Of a stretch of 64,000 nucleotides of DNA, positions 1 through 64,000 are shown piece after piece; position 1 is the stretch's first letter; each line of letters opens with the position of its first letter. A model generated the notes under the pieces. The model was not told the origin of the DNA and made no database searches. It saw only the letters and a program-made list of their open reading frames with translations. Both the position numbers and the translations under genes were made by a program. This DNA comes from Sclerodactyla briareus (lineage: Eukaryota > Echinodermata > Holothuroidea > Dendrochirotida > Sclerodactylidae), in the NCBI GenBank assembly GCA_026419785.1, contig JAODTK010000311.1, forward strand, positions 62,001 through 126,000. Direction: 5' to 3'.

Positions 1-1038
1 GTCAGGCAGCCGCCCACCCAGAAGAAGGCAACGAGAGATTCCAGTTCATCCTCTAGTAGTTCGCTTACAACCGTCCCCATCCCCTAAAAAGAAATGGTAA
101 CCTTCTCCTGCTAGTAAAGTGCTAGAAGCCGTGGCCGTCAAAATCCAAGCCACTGCCAGGAATTCTGCAACTAGGACGTCAGCGGATCGTCACCTGCCCC
201 TTCAGCAATGTCTGCCAGGTCTCCGTCTCATCTCGATCCAAGACAACCAACCTCCCAGCCAAGAAGAGCATGAAAAGCAGGCAGTCCGGCCAACCCAAAT
301 CAGCAGGGGTAGGCAACCATCCAATAAATGGCAAGTAGAGAGGTCTTCAAGGAAGTCTCGTCACTCGGTCCGCATCACACCGTCCCCCGGTCCGGGGCGC
401 TCACAGAGGGGGAAGAATTCCAGCACGTGGGGGATGGGTGTATCTACTGGTAAGGACGACAAGGGGAAGGACCTTCAGAACAATCGCATGTCGAGAACTT
501 GCCCTCCCCCCAGAGAAGCCCGCGCCAAAATCTTCTTCATCTCCTTCGAAAACAGCGGAGCAGCAATCCTAAATCCTAAAAAGGCAGGTGCTAGTAGAAG
601 TCCTGCTAAAAAGACTCAACAGAGCCCAGTTAAAAACACACAACGAAAGAGGGTACCCACGGTTGTCACTCCGTCAACAAGATCGTCCAGGTCAGACAAG
701 AGTAAGATCCCCCTGCCCGTAGGTATTCCGCCATCTAACGATGGCGATGATGACATGTGCTCAGAATTCCCCATCAATCACCTTCAAAGTCACCTGCTAA
801 ATCCTCAAAGAGGTCCCCAAGACCTCAGTCAAAATCCCCCCGCCTTCCCCGGTAAAGAATCAGAAGAGTGCAGTAGCAAAGTCCCCACCGAAGGTGCGAC
901 GGGTTGCCAACAAAGATGGCAGGGTTGCCGAAGACGACTGCGGCAGTGGCGAAGAACCAGGCTTCACCATCTAAGAGACAACATTCGCCGACGAAGAAAG
1001 CACAGTCGCCAGCACCAAGAAGAATATTACAAATCAAA
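1..1038 (+). CDS. Ser-Pro-Lys-rich disordered protein, internal exon (5' end outside window)
   Basis: The segment is dense in Ser-Pro-(Lys/Arg) motifs but no single frame stays open. Readable pieces include SPSPKKK (near 80-100), SRSPAKKTQQSPVK (near 595-635), SPSKSPAKSSKRSPRP (near 778-830), KSPPKVRR (near 880-900) and SPSKRQHSPTKKAQSPAPRR (near 958-1020), lying in three frames. The last frame runs to a donor, AAA|GTGAGC, at 1038/1039 in phase 0, which fits the next exon. SPKK-type repeats occur in DNA-binding tails of sperm histones, in splicing-matrix proteins and in neurofilament-like proteins, so the role cannot be assigned; a nuclear, phosphorylated, unstructured protein is an inference. 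The frame changes look like single-base assembly indels, since the composition continues across each break. A pseudogene is the alternative. Confidence 0.6.
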
Positions 1039-2810
1039 GTGAGCTAATTGTTCTTTCCTGTGAAGGTAATCCTATGGGATGAGGGGATGGGGAATGGCAA
1101 CTGTGTCTGATGGGGGGGGGGGGGGGGCTAGATTTTTTTCTCCCGCTTGTCATAAAGGTGACTAAAAGTTACTTGATTAGTGCATACATAACCTTCTATC
1201 TTATCATCTATCTAATATTGCTGTGTACTGTGAAAGAACAAAATGTCATCTTTGATATGGAAGTCAGTTTTACAACATACGGTTACAGACATAAGTAATC
1301 AAGAAGGTTCCATATATGTGTTGTTAACCTCTGCCACTCAACCCGTCCTATCCAAACTAATCCGATATGCTTCAAATGTAGCGATAAAACTTAGCATGAT
1401 GAGCTCGCGAGCCAACCAAACCTGTCGTGTTCAATCAATCAACTTAGCCAGGCTGGTCCCTGGACTAACTAACGATGACACTCTGACTTCCTGATGACTA
1501 GAAATTTGTAGCCCTGTGATTCCTTTTGCTGGTGTGAATAATTATTGAAGCCCGCTCTCAAGCTCTCACTGGCTCCTTACCATCACAACTTACTTTCATA
1601 TGAACTCGTCCAACTTGGCTTGATTAGCTCTTGACCCCAAAAAATGCCCCATGGCCATGGCAACACGTGATATGTGTTGGATTGGTCAAATCCTGTGGAC
1701 TGTCTGGCCATTCAGTGCTTGAAGTTAGTCATGTAACCATTCGAACTGGGGTGTTTTCTGTGTGAACTTTTGACATTAGGTCATTAACATTACAGTGTGA
1801 TATCATTATTACCTCTAACCATGGACCTGCTGTATATCAGAGAGCACTATCGTCAAATAAAGTGATACAGCATGGCATAATTTTTTGTCCAGAATAAAAA
1901 TAGGCCATTGGTCTATTTCCTAAAAAAACAGCTGGCTGTCCTTATCATCCTTATGTGGAAGAATTACTAAAATTTCTGAAATTGAATCTCCAAATGCTTT
2001 TCCCAAATAATTCTGGTAAGGTATCAAATGCAGGTTCGATTGTTGAGGGTGAATCAATGACTAGGATCTCCTTTCGTACGGCTCTTTTATATACCGTTAG
2101 AAAGAATGTTTGCAATCTTTTCCAGTCACTGTAAAGTGGCTATAATTAGAGGTGCTTCAACAACAACAAATTATTATTATTATCATTTTTCTGCCCAAAA
2201 CTGCTATGTCGACTATCTTCATCTATGGCATTGATAGTTGATTATAATCGGGTATAATTCCTTTATAAACCCAGCTGGATAGGACGTAACTTGGGGAAAA
2301 CCTAAATTTTGCTCAACGACAAGTTTAAAAAAATTTCTATCACTTTGCAATTTGCCAACAACTGTACAGTCTATGTCACATATTCCCCAGTGCGTAAAAT
2401 CACGATGTATCCCAATGCATAATAGTATTCAGATGCCTAGATGATAATTGTTGGAAAATCGCAAGATTTTGCATTGTGCATATGGCAATGGAGGCTCCAT
2501 CTGCGCAGTGGTCACTTGTACTGGGCATGAAAGTTTTTGACATTCTATATGCGTACAAGCAGATATTTACGACGGCACCACACTATGTACACGCTATCTC
2601 GAAACCAGAGGGAGGATTGTTATCATTGTCCACAGGAGTACTATTTTTAGAGAAAATTGGGAGAATTCTGAGATTTTCTTCGCATTTTTGTCAGACTGGG
2701 GTCAATCGTGCTGTTCTCCCTGTGCAGGGCCACACTCGACCGTTGATGATTAGCCCCTAAATCATGCACTAAGTCGTTGGTAACTCTCCATGGCATGTTG
2801 TTTTCTACAG
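1039..2810 (+). other. Intron of the SP/K-rich gene
   Basis: The stretch lies between the GTGAGC donor and a TTTTCTACAG acceptor. It holds a G homopolymer near 1110-1128 and a short TTA microsatellite near 2170-2180. No coding signal or recognisable element was seen in it. Confidence 0.5.
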
Positions 2811-3058
2811 GTCAAGAAATCCGCCCACAAAGGAGACAGTGAAAGGAGACTGGTAGATTCTGAGAGGGAACCGCCTCCTCCCCCAGGGCATCCACGAGGC
2901 AGTCTTCATCGCTGGCTCTTCCCCTCGGAAGTCTCCCTGTCCTTCCCCTCGAAGGGATCTCCCCATAAGGCTGTCTCGCCACGTAGGTCCCCCTCACCGC
3001 AGAAATCAACTCGCCAGAAATGCATCACCAAAAGAGAATGTCAAACAGCATCAAATAC
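2811..3058 (+). CDS. SP/K-rich protein, penultimate exon
   Basis: The exon is bounded by a good acceptor (ttttctacag|gtcaag) and a strong donor (AC|GTAAGT). It enters in phase 0, matching the exon ending at 1038. It reads VKKSAHKGDSERRL, then a shifted stretch where the frame with SSPRKSPCPSPRR fits better, then GSPHKAVSPRRSPSPQKSTR in the original frame. Two compensating indels would explain this. The 248 bases leave two in the last codon, and the next exon supplies the third. The motif style (SPRR, SPRK, SPHK) is the same as in the exon upstream. Confidence 0.62.
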
Positions 3059-3688
3059 GTAAGTCTGGTCCACACTTCAGAGGGTACCTCTTCTTCAGAA
3101 GTTGGAAAACTGCATCCCTTTTAGTAAACAATCAAATATAAAACGAAATGGTGCAAATCGCACTTTGAAAATGCGTCTTGCGTCTATTGAGCTCTTACTC
3201 ACTAACCCAAATTAATTGGCAGCACCACTTTTGGTGTGAATTTAATTTGTAATTAATTTGCATCTAATTTTCACAGGTTGAGCGAAATGTGGATTTTGGG
3301 CTCGAGATAACTTGGTAGGGTCGTATATCCATTCAGTTAATCCACAAAGTTTCATAGTAATTGCGTTGTCATATTTCTACAACTATAGGTAGACATATGA
3401 TTTACAGTTAGTTCCCACAAATATTTGAAAGGGAGTTTGGGTCCCTGAGGGAAAGGGAGTTTGGGTCCCTGAGGGTAATTCATTATGTCTAATTTCTTGA
3501 TTTTTCTTCTTCACTATACCAAATACCAAATATAGTTCCCAAGAAGCAATTACTCTGGCTATTGTGAATTCCCTATGGATCCTATGAACCGGCCAGTCCG
3601 ATCTGACGAAATACGTATGCCTACTTACTAAATTCCTTCATGACTGTATCAATTTGGTAAAACATGCTGCTGTTCTTTTTCCTTTCAG
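3059..3688 (+). other. Intron of the SP/K-rich gene
   Basis: The intron runs from GTAAGT to CCTTTCAG. It contains a perfect direct duplication of a 23-24 base unit at about 3428-3475 (aaagggagtttgggtccctg twice). Nothing else was recognised. Confidence 0.5.
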
Positions 3689-3827
3689 GAGTTGTCTAAC
3701 AAAGGCAGCCAAGGGCAGAGTAAAGCTGCTTCTGCCGCGCCAAGAGGAAGCTGGTAGCAAAAGTCAACCCATCCCCAATAAAAGGAGGTGGACTACCCCT
3801 ACAAAGTCTCCCAGGAAATCCTCCTGA
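3689..3827 (+). CDS. SP/K-rich protein, terminal exon
   Basis: A pyrimidine-rich acceptor (tttttcctttcag) opens an exon whose first base completes the split codon of the preceding exon. The frame continues without a break as SCLTKAAKGRVKLL..., then TTPTKSPRKSS and a TGA at 3825-3827. The phase match, the continuous frame and the closing TPTKSPRK motif support this as the carboxyl end. About 700 bases downstream another acceptor (cttccag at 4521) precedes SPQESSEKEVETLSG and a stop at 4586-4588, which could be an alternative last exon. Confidence 0.58.
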
Positions 3828-4007
3828 GAAATCACACTTTGAATTTGAGTTCATGTCTGGGGTCTGTCAGCTCCTCCAGTGTTTGTTTGTTGAAAACAGA
3901 TGTTGACTAGTATACCTATGGGGGTGTTCAGGATTTGAAATTTAGGTCATCGAGGGCATAATGAGCTTAATATATGGGCAACTGCAAAATGCCTCCATCC
4001 CGCACAT

Positions 4008-4375
4008 ATTAGGTTGGTCGGAGCACTCAGTCAGTATGCTCAGACTTCAATACCATGATTGCGAGTTCGAAGCCCATTGGAAGCCCAGGACTTTTCCGCA
4101 GTGCTGTTGAACAGGGCATGTCTCCTAAAATGTCCCACACCACTCACGTGTTGGAGTGGGTACCCTGTGAGGTGACTTGTGAGCGCTGTCGTGGCATCCC
4201 TACTGGTCCCAAAAAAGTGACGTACTGAAAGAGTCTCTGGAGAGTACAGCCAGGTCGTGCTGTAATAGTATGGGTGGACAAGTCACTGATTATCAGGGGT
4301 AATATCTGGAAAGCGCTTTGACATGTCTTCGACTTTGGAAGCGCTAATAAGCACAAGATATTATTAGAGTGACAA
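4008..4375 (+). repeat. tRNA-derived SINE-like element
   Basis: A box-B-like sequence, gcgagttcgaagccc, lies near 4060-4075, about 50 bases after an A-box-like ttggtcggagcac. The distal part contains ggaaagcgctttgacatg and a second aagcgctaataagcac, ending in a gatattatta tail. This is the head-body-tail plan of tRNA-derived SINEs. Exact ends and target-site duplications were not resolved. Confidence 0.5.
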
Positions 4376-4521
4376 TCGAATCTACATGATCAATATTGAT
4401 GTTTGTACTGGGCCTGATTTTACAGCGGGATGTGATGCAGACGCGGCGGTCTTTTTTTTTTGTGGTTCAGTGCTTGCCAGAAGAGCATTTCTCTGTAATT
4501 GTCTTAACTTCCCTCTTCCAG

Positions 4522-4588
4522 ATCACCGCAAGAGTCATCGGAGAAGGAAGTCGAAACCCTGAGTGGATGCAGTGGTCCTCCTAACTGA
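4522..4588 (+). CDS. Possible alternative terminal exon of the SP/K-rich gene
   Basis: The acceptor cttaacttccctcttccag is followed by an open frame reading SPQESSEKEVETLSGCSGPP and then a stop. The start with SPQ and the Ser/Glu/Lys content resemble the upstream protein. I found no convincing donor within the exon ending at 3827 that would join to it, so this is a weak call. Confidence 0.25.
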
Positions 4589-4589
4589 A

Positions 4590-7100
4590 ATGACGAAGAG
4601 GGTACCCCATCCAGAAATCGACGCATTTGGTTTTGGGGCTGACAGCACCCAGAATGAAACCTTGGAAGCATGAGTTTTATGTGGTTCTCGAATGATGCTA
4701 TTCTCCGAAAACTTGAACTTGCTTTCACAATGGTTCCGATCCACACAAAGAAGAGTTTTAAACCGGGGCGAAGTACATGTTGACTCTTCAACTCTCAGCT
4801 GAAGAGGACATTTTTGATGTTGTAGTCGGTTCTGGTAATTATCTTTTAGGTCACTGAATGGGTTGGTAAATCTGGTAGTGATTGTAGGGGGGGGGCCACG
4901 TCATGTCATCACATTGAGTGGATGTATTTTCTCTGCCATCTAATGGTGGCCGCTGCTGATCATAGTCTGCTAGTTTAAATGAATCCAACAGATTATTTAG
5001 TTTATTTAGTTTATTTTATCGAGTGGTTTTCTCTGATGATGACAATTTTTGCATTTCAAATCATCACACCTTTATTCAAGATGGATACTATTTCAAAGAA
5101 AAAAACGACAACTTCCTGCTGTGAAAAATAAAATCATAATAGGTAGGTACAGATGCAGATTTTGTGTCTTTCTCACATGAGGTTTTCCTTTCGAAACTGG
5201 GTCAGTGTCAACATGGTTGCTATTGTTTTTAAGCCCTAAATACAAGGACCCCCAAGCGAAACGTAGAATTAGTTGTGCTATGTATGTGATACACTTAAAC
5301 ATTTTTCTAGAAAATCCCATACCCTTGTTAGGACTGAATATTATAGGTGACAGAATTAACTGGCTCTGCAATCTTGCAGCTGTTTTGTAGTAGAATCATT
5401 AACTGTAATGCAAGTGAGTACTTGTTTCATGCTTCCCGTTGGCCTCAACCATATCCAGGGCCGATTCCCGGCTGAGTCAACCCCAAAAAATGTATCTCTG
5501 CCGCCTTTCTGCTGTGGTGGGTGTGTGTTCAGCATTAGATTCTGGGAGAGGAGGACAAAGCTTAGGCAACTTGCATGTTCATGAGCATGTTATTAGCCCC
5601 ACCCCTCCGTTAGATTCCACCAATCAGTCCGTTGTTTTATTCTGTGTACTCGGATGAAGGATATGCAGCTGATATCATCGCCTTTTAGTGGCATAACAAC
5701 TTATATTTGCCATAGCATTTTTGGGCAACAATTAATCATTTGTCGTTGTTGGAGCACACCCCACCCTAGTTACGGCCACTCTATAGTTGAACAGATCGCA
5801 AAAAAACCTTACATTAATACAACATGCACGGTTACAATTTTCAACATTTATAACTGTGCTTTTCTTCTCTTTTCTTCCTTTCGGATCAGGGCCCTAGCTT
5901 GTTTTGTACAGTTTGTATATTCCATAAAGTTTTTTTTTTGGGGTACAGTTTTAAAAGTTGGTATTTCTGATGACACTTCCCTGGAACTCGTTTAAGAATG
6001 GATAATCAATTCAAATTAATGCTGAGCAATTTGATACCGGCCTCAGCTATAATTTTTTTTTGGCAACTGACTAAAGAACTTTACAAGGGGAAATTGTTTG
6101 TTTTATTTGCAATAGCAGTATATCTGGCCTCGCCTCTCAAACAGTAATGTTACTACTCAGGTGGCGATGATGTGATGGGGGGGGGGGGGGGGTACTCATG
6201 TGACAAGGGGGGCAGGATCAGCTGGGTTTTTTTTTGGGGGGGGGGGGGGATTGTCAGCATTTGAATCCCCTCTGACGCACTTAGGACATTTATTCAGTAT
6301 TGCTTGTAACAAAAAATGTACTCACTTATTTGTGCCAGCCATCCACAACTTTCTAGTGGCCCACAACATTTTAGTGCACAAGTTTTTTTTTTTTATGGAA
6401 CGGCCGTGTTCCGCAGCTAAACCAGTTTGGTGCTCAGATCCTCAAGTTAGAATTCTCAGTCGGTTTGTGAATTGGTGCAGTTTTCCATGGGAGTTATACC
6501 ATAGATTGCAGGAAGGACTCACTTTGTTTATTGGGGGCATGAAGTGCGAGGCTGTGTGGGTGGTTGTAAGCTTATAGGTCTGCATATCAGAAAGCAGAAC
6601 TTGTACAGAGAGACTCGGTAAAATAATACCACATGCTTGGTGGAGAGAGTTGACACATTTTCCATACTTCCGGGCTTGTTTGTGGGGATTGTTTAGGGCT
6701 CCATTCTCAGTACATGGAGGTATAAACCTCAGCTTGGAGTCAGCCTTTTTCGCAGCTATTTTTAGCCAGATGCAGTTCTCTTTTAAGATCAACATTGATG
6801 TTTTTTTGCGAGTTTTTAAGCTCTTGTAACCTATTCATGTTTCTTCCTTGTACATGGCTTACTGAAACAAACAAAAAACGCCTTTAAAACAGATTTGCGT
6901 TGTCTTTTTTTGTCGAGGGTAAAATTATAATTGAAGGGCAATTGTCGTTAGGCAATTGACGAAAACGATGGTCATCACAATGACAACCTGTCTCGATGTG
7001 CATACTTTCAAAATACAGTATAATTCAAATGATACAAATTTGATCTACCGTGGGGGCCCGCTTTCATGTTGTGAGGTCATACTTTTTCAGCCAACCAGCT
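4590..7100. other. Intergenic, no gene seen
   Basis: Only short unsupported open frames occur here. G or T homopolymers sit near 4888, 6178-6193 and 6233-6250. I see no recognisable gene or element. Confidence 0.5.
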
Positions 7101-7104
7101 ATGC

Positions 7105-10100
7105 TGGATTGATCATTGTGGCCGCCTGTCCTTCTATCTATCATATCTATTATCCCATCTGTACAGTTGGCTCTTTTGGCCATGTTCGGACATCTTTGCC
7201 CTCAAGAAGGTCAAGGTCTTAAAGGAGGCACAATGAGCCAATGTGTGCAAAATTTCAAAAGTATCTCCACTAACTAGGGATTGGACCCAACCCAAAACAA
7301 TATCTAGTCTAGTTTGATCCATGTGAGCTTCCCGTCATTCTATCTATCTATATCTTTTTATCCATTTCCTGTCAACATTTGGCTTCTTTTGGCCTATGTT
7401 TTTTGGACAATCTTTGCCCTCAAGAATTCAAAGATCTTTAAAGGGGCACAATGAGCCAATGTGGTGCAAATGTTCAAAGTATCTCTACTAATGGATGGCA
7501 TTGACCCACCCAAAACAATAGCTATTCTAGGTTGATCCATTGTGTGCCGCCTGTCATTCTTCTATCTATATCTATTTAATCCATTCTGTCAACATTTGGC
7601 TTCTTTTGGCCCATGTTCGGAATCTTTTGCCCTCAAGAGGTCAAAGATGTTAAAAGGGGCACAATGGGCCAATGTGAGCAAAATTTCAAAAGTATCTCTA
7701 CTAACTATAATGGCATTGACCCAACCCCAAAACGAATAGCGATAGCTACTCTAGGTTGATCCATTGTGTGCCGCCTGTCATTCTATCTATCTATATCTAT
7801 TATCCATTCTGTCAACATTTGGCTTCTTTTGGCCTATGTTTGGACATCTTTGCTCTCAAGAAGGTCAAAGATCTTAAAGGGGCACAAGAGACAATGTTGT
7901 GCAAATTTCAGAAGTCAATCTCCACTATCTAATGGGCAATTGACCCAACCCGAAACCATAGCGTCTAGGTTGATCCATGTGAGCCTCCTGTCCTTCTTCT
8001 ATCTAATCTATTTTATCCCTTCTGTCAACACTTTGGCTCCTTTTGGCCTATGTTCGGACAGCTTCGCCCTCAAGAAGGTCAAAGATCTTTAAAGGGGCAC
8101 AAGAACCATGTGTGCACAATTTTCAAAAGTATCTCTACTAACTAATGCATTGACCCAACCCAAAACAAAAGCTAGTCTAGGTTTATTCCATTGTGAGCCG
8201 CCGCCTGTCATTCATCTATCATATCTATTATCCTTCTGTCACCATTTGGCTTCTTTTGGCCTATGTTTTCGGACATCTTTTCCCTCAAGAAGGTCAAAGA
8301 TCTTTAAAGGGGCAACAGGCCATTGTGAGCAAAATTTCAAAAGTATCTCTACTAACTATAATGGCATTGACCCAACCCAAAACAATAGCTACTCTAGGTT
8401 ATCCTTGTGACCGGCCTGTCATTCTATCTATCTATATCTATTGGGATCCTTGTTTCAACATTTGGCTTCTTTTGGCCTATTTTTGGACTCTTTAAAGGGG
8501 CACAACTGTGCCCGCAAGAAGTAAGATCTTTAAGGGGACAATGAGCCAATGTGTCAAATTTTCAAAAGTATCTCTACTAACTACTGCATTGCCCCCACCC
8601 AAAACCAAGGCCTATTCTAGGTTGATCCATTGTGTGCCGCCTGTCATTCTATCTATCTAACTTTATTTATCCATTCTGTCAACATTTGGCTTTTTTGGCC
8701 TAGTTCGGCATCTTTTGCCTCAAGACGGTCACATATCTTTAAAGGGCACAGTGTCCAATGTGGTGCAAAATTTCAAAAGTATTCCACTAACTAATGGCAT
8801 TGACCCAACCCCACCCAAAACAATAGCTACTCTAGGTTGATCCATTGTGAGCTGCCTGTCATTATATCTATTTATCCATTCTCGTCCAACAATTTGGCTT
8901 CTTTTGGCCTATTTTCGGACATCTTTGCCCTCAAAAAGGTCAAAGATCTTTAAAAGGGTCACAATGATCCAATGTGTGCAATTTCCAAAAAGTAATCTCC
9001 ACTAACTAATGGCATTGACCCAACCAAAACAATAGCTACTCTAGGTTGATCCATTGTGAGCCGCCTGTCATTCCTATCTATCTAGATCTATTTATCCATT
9101 CTGTCACTTTGGCTTCTTTTGGCCTATGTCGGCATCTTTGCCCTCAAAAAGGTCAAAGATCTTTAAGGGGCACAAGGGCCATTGTGAGCAAAATTTCAAA
9201 AGTATCTCCCACGAACTAATGGAATTGACCCAACCCAAAACAATAGCTAGTCTAGGTTGATCCATGGAGTAGCTTCCTGTCCTTCTAGCAAAACAACTGA
9301 CTCATATCTATACTATTTATCCATTCTGTCAACAGTTGGCTTTCTTTGGCGCCTAATGTTGGGACATCTTTGCCCGCAAGAAGGTCAAAGATCTTTAAAA
9401 GGAGGCACAATGAGCCAATGTGGCAAATTTCAAAAGTATCTCATACTAACTGATGGCAGTTTGAACCCAACCCAAAACAATAGCTAGTCTAGGGATGATC
9501 CATGTGAGCGAATTGTCATTCTATCATCTCGATCTATTTATCCATTCTGTCAACATTTGGCTTCTTGTGGCCCAGTTCGGAAAGTGCTTTGCCATCAAGA
9601 AGGTCAAGATCTTTAAAGGGGCACAATGAGACAATGGTGATGTGCAAAATTCAAAAAGTTATCTATACTAACTATAATGGCATGCGCCAACCCAAAACAA
9701 AGCTGACTCTAGGGTGATCACATGTGTGCGCCTGTCATTCTTCTATCTTATCTATTTATCCATTCTGTCAACATTGGCTTCTTTTGGCCTATGTCTCATG
9801 GACATCTTTGCTCTCAAGAAGGTCAAAGATCTTTAAAGGCACAGATGAGCCAATGTGTGAAAAATTTCAAAAGTATCTCACTATTAATGGCATTGACCCA
9901 ACCGAAACAATAGCTCGTCTAGGATGGATCCACATGTGAGCCGCCCTTCGTCAGTCTATCTATCTATATCCTGTATGGATCCATTCTGTCAACATTTGGC
10001 TCCTTTTGGCCTATGTTCGGACATCTTCGCCCTCAAGAAGGGCAAAGATCTTTAAGAAAGGGGCACATAGCAACCAATGTGTGTGCAAATATTTCAAAAG

Positions 10101-11870
10101 TAAAAAGTATCTACTGTACTAACTAATGGCATTGACCCAACGCCAAAAACAAAGACTCGTCTAGGTGATCCATTGTGAGCCGCTACCATTGTCATTCATC
10201 TATCTTAGTCTTTCTATCCATTCTGTTAACATGAGGCTTCTTTTGGCCTATGTTTGGACATCTTTGACCCTCAAGAAAGCGTCATCAAGATCTTTAAAGG
10301 GCACAGTGTCCAATGTGTGAAAAATTTCAAAAGTATCTCTACTAACTATAATGGCATTGACCCAACCCGAAAAACAATAGCTACTCTAGGTTGATCCATT
10401 GTGAGCCGCCTTGTCATCTATCATATCTATATCTATTATCCATTGTGTCAACATTTGGCTTCCTTTTGGCCTATGTTTGGACATCTTTAAAGTGGCACAA
10501 CTTGCCCTCAAGAGGTCAAGATCTTTAAAGGGGCCACAATGAGCCAATGTGTTGCCAAAATTGCAAAAGTATCTATACTAACTAATGGCATGACCCAACC
10601 AAAACAACAGTAGTCTAGGTTGATCCTTGTGAGCGCCCCCTGCTCATTCTATCTATCTATATGATTGTCCATCTGTCAAATTTGGCTTCTTTTGGCTATG
10701 TTCGGACATCTTTGCCCCAGCAAGAAGTCACAGATCTTAAAGGGGCACAGTGTCCAATGTGTGCAAAATTTCAAAAGTATCGCTACTAACTAATGCATTG
10801 ACCGCAACCCAAACAATCGCTAGTCTAGGTTGATCCATTGGAGCTGCCTGTCATTATATCTATTTATCCATTTTGTCAACATTTGGCTTCTTTTGGCTTA
10901 TGTTTGGACATCTCTCTGCCCTCAAGAAGGTCAAGATCTACAGGGCAAAACTGTTTTGTGGCCCTCAAGACGGTCAAAGATCTTTAAAGGCACGATGGGC
11001 CATTGTGAGCAAAATTTCAAAAGTATCTCTCCACTAACTAATGGCATTGACCCAACCCAACCGATAGCTGTCTAGGTTGATTCCATTGTGAGCTTCCTGT
11101 CATTATATTAATTTTCCATTCTGTCAACATTGGCTTCTTTTGGCCTATGTTCGGACATCTTTTGGCCCTCAAAAAATAACAAGGTCAAGTCTTTTAAAGG
11201 GGCACAATGAGCCAATGTCTCAAATTTCAAAAGTAAAATCTCCACTAACTAGTGGCAGTTGACCCAACCCAAAACATAGCGTCTAGGTTTGACTCCATTG
11301 TGAGCCGCCTGTCATTCTATCCTAATCTATATCTATTTCTCCATTCTGGTCAACATTTGGCTTCTTTTCGGACATCTTTAAAGAGGCCCATGAGCCAATG
11401 TTGCAAAATTTCAAAGTTATCTCCACTAACTATGGCACTGACCCAACCAAAACAATAGCTAGTCAGGTTGAACCATTGTGATCCGCCTGTCATTCTATCT
11501 ATCTATATCTGCGTTTTATCCATTCTGTCAACAATTTGAGCTTCTTTTAGGGCCTTATGTTCGGACATCTTTGCCCTCAAAGGTCACATGATCTTTGCAA
11601 TAGGCACATGATCCAATGTGTGCAAAATTTCACAGTATCAGCCACTAACTAATGGCATTGACCCAAAAACAAAATCAATAGCTAGTCTAGGTTGATCCAT
11701 GTGAGCCGCCTGTCATCTATCTATTCTATATCTATTCTGTCAACATTCTCTTCTTTTGGCCTATGTTCGGACAATCAAGATCTTCAAAGAGGCACAATGA
11801 GGCCAATGTTGGCAAAATTTCAAAAGTATCTCCCTAACTAATGGCATTGCCCAGACCACCCAAAGTGACA
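7105..11870 (+). repeat. Satellite array, ~218-bp monomer, ~21 copies
   Basis: A monomer recurs head to tail. The landmark tctaggttgatccat falls near 7307, 7529, 7751, 7968, 8178, 8392, 8617, 8832, 9043, 9252, 9490, 9713, 9919, 10158, 10388, 10614, 10827, 11072, 11283, 11463 and 11686, giving a mean spacing of about 219. Each monomer also carries a (TCTA)n stretch after cgcctgtcattc, then ctgtcaacatttggcttc, gatctttaaaggggcac and ggcattgacccaaccc. Copies differ mostly by one- to three-base indels, and a few are internally shortened (for example near 11340-11460). Short open frames inside the array are only repeat translations. Confidence 0.95.
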
Positions 11871-12190
11871 ATAGGGGCATGTACTCTTTGGGGAACAGAC
11901 ATACTGAGTATGAGCTTCATATGTCCAACTATTGAGTCGAGTGAACCGTGTTTACAACAAAATTTGACAAAATATTAATTTTTCACAATGGTCTATTTTC
12001 GGTTTCGACCAAATTTATAAAACACCCAACCACTAAAACACAACAGGGTTTCCTGTACTCCCCAAAGACATCTTTCACGCATTTCACTTGATCTAACCAA
12101 TCATTCTGGCCTTTTGCGACTTTGACCTCTAGTGACCTCTCATATGACTTCTGACCTGCCCCTCAATAGGGTTCATGTACTCATCATGGG
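11865..12190 (+). repeat. Degenerate tandem repeat of the GTACTC family
   Basis: Three landmarks, aggggcatgtactct (about 11875), agggtttcctgtactcc (about 12045) and agggttcatgtactc (about 12170), alternate 'cat' and 'cct' forms. Between them lie gacctct and gacctgcccc tracts. The same alternating unit reappears at 14,490-15,200, so the intervening DNA may be an insertion or an amplified variant. Confidence 0.6.
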
Positions 12191-12250
12191 AACACACATA
12201 TAATAATACATGTGACTTATATAGCACCTTACCAAACCAATCTCAAGCAG
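12190..12250 (-). repeat. SINE tail-like fragment
   Basis: The sequence ataataatacatgtgact followed by tatatagcaccttacc matches, in reverse, the GCGCTATATAAA plus AT-rich terminus of the SINE near 32,335-32,625. Only the tail region is recognisable. Confidence 0.35.
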
Positions 12251-12939
12251 AGCTTCATCCAGCCTTGTGGGGTCCTGTCATTGTTTTTACAAGCCAGGCA
12301 TCACAAACTACACACTACAATGACTGCTGCAATAGATTCCTCTGGCTTCGTCAAGAAATAAACAAGAGCACCAACGGTGCCGTAGTTCAAACCGCACAAT
12401 TGTACCAAGACCGATGTACAATTATAATTTTGAAATGTTCAAGATCATGAGGCCAAGAAGGCAGTTTCAAGCATGGCTATTGGTGCCTTTGACAATGATC
12501 TTCATATGGCCAAACACGTCTAGGCAGTCAATGAACATTGTTAATCACTTTAGTCAACATTCCTCGAAGAATGCTAATTCCACACAAGGCCTATTGTGCC
12601 CTTTTAAGACTTTTGACCTTCACAAATCACAATAGTCAATAAACATTGGGTCCAAGTTTGGTCCAACCATCCATCAAAGAATGACTGTTTTGCTTCTTTT
12701 CATTAGATGTTATTGCTTGTAATTCTAATGACACTATATGTTTGTAGATCCAAAATCTGCAAACAAGCTGAAAAGAGCAATTCCAACGGAACATTAGCAT
12801 ATTTCAAGAAAATATAACGTATTTTGTAAGAGATACATTTTGAATTTTTTCTACATAATGGCCTATATTGCCCCTTTACCTTCACAAAGTCAAAATGTCT
12901 CATGGGTCAATTAACAATGTGTCCGAGTTTGGTCGACAT

Positions 12940-14200
12940 ACGTCACAGAATGACAGTTTGGGGGGCCAAAAGGCAATTGTTGACACACTGGCATAAGATA
13001 GTTATGACAATTCCCATCATTATGATCAAGCATCAGCACTGTAAGAGGAGAAAATTTTGCTTGATTGCCTGGATGGGCCCTCTGGCCCAAACTGGCCCAA
13101 TGTCCAAAATTCCTGAGAGCCCTGAAGGTACGGCTTAATAGACCATCATTAGACCGAACGTCAGCACTGACTCGTGCAGCAACATTTGTAGGAGGCATAT
13201 TGCATGATTTAACAGCTAGGCCTGAGGGCCCCACATGGGTCTTTAGCCAGAAGTTGCAAACACCCCCCAAATGGACCACTAACCAAGAGAATTACATGTA
13301 ACTTTAAATAAAAATCAATTAGTACTTGTAGAAGGAAGATGCATTTCAAGTACCAATGTGTGAAATTCCATGGAGCCAAGTGGGACCATGTCAAAAATTT
13401 CGAACACCCAAGGTATGACTGTTAGACCATCATTATGACGAATGTCAGTCTGTGCAACAAAACTGGGTAACGAGGAGAAGCATTTGGCATAATTCAACCA
13501 TGGTGGGCACTAGGGCCCACACTAGGTTTGGGTCCTTAAATCATGGGCACCAGGAAGGTCTGCTATTAGAATCTCATTATGACGGACACAGCATGGTTGC
13601 TGCCAACTAGATTTGTAGATTTGTAGATACAAAATTTAACAGTATTTTATATAATGGGCCAAAATTCCTTACAACTCCAATGGCCCTCTACTAGGATCAT
13701 TACTGTAACTTTGAAGAGAATTCAATGAAAGACTCATTGTGTTTTAAATATCATTAAAATGGCCCTCGGGCCCAAGTCGACATTGGAACAAAAAATCCTG
13801 AACACCCCAAAGGACATCCATTAGACCATCATTTTAACCGAAAATCAGCACTATGCAAATGAATTTGTAGGAGATTCAAAATTTGGCAGTTCGGTTAGTT
13901 CACAGAATGGGAACTTTGGCCCCGAACTAGGCCCAAAAATTCCTGAACACCCCCAATGGCCCCCACCCAAGGAAAGATTCATGGAACTTTTAAGACAAAT
14001 AATTGAAGCTTGTAGGAGAAGAGCATTTCAAGTACACAGTGTGTGAAATTTCATAAAATGGGCATGGTCCAGTGGGAGCCTTGGGACCAAAATTCCTGAA
14101 AAGCACCTCAACGGTACGGCTGATAGAATATCATTATGACCAAACAGCAGCACGGGCACCCAAATTTGTTAGAAGTACAAGAAGAGCCTTTCGCAGTTTT
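12940..14200 (+). repeat. Degenerate tandem array, ~140/280-bp unit
   Basis: The landmark 'agaccatcattatgac..cgtcagcac' recurs near 13,015, 13,143, 13,424, 13,570, 13,826 and 14,128, at intervals that are roughly one or two times 140. Intervening text repeats 'caaaattcctgaacaccc' and 'gggccctctggcccaaac'. Divergence between copies is much higher than in the 218-bp satellite, so this array is older or less homogenised. Confidence 0.65.
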
Positions 14201-14489
14201 CCTTATGGCGTGATTGGGCCCCTTTAATGCCATTTGACCTTGACTTCAGGGTGTCAACGATTGACCATCAGGCAATAAACATTGTGACCAAGTCTGGTCG
14301 AGATTCATCAAAGAACAAACATTGTGTGGCCCCAAAAAAAGCAAAAAGTTTCAGACTGGATAGATGGAGGATCGATAGATAGATAGAAGATACATTGGCA
14401 TCACACAATAGCTCAAACCAGCATATCTTGTTTTTGGGAGCTAAAAATGGACCTTGGCCTACACAGAGAAATGCTACACCAAATTTCAA

Positions 14490-15210
14490 CCTACAGACCA
14501 ACCCTTTGAGACTTGATCTCTGTTGACCTCAGATAACTTCTGACCTGACCCCAAAAAACAAGGGTTCCTGTACTCGTCATGGGGGAACTCACATACCAGG
14601 TACAAGTTTCTCATCCATCCAGTTGGGGTCGCATCTGTATTCAAGCCAATTGGCCGAAATATCAAATTTTTTTCACAAATATCCTATTTTCGACTGAAAT
14701 TCACCCCGACCTGAAGCAAAAACAATAGGGTTCCTGTACTCTCCATGAGGAAGCTACACTCCAAATTTCATCGAGCAGGCCAGCCATTCTGGACTTAACG
14801 TGTTTACAAGCATTTTCAGACTGACCTTTGACCTGACCCAAAACGATAGGTTCATGTACTCATCATGGGTAAGCTCAACAATTATTAGCTTCCCCCCACC
14901 AGGTGTGGTCGATGTCTCCCAGAGTATTGTACAGCCAAAAATTGAGCAAAATTCCGATTTAACCACCAAAACTTACCCCGAACCTAACCCAACAGACATA
15001 GGTTCCCTGTACTTCCCATAAGAAAGCTACACACCAAATTTCAACCAGCATCAGACCATCATCTGGACGCAAGCCTTTGACCTCTGTTTTACCTCAGATG
15101 ACTCCTTGAACTGACCCCAAAATAATGAGGTTTCATGTACTCATCATATGGAATCGCTACCGAGTATGAGCTTGATCTACTCGGACCTGACTAAGGTATC
15201 ATGTGTCCAG
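14490..15210 (+). repeat. GTACTC-family tandem repeat with TGACCT half-sites
   Basis: Landmarks agggttcctgtactc, cctgtactctcc, ggttcatgtactcatc, ggttccctgtacttcc and ggtttcatgtactcatc lie near 14,561, 14,729, 14,850, 15,000 and 15,128. They alternate two half-units to make a dimer of about 290 bp. Each copy brings tgacctctgttgacctcag or tgacctttgacctgaccc, which are direct repeats of TGACCT. Confidence 0.65.
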
Positions 15211-15230
15211 CAAGCGCCACACACGTTGCA

Positions 15231-17720
15231 CAGCGACACCGCCTTCAATTTGATTGTGGCATCATGCAGAACTGGGTCGCCGAAGATCGTGCCCCTCGAA
15301 TATATTCGCAGGTCCTATGCCTTTTAACCTACCTCCAAGCGCTTTTAGACCAATTGTATGGGCTAGTGGTTTATGGCTAGTTGAATCACATAAAAAAAAC
15401 TCTGAAAAAGATAGCTGTTACGCATGGGTGGTCCTCCACATATCGGGACGGACGGCCACGTAAAATGTGACACTGAGTGCTGCATGGGGCACCTCAACGA
15501 GTGTGAATGGCCGCAGTGGCTCACCTTGTACATTTCCTACTGAATGAACATATAATGGTAATTGGTGGCTTAGATAACTTTTTAATCATTCCATTGAATT
15601 ATACCTGGAGAGTAAAATTTTTCCACACAATGTAGACTGCCCCGTTAACAACCTTCCACTTCCATCTAAAATTTCTGAATACCCTGTATGTACAATTGGT
15701 CATAATGCTGATCAAATATGATTCAGTTAAATTTGTGGGAAAAGTTTTTGTCCACTCGTTCCCAAAGTGCACTTTCCATATAATCTGCAATGCCTCCCCC
15801 CTTTTTTTTTAAAAGACGTCAAATTCCCTAACAACCATAATAACAATTACAACCATTATGCGACAAAACTGGCTAGGCTAACTCGATGACCAATGGACCC
15901 TAACATCTATAAGCCCACTGCACCATTGCTTGATGATAATACTGACACAACTTTCATGATCAATTCACCTGTCTGTAAATAGATCAAGCGCTGATACAGG
16001 GGGGAAACTAGGGCAAAGGCCCCCACCCCCCAACCCCCCCCCAATTTTTTGTTTTTTTTTTTTGGTTTGGAAACTAGGGCAGGCAGGCCCCACCCCCCTT
16101 CCACGAATTTTCATTCCAACAGTGGATTGTTCGCCCCACCCATACGGACAATGCGCCCTCTTACTTGCCTCGCTACTCCAGAAGTTGGAATTCATGTTTG
16201 CGGCATTTACCTCGGGCGGAGACAAACGGAGGCCGATTGAAGGCATCCTGTTTTTGGCCACGGTGTCTTCAAAGCTATAACGCGCAACGATGGAACCTGT
16301 CTAAAATAAAAAAATAAAAACTAGACTAGTTGAATGATGTAAACCGCTGTGAACGCTGGATTTGTGCCCAAACAAATACCTGGATTATCCACTACTAGCC
16401 AAGCCCCTGATTCTTCGTTTCGCATCAACTGTGTGCGAAGCTCCAAAATTGGGGGTAAGGGGCTGGATCTTACCCCCTATACGTATGCAGCAAGAAACAT
16501 GGCCCCACACGCAACTAACTTCAACCGTCGTAGAAAGGCCATGAGGGGCCGCTTTTCTTCCCCTTCTGCCATTATATATAGCGGGCCAACCTTGTAATAC
16601 CCAGGCACCTACCCTCTTCGGCGGGCAGAATCAAGAAAAAAAATCATGAAACACTTTTCCTCGAGATGAAAATTCCTTAAACATAGTACTGATATGAGAC
16701 GGGACCCAATGGCTCGAGGTGCCATTAACTGCTATCGGGGTGTTTTTCAAATCAGAATTTTCTGGATCGCTCGTGCCAACGATTGTGCCCTCCGCTCATA
16801 TAGTCACCACTGGTCACTAACCCCCCCCCCCCCTTCGGTAATCCCCCTTGACGTCTGATTCGCCCTTGGATTGACCGTTCGAACGAAATGGTCATAAAAA
16901 TTCGACAAACTATTTAAGATTTGTGCAAATGTTTGCAAATGATACATAATATTACCTTCATGACTATGAATTTTGTGTTAACAAATTCAGACTGAAGGTA
17001 GACCATGTTTCCGTACAAATCACCCCGCTTTAGAATTTCACAAATTATGCATGTAGATTTAGACGCCCTAAATAACATATGTTTTTGTGCAGAGAATCTC
17101 GGCTCAGTCATCAATCCTGTACCTGTTTGACAAACCAAATCCCATAGCATGTACGGTTCATATTTTGCTAACAATCTCAAGTATAATCACATAAAACAGG
17201 CTAATTTACCTATATACTTATTCAGTGACTTTCGTGGCCAAATCCTAATCAATCATGTTCAAACCTACCCTGATACTACATACAAAATTTCATATAAAAG
17301 AGGTCCGCTGGTTCACGAAATTCCTCTAACGAGAAAGTGTGACTAAACCCACACACATGCCTAAGTTATCACTTCCTCTCTGAATAGCTCTTTCTTAACT
17401 TTGGTCAGGGCGAGAACAAAGTCATACTAATAACTGCGAATTCACTTGCGAAGTTATTTAGATCACAGTGGCTCCGATGAAACAGGTTCATATCAGACAA
17501 CCCCAGGAACAATCCCATAGGTTCTAACGGCGCCCTAGACCGATTCTCGTGAGACTGTGCCAACATGCACTGAGTACACATAAAATACAAAATAAGAGCA
17601 TTGGTACCAAATCTTGGCAATGAAGTCTGTTTATTCTACAACACAAAACTCGCTGTTTTTGACTGCCGAGAGTGTCGCAGCATCCCTGCAGTAAACACCT
17701 CTGCCTCGTTGAACTAACTA
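15231..17720. other. Intergenic, no gene seen
   Basis: No coding region is supported. A short direct duplication of ggaaactagggca occurs at about 16,004 and 16,069, flanking C- and T-rich homopolymers. A C tract lies near 16,820-16,833. Confidence 0.45.
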
Positions 17721-17724
17721 ATGG

Positions 17725-17925
17725 TTCAACGAGTGGCTGGACAATTGGTAAGCGTCGGCCTTCCACCTGGAGACCAGGGTCCAATTCCCGATCGGGTGAT
17801 ACACTACCAAAGACTTCACAATGGAACCTGTGTTGCCTTCTCTCTGGATGCTCAGCAAAGGAGGGGTGGCAATTGCCAAGTTGTCCATCTGTGGGGGTGA
17901 TGAACCCTCCACCCCTCCCGACTTG
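17725..17925 (+). repeat. tRNA-derived SINE-like element
   Basis: An A-box-like ggctggacaattggtaagcg (17,735 onward) is followed after about 25 bases by a B-box-like agggtccaattcccg at 17,776-17,790. The spacing is that of a tRNA-derived polymerase III promoter. A long minus-strand open frame runs across it, which I read as chance. Confidence 0.5.
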
Positions 17926-19581
17926 AGGTACCCGCGCCCAGAGGCATGGCCTTAGTTTCCGTTTACATGAGGATTCAACAGCTGACAATGAGGTTGCAGT
18001 ACACAGGTCTGCACCCTTGCTGCCTTTCAAATACTTCCAGCCAGTTGCTCCTTGCACCACAATGGCAGAGCCTTGTCCATACGTTAGTCCACCACACAAG
18101 GCAGTTTGAGCTTCGCAAGTGTGATGATCTTTTGTGCTGTGTCCATGCTGTAACGACTGATCAGTAAGTATGACATTGCTGCTGCATTCCATAAGCGACA
18201 GTAAAACACGTATGCCCCCCTTGCCATGGAGCAGCACTATGCATGCTCGTATAGCGGCAGACTAGGAAACCAATGTTGTTACCCCCCCTTACCTCACTGT
18301 CAGCTACACAATCTAATAGCATATTGACACCCTCGACACCTCAAGAAACAATCTTCTCAGACGAGAATGCAGTACTTGAGAAATCGGTTAGGTTTTTGTC
18401 TTGATTTATTTCCAGTTTAGCTTCTCCCTCTACAAGAAATTAATGATTTCACAACACACGGTATGACAGGAATAGTTAATTGGGCCGACATATGTGCCTG
18501 TGAAATCTCTACTGGAAGCTCCCAGCCTCAGAACAGATCAAACTGAGCAGTTAGAGGCCCGTTGGAAACTCCCTGCACCCTCCATCTAGCCAGATTTTGA
18601 TACTATGCCATTAGAATATCTAAGAGTGAGCATGCACCAAGACTGTACCTCTTGGTATCCATCATCGAACCCTGGGAGATAAACAGAAAGGCTTGCTTAC
18701 AAAGCATTTGTATACCTCTTCCACTTCTGTTCATTTTAGCCCCGAGGAAGGTCATGAGGAACACAAAACCTGGACCCCTGACCAAAAAAACTTGCCTCTA
18801 TCTGATTCAGGGATGAATCTATTACAGAGGGATGGGGGGGTTGGAATTAGAGCGAATAGGTTATATAATTTGGTCACCGGTAGAAGAAACACCTATCTCT
18901 CCAAATCAGACCGCTGTAACTTGATTGAGTAAACCCCATTGTATACACTAGCACAGTACAGGAAGTGGGACTTCCACAGCCTTGACAGCAAATGACTTGT
19001 AAGGCCATCATTTACCCCCCCCCCCTCCCCCCTATCAGAAACTCCTTGCTATAACACTATATATTGCAGGATCTATTAGATAATGTAACAATTTGATACA
19101 TACCGCTTTATCTAACGTTTTTTTATGGCAAAATATCCATCCTTTCCCTCCATTTCCTTCAGTCCCCCTCCGGAGTGGGTGGGGCATCGTGTCTTTCTAC
19201 GATCCCTGGCCCACTGCCTGAATATTGCGTCGTGTGAACATGCCTAGCGAACTCACTGCCCGCAAGTCTGGATTCCTTCGAGATGGTCTCTCGCCAAAGG
19301 TGCCCTCTGATGTTTTTTTTCTTCTATCTCAAAATTTCTCTCCTTACTCATGTTTCCCTATCAACCTATTCAATGGCATTCCTCACATGAATGTCAGTGC
19401 AATTTCTCATTTCCCCACTCCTGAAATGGAATACTCAAGGCCAGGCGTCGGAAATAGTTTCAAATTTTGCCTTCATACCCTATAGGTAACAAGATACCCA
19501 TTTCGTAAAGTTAATAGTTCTTGACTTCATTTCAATGACTGTGTGAGTCAATCAATCCCGCCAGTCCGCCGGTCGGGCGTG
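17926..19581. other. Intergenic region downstream of SUGT1
   Basis: No gene is supported. It holds a C-rich run near 19,013-19,033 and scattered short open frames. The SUGT1 3' untranslated region should begin at its right edge, but I did not identify a convincing polyadenylation signal. Confidence 0.4.
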
Positions 19582-19708
19582 TCATATCTCGTATTTTTTC
19601 CACTCCATGCCGTCATGGGCTTCATTTCCCCGTTTCTTTTTCTTTCCTTTCTTCCCATGGTCCCTCCCAGTTGGTACTGAGGACTGTACCATACCAACAT
19701 ACCTCGAC
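19582..19708 (-). CDS. SUGT1: SUGT1 terminal exon
   Basis: The acceptor is atattctcgctcag. The exon reads TVLSTNWEGPWEERKEKETG and then, shifted by one frame, DGMEWKKYEI followed by TGA at 19,584-19,582. The pieces TVLSTNW and (D/G)MEWKKY are the signature end of SGT1. One or two indels near the AAATGAAGCC stretch separate them. Confidence 0.93.
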
Positions 19709-22700
19709 CTGAGCGAGAATATACAACATTACCAAGGCTTCCAGTGGAGCGATTTTAAACCGCCACCCACATGCCTGCGTTTTTCCGGATCATGCTACTG
19801 CGCTCAAACAATACAATAAATAGAATATGGCTCACTGACCTCACTCGATCAGGGACAATAGTGCCCAAATTCTAATCGGATTTATTCTTCAATATTATCG
19901 AAAAAATTTCATTCAGAATCGGCATAATGGTTTTCGGAGAAAGAGAAGACAAAAGAATCTTGCTAACGGTCATACACACACACACAGGCGGCCATACCCA
20001 CATGTACACACACACATGTACACCACACCACAAACAAAGATGCTGGTAAGCCTCTCCCATCAGGAAAGACAGAGCAAAACAATGGTGCCATGTATCTGCA
20101 GTGGTTTTGGTGTATGTTATCGAAGGAGAGTGTACGATTAGGAGTAGTCTGGCCGGCAAGTCACAAATATACAGGTTTTTATCAGTGGAGCACCTCAAGA
20201 CAGTTGAAAATCTTTGGAATGTGATCATGAATCCTAGCATGACCATGCTTCATGTGATGGTTCTGTAACATTATGAGGTTAGAAATATTTGCCGACAGAG
20301 CAACTCATACTCTCATTAGATTATACAGTCTTATGATATTAAGAAGAAACCCATATTACCTATCTTCACGGACAGGGCGAGAGACATATAGATATATGAA
20401 GACTACATTGCTCAATCACCAGTAATCTACATACCAGCATAAATCACTAACTGCTGATATTCATTCCTTGACATTGGGTGTTTTTTTTTGTTCTGGGGGG
20501 GGTGGGAGGGGCATGGGGTTGCATTTACAGGACATTTACAGGAATCACTCACGCCATACATATGAGCTCACTTGGAGTGGCAGCACCCAGTATACCTGCA
20601 CGCACCATTATGGTAAGTCCCAATCAAACTAGCTTGTGCACCAGGCACAATTGATAGGTGAACCCCCCAAAACTAAAACAGAAGAAAGATAACAAAGGGT
20701 TTACTCAGAAGGATTTGTTATGGCCTTCCCTGGTACCTCATCGCTAACTCAGCGTAAGTTGAAAGGATCGTAGGACCCCTTGTCCTCGTCCTCTTTCTCC
20801 GCATCTGGACTATCTTGTCCCAGTTCCGAGGTGTAGTGGCTGGACGCGGATACTTGTGGGCCTGTCAGCGCGGCCTGTGAAGTTAAGATGAGGTTGGTGA
20901 CTTTGGTCATTTGGATCACAGACAGACAGACAGATGGAAATACCCCCAGAGGCAGCAGTGGCAAGGTTGTTTTCCATAGGTTTACCCCAATACAGCTGCT
21001 AGAATTCTGTCTTCTAGTAAATTAACCTATAACTTCAGAGGCAGCAGTGGCAAGGTTGTCTTTCCTTCCTAGTTTGTTTCTATCTACCTCAATACGGAAC
21101 CTGTTAGAATTCTGGCTTTTAGAATTAAAACCAATACCTTCAGGGGCAGTAGTGACAAGGTTGTCGCCTTCTGACATGTTCTATCCTCAATCCAGGCTCA
21201 TGAACTCAAAGTTCAACTGGCAAAATAAGAAGGACGATGGGGTTGCCAGCCTGGACTACTGTAAAAGATTGCCAGATGTTCAATGGCCTTGGGGGGGGGG
21301 TGGGGTGCATAGTACAATATGGGGTAAGTTCAGAAGCAGCAGTAGCAAAGTTGTTCTTCTTCTAACTCGTTCCACCCCCAATACAGAACCTGTCAGAATT
21401 TTGACTTCCCAGTGCAATTACTTATACCTTTAGAGGCAGCAGTGGCAAGGTTGTCTTCTCCTTCTCGTTTGTTCCACCTGATGGCCTCCTCTTTCTTCAA
21501 CTTACACTCCACCTGTCAAAATGACAAGAGAGATTGAAGCAAGGCTTACAAAACAGCATAAGCAGCGTTTCCATGCACGCGGACAAATGGGCGGGTGAAA
21601 TCGCTCCCTATAACTTTCATAGAACCTGTTTCCTCCGCGACGCGTGGTATTTCGTCATCGATTTCCGGGGATCTTACTGCTTGTAGCATGATAGTGCCAG
21701 GGTATAGAGAACATGTTATGTTAAATCATGTTGGAACAACAATCATAAACTGTTTCAACACTCGCTAATAATAACCTAAACAAATTCTCTCTATTTTTAA
21801 CTGCCAGACACCTGTTTGAACACATACTTGCATGTTGAAACCATTGACGTGTCAAGTATATGCTGATTAGATTTCCAAAGCCTGTCAATTGTGAAGTTTT
21901 AATAGTTTTTTAGGCGCTATCAATGACATTAGAACAACGGTTTTAATAAATTAACACCGATGTTTAGGTTCAAATACTAGTATGCGTCCGTTTGATAAAT
22001 AATAATAATAATAATAATAATATCAATACACAGTTCATATATAGCGCTTTACCACTAAAAGGGGAAAGGTTTGCATATTGTGTTTTAAAACGCAGCACCT
22101 GCCCCCCTCCGCACCCGCGTGCAATGGAAACGGGTTACCCACGAGTGCCCGCCCGCCCACGTGCATGGAACACAGCTTAAGCCCACTGATGGCTTGCATT
22201 CACAGCTAGTGACCCGGAACTATTGACACAAGTCAATAGAAATACATTTATAATGCATTCAGACACACACAGCCTGGGCAAGTGGCTATCTGTTGGCAAA
22301 GATAGTGAGAGTTGAGGTGTCCTTCCTGCAGTTGCTCCTTCTCTTCTTCTCTATTTCTTCTTTTTGGGTTTCTTGGTATTGCTGTTGTTTTTTGGGGGTG
22401 GCCAGACTGGTCTCCTTCCATTCCAGTGGCTTATTTTTGCTTGACAATGTCATAATTTGTCTAATTTGTTCACTGAACTGAAAAAAAAAGGGAATTGACA
22501 TTGAAAGCAAGGCCAAGTATTTGTCATGGAAGGAGAAAGAGGAAAGGACGGCCTGTTGGGAAGTTTGTACTCCTAAGTCTGTGTATATAAGGAGAATGTG
22601 ATTATGACTATTTTCTCATGTAATTAGTGACCGTGACATATCAATATTATTCTGGCATCAATCAATAAACCTCCAGCCAGGAACTCTCCCTGATTTTTCC

Positions 22701-25700
22701 ACATGATGAGGGAGACCTGTGAAGGTGAGTAACTTGAACAAATATCACATAGGAATGCCTTACTGAAATGGGGTTTCGAATCTATGGATAGTTTTCCATT
22801 CTCCAAAAATAACCCTTTAAAGCTACACCAAGAAGTAAATGTTATATATATTATCTATAATCGGTTGCTGCCGTATTAAACGTGTCACGGTTAACAAACA
22901 GATTGCGCCGTTAACTTTACAAATTTTCCCGTAAGTGTAAAACGGAAATGGGAAAATTCCTGAGGACTTCCCCCACATTGTGTCACCCAATAATGAAAAA
23001 TTGTCTTGCACACGGTTGTTCAGTCTTAAAAGAATTCCACTGACGTCCGTAATTAACCAGGAACCAGGACTATTGCAGTATCGCAATATTAAATGCAAGG
23101 CCAAAAGCACACACGCACATGCAAGGCATGGCTTACATGGTATACGGTCCATGTGTTCTCGCGTAAAAACAACTGGCAGAGACGCAATCTCACTTAGGGA
23201 CGTTTACTATATTATATGGATGTGCTAGCGGTACCGTACTCAGTCGTAAATGGCAACAATCATTGCAAAACTTTCATTTTTAGTGTTATAGTACCAATTA
23301 CCAATTCGTCAGGTTATTCACTTGCAAATCATATCGCTGTAATGTTTATCGAGGATCGACGGCGCGAAATATTGAGTCGGTAACTACACGTCATAGAAAA
23401 TCACCATTGACGTTAAGTGTATGCGGTCGAAAGTCCATTTGGTGTATCTTGTGGCCGAACTTGGTATTGTTGCGTGGCGCTCACTCAGTACGATGTACTT
23501 AAACCCTGAATCCCCTGGGATCACGTGCAATGCATGACTGCATGCATATAATATTTGACATAACACTACTACACTAACAGCATTACAGAATTCACTAGCG
23601 TGTAACCCGTCTGGGCTTGTAATGCAGGCTGTGTAATCATCCACGTGTAGTAGGCCTACTGTGTATGTTTTCGCGCACAACAAAATGGAGATCGTAATAA
23701 CTTATCAGGGACTATACTATTGAACCATATTCGTCAGGAATCGCCGATATACAAACAATACACGTTATAAATGCTGTGACACAACACACAGTTTGCTGCA
23801 TGATCCGCCTGTTACCGTTCGGGGGAATCGAGATGTAATTCGATCGAAATGGTCGCTATCGTGTACACGTTAAACGGTTGAGATACACGACCGTTTAACA
23901 TTTTTCTTATTAACGGAAACCGACAAGACAAATCTAAATAATTTGTTATATATATAGTACCTTTCGAGTTTCAATATGGTTTACAATCTCCCGGTTAGTG
24001 GCCTCTAACAACAATATAATAACGACTTCATTCTCATATAGCAATACTCCAGGTGGAAGACATGCTCAGAGCGCTCTACAGATATCACCCCTGATCAGTA
24101 CTATACAGCACGCACCTCTGCTAGTTCTCTCCCGACACATTTGCAGTATACCACCTCCATCGGTCCCATGACCCGGGCCTCCCCAATAGGCCTGCCACAT
24201 ACGACACTGGCTGCTGTTTCACAGTCACCTCACAAGGTACCCGATTTAAACGTAGTGGTGTGGAAAATCCCAGGAGACATCCTCGTCCAACAGAAATGCG
24301 TAAAAGTCCTCTGGCTTCCAATAGGCATGGGACTCGCAATTAGTGTTTCGCAGTCTGGAGCTCCACCAACTTAACTGATCTGTCCCCCGTCAGATAATTG
24401 TATGATGCATTTGCATAATACATACCTCAGATGGGGATGTACATTGGTACCAAAGCAATACGTTCCCATGGTGACGCAGGTTGAATTGGTGCACCAATTG
24501 CGCAATATAAATCTTACCTGAACAATACTTCCCCCTCCAATTCAACAGGCTTTGGGGGGAATTACTGCCTTTCCATGCCCCAGTTGTTGCCATTGTCCAA
24601 AAGGGACAACAGCAACCTTTTGACTGGCCCAGGGATATGATAAGATTTAAAATAATGATGCTATGGAAATTAAGAACTTTGTAAATTGCCAAGATTCACG
24701 GATAATCATAACACAGTTGATATTACCCCCTTTGTTGAAAGAATCCTGGTGAGGCAATGTGTAGGTATGATTGGATGGGAGAGGTCCAGCTCCAGCGAGT
24801 AGTCATTCCCCGATGGAAGTTTAATTGTGGCACTAAACTGGATGACAAAAGAATAAGAAATGGTATCGATATTATTGCATAACCGTATTTGCATTACTTC
24901 AAATAGCGCCGTCTCGAAAAACTATTTGCAAGCGCCCCCGCCCGAATACCAGTAAGTTGCTTAATGAGACACAAAAATTGAATGAGTTAAAAACTATAAG
25001 GTATTAAGTATATAAGTTAGATATGTTCAATAAGACACAACACGAACCACAATGTGTTATAGTGTCTGTCATATACTTTACTATTAGTTGTCTCTTTTCA
25101 AACGGCTTCAGTCCACCTCCCTGGCCCACGAGGAGAGGCTGCTTGGATAGAGTAGTTAATGGGTATGTGGTCTTCCTGAGGAATGAGTAGTTTCTGGTCG
25201 CTTGATATATTCCGATTTTTCCTGCTGCTTTTATCCGCATTACATTTTCTGCACTGCGCCACCATTAGTCTTCGGTTTTCAACGTCTTGTCAAGTTGGAA
25301 AGATGTATTTAAGATATTGTGGTTCAGCTGCAGTAGATCCTCGAGGTAGGTAATGTAACACGCTGTTATGGTCCAACCATCAGAGAGAAATCTGAAATTC
25401 GAGCGGGGGGCTCTATCAGTGGTTGATATAGTTGGCCCTTCAATATAGAAGTGAAAAGTTACAATTTAGGACAAGACGTTGTACAGGTAGACGGATACAG
25501 AAATGTAGAGCACTGCAGAAATGTGATGATGGCTGTGTGTGCCGGATATAAGCCAGCAGGAAATCAGAAATTAATCAACACAAGGACTAGTACTGTACTC
25601 ACAGTGTGTTGGTTTAATTGGATGTCTCGTTCTTTTCTTACAGCACGTTATAGGATGGTGATGACCACGTGGTTTCCGTCTGTACAATCAACCTGTCGGG

Positions 25701-28700
25701 ATAGGACGATTAGGATAGGATCATTTGAATTCATTCATTCTTTGCAGTAAAAGCTGAATTGCATGACATTACAATACAAATTAATATGACAAAATAACAT
25801 AAAAGACATAAATTACAAACTATATAAAAGATGAGTCCCAAATCAACATCTGCAGCGAGGCAGATGGGCAAACTACACGTGGTTGAGGGGGACCTGGTAA
25901 GTAGGGATTGAACTTACGTACCGCCTACTGGTCTGCACCTAGATTCATCATTATCTGCGTTTGTAGCCTATGCATTACAACGCTGCCCCCCGGGTGGCAT
26001 CAAACCACACAGAATATCGCACAGAGCTCTGGCAAGAGTAGCAAACCTCGCACAGATTTTTTTCCTGGTCCTCAGTAATTTATGATAGTACTGAGGATGC
26101 GAAACGTTTAGAGTGCGAGAAGAGAAATTGACACAGAGACAAAAAGTAACTGTGTTTTCAACATGGTCCCTTCTCTGAAGATCTGCGAGTAATGTATTTA
26201 AACTACACTAGGCGACTCAATTCTGACAAGTCATGGGAATGGGACAATGTAAACTGCTACAGCAGCTGGTGGCTAGTTTTTTAGTGAAAGCTCTAGGTCG
26301 GTGGCTAGCTTGAACATGGGAGATTTTTAGAGAGAATCACAAAAATGTTTTTCCATGTAGTTGCTTACAGTGGTTGGTGGCTGCTCGGTTTTATAGTAAG
26401 AGTTCTAGGTAGGTGGTTAGCTTGAGCATGAGGACGATTTCACGATTTTGAATTATCCAATTGGATGTTTACCGAATCATATCAACATTAGCATTGTTGT
26501 GTGAATGTGACCACACACATACACACACACACACACACCACACACTTGAGACTTGGGATTTCCCCATTTTTAGCGGATCAAGAAGATTTTGCCTGAATTT
26601 GCACTGCCCATTTGAACGTAACAGATAAGTCAAACAACAGATTTCATTTTATAAATAGTATGATGGGTATTTGCATTGTGAATAACACAGCCAAGACGTA
26701 GGGCTTACAACAAATAGGTCAGTATAACTTTTAGATGCACAGATGCTAGATGGAGCTCAAATGACATTAACAGAGAACCTAAAACACAAAGGTGAAAACT
26801 GTTATTCTGGCTTCACCGACTCTGGAGTGTCGGCTGCGCCTCCCGCGGCTGCCGGGAAATTACTCTTTTAATTAAAAACTCTTCAATGCTTCATCAAATT
26901 TGCATAGTTTTCTCAGTCCGCATCTAACAAAACTTGGTTGATGTATTTCAACAAAATTGGAGGTTGTGTTGTGGTCACTGGACATTGAATTTGCCTATTT
27001 TATGCCAGATTTGTCAAATTTGAACGAAACTCTGTGTGTGTGTTCTTTGGATCAGGGAGACCCATTCAATATCGAACAAGATTTATATGAATCGTCACCC
27101 CCTGATTGCTCAAATGTGGAGATATACCTACATGCCACGGTTTATACCCGTTTGCCATTTGATTAGGACAATTTACCTGACTTGGAGATATAATGAAGCT
27201 CGGCTGATCTCAGTGCATTTGCAGTTGAATTGTATATATTACACTCGAAGCTGGCAAAATGGAAACACATTGCGGATCATTCCGAAAACAGGTTTGCATC
27301 ATGATATTTCTATATTCCACGTGAATTCTATCAGCAGGCGCATAACAGAATATGCTACTTTTGCTGTGCCTAGGGTTTAATTAGTATGCACGGAGAGTCC
27401 GTTCACTAGGTAATTCTGAAGAGGATTTACATTTGTATAATAATGTTTGAAATTACCATCCATGTAGTAGATGGGATTATTTTCCTCTAAATCAGTAGAG
27501 GGTAACTGCCGATTCTTCAGGACCCAAAACACCCACATTTGTTCTACGTCAAGTCAATTGTGACCTTGTATGACCTGATTGGCCAATGCAAATGGAATGA
27601 GAACCGTTTAGTTGCCTCTTATTTTTATGTTGCAACACTGTGCTTAGTGGTGTGATGATACCTATACCAAAGAAGGGGAATGCCTAATTCGGACGAGGCC
27701 TCAATGAGCAGAAGGCTTCAAAATGGGAGCGTTCCTAAGTCACTGACTTATTACTTCATGAGTTCACTCACCTCTGCTTCTCCTTTGGTGGTTCGGATAT
27801 TGTGTTAGCTGCTTTCTCAGGTTTTCCCCTGCTGGACCTGCTTTTCTCTTCTGCTGATGACGCAGACTTAGGATCAGCTATTGGGTCAGATATACGTAAA
27901 AACAAAAAAAAATGACAACTACTATGTGCTGAAGCTGATTAGAAGTGGCAAAAACAACTAAATCACTATCGAAATGAAAACATAAGCAGTTGATTATGTG
28001 CATCCAGGTACTAGTTACTTCATCAAAATGCACTAAAATGCATGATTGTTATGCAGTTGTGAGCTTGACAAAACATTGATACGAGTGATCCGTGCATGGT
28101 TCGCAGAGGCATCAAGGTTGCAATTATTTTCTCTCCCTTCCAGAAATGTTGCTGATCAAAAGAGCATCTTACTCTGTATTTCTTTCACATGTGGCAGACT
28201 GGAGTGGCCCTGTTTTCTGAGTAGAGATTACACAGAAGTCAGAAGTCCACGGACGTCTAGTCACAGGGCTCCTGCAGATTCTGGGCAATCAATTTCCATG
28301 ACTCTTCCATGACTTTCATGACCAAATAAGGATTCCATGATCTTCTCTATGACACCTCGCACAGAAATCCTCAACTGAGCATCCCAAAAAGAGCGAAGCA
28401 ACAACAGGAAACAGCAGTGAAAAAGTGACAACATCACTTCATGAAATTTCTATGACTTTTCCATGGCTCAACAACATTTCCCTGAATTTCAAAACTGATC
28501 CTGGCCTTGGAATTTTATTGATGAAATTCCATCACTTTTCCCCCGGTTTTCCATGACCACAGGAACCCTGTAGTCAATGCTATTGTCATTTGAATTACAG
28601 TTTTGATTTACGCTAACACTCTCGTGAATGGTTTGCTTTATGCGTCACAGAGAGAGGGTTCAGGAGTCGGCAGCGAGACCTGTTACCTGTATCAAATGCG

Positions 28701-31700
28701 CTGATCATATCCCACTCATTCTTTTGCCCCGTTGAGGAAACATGAAATCTTTCAAGAGTCCTCTTGCTCTCATACGAAGCAATAGAATGGTCTTACTCTT
28801 ACATACTGAACTCTCTTCTGATCTACAATTTCAAACCTTCAGTCCTAAAATCAGTGTTTATTAAAACCAACATTTTTTATACACACTGTAGTGATAGAGC
28901 CTTTGCTGTGGCCGCTCCGACAGCCTGGTACAATTTGCCTTTTCTTTAATGTTTGCATTCGCCAAACTATGGACATTTAATCGAGGCTCTAAATATCTGT
29001 TGTTTATGTCTTTCATTGGGTCTGTGTCTGTGAATCGGATCCTTAATATTTTGACAACAATAATAATCATTTCTTCCATCTCATTAGTCAAGATCCATTC
29101 CATCAAACTGAAAAACACGTAGTCAAACTCATTTTTTTAGTTATTAGCACATTTGCCAAGAGCATGTAATTATCTTCCAAATGATGCCAAAATCTCATGT
29201 CCAGGCTGTAGCCGGTATGGACGGATTGGATCACAAATTCCTTGAATGATGATGCCATGTGGGACTTTGTTCGTGACATTAGATTTACAAATTAAGATTC
29301 TCAAAGAAATAATTATGACTGAGACATTCTCTTGACTATCAAAAATAGGAAAATTGTGTCATCGATTCAATAAACTATCCACCCCTGGTAATCGTTTCGT
29401 GATCAGAAAACAGTGTGATATATACCCATTTTGAAGGACACATGAAAATAACACAATGGGCCATGGGCATTTTGTGCCCTTCATTGCTCAGAGGGGCTGA
29501 TTCGAGTGAACTGACCTTACTGTAAATTATGCGAGACTACCTCAATCGTCATGTATATATGAGACTGCCATACTCACGAGGGACCTTAGCTGAACACTTC
29601 TCTATCCACTGTTCGAAGGCTGTGTCTGTTTCGTCTAGGCTAGATCCAGTCTGGAGTGTTTCCAGAGCTTCTTTATACCTCTTCAGGTGAAACTGTGCTA
29701 TTCTATTGACAATGAGGAAAAAGTATCAATAGCAACAAGACAGTTCTATTAAAAAAAAATAAGGGAGGATTTTGAAGGCTTGTATCAAGGAGTGTCATGC
29801 TCTATTGTAGTGAGACCTGGGCAGTGGAAACGTGACTTGACTAGAATAGACAGATATGATATGATATTAGATGGATGTACGGTGTGACCTTGAAGGATAG
29901 GAAGCCATCTGAGGAGCTGAGGACGCTCGGGTCTGCTAAGATTGGCGTAGATTGAGGTGGTTCCACCACGTCGAAAGAATGTAGAATGATAATGGTGAAG
30001 AGTCTAGGAGATCAGTGACAGGCCGGCGTGGCAAAGGTAGGCCCCGGAAGACCTGGGATGAGGTTGACGTAGTGACCTAGCTGCAATAGGCAGAGACCGT
30101 GCTCTTGCACAGAATAGGGTTGAGTGGAAGCGGGCTGCCATCAGAGTCCGTCTAACCCATGCCAGCATGGAACATTGATGTTTAAACTGTCTATGATGAT
30201 GATGATGATGATGAAATAAGTAAATAAAAGTGGCTTCAGAACTTTGGGATCTGAATAAGGGATAACAGCTGTTGGCCACTGGATTGTTTTCCCCACTCCA
30301 CTGTACGAATGGAGCATCATTGTAATAGGTCATATTTCCTTTGGTATGATCTAACTACATGAGCCTTTCTGGAGGACGCAGACCAGGGACTGTATATACA
30401 GCTTTATGGGTACGGTGCAGTGAGAAAACCCAAAACAAACAATCTAGGGCTCAGAACTTAACAGAAACTTAATAACTTGTTCACAAGATATCAAATAGAT
30501 AGTCAACAGTCAAAGTGAGAAAGCTCGAGTGATGTAGTAGAATCTGAGTAATTTCTTTAGGAATACCACTAAACATCATCAAGGTGCAATAAGAGCAAGG
30601 CATTCCCTATGCAGGTGCAATATTCAGCCTTCACATTGTGCATCACTTTCTAAAGTGCATCCAAACAACTCGACCGAGGCAGACAAGTTATTCTCCAATC
30701 TGAGGTGTGATATGTTTTGATATGTCGTCTTCTTTTTATGTTAAAACTGTTACAGTACATAACTATTTGACTTTAATGGATGCTTTAATACCAGAAAACC
30801 TATGATGATTGAGAGGGAAGATTTGTAGAAGGAATCAAAATTATTGTGCAGAGTCTATGAGCGGGCTCCACATCAATTTCTCCATATAGCAACTCAGCGA
30901 GGCAAATCTCTAACACGAAGTATAGGATTTTGTCCTTTTTTGTCTGTGAAAGTTTGACCGGGCAAGAGACAGTCCATGATGCCCATGATGGCCGCTTCTA
31001 CTAATTTGACTTACCCTTCCTCAGGAAGGCTTTATGGTTTTGGAATCCAGCTCACAGGCTTTCTGGGCATCAACTTCGCTCTGTTGAAGGAGACATATTC
31101 AAAAGCCACACTCACATGAATGGGTATTTGACAATTAACGGGGAAAAGGTTTCCCACCCTCATTTTTACCTGTTCCATGGCCCCATATTAACATACTCTA
31201 CCTACCCCGTGTACCCACCCTCACCCGTTTTGCCACTCTTGCGTAAAAATTCCCCGAGCATGGGGGCCCGGAGCAAAAAACCCCAGACCTGGAAAGGGGA
31301 GCGAGGGAAGGAGAAGAGGAGGAAAACCCAGGAGATGGGAAGGAAGAGGTGAGGGGGAAGAAGAGGTGAGGGGGAAGAAGAGGTGGGGGCAGACTGGGGA
31401 AAAGATCCTGGACAACACAAGTCGGCCTAGAAACAACAGAACCTAACTCACTGTCTGCATTAAGCTAGGGAACCACGTGTTGAGTAACAGCCTAAACTAA
31501 AATACAGACTTACATACATGAAACAGGATTAGAGGAGAGCAACAAAACCTTCCAAAATGACCTAACCCCAGTAATCGCACAATGATAGTCACTACACAAA
31601 CAATTAATGTGGTGGATGAAAGGTTGCTTACTCAACTCAAAGACAATTGAAAAAGAATGGCAACATTTTTTTTGGCAGAATCGATATTAAGCCAAGATGC

Positions 31701-34700
31701 TCAATATCTAGACCTCAAGGCTGCAAAAAAGAGGAGGGCGATGAGTGGCTAATCATGACTTCTGTGCTATTGCCAGCTGTCAATGGTAATGTGGGTGTGG
31801 GCTTTATCGTCCATACGGGGTAGTTGATATGTAACGAATTAGGTTTTATATTCTGAATTTTTGACCTTCTTTTGAGCTAATGCCAGTGCCATAGGCCACA
31901 CCCACTTTTTCCATGGTCACTGATTGTTCACCCACTGATCCACCACTCACAAGAGTTTTATTTTGAGTACTACATGTAGGATGCGTTTCAATCAAATCTC
32001 AGCCTAGATACATCATTGTGGCTAGAGTGGAAACACAATGTGCAATTTCCATCCAACTGATGTTTTTTTTCTGCCATAATAAAGGGTCACTGGTCTCCAT
32101 AGGGAAATTACTGCAAGCAACAAAACAGCTGGACTGTGGTTTGTAAAATGAACATGGTTTGATCTAAATGAACTTGACTTTATCTTGAGATGGTTATTTC
32201 ACTTATTTGTGTTAGATGACCTGATTCCAGGGATGTCCATTTGGAAGGCCAAAAAAAGTGACCGTCAATTGAAAAACAAACACTAAGTTGACGTAAACAC
32301 ACTAATTTGAGATAATCGACCACTTAATCAAATGGTCACGGTGGCCTAAACGTCCATGCGTTGCAAGCTTATAACCCAGAGGTTGGGGGTTTCGAGTCAC
32401 TTGGCCCTGCGCAAGGTGCTTGATCCCCGAAGTGCTTTCTCTCCACCCATGTGCTAAATGGTATCCTGTGCGGTCAACCGGTGTCAAAGCGCACTTTGGT
32501 GCAGCAAATACCTAAGTTGTGTGGGTCCAACAGGTTGTTCCAATGACCATAATATTTGTGAAGCGCCTGATACAACCCTTATGTAATTTGCGCTATATAA
32601 ATTCGAAACATTATTAAATATTATAATTAGGAAAATGCAAGAAAGCCCAAAAACCCTCCTTCCCTCAATTCAAGAGATTGATTCATAGCAAATGTGGAAA
32701 AATTTGTGTACAAGTTTACCTCATATGCTTTACAACAGCAACCAAATTTTTGCGGAACAGGGAAGATGGTGGGGGTAGAACAGAGAATGAAGCCAACCAC
32801 CAGTCTATCCACTTTTACATTCTCTGTTGTGGAGTTGACTGGAGGTCAACGCATTACCTTCAAATTTTTCAAGTTTGGAGTAACTTGGCCTCTTTGATGT
32901 AGTATTCTGCTACAAACCAAACAACCAGAATTCATCTTCATCTCATGCTGATGTAACCGCTGGAAAGAAAGGGGAACAGACTTTGTTTTTTGATAATTGA
33001 TTCTTTATCATTAACTCATCATAATGCAATGAACTACAGTACCGTCCCAAAGTTTATTATATAAATTAGAGCGCGTGGAGCGTAAAGAATGCATTCTATT
33101 GCGATTTCCCGCGATCATAATCCCCCCCCCTCAGCTACAGAATGCGCTCTTCCATTCAGTGCTCTCACCGGTCACACATCACTACTACCGTCACGGCCCA
33201 ACGATCAGCAGGCAGACAATAAACGTTAAGAGCAAGGGCTTACGATCCAATAGTCGCGCGTGGCCATTACATCGATCATACGCCTGAATTCATCAGCCGG
33301 CCAGTCGCTGATCTTAGAAGTAAACATGCAGCTTCCAAGACAGACTTGCATACTCTCGCTCCCCGTCTTTCGCGATCATTTTGGTAGTGAAGTGGTCGTG
33401 ATTTTTTAGACATGGGGGATGGAATAGGACTTTTTCCTGAGAAGGAAGACTATATTATACCCAACAATATGATTTAACTGCTTGAGAAGGGGAGTTATTA
33501 AAAGGAATGCACTGTTCTCTAACTTGAGTCCTCTGCTTACTCAGCCTGCTTACCGAAACCTTGGGAGGGCTGAGTTGAATTCCTACTTTGATCTTAGTGA
33601 ACCAGAAATATACAAACTTTTGTTAATAGAGTGTCAAACTATGAACATCAAACGTCGTCACTAAAATCCATCGGTTCTGAGGTATACTATATTTTCCCCA
33701 CAACTTAAACCCTTCCCTTTTAATTGTCTCCTTTTTTAATATCGCTACTAATAAGCTGACCCGCCGGCCATCAGTCATCCCTTTTTGTCAGAGCTACACG
33801 CTCTCCCCTCCCTATGTACCACATATAATTCGGAACAAGTGGTTTTTTTTCATGAAAAACCTCTACAGTAGGTAGCTCTGAAATTTAAAAAACGGCTTGT
33901 GGAAATAAGAAAAACTGTTTGGTTACCAAGTCCTACAATATCACAATACTTTTAAATTTGTTGGAAAGCACTGGTCTGCACCCCTACTTTTATGAGATCC
34001 TCCACGCATAACATATTCTTCATGGCACAACACACCCCACTGCCATTCGGACCCGCAAGTCTAAGCCCCCCTGGCCCTCCTCCGCTTTTCAACATCTAGC
34101 TACACTGTGCCCTGTATTCATATATGTCTGCTTTTCAGGTTTCGTACAGGCCTACTTACATCTAGAGGCATAAAATTTTTCACAACATAAGGGACCATTT
34201 ATTTCAACAATATAAAGCCGCTAGAAGAGAATAAAGAATGAATAATTTGTCATCAATGAGGCCATTAATAATAAAATCTTTCATAGACCCTTATATAATT
34301 GGAACATACATGTTTGATTCAATAACATAAAATCACAAGCAAAAAAGTCACGAAACTGCCCGCAATACTTAGATCTCAACATGGTTCCCCATTTTATTTT
34401 ATCACTCCACTCACCCCCCCCCCCTCCTCTTTCGCCAGGATTCCCTCACTGGCGAAGTATAATTCGGCCTGTTACTTATAACTAGGCTGTCGTGTGACGA
34501 TCCTGAGGCAAATACTTGACCCGTCCGAACAATGTCACTCAGCTGTATGTCCTTCCATTGCTTACTGTTTAATCCCTGTACGTTCTGTCGTGTCTCCTCC
34601 CAGCCATGTGATCAGAAACCCAACGAGATTCACTGACCGGAACTGCTTTTTGATCGGCACTAAGCCGGCGACCGTGAACGTCTGCCCCAGCTGCCACAAT

Positions 34701-36613
34701 TTAATCTACTACCCTGGCTACACGGCATCATATGTTTGCAGCGATAGCTGGTTAAGGCGATTCTCGGACTGGGGGAACCGCGCCGACTATTTCGAGGTGG
34801 GATGTTTGCCTATGGGTGTGGAGAAGGGGAAGGGGGAACACAGTGACAAATTGTTTCTCTTTTATTCCCTCTTATACTACAACTGACAATCGTAAAGACA
34901 AAAGTTCACAATCATGGAACACATTATTATTATTATTACTGGGCACAGAGATTTGTGTGAAAAACCCGGAGGGTTGGGGATAGTACCGATATTATATTGT
35001 AAAGACCAGAGATTGACAATAACCAAATACCAATTATTAATTTATCTCTAATCCCTTGGAGTGGGAAATTAAGGGACAACTCTTAAATTCAGAGTGAATA
35101 TCGACTCTTTCTCAGAGTGCAAGTTCAACAATTAAGGTTAATATGATCGACATACGCCTACTATGCTGTACCGAACCACGTGTAGTCTACTATGGAAGCT
35201 ACCTCTCTCAATACACACGACACATGCAGGGCATGCAGTAGCCGCCCATGTACGTGCATGTGAAAGCGATTCCACAAGACGATCGTTTATTCAGATGTAC
35301 ATGAGATTTGCGACAATATTTGGCTGTCAATACTGTATATCCTCGCTGCTGTAAATTGTGAATCAGGATTTTTCATGGGCAATCATTTCGATTTCTTAAA
35401 TACAATGGAATCGAAGAGAAGATCTCAGGTGCCGTGCTCTTTTTAAATCTGTCAATAGCGTGTATAAATTGCACTCCGCCCGTGTTTGTCCCACGATGGG
35501 TACAGTACGGCAACGAACGACCAACCGACTGTGCCCTGGTTCTTGATAAAATTTTGGACTTTCACGATGTTCATTTTGATATCAAACTTGGACAAAACAA
35601 TATTTTAGGTGTTCTTTTTGGCGATTTATTAGGAGGGGAAAATATTTTTTTGCAGGGGCGATGGATGTCACTTAGAAGGGCAAAACTCGCACATAACAAA
35701 TATTAGCTGGCGATTTGTAGGCCCCAGTAAAACTAATTTTTACTCCCATCGCCCGGCTTATGCTCGGGGCTCTTCAGGTCCGACTCACTCACACAAAAGG
35801 CTTTCTAAAATCTTCAGCTTATATGGCTGGACTCTCCAATTGTTCACTAATGAAGGCTACTAACAGCCGGATTACGTGTGCTATTGTGTGGGCTAATTCT
35901 ATTCAATTCTGCTCAATAGGCGACTCAAGTGTTGGCCCACAACTGGTACTCTGTTCACTCCGCTCGACTGCGTTCTGTGGACAATGGAGCGCACTCTTGG
36001 ATTGCGTGCATCGCCCGCAAAATGAATGCATGGGAGCGGGAACGCGGGGAATGCGATTATATAGTAACTTTGAGACGGTACTGTACAGACAGTACACCTT
36101 ACAAGGGCTACTGAGATGGCCAAATGAAAATTTCAAAACTAACGCAGTACTAGTCTAGAGCATCATCGCACTGTTAGCTTTTTCTAAATCACTGCTCTTT
36201 TGAAATGGTAGCATGATCTTTCCTGGTCAGATGACCAATAACGGTCCATGTTTTCGAAGAAAAACTAGTACTGGCTGATGACTTGTCCTTGACCCCATAT
36301 TGTAACAAGTCGAAGACTATGAATAACTCTATTGGGTTTGTAAACAAAACTCATGGGGCCGCCAAAAATATTTCCTTCGTTAACTCTGCTTTAGTGCTGA
36401 TTCCTTAGTGATGGAATACTGGAAAATCAACCAATTCCGAGCAAGATATATTTCTGGAACATTCATCTAATGGGAACCAATTAATGACAATGCAGCATCT
36501 TGCAGCAGCACGATACCCAGTGTAAGTGCAACAACTGTGTACATCTATCTAGTATATACGGTAATCTCAGGGCTTCTTCATATTTCTCATCAACGAATGC
36601 TTCATTTGCCTCC
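19582..36613 (-). CDS. SUGT1: SUGT1 (SGT1) co-chaperone gene, multi-exon
   Basis: SGT1 is a cytoplasmic and nuclear co-chaperone that binds HSP90 through its CS domain and SKP1 through its TPR region. It supports SCF ligase and kinetochore assembly and the stability of NLR-type immune receptors. On the minus strand, exons appear in the family's order: TPR pieces (36,560-36,613; 31,015-31,080; 29,578-29,702), an acidic/basic linker (27,772-27,877), the second half of CS (24,727-24,837 and 21,428-21,512) and SGS (20,705-20,874 and 19,582-19,708). The protein ends DGMEWKKYEI, close to the usual ME(W/F)KK(Y/W) end. Splice sites are conserved, but single-base indels disrupt the frame in at least three exons. 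Two expected segments are missing: the TPR region between the first two exons, and the CS start (DWYQT-type) between 27,772 and 24,837. The initiation exon was not found either. Intact splice sites argue for a live gene with sequencing errors rather than a pseudogene. Confidence 0.93.
20705..20874 (-). CDS. SUGT1: SUGT1 exon: SGS domain
   Basis: The SGS domain binds client receptors and S100-type partners. After an acceptor aacttcacag the domain is readable only by changing frame: KYP in one frame, SASSHYT in another, RNWDKIV back in the first, DAEKEDEDKG in the second, then SDEV and NKSF. In order these match the SGS hallmark YPSSS.YTRNWDKLV..EKEEK and SDEV.RAMNKSF. The straight frame stops at TGA, 20,755-20,753. 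The donor is TGA|GTAAAC. Several one-base indels within 170 bases are needed. Confidence 0.88.
20945..21427 (-). repeat. Tandem partial copies of the adjacent SUGT1 exon end
   Basis: The plus-strand text gaggcagcagtggcaaggtt, which is the 3' end of the SUGT1 exon at 21,428-21,512, recurs near 20,949, 21,041, 21,141 (ggggcagtagtgacaaggtt) and 21,331 (gaagcagcagtagcaaagtt). Spacing is about 92, 100, 190 and 100. The intervening text 'aatac(a/g)g..cctgttagaattctg' is also repeated, so exon tail plus intron start were amplified as a unit of about 95-100 bp. A G-rich tract near 21,291-21,305 interrupts the third interval. Most copies lack a clean GT donor. Confidence 0.8.
21428..21512 (-). CDS. 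SUGT1: SUGT1 exon: last CS strand
   Basis: After a gtcattttgacag acceptor the exon reads VECKLKKEEAIRWNKREGED, the counterpart of the SGT1 segment IEIKLKKPEAVRWEKLEG. It ends NLATAASK plus one base at a GTATAAG donor. It joins the LSTK exon in phase 0. Its 3' half and donor are the source of the partial copies at 20,945-21,430. Confidence 0.95.
21995..22075 (-). repeat. SINE tail-like fragment with (TAA)n
   Basis: The sequence aataataataataataata followed by ttcatatatagcgctttacc is the reverse complement of a GGTAAAGCGCTATATA...(TTA)n tail, matching the end of the SINE near 32,600. The body is not recognisable. Confidence 0.45.
22286..22477 (-). CDS. Possible extra exon or ORF in a SUGT1 intron
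   Basis: A long pyrimidine tract and acceptor (ccttttttttttcag in sense) precede an open frame starting FSEQIRQIMTLSSKNKP and continuing into a Lys/Gln/Glu-rich helix-like stretch, ending at a TAG. It lies between two CS exons that would join correctly without it (LSTK to VECKLKK), and SGT1 needs no such segment. It could be a cassette exon that truncates the protein, or chance. Confidence 0.25.
   Translation of the reverse strand, partial: FSEQIRQIMTLSSKNKPLEWKETSLATPKKQQQYQETQKEEIEKKRRSNCRKDTSTLTIFANR
24727..24837 (-). CDS. SUGT1: SUGT1 exon: core of the CS domain
   Basis: The acceptor is tcttttgtcatccag. The exon reads FSATIKLPSGNDYS, then LELDLSHPIIP and ILSTK, matching the CS segment LVKLPSGEDYNLKLELLHPIIP...VLSTK that contacts HSP90. 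It ends in a run of five G before TAATA, so the exact junction (with or without one extra Gly) is uncertain. The exon is 37 codons, phase 0 at both ends. Confidence 0.95.
24838..27771 (-). other. SUGT1 intronic region (should contain the CS N-terminal exon)
   Basis: The first CS strands, usually containing a DWYQT-like motif, should be encoded here but were not found on the minus strand. The region holds a CA microsatellite near 26,517-26,545, a tandem pair of about 118 bp near 26,252-26,440, and a GC-rich dispersed repeat at 26,815-27,050 related to the one at 46,430-46,950. Confidence 0.5.
26252..26440. repeat. Two-copy tandem repeat, ~118 bp
   Basis: The text ctctaggtcggtggctagct with flanking ggtggctagttttttagtg is repeated about 118 bases later as ttctaggtaggtggttagct. 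Divergence is moderate. Confidence 0.55.
27772..27877 (-). CDS. SUGT1: SUGT1 exon: linker between TPR and CS
   Basis: The exon has a perfect donor (CAGAG|GTGAGT) and a phase that completes the preceding split codon. It encodes a charged, disordered stretch beginning DPKSASSAEEKSRSSRGKPE. The linker is the least conserved part of SGT1, so assignment rests on position, phase and splice sites. Confidence 0.75.
28285..28575. repeat. Dispersed repeat rich in TTCCATGAC motifs
   Basis: Repeated tccatgactttcatgacc, tatgacttttccatgg, and ttttccatgaccacagg followed by gaaccctg resemble a family of small DNA-transposon-like repeats whose copies carry multiple 'cttttccatgac' units. I cannot define termini. 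It lies in the SUGT1 intron upstream of the linker exon. Confidence 0.45.
29578..29702 (-). CDS. SUGT1: SUGT1 exon: third TPR and its end
   Basis: The exon reads IAQFHLKRYKEALETL, then FEQWIEKCSAKVP, matching the SGT1 sequence around ICEYHEKNYAAALETF and the WIKRC that closes the TPR region. The donor is C|GTGAGT. The last single base C joins CT of the next exon as a proline codon, so the phases agree. Confidence 0.92.
29795..30216 (+). mobile_element. 3' end of a non-LTR retrotransposon (5'-truncated)
   Basis: The plus strand, antisense to SUGT1, encodes the tail of a reverse-transcriptase polyprotein with indels. Readable parts are YCSETWA-like text near 29,805, RWFHHVERM near 29,955-29,985, GRPRKTW at about 30,034-30,054, and ALAQNRVEWKRAAIRVRLTH ending at a TGA at 30,176-30,178. 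A (GATGAT)n microsatellite tail follows at about 30,195-30,213. This order, with a short 3' UTR and simple-repeat tail, is typical of RTE-like and related non-LTR elements. It is heavily 5'-truncated and dead, sitting in a SUGT1 intron. Confidence 0.8.
31015..31080 (-). CDS. SUGT1: SUGT1 exon: TPR2-TPR3 helix
   Basis: The exon is bounded by ctccttcaacag and GTAAGT. It reads SEVDAQKACELDSKT and then, one base out of frame, AFLRK. Together these match the SGT1 segment ADAKKSLELNP...AMLRKG. One missing base within ATAAAGCC explains the premature stop in the straight reading. Confidence 0.85.
31081..36559 (-). other. SUGT1 intronic region (should contain the TPR2 exon)
   Basis: The stretch separates two recognised TPR exons. 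The peptide linking them in other SGT1 proteins (about 25 residues, with an RA.CHI.L-like core) should lie here, but I could not find it. It holds a SINE at 32,335-32,625 and several open frames without family resemblance, the longest on the plus strand at 34,494-34,886. Confidence 0.5.
32335..32625 (+). repeat. tRNA-derived SINE with GCGCTATATAAA tail
   Basis: The A box TGGCCTAAACG starts at 32,342 and a B-box-like GGTTTCGAGTC sits at about 32,388-32,398. The body ends with gtgaagcgcctgataca, tgcgctatataaattcg and an ATTATTAAATATTATA tail. This is the clearest SINE in the window and serves as reference for the tail fragments elsewhere. Confidence 0.75.
36560..36613 (-). CDS. SUGT1: SUGT1 exon: first TPR segment
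   Basis: After a tttttctacag acceptor the exon reads EANEAFVDEKYEEALRL. This matches the first TPR helix of SGT1, where animals have a SFSDALIDED-like start followed by an AL-rich helix. It is entered one base before a codon boundary and ends two bases into a codon at a weak donor (ACC|GTATAT). An upstream exon with the start codon is implied but not seen. Confidence 0.7.
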
Positions 36614-36699
36614 CTGTAGAAAAATGAGACATTCATATGCTGCTATTCAATAGAAGACTGACTAGTTCGAGAAGAAAACATTCAGGTCATTTGTTATCA

Positions 36700-36850
36700 A
36701 TTCCTTTATTTTCTCAATCTCTGGCCTCTGCTGACCTCAGATGCCCTCCGACCTAACCCCATAACACCAGTATGAGAAAACACACCCACCGAGTATGTGC
36801 CCATCCATCCAGCCTTGTCGATTTTGGTCATCTCAAACATAAGTGGACTT
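36700..36850 (+). repeat. Dispersed copy of the GTACTC/TGACCT family
   Basis: The text tctggcctctgctgacctca, then gacctaaccccataacacca, gagtatgtgcccatccatcc and agcctt matches the order of motifs in the tandem array at 14,490-15,200. It is a single degenerate copy. Confidence 0.45.
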
Positions 36851-37078
36851 TTCAGGGTGTCACATGTGATGAAGTTAGGATGTGGCAAAAATGTCACTCT
36901 TATTGGATAAAGAAACCTTTAGGTTCAAACATTTTAACAAATTGATGCCTGAAGAGCTTTTCTCTGTAAGTTGGTACAAACCAACTATGATCAGATGTGG
37001 ACTTTCTGAGGGAAAGATTGAGACATTTTTCCACATTTTTTTTTTGCACTAAATTTGGAATTGGCGGGTAGCAGCCTC

Positions 37079-37408
37079 TCAAATCGGTATACAAGGGGTA
37101 TCTTCAATTACACATGAAACAATCCTAGCAAACGTTTTTGAAATGATTTTGCAACTTTGAAGTCTTTTCGAACTAGAGGCAAATGGTGCTGTAGCTACGC
37201 CGCCAATTTCACTAACCTTATTTTTCATAACAATAACAGGAATAAATTTGGCTTGGGCACTTTCAGAGTAAGACCCTGAACGATAGGTAATTTCATAACA
37301 AACATTTTTGGTACAACATTTCTGTACATGCTCGATTGGTAGGGTAACTAACTCTCTACCATCTTCTCCAGTAGGGCCCTTATCAGTCACACAGTCCAAT
37401 GGAACCAT
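37079..37408 (-). CDS. Unidentified 109-residue ORF
   Basis: An ATG-started frame encodes a protein of even composition with cysteines (HVQKCCTKNVCYEITYRSGS) and no low complexity. It ends at a TGA, but an adjacent frame continues the coding-like composition downstream (36,900-37,078: VEKCLNLSLRKSTSD, then FVPTYREKLFRHQF), so the true product may be longer and broken by an indel. I recognise no family. It lies just upstream of the first SUGT1 exon found and could be an exon of another gene or a mobile-element fragment. Confidence 0.3.
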   Translation of the reverse strand: MVPLDCVTDKGPTGEDGRELVTLPIEHVQKCCTKNVCYEITYRSGSYSESAQAKFIPVIVMKNKVSEIGGVATAPFASSSKRLQSCKIISKTFARIVSCVIEDTPCIPI

Positions 37409-37804
37409 GTGGTTTGTTGCATCTCAGAGTCACCTCACTAAGATATAAATAAGGCCCTAAATATGGATCATGGTTTTGAAGAAAAGAATTAGAAAGGGTA
37501 TTCAGCAAGAAACAAAAATGACTAATGTTTTTTTTATTTTCATCATACTTAGGAGTAGCCTAGGCTACTTGAAATGTGAAGGAGTACTTTGAATGTTCAA
37601 GGTTTAGGGGCCTACTCTAAGACCTATTCTTATTTGACTTCACAGAGTCAGTAAAATATTTTTGAAAGTGAATTGGCCTAGTTCCTCAGCTAAAAAAATG
37701 TGGGTCAATGGAATGTCATTCCAGTCAGAAAGCGTTAGTAAGCAGTGTAACAGAAAATAACGGTATGGTAGTTGGTTTTCGTAATAAGTAATTACAAACG
37801 TGCT

Positions 37805-39265
37805 CCGGCCTAGCCTAGCCTGCGCTTACAGGCTTTAGTTACCTGTACCAAAGCCTGCGTTCACACCGCGGGCCTCGGAATTTTTTTAGGCTAGCGCTAA
37901 CGACCAACTTTCTGTTTCAACTTCAGTTTCTGACAAGCTTGCATCTCACTTAATATACCCAAAGACCAATTAATTGTAGTTCAGGAAGTTCAAATTTCAT
38001 TCCCCATATTGGTCTTTGCAGGTTAAGCAGTATGGCAGTATTTTACCCAGAATCATCAGGAATCTCCATATATGCCTACAACTGAGTACAAGTTTTTGCT
38101 GTGTTACGTGTTGCCATCTAAAATATGACGAATCAAGTAGATTTTCTATGGTATGTCCTTCTTACCTGTCCCAATATGAACGATAGAAGCGCCAAAATTA
38201 GCCCTGATTGGCAACACTTCTGTTACAAAACTATGTTCCAAAACACGACAGGATGGGAAAAAACAGGTTGTGATTTTCCCCAATTATTACTGCAAAATTA
38301 GGCCTAGTCTTGTATAACTTCATACTATGACCTTTTTTAAACATTGCAGTGGATTAGAATGGTTCTTGAATAGGTTATGGAGGCTGCGTAATCGGATGGA
38401 GATTGGAGTCATGAGGTGACGGATTTCGTCACCTCAATGGGAAAGTGGCTAACCGTAAAATTTCTTCTGATACATGACTAGCCTAGCCTAGCCTGCCCTC
38501 AGCTGGCTTTTACCTTACTAAGCCTGCGTTCACGAACTTGAGGCCTATGTCTGTTTTTTAGGCTAGCGCTACTCTGCCAACTTTCTGTTTCAACTTCCAG
38601 TTCCTGACAACTTTGCATCTCATTTAATATACTCAAAAGACCCATTATTGTAGTTAAGAAAAGTTTATGAATCATTCATTCCTTATATTGGTCCTTTGCG
38701 TGAGAACACCCCAAATATATACCCGGAATGCGTCAGTACTCTCTTAAACTTCTTCTTATCACAAGTTGAGCAAGATCTTGCACAAGTTGTTGTTCGCGTT
38801 GCCCTCTTCAGTTACGAATATCAGGCTATTTTCTATTTAATGTCTTGCCTGTGCCCAATATGAATACTAGGAATCGGCCAAAAGGAGCCCGAGTTGGCAA
38901 CACTTCGTTTACAAACAATGTTCCAAAACAAGACTGGCTGGGGAAAAAACAGGTTGTTTTCCCCATAAAATTCCAATCAAACAAATGTTGTAATCCCCAA
39001 ATTCCCTCAAATGGACTGGATTAAATTCTTATCGGGGGCGGGGGGGGAGGGTCAAAATTAGGCTTACATTATCATTGTTTTATACAATTGAATGTTTAAA
39101 CATTTAGTGGATTGGAATTTCTTGAATGATGGTTTGAAAGTTATAGAGGGCTTTGTAATCGAAGGGAGAAGATGGAGGCATGATGTGACGGCTTTCGTCA
39201 CCGTTCAATGTTAGGAAGTGTTGCTAACAGTCCAATTTCTTTCTTCTGATACGTGACTACTACCG
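37805..39265. repeat. Two-copy tandem duplication, unit ~670-770 bp
   Basis: Paired landmarks are gcctagcctagcctgc (37,808 and 38,481), ccaactttctgtttcaactt (37,903 and 38,575), 'tttaaacattgcagtggatt' (38,335 and 39,092) and gtgacgg.tttcgtcacc (38,416 and 39,185). The offset grows from about 671 to 769, so one copy has gained or lost about 100 bp. A weak reverse-oriented gccaggcctcttctgcaggc near 41,436 may be a third, inverted fragment. Confidence 0.8.
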
Positions 39266-39354
39266 AGATGGTCTTAAGCGCTTACGGAGGGTCAAACCCA
39301 ACCCAGTTCCAAAACTGCATTGAACTTTGTGGTTTTAAGTTTCCTCCTTGATTA

Positions 39355-41345
39355 GTTTGTAAATTACCTGTGAGGTGCTCTTCGTTTTTTTGGCTCCCTC
39401 CCTGTCACCAGGATGGCTTCAGCCCACTGATTCTCTCAGGCCGGAAAGAGGCCTACTTCTCTGTACATCCTGTAACCACCAGCCCGAGTGCTTTGAGCCA
39501 AGATGGCGCCGCCGGAGATTGCCCTAAATAGCGCTATTTTGCAAAATGCTTCATTAACTTTTGTGCGGAAAAAATCCCATTGGCTTTGTGTGGGACTCGT
39601 CAGTTTACCTGTGAGGTGCCTTTCGTTTTCCTGGGCCCCTCTCGGTGAAGGAAGGGCTCATACTAAAGATTTTAATAGGAGAGGGGGGAATACCCTGAGC
39701 TTCAATACCCCAGTAACCACATCCCCATCCACATGTGCACCGCACGCCAAAATGGGCGCCGAGAGGGCGCTCCGAAAAGTGTAGGTTGGCAAAAATTCTC
39801 ACCTTGACTTTGTGTGTAAATTACCTGGAGTGCTTTTCGTTTTTTGCCCCCTCCCCTCCAAAAGGCCCCCCCACTGATTCTTCCCCAAGGACAGAATACG
39901 CTACTTAGCTTTATACCATGGTACCATCCACGTCCTTGGAACGCCACGGTGGCACCGGAATAGGAGTGCCCTCAAAATTGCTATTTGGCAAAGATGCTCC
40001 CATTGACTTTGTGTAGAAAATCCTTGACTTAGTGTGTGAATTGGGGCGTTTTACCTGTGAGGCTCTTTTTTGTTTTGGACCCCTCTCGATAACGAAGGGC
40101 TAACCCCCCAAAAAAATTTAGGGGATGGGGAAGACCCCTCAGCTCTATACCCCAGTACTATCGTCTCGTACAACAACGCCAGATGGCGCAAGGAGGACGC
40201 TCAAAAAGTGCCTGTTGTGCCAAATCTAATTCTCCCATTGACTTTGTGTGTATGTTCCATTGGGTGCTTTTTTTTTTTTGCCTCCTCTTTTTTTTGCCTC
40301 CTCCCGTCACGGAATGGCTCGCCCCCACTGATTCGCTCAGAGTCGAATGAAGCCCTTAGCTTTATATCACCGTACCGTCCTCACATGTTTCCATGCCACG
40401 ATGGCATGGCCGCCAGTAGAACTGCCCTAAAAAGTGCCATTTGTTCAAATGCTCCTATTCACACTTCACACACTAAGTCTTGGGAATTTTTTGCACAAAT
40501 AACACTTTTTAGTGCACTCTCCGCGTTGCACGGTGGCATCCAAGGACGTGGGGATGGTTACCATGGTATTGCAGCTAAGTAGTGTCTTTGGTCCCTGGGA
40601 GCCTCATGGGCTGGGGCATTTTGTGACGGGGCAGGGGGCAAAAAACGAAAGGCACCTCACAGGTAATTTACACACCAAGTCATAGGAGATTATTGCATAA
40701 CGGCAACTTTTCATATCGCCTTCTTTTCACATCCCTTGGTGTCGGTGCACGCAGTGGATGGTAATACTGGTAAATATATCCTAAGGTGTCTTCCCCTCCC
40801 TTGAAAAATAATGAGGCTGAGCCCTTCTGTCAACGAGAGGGACCCAAACCAAAAAGCACATCACAGGTAAAATGCCACATTCCACACACTAAGGTCAATG
40901 GGTTTTTCCCTACACAAGTCAATGAGAGTACTTTGTCACAAATAACACTTTTAGGGCACTCTCCTCCCGGTGCACCGTGGCATTCAAGGACGTGGGGATG
41001 GTACCTTGGTATAAAGCTAAATAGCCATATTCCGTCTCGGGGAAAATCGCGTGGCTGGGGCTTTTTGTGATGGGGAGGGGGCAAAAAAGAAAATCACCTC
41101 ACAGTAATACCACTAATCATGGGAGATTTTTGCACAACGGCCTTTTCGAGCATTCCCTGTGCCTCTTGGCATCATGTACAATTGGATAGTACTGGGGGTC
41201 AGAGCTAAGGTGTCTCCCCCCTCCCTCCCAAAATTTTGATCTAAGCCTTTCCTCCACCAGATTGGCCCAAAAAAAAAAGCACCTCACAGGTAAAACGAAA
41301 AAAAACGGCCAAATTCCACATACTAAAGTCAATAGGATTTTTTCC
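39355..41345. repeat. Head-to-head inverted array of a dimeric repeat
   Basis: On the plus strand the landmark ttacctgtgaggtgcttttc occurs near 39,364, 39,604, 39,821, 40,050 and 40,250. From there it occurs as its reverse complement (gcacctcacaggtaattt) near 40,652, 40,850, 41,093 and 41,283. Two monomer types alternate: one followed by 'ccctcccgtcac..aatggct', the other by 'gacccctctcgatgaaggaa'. This makes a dimer of about 430 bp on each side of a centre near 40,450. Each monomer also carries 'ggacgtggggatggtacc' or its complement and 'cccattgactttgtgtg'. The arms are diverged. Confidence 0.85.
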
Positions 41346-41639
41346 TACACAAAGTCAACAATAGCTGCGCGCTGACTGTGTAAAGTTTCGGGTTAGCTTG
41401 GTTGCGCTATAGCCCTACCTGCCTAGCCAGGCCTCTTCTGCAGGCTAGGCTATGTGCTCACCCAATGTGAGTCTGCCAAATGTTGTGACGCTGTGGAAGT
41501 TTGAACGAAAACCCCCAGGTGGTTCCTTCCGACATGAACACTTTCAAATTATCGTATATTTCATCGATTATTCCTACATTTCTCACCGGAAGAAGTCCAT
41601 TTTCTAACTCTTTCCAGCACCCTGCCCCGCAGCTCAAAA

Positions 41640-42105
41640 TGTAATTTTCGCAGTACTTCTGCTATCTGCTCTCTCGAGAAGTTTCTGCAGAAATCGTTTT
41701 GGTATACCAAATTCGCAGCAGCAAAGGGCTAGCTTATAATCTGCCATCTGCACTCTTCTTAGATGTTTTGAAAAAACATGTTTCGAAACAGCACGGTCAT
41801 AAGTCCAGATTGGTTGGTCGACCGTATGGACAAGCCGTTTTACTTTTTTATATTTCGGCATTTAGAGATACCACATTATTTAAGATATCTTCAAATAAAT
41901 GTAGATCTCTCCAAATGCCGATAAAAAGAAAACTGCTTGGCCATACGACCGCGTTGAATCCGGAGTATAAAGCTGGCTCGACAAATGCGCGATCGGTTTT
42001 TGCGGCGCAAATGCGCTTTTTACGAATCATTGCGTTTTTTTGGGTAAATTTGGGGTTGTTCCCAAAAAAAAATCCTCGCAACGCACGAAATTGGTGTTGA
42101 ATAAA
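41640..42105. repeat. Imperfect palindrome (~460 bp), MITE-like
   Basis: The strongest arms are 41,819-41,868 (cgaccgtatggacaagccgt, a T-rich run, cggcatttagaga) and 41,905-41,955, which is its reverse complement with few changes. They are separated by about 37 bases. Outward of these, weaker complementarity continues for more than 150 bases on each side (gcagaaatcgttttggtata against the complement of the 42,040-42,080 stretch). Open frames across it are a by-product of the symmetry. Confidence 0.7.
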
Positions 42106-44430
42106 AGTACAAAGGATAGGCCAGTTCAAAGCAGTATATTTTGGGTCATCTGGAGCAGGTCCCGTGCCGGTGGAGGAGCCGGAGGTTGTTTTTCGATTGT
42201 TTTGACCTCCCCGGAGGTCAAATGAAAGAATAAGCGAGGGTGCCTCTCGTCACCGTGGTGGCGGAAGTCGTGAATGGCCGTCGGCCAACTTGAAAATTGG
42301 TTTCGAATAGTTTGAGGTACAATCGTAGCTTAAAACATCAGCCTGGGGGTTTTGTGGGGCCGAGGATTCCGATTTTTCATATCAGTTTCATTATTCCAAG
42401 TCTCCAAATATCGCAATCCAAAATGGCCGCCGTCGCCATCTTGAAAATTGGTTTCAAATAGTTTCTAGGCACATCGTAGCTTAAAACCTCATTCCTGGGG
42501 TTTTGTTGGTCGAGAGGATTCCATTTTTTTTCCTAATCAGTTTCATGATTCAAGTTCTCTTTATATCATCAAATCCAAAGGGCGACGTCGGACATCTTGA
42601 AATTGGGTTTCAACTATTTTGAGGTACTCGTAGTTAAACACATTTCTGTTGTTTGGGGGGGTCGAGGAATTCATTTTATTAATGTCATTCATGATTCAAA
42701 TAAATGATATCCCAAATCAGGATTCCTCCCAGCTTCCGATTGGTCGCAATTTTGAGTTCATTTTGATTCGTTTCATAGTGGAAAGCGAGGTTGGTCCCTA
42801 AGCTTTTGTCCTCTTGGAGAATAAACTATAACAATTAGTGAGGAGTTCCCTCGTGCATGGAGGACAGAATTGAGGGTGGCTATAAGTCAAAATGACTGCT
42901 GTTGCCATCTTGAAAATTAGCACGTGGGCCAATCGGCAAACATCTACTCCTTCATATAATATACTATTTCACAAGCTTGGAAAGTTCAAGGAGTACATAT
43001 TTCCGATCAGTTTCATATGACCTAATTTTGACTTTCCACAACAAGTTAGCCGCAATAGTTGGGGTCAATTTTTCAGATCGTCGCAGCTTCAAATCGACAT
43101 CGGCGTCGCTCCGATTGAAAAAGCTCACCCACTACTTAAGTGATCGCGGAATTATGAAAATGAGAACTTGATAACTGACTAAAATTGTTGATATGCTAAT
43201 AATATCTAGTTGTACTGAACGCTTTCTCGACTACCAAGCGGCTTCACAGATATTTCATAGGCGCTTGTACGCATTTGAAATACTTGAATTGAAACATTAG
43301 CATAGATTGACGCGTCACTCAAGTACTCGCCACAGTGTTCCCATTGTGCAGATATGATCACTCATTTGCCGGTATGGTAGTGGTGTGCCTCTGGTAGACA
43401 GGTTCAAAATATAGCAGCGATATATAACACATCCAACAGTGACTTGTTAGCATTAGCAACCATTCTGGGCTTTACTCTCAGATCTACCATTGTCCATTCA
43501 GTCCTTAGTAGCACTTGTAGCTATCGCTAATCGAAGTAGTCCAGTAATTTTCGTGACACAAACTATTCATCTGGATCGTTCGAGTCATCATTCACTGTCA
43601 CCCATCGGTACCACCGGCGATAAGGAGCGGATTGGAAAAAGGTGACATGTGCGGCGGACGGACTGGTCGGTACTTCCCATTCATCACCTCGTGACCCTTA
43701 GAGAGACGGGTGTTCTAGTCCTCAGCAGTGGTGGTTTAACTTGTCGTCATCAGGGGCACGGCGGACTGTGCTCTTCTTCATTTTGGTTGCGCCATCAATG
43801 TCTAGGCTGCCCACAGGTAACAGCGTCCATTTTGGGACAGGACGAATGTTTTCATCTCTGCCCTTATTTCTTTCCGCAATTCCAGGCTCTCGCCTATCCC
43901 CCAAGTGCTCTTGTGCCGATGATCAGTCCTCACTTCTGCAAAGATTCTTCTGACGTACCATAGAAGGCCTGGTGTGTTGTTTCCTGTTACTACCAGCTCA
44001 GATTGGCGGTACACACGAAGAGGGGCGACCCCCCCCCCCATGACCCATTGATCAGTACGACTTTTTTAAACAACAAAAACGATTTTTTTTTTTCAGTTCT
44101 GTAGGAGGATTTGCAACGTTATTCAGCGAATATTGCAGCAGCATGTATCTAGGTGCCCCACAATTGTAACTTATTTGCCACTAGGGAAGGATGAGGCCAT
44201 TTATAAGGGTTCACTTCCCTTGGAGTTTCGACCTCAATCAACCCCCCACCCCTCCAGACAACTCTCTCAGTACGTGCCACGGAAAGCATTGCAGGATGTC
44301 CTGGGATCCTCGCTGTCTAAAATAACGACTCCGCTGCAGTTTTCTCATCCTTCACTTGGCATAGCGGAATAACATTATTGTAGCTGCCTCCAACTGTTGG
44401 AAAACGGAGGCCTCGCTCGTGTGCCTGTGT

Positions 44431-44637
44431 TCAAGTTGTTCGACGTCTCGCCTTACCAGTAAATAATGTCGCATCCCGCGCGATCACCAGTGATATTACG
44501 TGCTCCTTTAACCTTCTTTGTAGTCTGACCTTGTTACTGGGGGAGCCAGCCATTGGTCCTTGAACTCCCACGGCACCAGAGCATGCGTCGTCGGCTTTAT
44601 AGGAGCCATTTGGGGATTTGAACATGTTTGGCTGCAT
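44431..44637 (-). CDS. Unassigned ORF inside the foldback-like element
   Basis: A 68-residue frame begins MQPNMFKSPNGSYKADDACS and contains a basic stretch (NKVRLQRRLKEH). No family is recognised. It follows the segment at 44,904-45,300 on the same strand, so the two could be parts of one broken element gene. Confidence 0.2.
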   Translation of the reverse strand: MQPNMFKSPNGSYKADDACSGAVGVQGPMAGSPSNKVRLQRRLKEHVISLVIARDATLFTGKARRRTT

Positions 44638-44903
44638 TCGGTCGTGTCATCATCTTCTTGCTGAAAGTACGGTCCTATGCCATTCAACGAGAAGGATTAG
44701 ACGATCTCTCGTGTGGCATTGAATGATGAACATACTGCAATCTCATCGAATTCTATAGTCACTCCAACGTCTTCTGAGCCATCCTATTGGCAGCCTCACG
44801 ATCTCGGGGTGTGGTAGTAGCAAAGAACCAATAGCCCATTTCCACAAGGGCAAGTATTTTTGTGTTTTTCCCAGGTGTTGGATAAACGCGCCAGTGCAAC
44901 AAT

Positions 44904-45300
44904 TTACTCTCCTAGTTCGATCAAAACCCGATCCGTCTGCAAGATTAATGAGACGGTAGCCCAGACCTCTATCAGGAAGCTACTCTCATAGGATGCACTG
45001 AAAGAGTCACGCATCTGCTCATTCACGAAATTGCGTCTCTCATTCCTGTAGATGGGTTTGGCATGATAGACATCGTCTTCGTAAACACAACCCGTGCTCA
45101 AAATGTATTTTGCTTCCCAACTCTGGGGAGGACTGTATAGTGACCTCAGCACTGATTTGATTCTTGTTCGACTTCGGAGTCTGTCCGAAGCTGTACACCA
45201 GTTTCGCGAGATGCCCAGAGATACTGCGATACGTAGAAAGTGATCGAACTGTCATATTTTCTCTAACACCTATAGGTTTACACAAAATAATTGTATGCAT
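44904..45300 (-). CDS. Unassigned coding-like segment inside the foldback-like element
   Basis: Two overlapping minus-strand frames look coding. One reads SPPQSWEAKYILSTGCVYED, with YRNERRNFVNEQMRDSFSAS a little further on. The other, upstream, reads ENMTVRSLSTYRSISGHLAK. A frameshift between them would give about 150 residues. I recognise no transposase motif. Its position between the terminal inverted repeats makes an element-encoded protein plausible. Confidence 0.3.
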
Positions 45301-46389
45301 ATTTATTTCCCTAACGACGCTAGCATTTCAAAGACAATCGAATGTAATGCGAGGTTGATGGCCGAAGACCCGTTCGCTCTCTCGAAACATCACAGTTATT
45401 GATGTGAAAGTGTGTAGGTCAGCTGTGTATTAACGCCCTCGAGCCCTTGCGTCTGCCGTGAGAGTTAGGGGCTGGGGTCTGCTACTTCATCTGTTTTTTC
45501 CATTCTGAGAAGTGTGTTTAAATCATGCTCCAGGGAGGAATGTACTGTATAGTTTTTTCATCAATCTGCCAGAGATCTTATTCTTGAGATGGTGGACGCG
45601 TGAACAGGGGAGGGTACATGCTGTCTTCGCATCCCATTTTCAGTTATCCCACACGTACCATAAATGAACATTGATTCAATGAATCGTTAGATAGTGGGTT
45701 CTCAATTGTGCCCATTCCAAAGCTATAGGCGGCGAATTTCGAAATTGACCAAATGTGCGTTTGTATTGGATCGACGAACATCTTTAGGAGTGGAGGGGGA
45801 GGGGCTACTTGGGCTTTCAATCTTTATATTTGAACTCCTCTCTTCACCCTTCTAGTATACCCCACTCACCTCAGGAGGTGGGGAGCTCTCATTTCAGCCT
45901 ATCAGGTATATGAAGTGACGAATTTGAATATCAACCAATCGGACGCTGTGATGATGTAAGGATACTTGGAATCATGAAACTGATATGGAAAATGGAATCT
46001 TGACCCCCAAACCCCAGAACTATGTTTTAAGTTTACGATGTACCGTACCATACAAACTTTCTGAAACCATTTTCACGATGGCCGACGGCGGCCATTTTGG
46101 ATTTGAGATATTAAGAGACTTGGATTCATGAAACTGATATTAAAAATGAAATCCTCGACCCCCAGAACCCCAGGCATGATTTTTAACCTACCATGTACCC
46201 AAACTATGCGAAACCAATTTTTCACGATGGCCGACGGCGGCCTTTTTGGATTTGGGGCCACTCACGACTTCCGCCCACACTTTGGCGAGAGCAACCTCGC
46301 TTATTTTCTTATTGACCTTCGAGGAGGTAAAACATCGAAAAAAACCCACCTCCGCTCTTCACCGTCACGGGAGTGCCCAGATGACCCAA

Positions 46390-47060
46390 CTGGTAATTAT
46401 ATCCCCGACACTGTAAGTGTCTGGGGATATTATGGTTTTGGGTGTGTAGCCGCCGCCGCCCAGGCTCCGCCGCCGCCGCCGGAAACTTTAGGCGTTAGCG
46501 CAATAACTCTCTAACGCTTTATACGATTGATCTGAACTTGGTACACATGTCCGCCCTAGTGAAATCTCGGATGAGTTCGAAAGTGCATGGGCATCGCTGC
46601 AATGTTGAGGGCCGCTAATTTGCATAATTTACGCGAAATTTTCAAGTTAGTCGGATTCGAACGAAACTTGGTGGGGTCGGGATATAGTTATCCCCAAAAT
46701 GTGGAGGAGGTCATTCAAGGTCATCGGAGGTCAAATTTGCAAAATTTTTGCGATTTTTCCAAACTTTGTCAGATTTGAACGAAACTTGGTGGATGGGAGT
46801 TACATTTGTTAAAAGTCATTTCAAAACCATCGTGGGTCAAATTTGCATAACTCATGTGCCTATTAACCTCCATGGATTAAAACAAAACTTGGTGTATGAA
46901 GTTGATCTTGGTTTCTGACCAAAATGGGGGTCTTAATGGGAGTGATAGATACTTACTTAGTAAGTACTTACTTACTTAGATACTTCTTCCCTATGATTGC
47001 TCAAAAGCGGGGGATATACACGTGGGCGGTTTCTGTTACCCGCCTACACAGGTTAGTTGT
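46390..47060. repeat. Dispersed repeat with terminal hairpin and 'aacgaaacttggtgg' units
   Basis: It opens with a hairpin at 46,400-46,433 (tatccccgacact, loop gta, agtgtctggggata). A (CCG)n tract follows at about 46,449-46,482, then repeated 'gtcaaatttgcaaaattt', 'gatt(c/t)gaacgaaacttggtg' and 'ggaggtcattcaaggtcatc' units. The end near 47,010 again contains gggggatatacacgtgggcg. A relative lacking the hairpin lies at 26,815-27,050. Confidence 0.6.
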
Positions 47061-49220
47061 TGTTGGTATTAATTGTTCGGCGAAATAGAACAACTTAAAG
47101 CGTATTATTTCTTTCATGTTTTTAGCTCAAACCAGCTATGCCAAGTGCCAATTCCGACACATGCATGTGTACCGAGCGATTCGCGCAGTATCCGAAAGTG
47201 GCACTCGAAATTTCTACATTACATAGGAGCTCTTACATTGAAGATTGAGTACAGGATCCAATATATTTAATAGAGATCGGAATTTTTACGGGAGATCGCG
47301 ATCAACTGATAAATAGACCCTCGAAATCAAGGATTTGGAGCATACTTTGCAGCGAAGGTTTGAAGCACAGGGGCTCGTATGCGTCCCCTCAACCAAAATA
47401 TTGGGGGGGGGGGAGCGCTGTCCCCCCCCCGTCCCCCATGATCGCCGCCCTTGTCTGTAGACCATACGGATACCAATAGGCGAGTAACGTTATGTCATTC
47501 ATTAGAAGCGGACGAGCGAACTCACACCCAGGACCCTACTGATCGAGTGTTCAGTTTTCAACAGGGATATGCTGATACTCTGTTGGACCCTTGCTGATAT
47601 TTAGCCCTGGATAGGCATAGACAATCGATTCAAGCAACAATTTTATCAAACTCATTGTCATTTCAGTGGTGAATCTGACGATAATGCAGGTTTCCTTGGC
47701 CTCTGTTTGCAAGCAATCTGATCTTTGTCGCGTACATAATAGTACGCGCGCGTAGTGTTTGATCACTGGAGGTCGTTTGCGTGTCTACCCACTGACGTGT
47801 CACAGTTGACCTAGGCCACGCCCCCGTTTTCGCTGTTTCGTTCAAATTCTTCGCTCCTATTCACCAATTCGATTCGCGTTTCTCAACGATGGAAGAAACT
47901 ATAACAAAAATTCAAAGTGTGTGTTAGAGGGCATGAATGGAACTTCCTTCACATCTAAATCAGGGCAAAAGTCGGTTTGACAATAAGTAGCCCTTACAAT
48001 AAAAGAATTATTCTCGAAACAATTTGGATTTCAATACAGGGTCCTAAATCATGCTTTTTACTTACAATTTCCCCCCCCCCCCCCCCCACAAAAAAGCAAT
48101 CAGAACTTTTGACTTAGGCGGCGCGTGCCGGCTTTACGGTTTCTTCCTTCTGCTTGGCTGACCTCCTTGCGTCACCAGTAACTCTGTTGGGTGTAAGGTC
48201 CTCCTTAGTTTAGATATCATCTGAGCACCAGTCAAGAAGAGAAGGCGAGTTATCACCATAATGTTATCACCGATGCTCATCCACGAACATCGAATGTAAT
48301 AAATCTTATCGAAAATGAAACTGACCACACAGTAGGCCTACATTGTCTTTCACACATAGCGCTGATAAAATCCTTGAATGCTACTGATGGCATATATACG
48401 GTTGGCCAAGCCAAGCAGCCCAGTTCTGATTCTCGCACTCGCGGTCGCAACTTGTCGTCATTTAGCCCATATATGTAAAGTAGTCCATGGCTGGCGCATA
48501 CTACATACGCACAGTCCCAGTATAGCGAGTTCGCTAGCCTCAATCTAGTCAGTCTAATCCAGTGCAGTGAATTTCATACAGGCTGCGGCTGAGGCCGGGA
48601 AGTGCAAATTCACAGAACTATTTGACCTAATAAAACATGTGAAAAGTACATGCTTCCTATGACCTCATTTGATTGTGAATACTGTTGACTCACCAAGGTG
48701 AAAGTAGAGATGAGGACAAGTCGGACTTGTGACTTGAGTTTGAACAAGAACGCAATTATGCGTAGTGATTCCCTGCCAGATAGCCAACCTCTGTGACAAA
48801 AGGAGACTCTCATGATCACCTTGAATCTTAATATCTATTCTAAGCAAGCAAGTAGCAGAATAATTGACGAAGCCACATAACAACACGTCCGGATTGTACT
48901 GTCAAGTGGAGTTCCAAGTATCACGTCTCTCCCTCTGGTAATTAACTACATGCAAATAATATCATTGCCTGTAATCCTACTTTCCCGACCTAATAGGGGG
49001 TTCTATCTACTTGTGCTGGTAATGAGCAATCACAATGCACTGTTGGATATTACGTATTTTTCGACAGCTTGATTCACTCCAGGATTGAAAACAACATGGA
49101 CGAAAGCTAATGATTGTCAATGTCCAATACCAAGCCATATATTGAGTGGGTACATTGAAAGTTGGGTCAGTAGTAGCCACACAAACGAACAGAACTTCCT
49201 CTAGACTATTCCTCTGGGAT
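47061..49220. other. Intergenic, no gene seen
   Basis: No coding region is supported. G and C homopolymers lie at about 47,403-47,411, 47,424-47,431 and 48,071-48,087. Confidence 0.4.
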
Positions 49221-49229
49221 GTTTCAGTG

Positions 49230-49850
49230 CCGAGAAGTCAGTGTTGAACATGAAATTTATCAGAGTTTCAAAGCTGTTTCACCATTTGACAGAGGACATA
49301 ACTAGACTTGGCCTGTGATAGAAGGGTTTTTATTCGTCAGTGCAATGACTTATTGGTTCGAGGTTGGTCGTTACGAAGAACTGACCCAGATCACATGGTC
49401 ATTAGACCAGATGATTTCAAAGGGTCGGAGGAAGTCAAAGTAGGTCACCAGATGTGTTTGCACAGACAAACAAAATTCTTCATTACGCAACTCTTTAAAA
49501 AAATCGTTGCGAAGATAAAATATTTAAAATTTGTCAGTGTTTCAAAAGCTATTTGAACCTTTTACAGAGGACAGAGCTGGGAATAGGGTGTGATCGCAGT
49601 GTTTTAGTACGTCAGTGCAATTTCTTATTGGGTTGTTGCAACAACAGTTTAGACGTCACAAAAAATGACCCTGAAAGTCACAATGTCATCAGGTCAAATG
49701 AGTTCAAAAGGGCAAATGAGGCCAAGTAGGGCACCATTTGTGGTTCACCTAAACGAACAAGAATCTCCAATGTTTAAAAAAAAACCCCAAATTTCTTTGA
49801 AAGTTGTCATTGCCAAGATATGGAAGGATCACACTATGATCACCTTCAAT
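49230..49850 (+). repeat. Two-copy tandem repeat, ~300 bp
   Basis: The first copy carries agagtttcaaagctgtttca, agaggacataactagacttg and cgtcagtgcaatgacttatt. The second carries 'cagtgtttcaaaagctattt', 'agaggacagagctgggaata' and cgtcagtgcaatttcttatt, offset by about 300. Both mention 'gaccagatgatttcaaaggg' or 'catcaggtcaaatgagttca'. The second copy runs into the CA microsatellite. Confidence 0.7.
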
Positions 49851-49856
49851 GACCGT

Positions 49857-49897
<41 letters not shown>

Positions 49898-49926
49898 ACA
49901 AACACACACACAAACACACACACATT
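49857..49926. repeat. (CA)n microsatellite
   Basis: About 70 bases of CA dinucleotides, with a few TA and AA interruptions towards the right end. Confidence 0.95.
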
Positions 49927-49929
49927 CGC

Positions 49930-51240
49930 ACATGCATGGCAGCGTATAGTCCTTTTGCCTCCGGCAAGGAATAAAAAATGATGGTGACTTGGCCATAATT
50001 GAACGACTTGCTCCTATTGAATCTGGAATGTGCTTACCTGGCATGTGGACTTGAAGTGAATAAAGTTTATGATTTTCCCCACCCTCTGGTGAAAGGGAAT
50101 AATTACGCCCGCGGCTGCGGGCCTCTAGACACATACTTCACACTGCTGGTTATTTTCTAGTTTTTTCGTGATCGGTGCTTTTCCTCGCCGACTGGTTATG
50201 AACGTTGCTCTTTTCTGTCATATAAGGGATGTCCTACAATATCTCAAAATTCCTAGTTTTACGATTTTTCCCAACTGTATTGATTGTGACCAGAGATAAA
50301 CACCTCCGACCATATCTACTCGGGCCTGTGGTCATCGCGGATGACCAGTCTCAGTTTCGCCCCATTCACGATACCTCTCATAATTCACCCCTCGACCCGA
50401 CCTCGAATTCGTATACTTAGACTGCATGTGCCATAATTCCTGATTACAGCTAATTTCAGGTAAGCTGTAGGCTTCATTTCTCTAATTGGTGGCCAGGGTG
50501 ATAAAATCTATACATTGATGGACATGCCCTATCAATTTATCGTTTTTTCAAAATCGGCAGGCCTACACCTATGCATTGGAACACATAACGATTCACGCCA
50601 GTGAATACTTACTGACGCGCTATCGGCCCCAATTTTGTATGCAAATTGCACACAGTGAAACATGTCTTTCCATGTGCCGATGATCGTCATATAAGTTTCT
50701 CCAATTAGACTTGTTTCGTCTTCACTCTCCTCCTGGTGTTATACTCAAATTAGTTCACTTTGTCACACACTAAACATCCTAACTTTGCCACGTAGTTTTT
50801 ATGAATACCGCGTAACCAACCACCTTATCTCGTTGCGAGTGAAAGTTCACTTTTTACCTCCCTTCCATACTTACTCGCCCACGCCCTCACATGGGCGCAA
50901 CTGCCTATGTATGATATCCGCATGAATATTCATGCCCGTTGACCTCTCGTAACCTATACATTAAATATTTAAGACTTTGCTTTCACTTTTCATAAACCCC
51001 CATGCATTTCCGGAGATGGATTTTCCTGCCAATTGACATCGATCAAAATTGGACCTTCCCTAAGCAGAACAATTCATCTCTTCTACTAAGCCGGGTAATT
51101 CATCACTTCATCATATTCAGAATATATCACTCCCTCGAATATTTAATTATCCGTTTTATTTTCGTGATAAGTAGAACACTTAAACTGTGATCATGAAAAA
51201 AGCTATTCGCGCCTTCTCCATTCAACCATTAACAGATTAA
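49930..51240. other. Intergenic, no gene seen
   Basis: No coding signal or recognisable repeat was found between the CA microsatellite and the 2.9-kb duplication. Confidence 0.4.
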
Positions 51241-51859
51241 AGAACTTGCCAAACGGCCGTAAAAGCCGAATACGAAGCTGATACTGTCACATACCTTAAT
51301 TCGGCATGGATTAAAAAATTGAAGCGAGAATATCGGCAGAACAGAACAGCATATGTTTGCAGATCCACATAGTTGGCCTTGCACTAACGAACGGAAAGGA
51401 AATAAAACAGGTGACCAAAAATATCCAATAAATGAAAGATTGCCTGCATTTTCGAGTAAGTACCCGGCCGAGTTTGCCAGAGAAAAACTGTTGCGTTTCG
51501 GTTGTTCTATTTTCAGGGGCGGTGATTGCATTCATTTTCTATGGGGGCCGGGGAATGTACATGCGCGATCCACATGGGTCTTTTACCAGGGTTTGCATGG
51601 GTACCGCGAAGCCGATCCGTGCTTTCTGCGGGGCCCAAATATATTATATACATTATTCGCATAATCAGATGCCCGAAGTCTTCAATTTATAAAATTTTGG
51701 CGGGTAAACGATGGTACGAAAATGGCATGAGTAATGACGAATAATAATTAAATTTCAGTATAGAGAATTCAGAGCCATTGTGACAGAGTGGGTGGGTCAG
51801 TGGGGGTAGGGCCATTATCAGGGGTAGCCGCAAAAGGGACCCCCGCCAAGGAGTCCAGG

Positions 51860-52260
51860 GCGCGAAACTTGATGAAACATAATTTGCATTACCAGATGCC
51901 AGATTCTCCGAAAAAAGAAGCATCTTCATTTGAAATTATAGCTGTAACCTTTCCGTACGAAAATGGCAACACAAAAATACAAACCCGTAACGATTAATTT
52001 AGACCATTATGAAGGAGGGGTGGCTGCTGAGGTATTGGACCATCTGCCAGAGGTACAGGCAGACAGGGGGACGCCACAAAAGCCACAGCTTGGGATCAGG
52101 GGCGGAAGAAACAACGAGGTGTGTCGCGGCAGCTATTCGGAAATTCGAAGCCCGGCTCCTTAACATAAACAGATTAAAAAATGAAAACATTCGCACATGC
52201 TCGGCAGATATTATAGAATATAAAGGTTATTATGGTATAGCGTTCATATCGGAGGATTAG
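51860..52260 (+). CDS. Possible small protein gene in duplication copy 1
   Basis: Coding-like pieces follow one another in different frames: HYQMPDSPKKEASSFEIIAV (51,890-51,950), INLDHYEGGVAAEVLDHLPE (51,990-52,050), then AIRKFEARLLNINRLKNENI and SADIIEYKGYYGIAFISED, stopping at 52,260. Two indels would join them into about 125 residues. The corresponding part of copy 2 (54,790-55,145) is more broken. No family is recognised. Mixed charge and absence of low complexity are the only support. Confidence 0.28.
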
Positions 52261-53701
52261 CCAAAAATGCACTTCCTGCGAGGATAACCCACACATTGAA
52301 TTCAAACTGAGTGAATTGTCGATTTTTAGTTGAAGTCTTACGCCTCAATTTGAACCATGTCCGGGTTAACTAGCAGCCCATTAAACGGCTCTGATTTCAG
52401 TTACAGTTCTCCCAAAACCATCACCCATGATGAACATCTCATGACACATAGACTCCGTCCTCATGTCCATGAGGTCTATGGAATGACCTGAACCAAACGA
52501 TTCGATATCGGACCTCCCAGCGGCCGGACACTGATATTCTTGCCACTCGGTCGCACAGCGAATATTGAGATGAACGCCAATACCCGGCTTTCTTCGACTG
52601 TCCTCCTCCCATTGGTTACTTACGAACGGCCTATATAAGAACGAGACTGCACTGTGTACTAAAATGTTCCCAACGCAATTCAGGCTTTTAGATTTTCCTG
52701 AATTAATAATTTGTAGTCAGAATCATTAATAATGGTAATAATTTAGTACAACCTGTTCACACTTCAAAACTAATGTTGAAATTGTATAGGACCCATTATC
52801 CTCATTCTGCTGATCCCTCCCGACATTCATCCTCTTTCCAGGTCGTGGATAATATCGAATTATTAACACAATGCAGATCCTTTTACACGTGTTAATTTCC
52901 CCACACTAGATCCCACTTATATTCCTTCGATAAGACTCGTATAATTGATTGGTACATTGCACTTTTAGACGAATGTTTGTTCTGCCAACCTCCCAGACAG
53001 TATCCATGCAGGACTGAACTCCCAACAACAACTTCGCTTGGTAGAAGTTGTATCAAGTAATCATCCTCTGTTGGAAGGCAATGATTTTCCGTAAGCCGGG
53101 TGGGGGGGTTGTGGGAAGTTTGTTTTGGTGCAATGCATGTCTCCAACATATGACGTGGTTTTAGATGTTTCAGTGGGAGATATAAACACCATTGTTGGCG
53201 TCGCATGGGAAGAAGGGGGAGTGAGGGGGTGTAGTCATTTTAGTAAACAGACTCAGTGCTTATTAATACGTACCCATCTTTGGCCCAGTTTCTTATTGAT
53301 TTGATTTGATCCAGGTAGCCATGTGAGTCTCACAGAGAACCTGACCGAACTGATCGGAATGAGCACCGGCAATCGCTAACATAGCTTCTATACCCGCCTG
53401 CCTCAGATGATATCAAGGCAGGGGTTGTGTTGTAAACGATCCCAGCCGCTCCCCGGACGTAATTTTCGTCCCCATCGAAAGGACGATCAGTGAACTCCAT
53501 GACCCGACCACCCTTTCTTGGAACCTAAAGAAGCGGAGTCAAGTCAACGTGGACTGCTCCAAGCCGACCGGCGAGACTTGTTGCAAATAACCCGTAACGC
53601 ATCCCAGCAACCCAAGCATACATGCAGTACAGCGGAACCAGAAAATAAAAGACCAAAAACCTCGGGCCTATGCAAACTGCCAAATACAGCATAGCAACGT
53701 C

Positions 53702-53775
53702 GGGAGACTGCTGGATTCGAACCCGCCAAGTGTTCCCTTGCAAAGCGTTACTGATAATCACTCTACCATTCTTCC
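53702..53775 (-). tRNA. tRNA-like sequence (probably a pseudogene or SINE head), copy 1
   Basis: In sense orientation there is an A-box-like tggtagagtgattatcag, a possible anticodon region around ctttgcaag, and a B box ggcgggttcgaatccagcag. The T arm is disturbed by one or two bases relative to copy 2. No acceptor stem of seven pairs can be formed with certainty, so a functional tRNA is doubtful. Confidence 0.35.
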
Positions 53776-53954
53776 GCTTTATTAAATCCTCTCTACCGGT
53801 TTTTTTTACCACGACTAGGTGTTCGGCGCTGTGAGCAAAATCTCCGTAGGTGGAGGGGAGGGGGAGGGGGCGCCTATCACTAGCTGCGGGGGTCAGCGTA
53901 GGCTTCGGCGTCTGGGGGGGGGGATTGAGGGCTTCAAGTATAAAAATAAGTTTT

Positions 53955-54050
53955 TTCGTGTCTTATATAGCGCCGTCACACTACTTATGGGGGTGTTGAA
54001 GTGTTTTATAGATATTACCTCAGATCACTAGCGATAGTGCAATCGGCAGC
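53955..54050 (-). repeat. SINE tail-like fragment, duplication copy 1
   Basis: The sequence tcttatatagcgccgtcaca resembles the reverse complement of the GCGCTATATAA tail of the SINE at 32,335-32,625, and the element is repeated at about 56,820 in copy 2. If it belongs with the tRNA-like sequence nearby on the same strand, the order does not fit a single intact SINE. Confidence 0.3.
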
Positions 54051-54059
54051 AACATAACC

Positions 54060-54160
54060 CTGGGAAATCGAACGCTGGAACATCGAACTTTGGAAACATC
54101 GAACACTAGGAACATCGAACCTCGGAACATCGAACCTCGGGAAACAATGAAACCTCGGGA
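54060..54160. repeat. Minisatellite, 11-13 bp unit, copy 1
   Basis: Repeats of (g)gaacatcgaac(c/g) with variable 'ctcg', 'gctg' or 'ctag' linkers, about seven units, at the junction between the two 2.9-kb copies. Confidence 0.85.
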
Positions 54161-56572
54161 CATCCCACACGGCAGTAAAAGCCGAGAGATAGCTGATTAC
54201 TGTCACATTCATCTTAATCGTGCATGATTCCAAATGAAGCGAGAATATCGGCAGAATGTTGCAGATCCACATAGTTTGGCCTGGACCTTAACGAACGGAA
54301 AGGAAATAACAGGTGACAAAAATATCCCATGAAATTGAAAGAATGACCTGCAAGTTCGATCGAGTAAGTACCCGGCGAGTGCCAGAGAACTGTGCGATTT
54401 CGGTGTCATTTTACAGGGGCGTGATGGCATTCATATTTCTATGAGGGCCGGGGAATTTACATGCGCGACCACCATGGGTCTTCTACCAGGGATGAAGGGT
54501 ACCCGCGAAGCCGATCCGTGCTTTCTGCGGGGCCCAAATATATTATATACATATTCCGCATAATCAATGCCCGAAGTCGTCAATTTATAAAATTTTGGCT
54601 GGTAAACGATGGTACGAAAAGGGCATGAGTAATGACGAATAATAATTAATTCCCGTATAGAGAATTCAGAGCCCATGTGAAGCGTGGGGTGGGTCAGTGG
54701 GGGTAGGGCATCTATCAGGGGGAGCCGCACAAGGGACCGCGCAAGGAGTCCAGGGCGCGAAACTCTGATGAAACATAATTTGCATTACCAGAGGCCCATG
54801 CAGATTCTCCGAAAAAAAAAGAATCTTCATTGAATTAAGCTGTAGTAACTTCAGTACGAAAATGGCAAAACCCCAAAATACAAACCATACGATAATTTAG
54901 ACCATTATGAAAGGAGGGGTGCTTGTGAGGTATTGGACCATTCTGCCAGGGTAAGCAGACAGGGGACCGCACAAGCAAAAATGCTTGGATCCCGGGGCAA
55001 AGAACAACGAGGTTGTGTCGACTGCGCTATCCGGCATTCGAGCCCGGCTTAACAGAAAAATTAAATGAAACACATTCGCGCAGGCTCGGGTCTTATAGAA
55101 TTAAGTTGTGATGGTATTAATCGTTTCATATCGGGGATTAGGCAAACCTGCTAACTCTGCGATTGGATAACCCCACAATGAATTCAAACTGAGTGAATTG
55201 TCGATTTTTAGTTGAAGTCTTACGCCCTCATTTGAACCATGTCCGGTTAACTAGCAGCACCAATTAACGGGTCTGATTTCAGTTTCAGTTCTCCCCAAAA
55301 CCATCACCCATGATGAACATTCCATTGCACATAGACTCCGTTCCATCATGTCCATAGCTATGGAATGACCTGAACCAACGATTAGATAATCGGACCTCAC
55401 AGCGCGGACACTGGATCTCTTGGCCACTCGGTTGAACAGCGAATATGAGATGAACGCCAATACCAGGCTTTCTTCGAATGTCTCCTCCCAAATTGTTACA
55501 TTACGAACGCCTCTATAAGAAACGAGACTGCACTGTTACTAAAATGTTCCCAACGCAATTCAGGCTTTTAATTTTCCTGAATAATAATTTGTAGTCAGAA
55601 TCCTTAATATGGTATAAATTTAGACAAACCGGTTTCACACTTAGAAAAACTAATGTTGAAATTGCATACGGACCCCATTATCCTCCACTGTGATCCACCT
55701 CCGACATCATCGGCTTTCCAGGTTAGTGGTAAGATCGGAATTATTAACACAATGCAGATCCTTTGACACGTGTTATTCCCCACACTAGATCACCACTTAT
55801 ATTCATTCGATAGACTCTCTATAATTGATTGGTAATTGCACTTTTAAGACGATGTTGTTAGGACACCTCCAGAAGTAATCCATGCAGGACATCTGAATCC
55901 CAAACCAAATCGCTGTAGAGAAGTTGTATCAGTAATTCATACTCTGTTGGAAGCAATGATTTTCCGTAAGACGGGGGGGGGGGGGGGTGGTGGGGAGTTG
56001 TTGGTGCATGCATGTTTGCCAACTAATTATCGTGGTTGTAGATGTTGCAGTGGGAGATAAAACACAATTGTTGGCGTCGCATGGAAGAAGGGGGAGTGAG
56101 GGGGGGGTAGTAATTAGTAAACAGACTCAGTGCTATAATCGGAGCACCCCGTGGCACCGTTTCTTATTGTTGATTTGATCCAGGTAGCCATGTGATTCCT
56201 CACAAATAGAAACTGCCGAACTGATCGTGAAGGAGCACCGGCAATAGCTAACATTCTCTTCTATACCAGCCTGCTCAGATGATACAAGGCCAGGGGGTGT
56301 GTGTAAACGATTCCCAGCCTGTCCCGGACCGTTAATTTACGTCCCCATCCGAAAGGACGTCAGTTGAACTCCCTGACCCGACACCTTTTGGAACTTAAGA
56401 AGCGGAGTTCAAGTTCAACGTGACTGCTCACAGCGACCGGCGAGACTGTTGCAAATACCCGGAACGAAAACTCCCAGCAACCCAAGCAATATTACAATGC
56501 ATTACGCGGACATGAAATAACAGACCAAGACCCTCGCCATTGCCACTGCAAATACAGCATAAGAAAACGTCG

Positions 56573-56645
56573 GGAGACTTGCTGGATTCGAACCAGCAAG
56601 TGTCCTTGCAAAGCCGTTACTGATATCACTATACCATTCTTTCCG
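56573..56645 (-). tRNA. tRNA-like sequence, copy 2
   Basis: The T arm is perfect here: GCTGG, loop TTCGAAT, CCAGC. Upstream is tggtatagtgatatcagtaa as A box and D-arm-like sequence, with a TGC triplet in the presumed anticodon region. The acceptor stem does not pair well. Two copies together suggest a tRNA-derived element carried by the duplicated unit. Confidence 0.35.
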
Positions 56646-56924
56646 CTTAGTAAATCCTCTTCTACCGGTTTTTACCACGACTCTGGTGTTCGGGAGCTCG
56701 TGAGAACTCTCCGTAGGTTGAGGGGAGGGGGCCTATCAATAGATGCGGGGGTCAGGATAGGCTCGGGTCTGGCCGGGGGGGAGTTGGGGCGCAAGTCTAA
56801 AAAATAATAGTTTTCGTTTCTTATATAGCGCGTCACCACTACCTTATGGCGGGTTTTAATGTGTTTTATAGATATTACCCCAGATCACTAGCGAATAGTG
56901 CATCGGCAGCAAAACAACCTGGGA

Positions 56925-57075
56925 ACATCGAACGCTGGAACATCGAATCTTGGAAACATCGAACCCTAGGAACTCGAACCTAGGGAACACGAACCTCGGA
57001 GAACACTGAACCTCGGGAACATCGAACCTGGAACATCGACCACGGGAACATGAAAACTGGGAACATTGACATAGC
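56925..57075. repeat. Minisatellite, 11-13 bp unit, copy 2
   Basis: The same unit as at 54,060, with about ten to eleven copies, closing the second 2.9-kb copy. The copy-number difference between the two arrays is typical of minisatellites. Confidence 0.85.
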
Positions 57076-57239
57076 CCCACATGACATAGCCCATTTGTGC
57101 CTCAAATAAATTAGTGTACACTGACTTCATGTCGTGATTTATCTAAGCTGCGCGACACCATGGTTGCTGCGCTCGAATTTGTAGTGTTCTCCGTTGACTA
57201 ATGGGGAGCCCCACAGGATGGTCATTTTTCATTCAAAAG

Positions 57240-57960
57240 AATCAATAAATTGAAACGAACACTTTAGCCAATAGTGTGTTGATACGATATAATCTATGAA
57301 AGCAGAGCGGCATCATTGGTTGTCGCGAGGCTTAGCGAAAAACTGTGGCTTCGAAAGATGACCATATTCCAGTAGGAATGAAAAATAAACTTTGAATTAA
57401 TATGAACCATTTTAGCTACTGTATGTTCAAGGGGCCCTTTTTACTATCAATCGAAGCGGCAACAATCGGCTGCCGGCAGAGCAGATCGAACTTTACGAAA
57501 GTAGGGCTCTCAATGCAAAAGGTGATTCTCCAATTGGCTATTTCATTGTGAAATCAAAAATAACACCTGAAAATTCCTTATGAATTTACTTAGCCACGGT
57601 TGTGGGACTTAAATGCAATCAGCGAAAGCGGCACCATTGGTGGCCGCGCAGCGTAGCATTTTCTCTCAATTAATCATCATTTAAATGCCAAATGGTTATT
57701 TCAGATGGCAGATGGCTGTTCTCCAAAATGATTGAAAGCTAAAACTTCACAAACTAGAATTAATTTCATCTAAAATTATATGTTCATGTGAATTTGGGCC
57801 CATTATTGGCAAGCAGCCTAATCGGTTCCGCGCAGCGTAGCAAACTTTGACGTATGGATTACAGAGGCCAGTGATGAGCGCCAGATAACCATTGTCATCT
57901 GAAATTATAAACTTCACAAACGAAAGTAAATTTCTTCACCGTAGCCGTGCTTGGCACATT
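57240..57960 (+). repeat. Degenerate tandem array, ~150-180 bp unit
   Basis: The motif gcggca.cattggt.g.cgcgcagcgtagc recurs near 57,308, 57,456, 57,627 and 57,808 in progressively altered forms. Each is followed by 'ttcacaaa' or 'cataacacctgaaa'-type AT-rich text. At least four units are visible. Confidence 0.65.
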
Positions 57961-59350
57961 TTTCCAAATTGGGGGTTCTTAGACCCCAAATGCGAGGGCC
58001 CGATGGGCATTTTTTGTATTTCATAAATTGAAAGAAACTGCACACATCTGTCGATTTTGGTCCGCGGGCAGCCATTTGAGAACCCGATGCATTAGCTCGC
58101 ATTTTCTCGGCCGGTAGAAGTCTTCAGCTGTAATGTCAGGTTGGTCCGTTCGTTGGCGCTATGTATATTGATATCAAATAGGGTGCAAGCTAGGACAGAA
58201 ATATGAAGGCCAGGGAATTATCATCTCGATATATGTTCAAGTTGAGGTGTGTGGGGGAAATCTGAAACGAAGATAAATAACAAATGACATAAGTCACTTT
58301 TCGATTTCGAGGATACTTTTAATCAAATCATGACGAAATTTATTGACACCTCGACAAAATTGGGGGGCCCCAGGGCCCCAAAAAAAAAAAAAAATGGGCA
58401 CGTGTGAATAAGTAAAAGCCATTCTAATCGGATCGGAATTGAGAGGACTAGAATGCTAAATAGAGTGCCTAAATAATCTAAAATCGACCAAATGGCCTAA
58501 TCCCCGATAAACGAAACCGTGGGACCAGCATTACGGTCGTGATTGTATACAGGACAACAGAATCACCTCCAACATCATTTCACGATTGACAGAAAACATC
58601 GAAAATTAAGGTTCACACGATTCCATCAAGGTGAGATTTTATTCCCATCTACCAGACTGAGCGAGAAGACCCCCAATCGGTATTCTTAAGAAGGAGTAGA
58701 GCGCATGCTCCACCAAGGCGTTTCCTCCTGATTAGCTGCATGTATCAGTACAGATAGTTTGTGTTCTTTGTTGGAACTTAAGGGTAGGAAAAAAAAATGA
58801 GGGATCAGGAATAGCGTTTTCCAATTGGAAGCATGTCACACTTGTTCGTCCCGAGAGGCACGAAAGGAAAGGAAACGTTGACTGTAAAACGTTATAACGA
58901 TTTTCAATTACCAGTATAATCCACGATATGATAATTAATGGTATTCGGAATGGGTATGCGTACTTTTCGTACAACTTCCTTATGAAAACAGCGCACTTGT
59001 AGGGTTCACGCCGCCTCGCCATCAATCATAAGCATAAGAAGTCGCACCATACTCCAATCAAAAGTGCAGGAACTGTTTCGACCAATCAGCCGCATCGTTG
59101 GTAAACCGCAAACAAACATATCAATTACAACCTGCTGCAACCAATTAACAGCGATATTAGGAGACTTGAAAAATCCTTGGAGTTCTATCTGGTAAATACA
59201 CTTCACGTGTGTTATCTTCTTTCTTCGTTTTTTATGTCCATTGTCTCACCAGCGCTTTCTATCTTTTCGATAAGGGCCTATATAAATGGCATATTATATT
59301 AATATTAGTAGTTTAGAACAAGTGGCGTCTACCGGTGTACTAAAAACTGA
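57961..59350. other. Intergenic, no gene seen
   Basis: No coding region is supported. Small hairpins occur at 57,967-57,987 (ttgggggttcttagacccca) and 58,366-58,380 (ggggccccagggcccc), the latter followed by an A homopolymer. Confidence 0.4.
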
Positions 59351-59353
59351 TTC

Positions 59354-59518
59354 ATGGAACATATTAAAGGTATGTTCATTCTGTACGTTCCGGTTCTTTT
59401 GATGGGAATCTATACCATCCAAGACAACGGAGAATTAACAACATATCCCGGATCGAGTCTTGGAGTTACCTTGGAAATTTCAGAAAAAAGAGTCATTTTT
59501 AATGCTGTAATCACGTGT
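59354..59518 (+). CDS. Putative signal-peptide exon of the LRR gene
   Basis: An ATG frame begins MEHIKGMFILYVPVLLMGIY, with a hydrophobic stretch like a signal peptide, and runs 55 codons to an excellent donor, ACGTGT|GTAAGT, in phase 0. It lies about 600 bases upstream of leucine-rich repeats on the same strand, so a first exon of that gene is a reasonable inference. I could not find a matching acceptor. Confidence 0.4.
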
Positions 59519-59943
59519 GTAAGTTTTCCCTGGGGTTTGAAAAATCACTGTGTTGCGTTTCGAAACGCATAACTCTCAGAGGTAAACATTACTGATCGGA
59601 TATTACATTTGAGTAATTCAGTAAATCGAAAAGACGGTAAATTCCATTTATGCCTCACCTGAAGCATTATAGTATTCCGTTATCACGCACCCGTCAGTAA
59701 GAATCACAGAGATATCTTATTCAATAAGATAACCACATAGTTATGTGCATGTGACGAGCCGGGTCTCACACGGAGCTCAGATGAATTAGTTTAGTGTTGT
59801 GTCGTGATTTCGCCTGTTCCGCCCTGTATTAACCGGTTGCCGCGGATTACTATGAACCATGGAGACAATGAGTATTTATATTTGTGCCTGTGGTTATCGG
59901 CATCCAATGCGCCTTTCCAACCAAAACGGTTGCGTTGAAAAAC

Positions 59944-59963
59944 GGGGGGGGGGGGGGGGGGGG
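59944..59963. repeat. G20 homopolymer
   Basis: Twenty consecutive G bases. Similar tracts occur at about 1,110-1,128, 6,178-6,193, 55,975-55,988 and, as C, at 62,651-62,669. Confidence 0.9.
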
Positions 59964-60142
59964 ACTTGCCCCCTGGTTTATTACTTTGGGGCTTGTTTAC
60001 ATGAATGTGATGGTGTTCGCGCGTCGATCGAATGTTTAGCATCTCTGGAGCGAATACACCGCCAATACAACTGCTGAGAATTACTAAGAACAGATATACC
60101 GGCCCACAATATGGCGATCGAAAAAAAAGTGGCAACACTCAT

Positions 60143-60865
60143 GAAATGAGGTTGTTAAATTACCTCGACTTGCGTAGCAACGGCATACGCCCACTGAGAG
60201 TATAGTTGGTGATATGTCATGCAGATCCTCCGCTCAAAAACTGGGCGATAACAGGATAAATAATATACCACGGGAAATCTTTAAAAATTACCCAAACTCT
60301 TGTGTTAATCTTGAGCTCTCCAATAATTCTATTAGGGAGATCGGTCACGGCCATTTGACAGGCAACAAGTATTTATTTGGACTCTATATCGCTAGAAATA
60401 TGATCAGCGTTTCGATGGAATTCGCTTCGAAGGACTTAGGCCGTCTTTCAAAAATTTGGAACTAACGACAACAATCTCACGTCATTACCGCCACTCCCAA
60501 ACACAAACTACGAGTTTGAGTTTTGTCTCTATGGTCGATAATAACATTCAAAGTATTGGTTCAGCAGTGCAGCGGGAAGAGGTATCTACAATCGGAATTT
60601 TACATTAGCTCGGATGAGATCCATTATCCTGGAGCAAAGAAGGCTTTCTGGGTTCCCCTCAGTGAAACATTCTCTATATAAATAATAACAGTATCGGGGT
60701 ACATTGATTCTTTAGCCTTTGAGGTACAAAACCTCTTTTTGCGGCTATTAATCTTAACTGGAACAACCTGACCAACATGCCTGTAGGATTACTACATCAT
60801 CTGCCGGAGCTGACTACTCTCTCTCTCTATGGAATAGAATACTCAGGTTCCCAGCGCCTTCATTT
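60143..60865 (+). CDS. Leucine-rich-repeat protein, frameshifted (gene or pseudogene)
   Basis: LRR proteins of this kind are extracellular binding proteins or receptors. Pieces in different frames show the L..L.L..N.I pattern: NYLDLRSNGIR (60,158-60,193), LGDNRINNIPREIFKNYP and NLELSNNSIREIGHGHL (60,235-60,360), DNNLTSLPPLPNT (60,468-60,508), DNNIQSIGSA (60,538-60,566), NNNSIG (near 60,685), and LNWNNLTNMPVGLLHHLPEL (60,748-60,810). The spacing of about 24 residues per repeat fits at least six repeats. The frames change at least four times, so this is either a pseudogene or a gene damaged by assembly indels. The repeat type does not identify a particular receptor. Confidence 0.7.
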
Positions 60866-61205
60866 CGTAACAATTAATAAAATCAATCAATCAACCGATA
60901 TAATTCGATATCGATGTGCTATTCCTTGGCATTTTTCAAGCCCTTTACTCTGAAACGCTGTATCTCGGTGAAATCGTGGAAAGGCTGCCGGAGAATTGCT
61001 CGAACTTTCGCGAAAACCCTTACCATCGTTTTTTCACCCCCAACCCACCGAATGGGCAACCGCCCCAGGCACCCATTACACTGTGATGTAGATACTTTAC
61101 CTGCATAAAGCTCTGAACCGGGAGACGTAACTGCTGGCAAACATTACGTTGATGAGTTCTAGGCTGTAGCCTCCAGCAGAGTTTGAAACGACCCCATTCC
61201 TCCAT

Positions 61206-61427
61206 GTAGACTCAGCTAGTGAAATCTGTAGGGGGAAACACTACAACCCAAAAGCTGGCAGTAATCACTCCAAATGCGACGAGTACCCGGACGCCAACCT
61301 CGACGGGATGGACACAGCCCCAGCCATAACATTCTGGTGCTGTGATCGTTGCGTTTTGGTTTTAGTAATAAGGAGCTGTGCTTGCAGCGTCATGTTTTCG
61401 GGAAACGGAACACAGGAAAGAAATTAG
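61206..61427 (+). CDS. Possible C-terminal part of the LRR protein
   Basis: An open frame reads DSASEICRGKHYN, then SNHSKCDEYPDANLDGMDTA and a Cys-rich, fairly hydrophobic segment (ITFWCCDRCVLVLV) before a TAG at 61,425-61,427. A cysteine-containing stalk followed by a membrane segment is what one expects after the repeats of an LRR receptor. Another frame continues past the stop with a charged tail (KKLEKVEAYNYRQERQDVND, to about 61,484). The link to the repeats is inferred from strand and distance only. Confidence 0.3.
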   Translation, partial: VDSASEICRGKHYNPKAGSNHSKCDEYPDANLDGMDTAPAITFWCCDRCVLVLVIRSCACSVMFSGNGTQERN

Positions 61428-61484
61428 AAAAGGTAGAAGCCTATAACTACAGACAGGAACGACAAGACGTGAACGATCTGTAGT

Positions 61485-64000
61485 TATCGTAGATATGGGG
61501 TTATAGCCGTCTTAATGAAGTAAGTTGAAGGACAACACCATGGGCGCCCACATTTTTTAGTATTAACATGTATTGATGCCGGAGGATGACAACACGAGAT
61601 CGGTGGGTCTATATCCACTAGATGTCTAGAGTACAAACGGACGCTTCGATCTATACTTGGACCACACCCGACTTGTTTGCCTAATTATGCCCTGATTGTA
61701 GTAGACCTGGGCTCATCTCTTCGAAACCAATGTTGAAAGTTGTCCTTTCTTGTACAGATAATTCACGTCTTAATCCCCACATTTTAGTTTTTTATACTTT
61801 GTCATACATTTTTCAATGAGATCCTCACCGGGGAGAGCCCACATTGTTGTAAATAATCCGGTGATGATCATGTATTTGTGCATCCACCAGTAGGACGGGG
61901 GGGAGGGAAGGAAAGTTCCGGGCCTATAAAATTTTTATGCGGCCTACGTACCTACTGTATTATGCACATATAAATTGTTTGACACTTTTGCTTGATTTGG
62001 ATTCCTGACTTTCCAGCCAAGTTTTCGGGCATTGCATGACCCCTGTGATTAGTGTTGATTTGTTTCTACTCAGGTATTTTAGTTTTTGATTCCTGGCCGA
62101 ATGAGACAAAACACATTATTGTAAAGTTGTAAATAATGACTATTTTAGGTTGTCTCATCAGATAAGTAACACTGTGTGCATTCAATTCGGTGTATAGTAC
62201 CGTTCCCTTCCTAACTGATTGTTTATTGTCGTCACTATGTAACAACATGAAAACCTGAGTATCCTTTCAAACGTTAAAAGAGCTCCATTTATAGCTGACT
62301 CAATCGAAAACAACATTTTAAATTGATAGATATGATATTATTTTCAAACGATTTTTACTTTTTAGGTTATAGCTGCCCCTCACTGGCGCAACTGTACTGT
62401 ACTATCTACATTTACCGACTTCGCAATGCGCCGAAAACCGAGTGCGTCCATTCTAGCCGTCCAGACAACTGCAGATCCTACAATTAGTTTGTCTAAATCC
62501 ATGTCTTGTTTGACCAATGCAAACTGCTCAAGTGTTGTTGGCTAATAAAGAGTTAATTTTTAAAGATATATGGTGTCTCATCACATTCCACCTGTACCCC
62601 TAAAACCATTCATCGGGGGTGGTTCTCCAAGCCCCCCCCTCCTCCACTCTCCCCCCCCCCCCCCCCCCCAAAAAAAAGTTTTTTATTAGACCCCACTCCA
62701 ACCGATGATGCGCTGCGCTTAGATGGTCACGGCATAATTATCACCCTCGCCCCCCCACCCAAAGAAGGGAAATAATAATACTGCCTCTACGACGCGCCTG
62801 CAATGCATAGGCGCAAAGCATTCAAATAGTCGAAATAAGATTAAACGTTTTCTCATTTGATAAACTTTGGTTGACGGTTTTTGTATGAGGACATTATCTC
62901 CATAATTCTTCTTAACTCCAACGAGTTTACTTTTCTGGTTGTGGCATCAAGACAGGCTTGCCAGTGTCAACCTAGCGCTATACAGCATACTCGCTTTTTG
63001 AGATTTGATGATTCTAATCGGAAACATGACAAGCCCACCATTCAGATGTGTGCAGCGCCCCTACGTAAGCTATGGCTACGCCACGCATTAGGCCGTACAT
63101 TGGGTGGTGGATGATAGTTCCCTGGCTCCATGAGGCGCCATTCCCCCAAATCCCCGTTAGCTACGCGCCAACCAATGCTGGCTCTCCGCTTAAACCCGCC
63201 CCACCTCCAGGCCGCCCACTGGAAAATTCAACTCTCACATAACCAAAAGTATTTTTTCTGCCGAGCTAGTGAAACCCATACTCTCAAAATTTCCTCAATT
63301 CCCCAATCTGCTGCCTTTGCGTCAGATACTAATGGCTAAATGAAGGGGGTTGGGTCCCTAGCTACTCCATCTGTTTCAACTGAATTGTACAACTTGCAGT
63401 GGGTCTTGTTATTTGGTTTGTATTGCACTTGTGGTTGATCCTCTCACAAAATAAAAAAGCGGTAGATGTTGTGATACTATACACTTTCAAAAATTTTCTT
63501 TTACTAAAATTGCACATCCATGTGTTTCACATCAGTCCGACGAGTGCCATCCCTGGCCCTGGCGATCGAGGAGTTGTTACAAGCCAAACTTTCTAGGTAC
63601 GCTACGCGGTGGAAACATTGGTGTGTTTTGCTAGAAGGTCAAATGAAAAGCTCACTCGCCCTCCCCCTACATTTGGTAACAGATCGAAACCCTTGTGTTT
63701 CACGAATATTTGAACCCTTAATGCCTTTTCATAGTATGTCCAGGACATACAAGAATGCTAGATTCTCCGAAGCTACTCAGTGAAACGAAACGGGTTCCTC
63801 CCCCCTGTGACGTGGACCACTGGTCCTGTATCAGAACTTGACAAAGAGAGGATTTTATGAGGGAAACCTCTCCAACGAGAGAAGGGTAAACTTTCGGAAT
63901 GTGATTCCAATACTATAACAAGTCATCTCGTGGCGGAAAAACATCGACCAACAGGCAAAGTGGTCTTGTCGTTTCACGACATGTGGAGGTAATTAATGTT
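61485..64000. other. Intergenic, no gene seen
   Basis: No coding region is supported. A C19 homopolymer lies at 62,651-62,669. Short open frames near 62,881-63,340 and 63,520-63,783 have no recognisable domain. Confidence 0.4.

Follow-up and report, generated by a model that had tools for sequence, protein, structure and literature searches.

A foldback-like, apparently inactive transposon family with 3-bp target-site duplications in Sclerodactyla briareus

The window analyzed here, a 64,000-nt stretch of Sclerodactyla briareus DNA, contains a 4256-bp element (42137..46392) that very likely represents a DNA transposon with foldback-like arms from the terminal inverted repeat (TIR) class, old, non-autonomous, and apparently no longer active, that was mobilized in trans and inserted with 3-bp duplications of the target site. 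The family appears to be new, while its architecture is known; its duplication fits neither Mutator-type foldbacks nor Tc4.

The original prediction, made from the sequence of the window, had placed a foldback-like element with inverted arms of ~150-bp subrepeats at 42141..46389. An element is present there, but its termini, when aligned to the family end TAGTTGGGTCATCTGG, extend it to 42137–46392, and it is flanked by the trinucleotide GTA as a direct repeat on the left (42134..42136) and on the right (46393..46395). Similarly, the true end lies a few bases outside the 13-base terminus that had been proposed for genome searches. (Features given without a strand here and below have no strand assigned.) The element starts with a left terminal block of ~140 bp without unit repeats (42137..42276, + strand), which has its inverted partner in the right terminal block (46256..46392, − strand). 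Inward of these blocks, the left arm (42277..42735, + strand) consists of three direct units of ~150 bp beginning at ~42277, ~42422, and ~42570, the third of which is decayed; the right arm (45940..46255, − strand) carries two ~150-bp units (45940–46104 and 46090–46255) inverted relative to those of the left arm. Counted from the originally predicted ends, positions 1–431 on the left match positions 1–441 on the right with 77% identity over 465 aligned columns (E 4e-80). This match and the recurrence of the units confirm the predicted inverted arms, and the window element has what characterizes foldback architecture, long TIRs built from direct repeats. The arms are real but shorter than the ~600 bp expected for them: the paired inverted portion is ~430 bp, and the third unit of the left arm lacks a full counterpart in the right arm. 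Two to four subrepeats per arm had been counted; in the window copy, there are three on the left and two on the right. Between the arms lies an interior (42740..45940) that genome-wide matches show to be common to the family and in which frame and Pfam tests detected no coding.

The ends of the window copy are decayed, reading TATTTTGGG on the left and CAGTTGGG on the right; the family terminus is TAGTTGGGTCATCTGG, or TAGTTGGGTCATCTGGGGCACTCC as a longer pattern. With up to three mismatches allowed, the longer pattern was found 24 times in the genome, compared to 0 matches of the reversed control. The element ends read TAG...CTA, TA being part of the element. CACTA (EnSpm) elements have CACTA/G termini; such termini are absent here, the element termini being TAGTTGGG.

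Relatives of the element are present on at least 42 contigs of the 319-Mb genome, 29 of which were found by a search with the left arm and 13 added by the terminus pattern. The left-arm search yielded at least 45 matches on its 29 contigs (40 of 106 candidates scored), many of them as inverted pairs 3 to 5 kb apart, and the interior search yielded at least 78 matches (40 of 1114 candidates scored). For the arm units, there were at least 51 matches (40 of 89 candidates scored), and those listed lie only on contigs with a terminal-block or terminus match. Twenty regions, including the window locus (L009), were fetched. Four of them, in which only one end was located (L020, L023, L025, and L026), were excluded, and the remaining 16 full or near-full copies were aligned, with one end of the aligned stretch placed by eye in L018 and L027.

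The TIRs found in the window copy have counterparts in the paired ends of relatives, and the 16 aligned copies have arms and interior in common and in one order, with patchy matches in the most diverged copy, L028. Left-arm unit matches number two or three in 13 copies, four in L011, and one in L024 and L028; on the right, there are two in 12 copies, three in L012, and one in L019, L021, and L028. Pairwise identity among the aligned copies is 66 to 84%, and identity of each copy to the 16-copy majority sequence is 78 to 91%; this star-like pattern is that of an old burst of copies. Since all 16 aligned copies are eroded, the family looks inactive. The length of the element in the 16 end pairs used for the duplication analysis below ranges from 3.0 to 5.1 kb, except for a short form of 419 bp (L042; G000:C1509:275500-276200) that has both termini and may be a miniature derivative of the same family. 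At another locus (L019; G000:C485:130000-138000), two element ends (1172 and 7400) are followed by the same right flank, so that a segment with the element and its flank was probably duplicated, as opposed to two separate insertions.

The interior had been thought to contain minus-strand coding-like stretches and to mark an autonomous or semi-autonomous family. This part of the prediction was not borne out, as no frame is clearly beyond chance. Open frames in the 16 copies reach 194 amino acids (aa) at most. The longest frame of the majority sequence is 180 aa, whereas shuffling gives longest frames with a median of 114 (95% value, 166; maximum, 214). First-order simulations had as few stops as the majority sequence, or fewer, in 14 of 100 cases over 150 codons and in 5 of 100 over 250 codons. 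A profile search of the interior against transposase families, also suggested at the outset, was equally unproductive: Pfam had no match at E 1 when three copies (that of the window, L021, and L024) were scanned in six frames, and the matches in six frames of the 16-copy majority were all far below the curated cut-off. Rfam returned 0 matches over the whole window at the gathering threshold.

We considered whether the family may instead be a decayed autonomous element, with a transposase gene that was split by introns in the interior and has been eroded in every copy. The ~3.2-kb interior is big enough for such a gene, the 180-aa frame slightly exceeds the 95% shuffle value, and the 250-codon simulations point in the same direction. 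However, this frame overlaps a nested repeat, the proportions of simulations with equal or fewer stops are those given above, and Pfam found no match in three copies and none near the cut-off in the majority, which makes a decayed autonomous element quite unlikely. The nested repeat is ~250 bp long (44029..44278 in the window), occurs alone at five loci that were read, and recurs, complete or partial, in all of the 16 copies except L028. It was therefore probably already part of the source element before the burst.

A transposase was also sought outside the aligned copies. Six loci with element ends and a differing interior (L043, L045, L046, L048, L052, and L059) were scanned in six frames, and no transposase was found; overall, scans of copies and of loci with element ends detected no DDE transposase. 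The only matches in the six loci, pieces of reverse transcriptase on both strands in L059 (85-4901), lie beyond a lone element end. The interiors of L050 and L051, which were inspected for open frames, are also partly unmatched. The DDE_Tnp_4 domain (PF13359) matched 14 places in the genome, none of them on the contigs listed with left-arm or terminus matches, and no element end motif was found near the domain in the 4 of these 14 places that were scanned. Searches with PF07592 (ISAzo13-type, for Zator) and PF02992 (for CACTA) each gave 0 matches in the genome but also 0 in 14 control genomes and are hence uninformative.

The family has a target-site duplication of a fixed length of 3 bp and of varied sequence. 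With copy ends eroded and their positions set by the aligner within indel-rich sequence, the aligner's placement gives matching 3-bp flanks in 7 of 16 end pairs, compared to a permutation mean of 0.82 and a maximum of 5 in 5000 shuffles. The matching duplications are GTA in the window copy (L009), CAA in L011, ACG in L012, TGG in L015, ATA in L016, AAG in L022, and TTT in L024. When the right end of L019 is re-placed by one deleted base, after its duplicated neighbor, an eighth match (TAC) appears, and the count becomes 8 of 16 (permutation mean of 0.87, maximum of 6); without L019, it is 7 of 15 (P = 1e-5). Four of the pairs without a match (L010, L028, L042, and L058) agree at two of the three bases; the others are L013, L014, L017, and L021. 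No excess was observed among the 16 pairs for duplications of 1, 2, or 4 to 12 bp.

Empty sites and duplications had been named in the original prediction as worth looking for. In addition to the 3-bp duplications, one empty site was found, that of the relative L024, while for the window element itself there is no convincing one, its flanks matching relatives on the right side only. The L024 empty site lies within the window, in a copy of another repeat that lacks the insertion (46803..47050, − strand). When the L024 flanks are joined around a single copy of the duplication, they match this stretch through the junction (76% over 249 columns), the left flank differing from the window copy by a gap of ~30 columns, located in a simple repeat of GTAA type. 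The junction falls in a T run, with four T's in the window compared to five in the 3-bp join; it fits a 4-bp duplication (TTTT), which is indistinguishable here from a slip in the T run, better than a 3-bp one. A separate repeat at 46396–47050 adjoins the right side of the window element and has relatives in the flanks of L024 and L028; judging by a translated motif, it is probably also present inside the element copy of L057.

A duplication of TA was the initial reading of the ends and was dropped after the end alignment had been corrected and the permutations performed. TA does precede most ends, as would be expected of a Tc1/mariner-type element. However, this TA belongs to the element end (TAG...CTA), and the flanking trinucleotides match outside of it; the L024 empty site shows no single TA in place of the element; and the DDE_3 domain (PF13358) has 0 matches in the genome, while being detected in 3 of 14 control genomes. 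A Tc1/mariner-type element is thus highly improbable. That two solo repeats stand here in chance opposition, for which four loci (L046, L048, L052, and L059) with only the terminal 70 to 170 bp in the stretch fetched might be cited, is scarcely credible, because both arms are shared together with a common interior by 16 copies, and the 3-bp duplication flanks the arm pair as a unit.

For a non-autonomous TIR element, the following course of events may be proposed. A transposase made elsewhere would recognize the element by its TAGTTGGGTCATCTGG ends, with the repeated units possibly recognized as well, excise it, and insert it through staggered cuts of 3 bp. The copies would derive from one or a few source elements in which the nested ~250-bp repeat was already present, and would have decayed afterwards. 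We infer that the element was mobilized in trans by cut-and-paste and that its arms grew as units were duplicated. The arm units may provide extra binding sites, as is reported for the long TIRs of Galileo (PMC3688188); alternatively, they may be a mere product of unequal exchange.

Among the foldback descriptions compared, and as far as the accessible text goes, the closest is that of Tetris of Drosophila virilis, a non-autonomous foldback whose long TIRs contain ~220-bp tandem units (PMC4079207). According to the same partial source, Tetris makes duplications of 8 to 10 bp, has middles that vary in composition and size, and has units that also occur in satellite arrays; its authors place it in Mutator and state that most foldbacks seem to be members of Mutator (PMC4079207). 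On this account, the window family resembles Tetris in the internal tandem units of its long TIRs, in a middle without coding capacity, and in that an autonomous partner was not found. In contrast to what is described for Tetris, it has a 3-bp duplication, a middle common across copies, and units that, among the matches listed, occur only on contigs with the element. Kinship with Mutator-type foldbacks finds no support: the duplication is 3 bp, and at lengths of 8, 9, and 10 bp, 0 of the 16 end pairs match, also when one mismatch is allowed.

Galileo, an element with a P-type transposase, makes 7-bp duplications, whereas those of the window family are 3 bp and no transposase was found in the loci scanned. 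The available parts of two accounts assign Galileo to the P superfamily and describe its TIRs as long, internally repetitive, and resembling Foldback (PMC3688188 and PMC3573991), features that the TIRs of the window family share. None of the eight matching duplications (GTA, CAA, ACG, TGG, ATA, AAG, TTT, and TAC) has the form TNA, and none is TTA or TAA. Tc4, which duplicates TNA (3 bp), is similar in its fold-back structure and in duplication length, and PIF/Harbinger elements duplicate TWA; the sequences of the duplications here fit neither. In the accessible part of its description, Tc4 is a fold-back element with a CTNAG target (PMC11071193). Zator and AcademX, for which the portion of the source available gives duplications of 3 bp and of 3 or 4 bp, respectively (PMC10045372), are likewise similar in duplication length; they were compared by description, and no transposase link was found. 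The literature searched, which was seen in part and included few subscription journals, yielded no foldback element that duplicates 3 bp of free sequence. Many unclassified non-autonomous families with 3-bp duplications are present in Repbase, and the window family is therefore most likely one more such family, with unusual arms.

A more specific proposal, which we regard as rather unlikely, is that TAG...CTA ends, duplications of 3 bp of free sequence, and ~150-bp units in tandem mark a lineage moved by transposases of a group so far without a link to foldbacks, which would bind the units cooperatively. If true, foldback architecture would have arisen independently once more, outside Mutator, P, and Tc4. 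The window family adds a foldback-like family whose duplication length does not fit Mutator-type foldbacks, and it bears on the suggestion of Marzo et al. 2008 (cited in the available text of PMC4079207) that different lineages evolve foldback structure independently. In addition, long inverted arms at several dozen loci may be potential sites of ectopic recombination.

Elsewhere in the window, a satellite-like tandem array occupies positions 7109–10939, with a unit of ~213 bp, 17.6 copies, and 77% matches.
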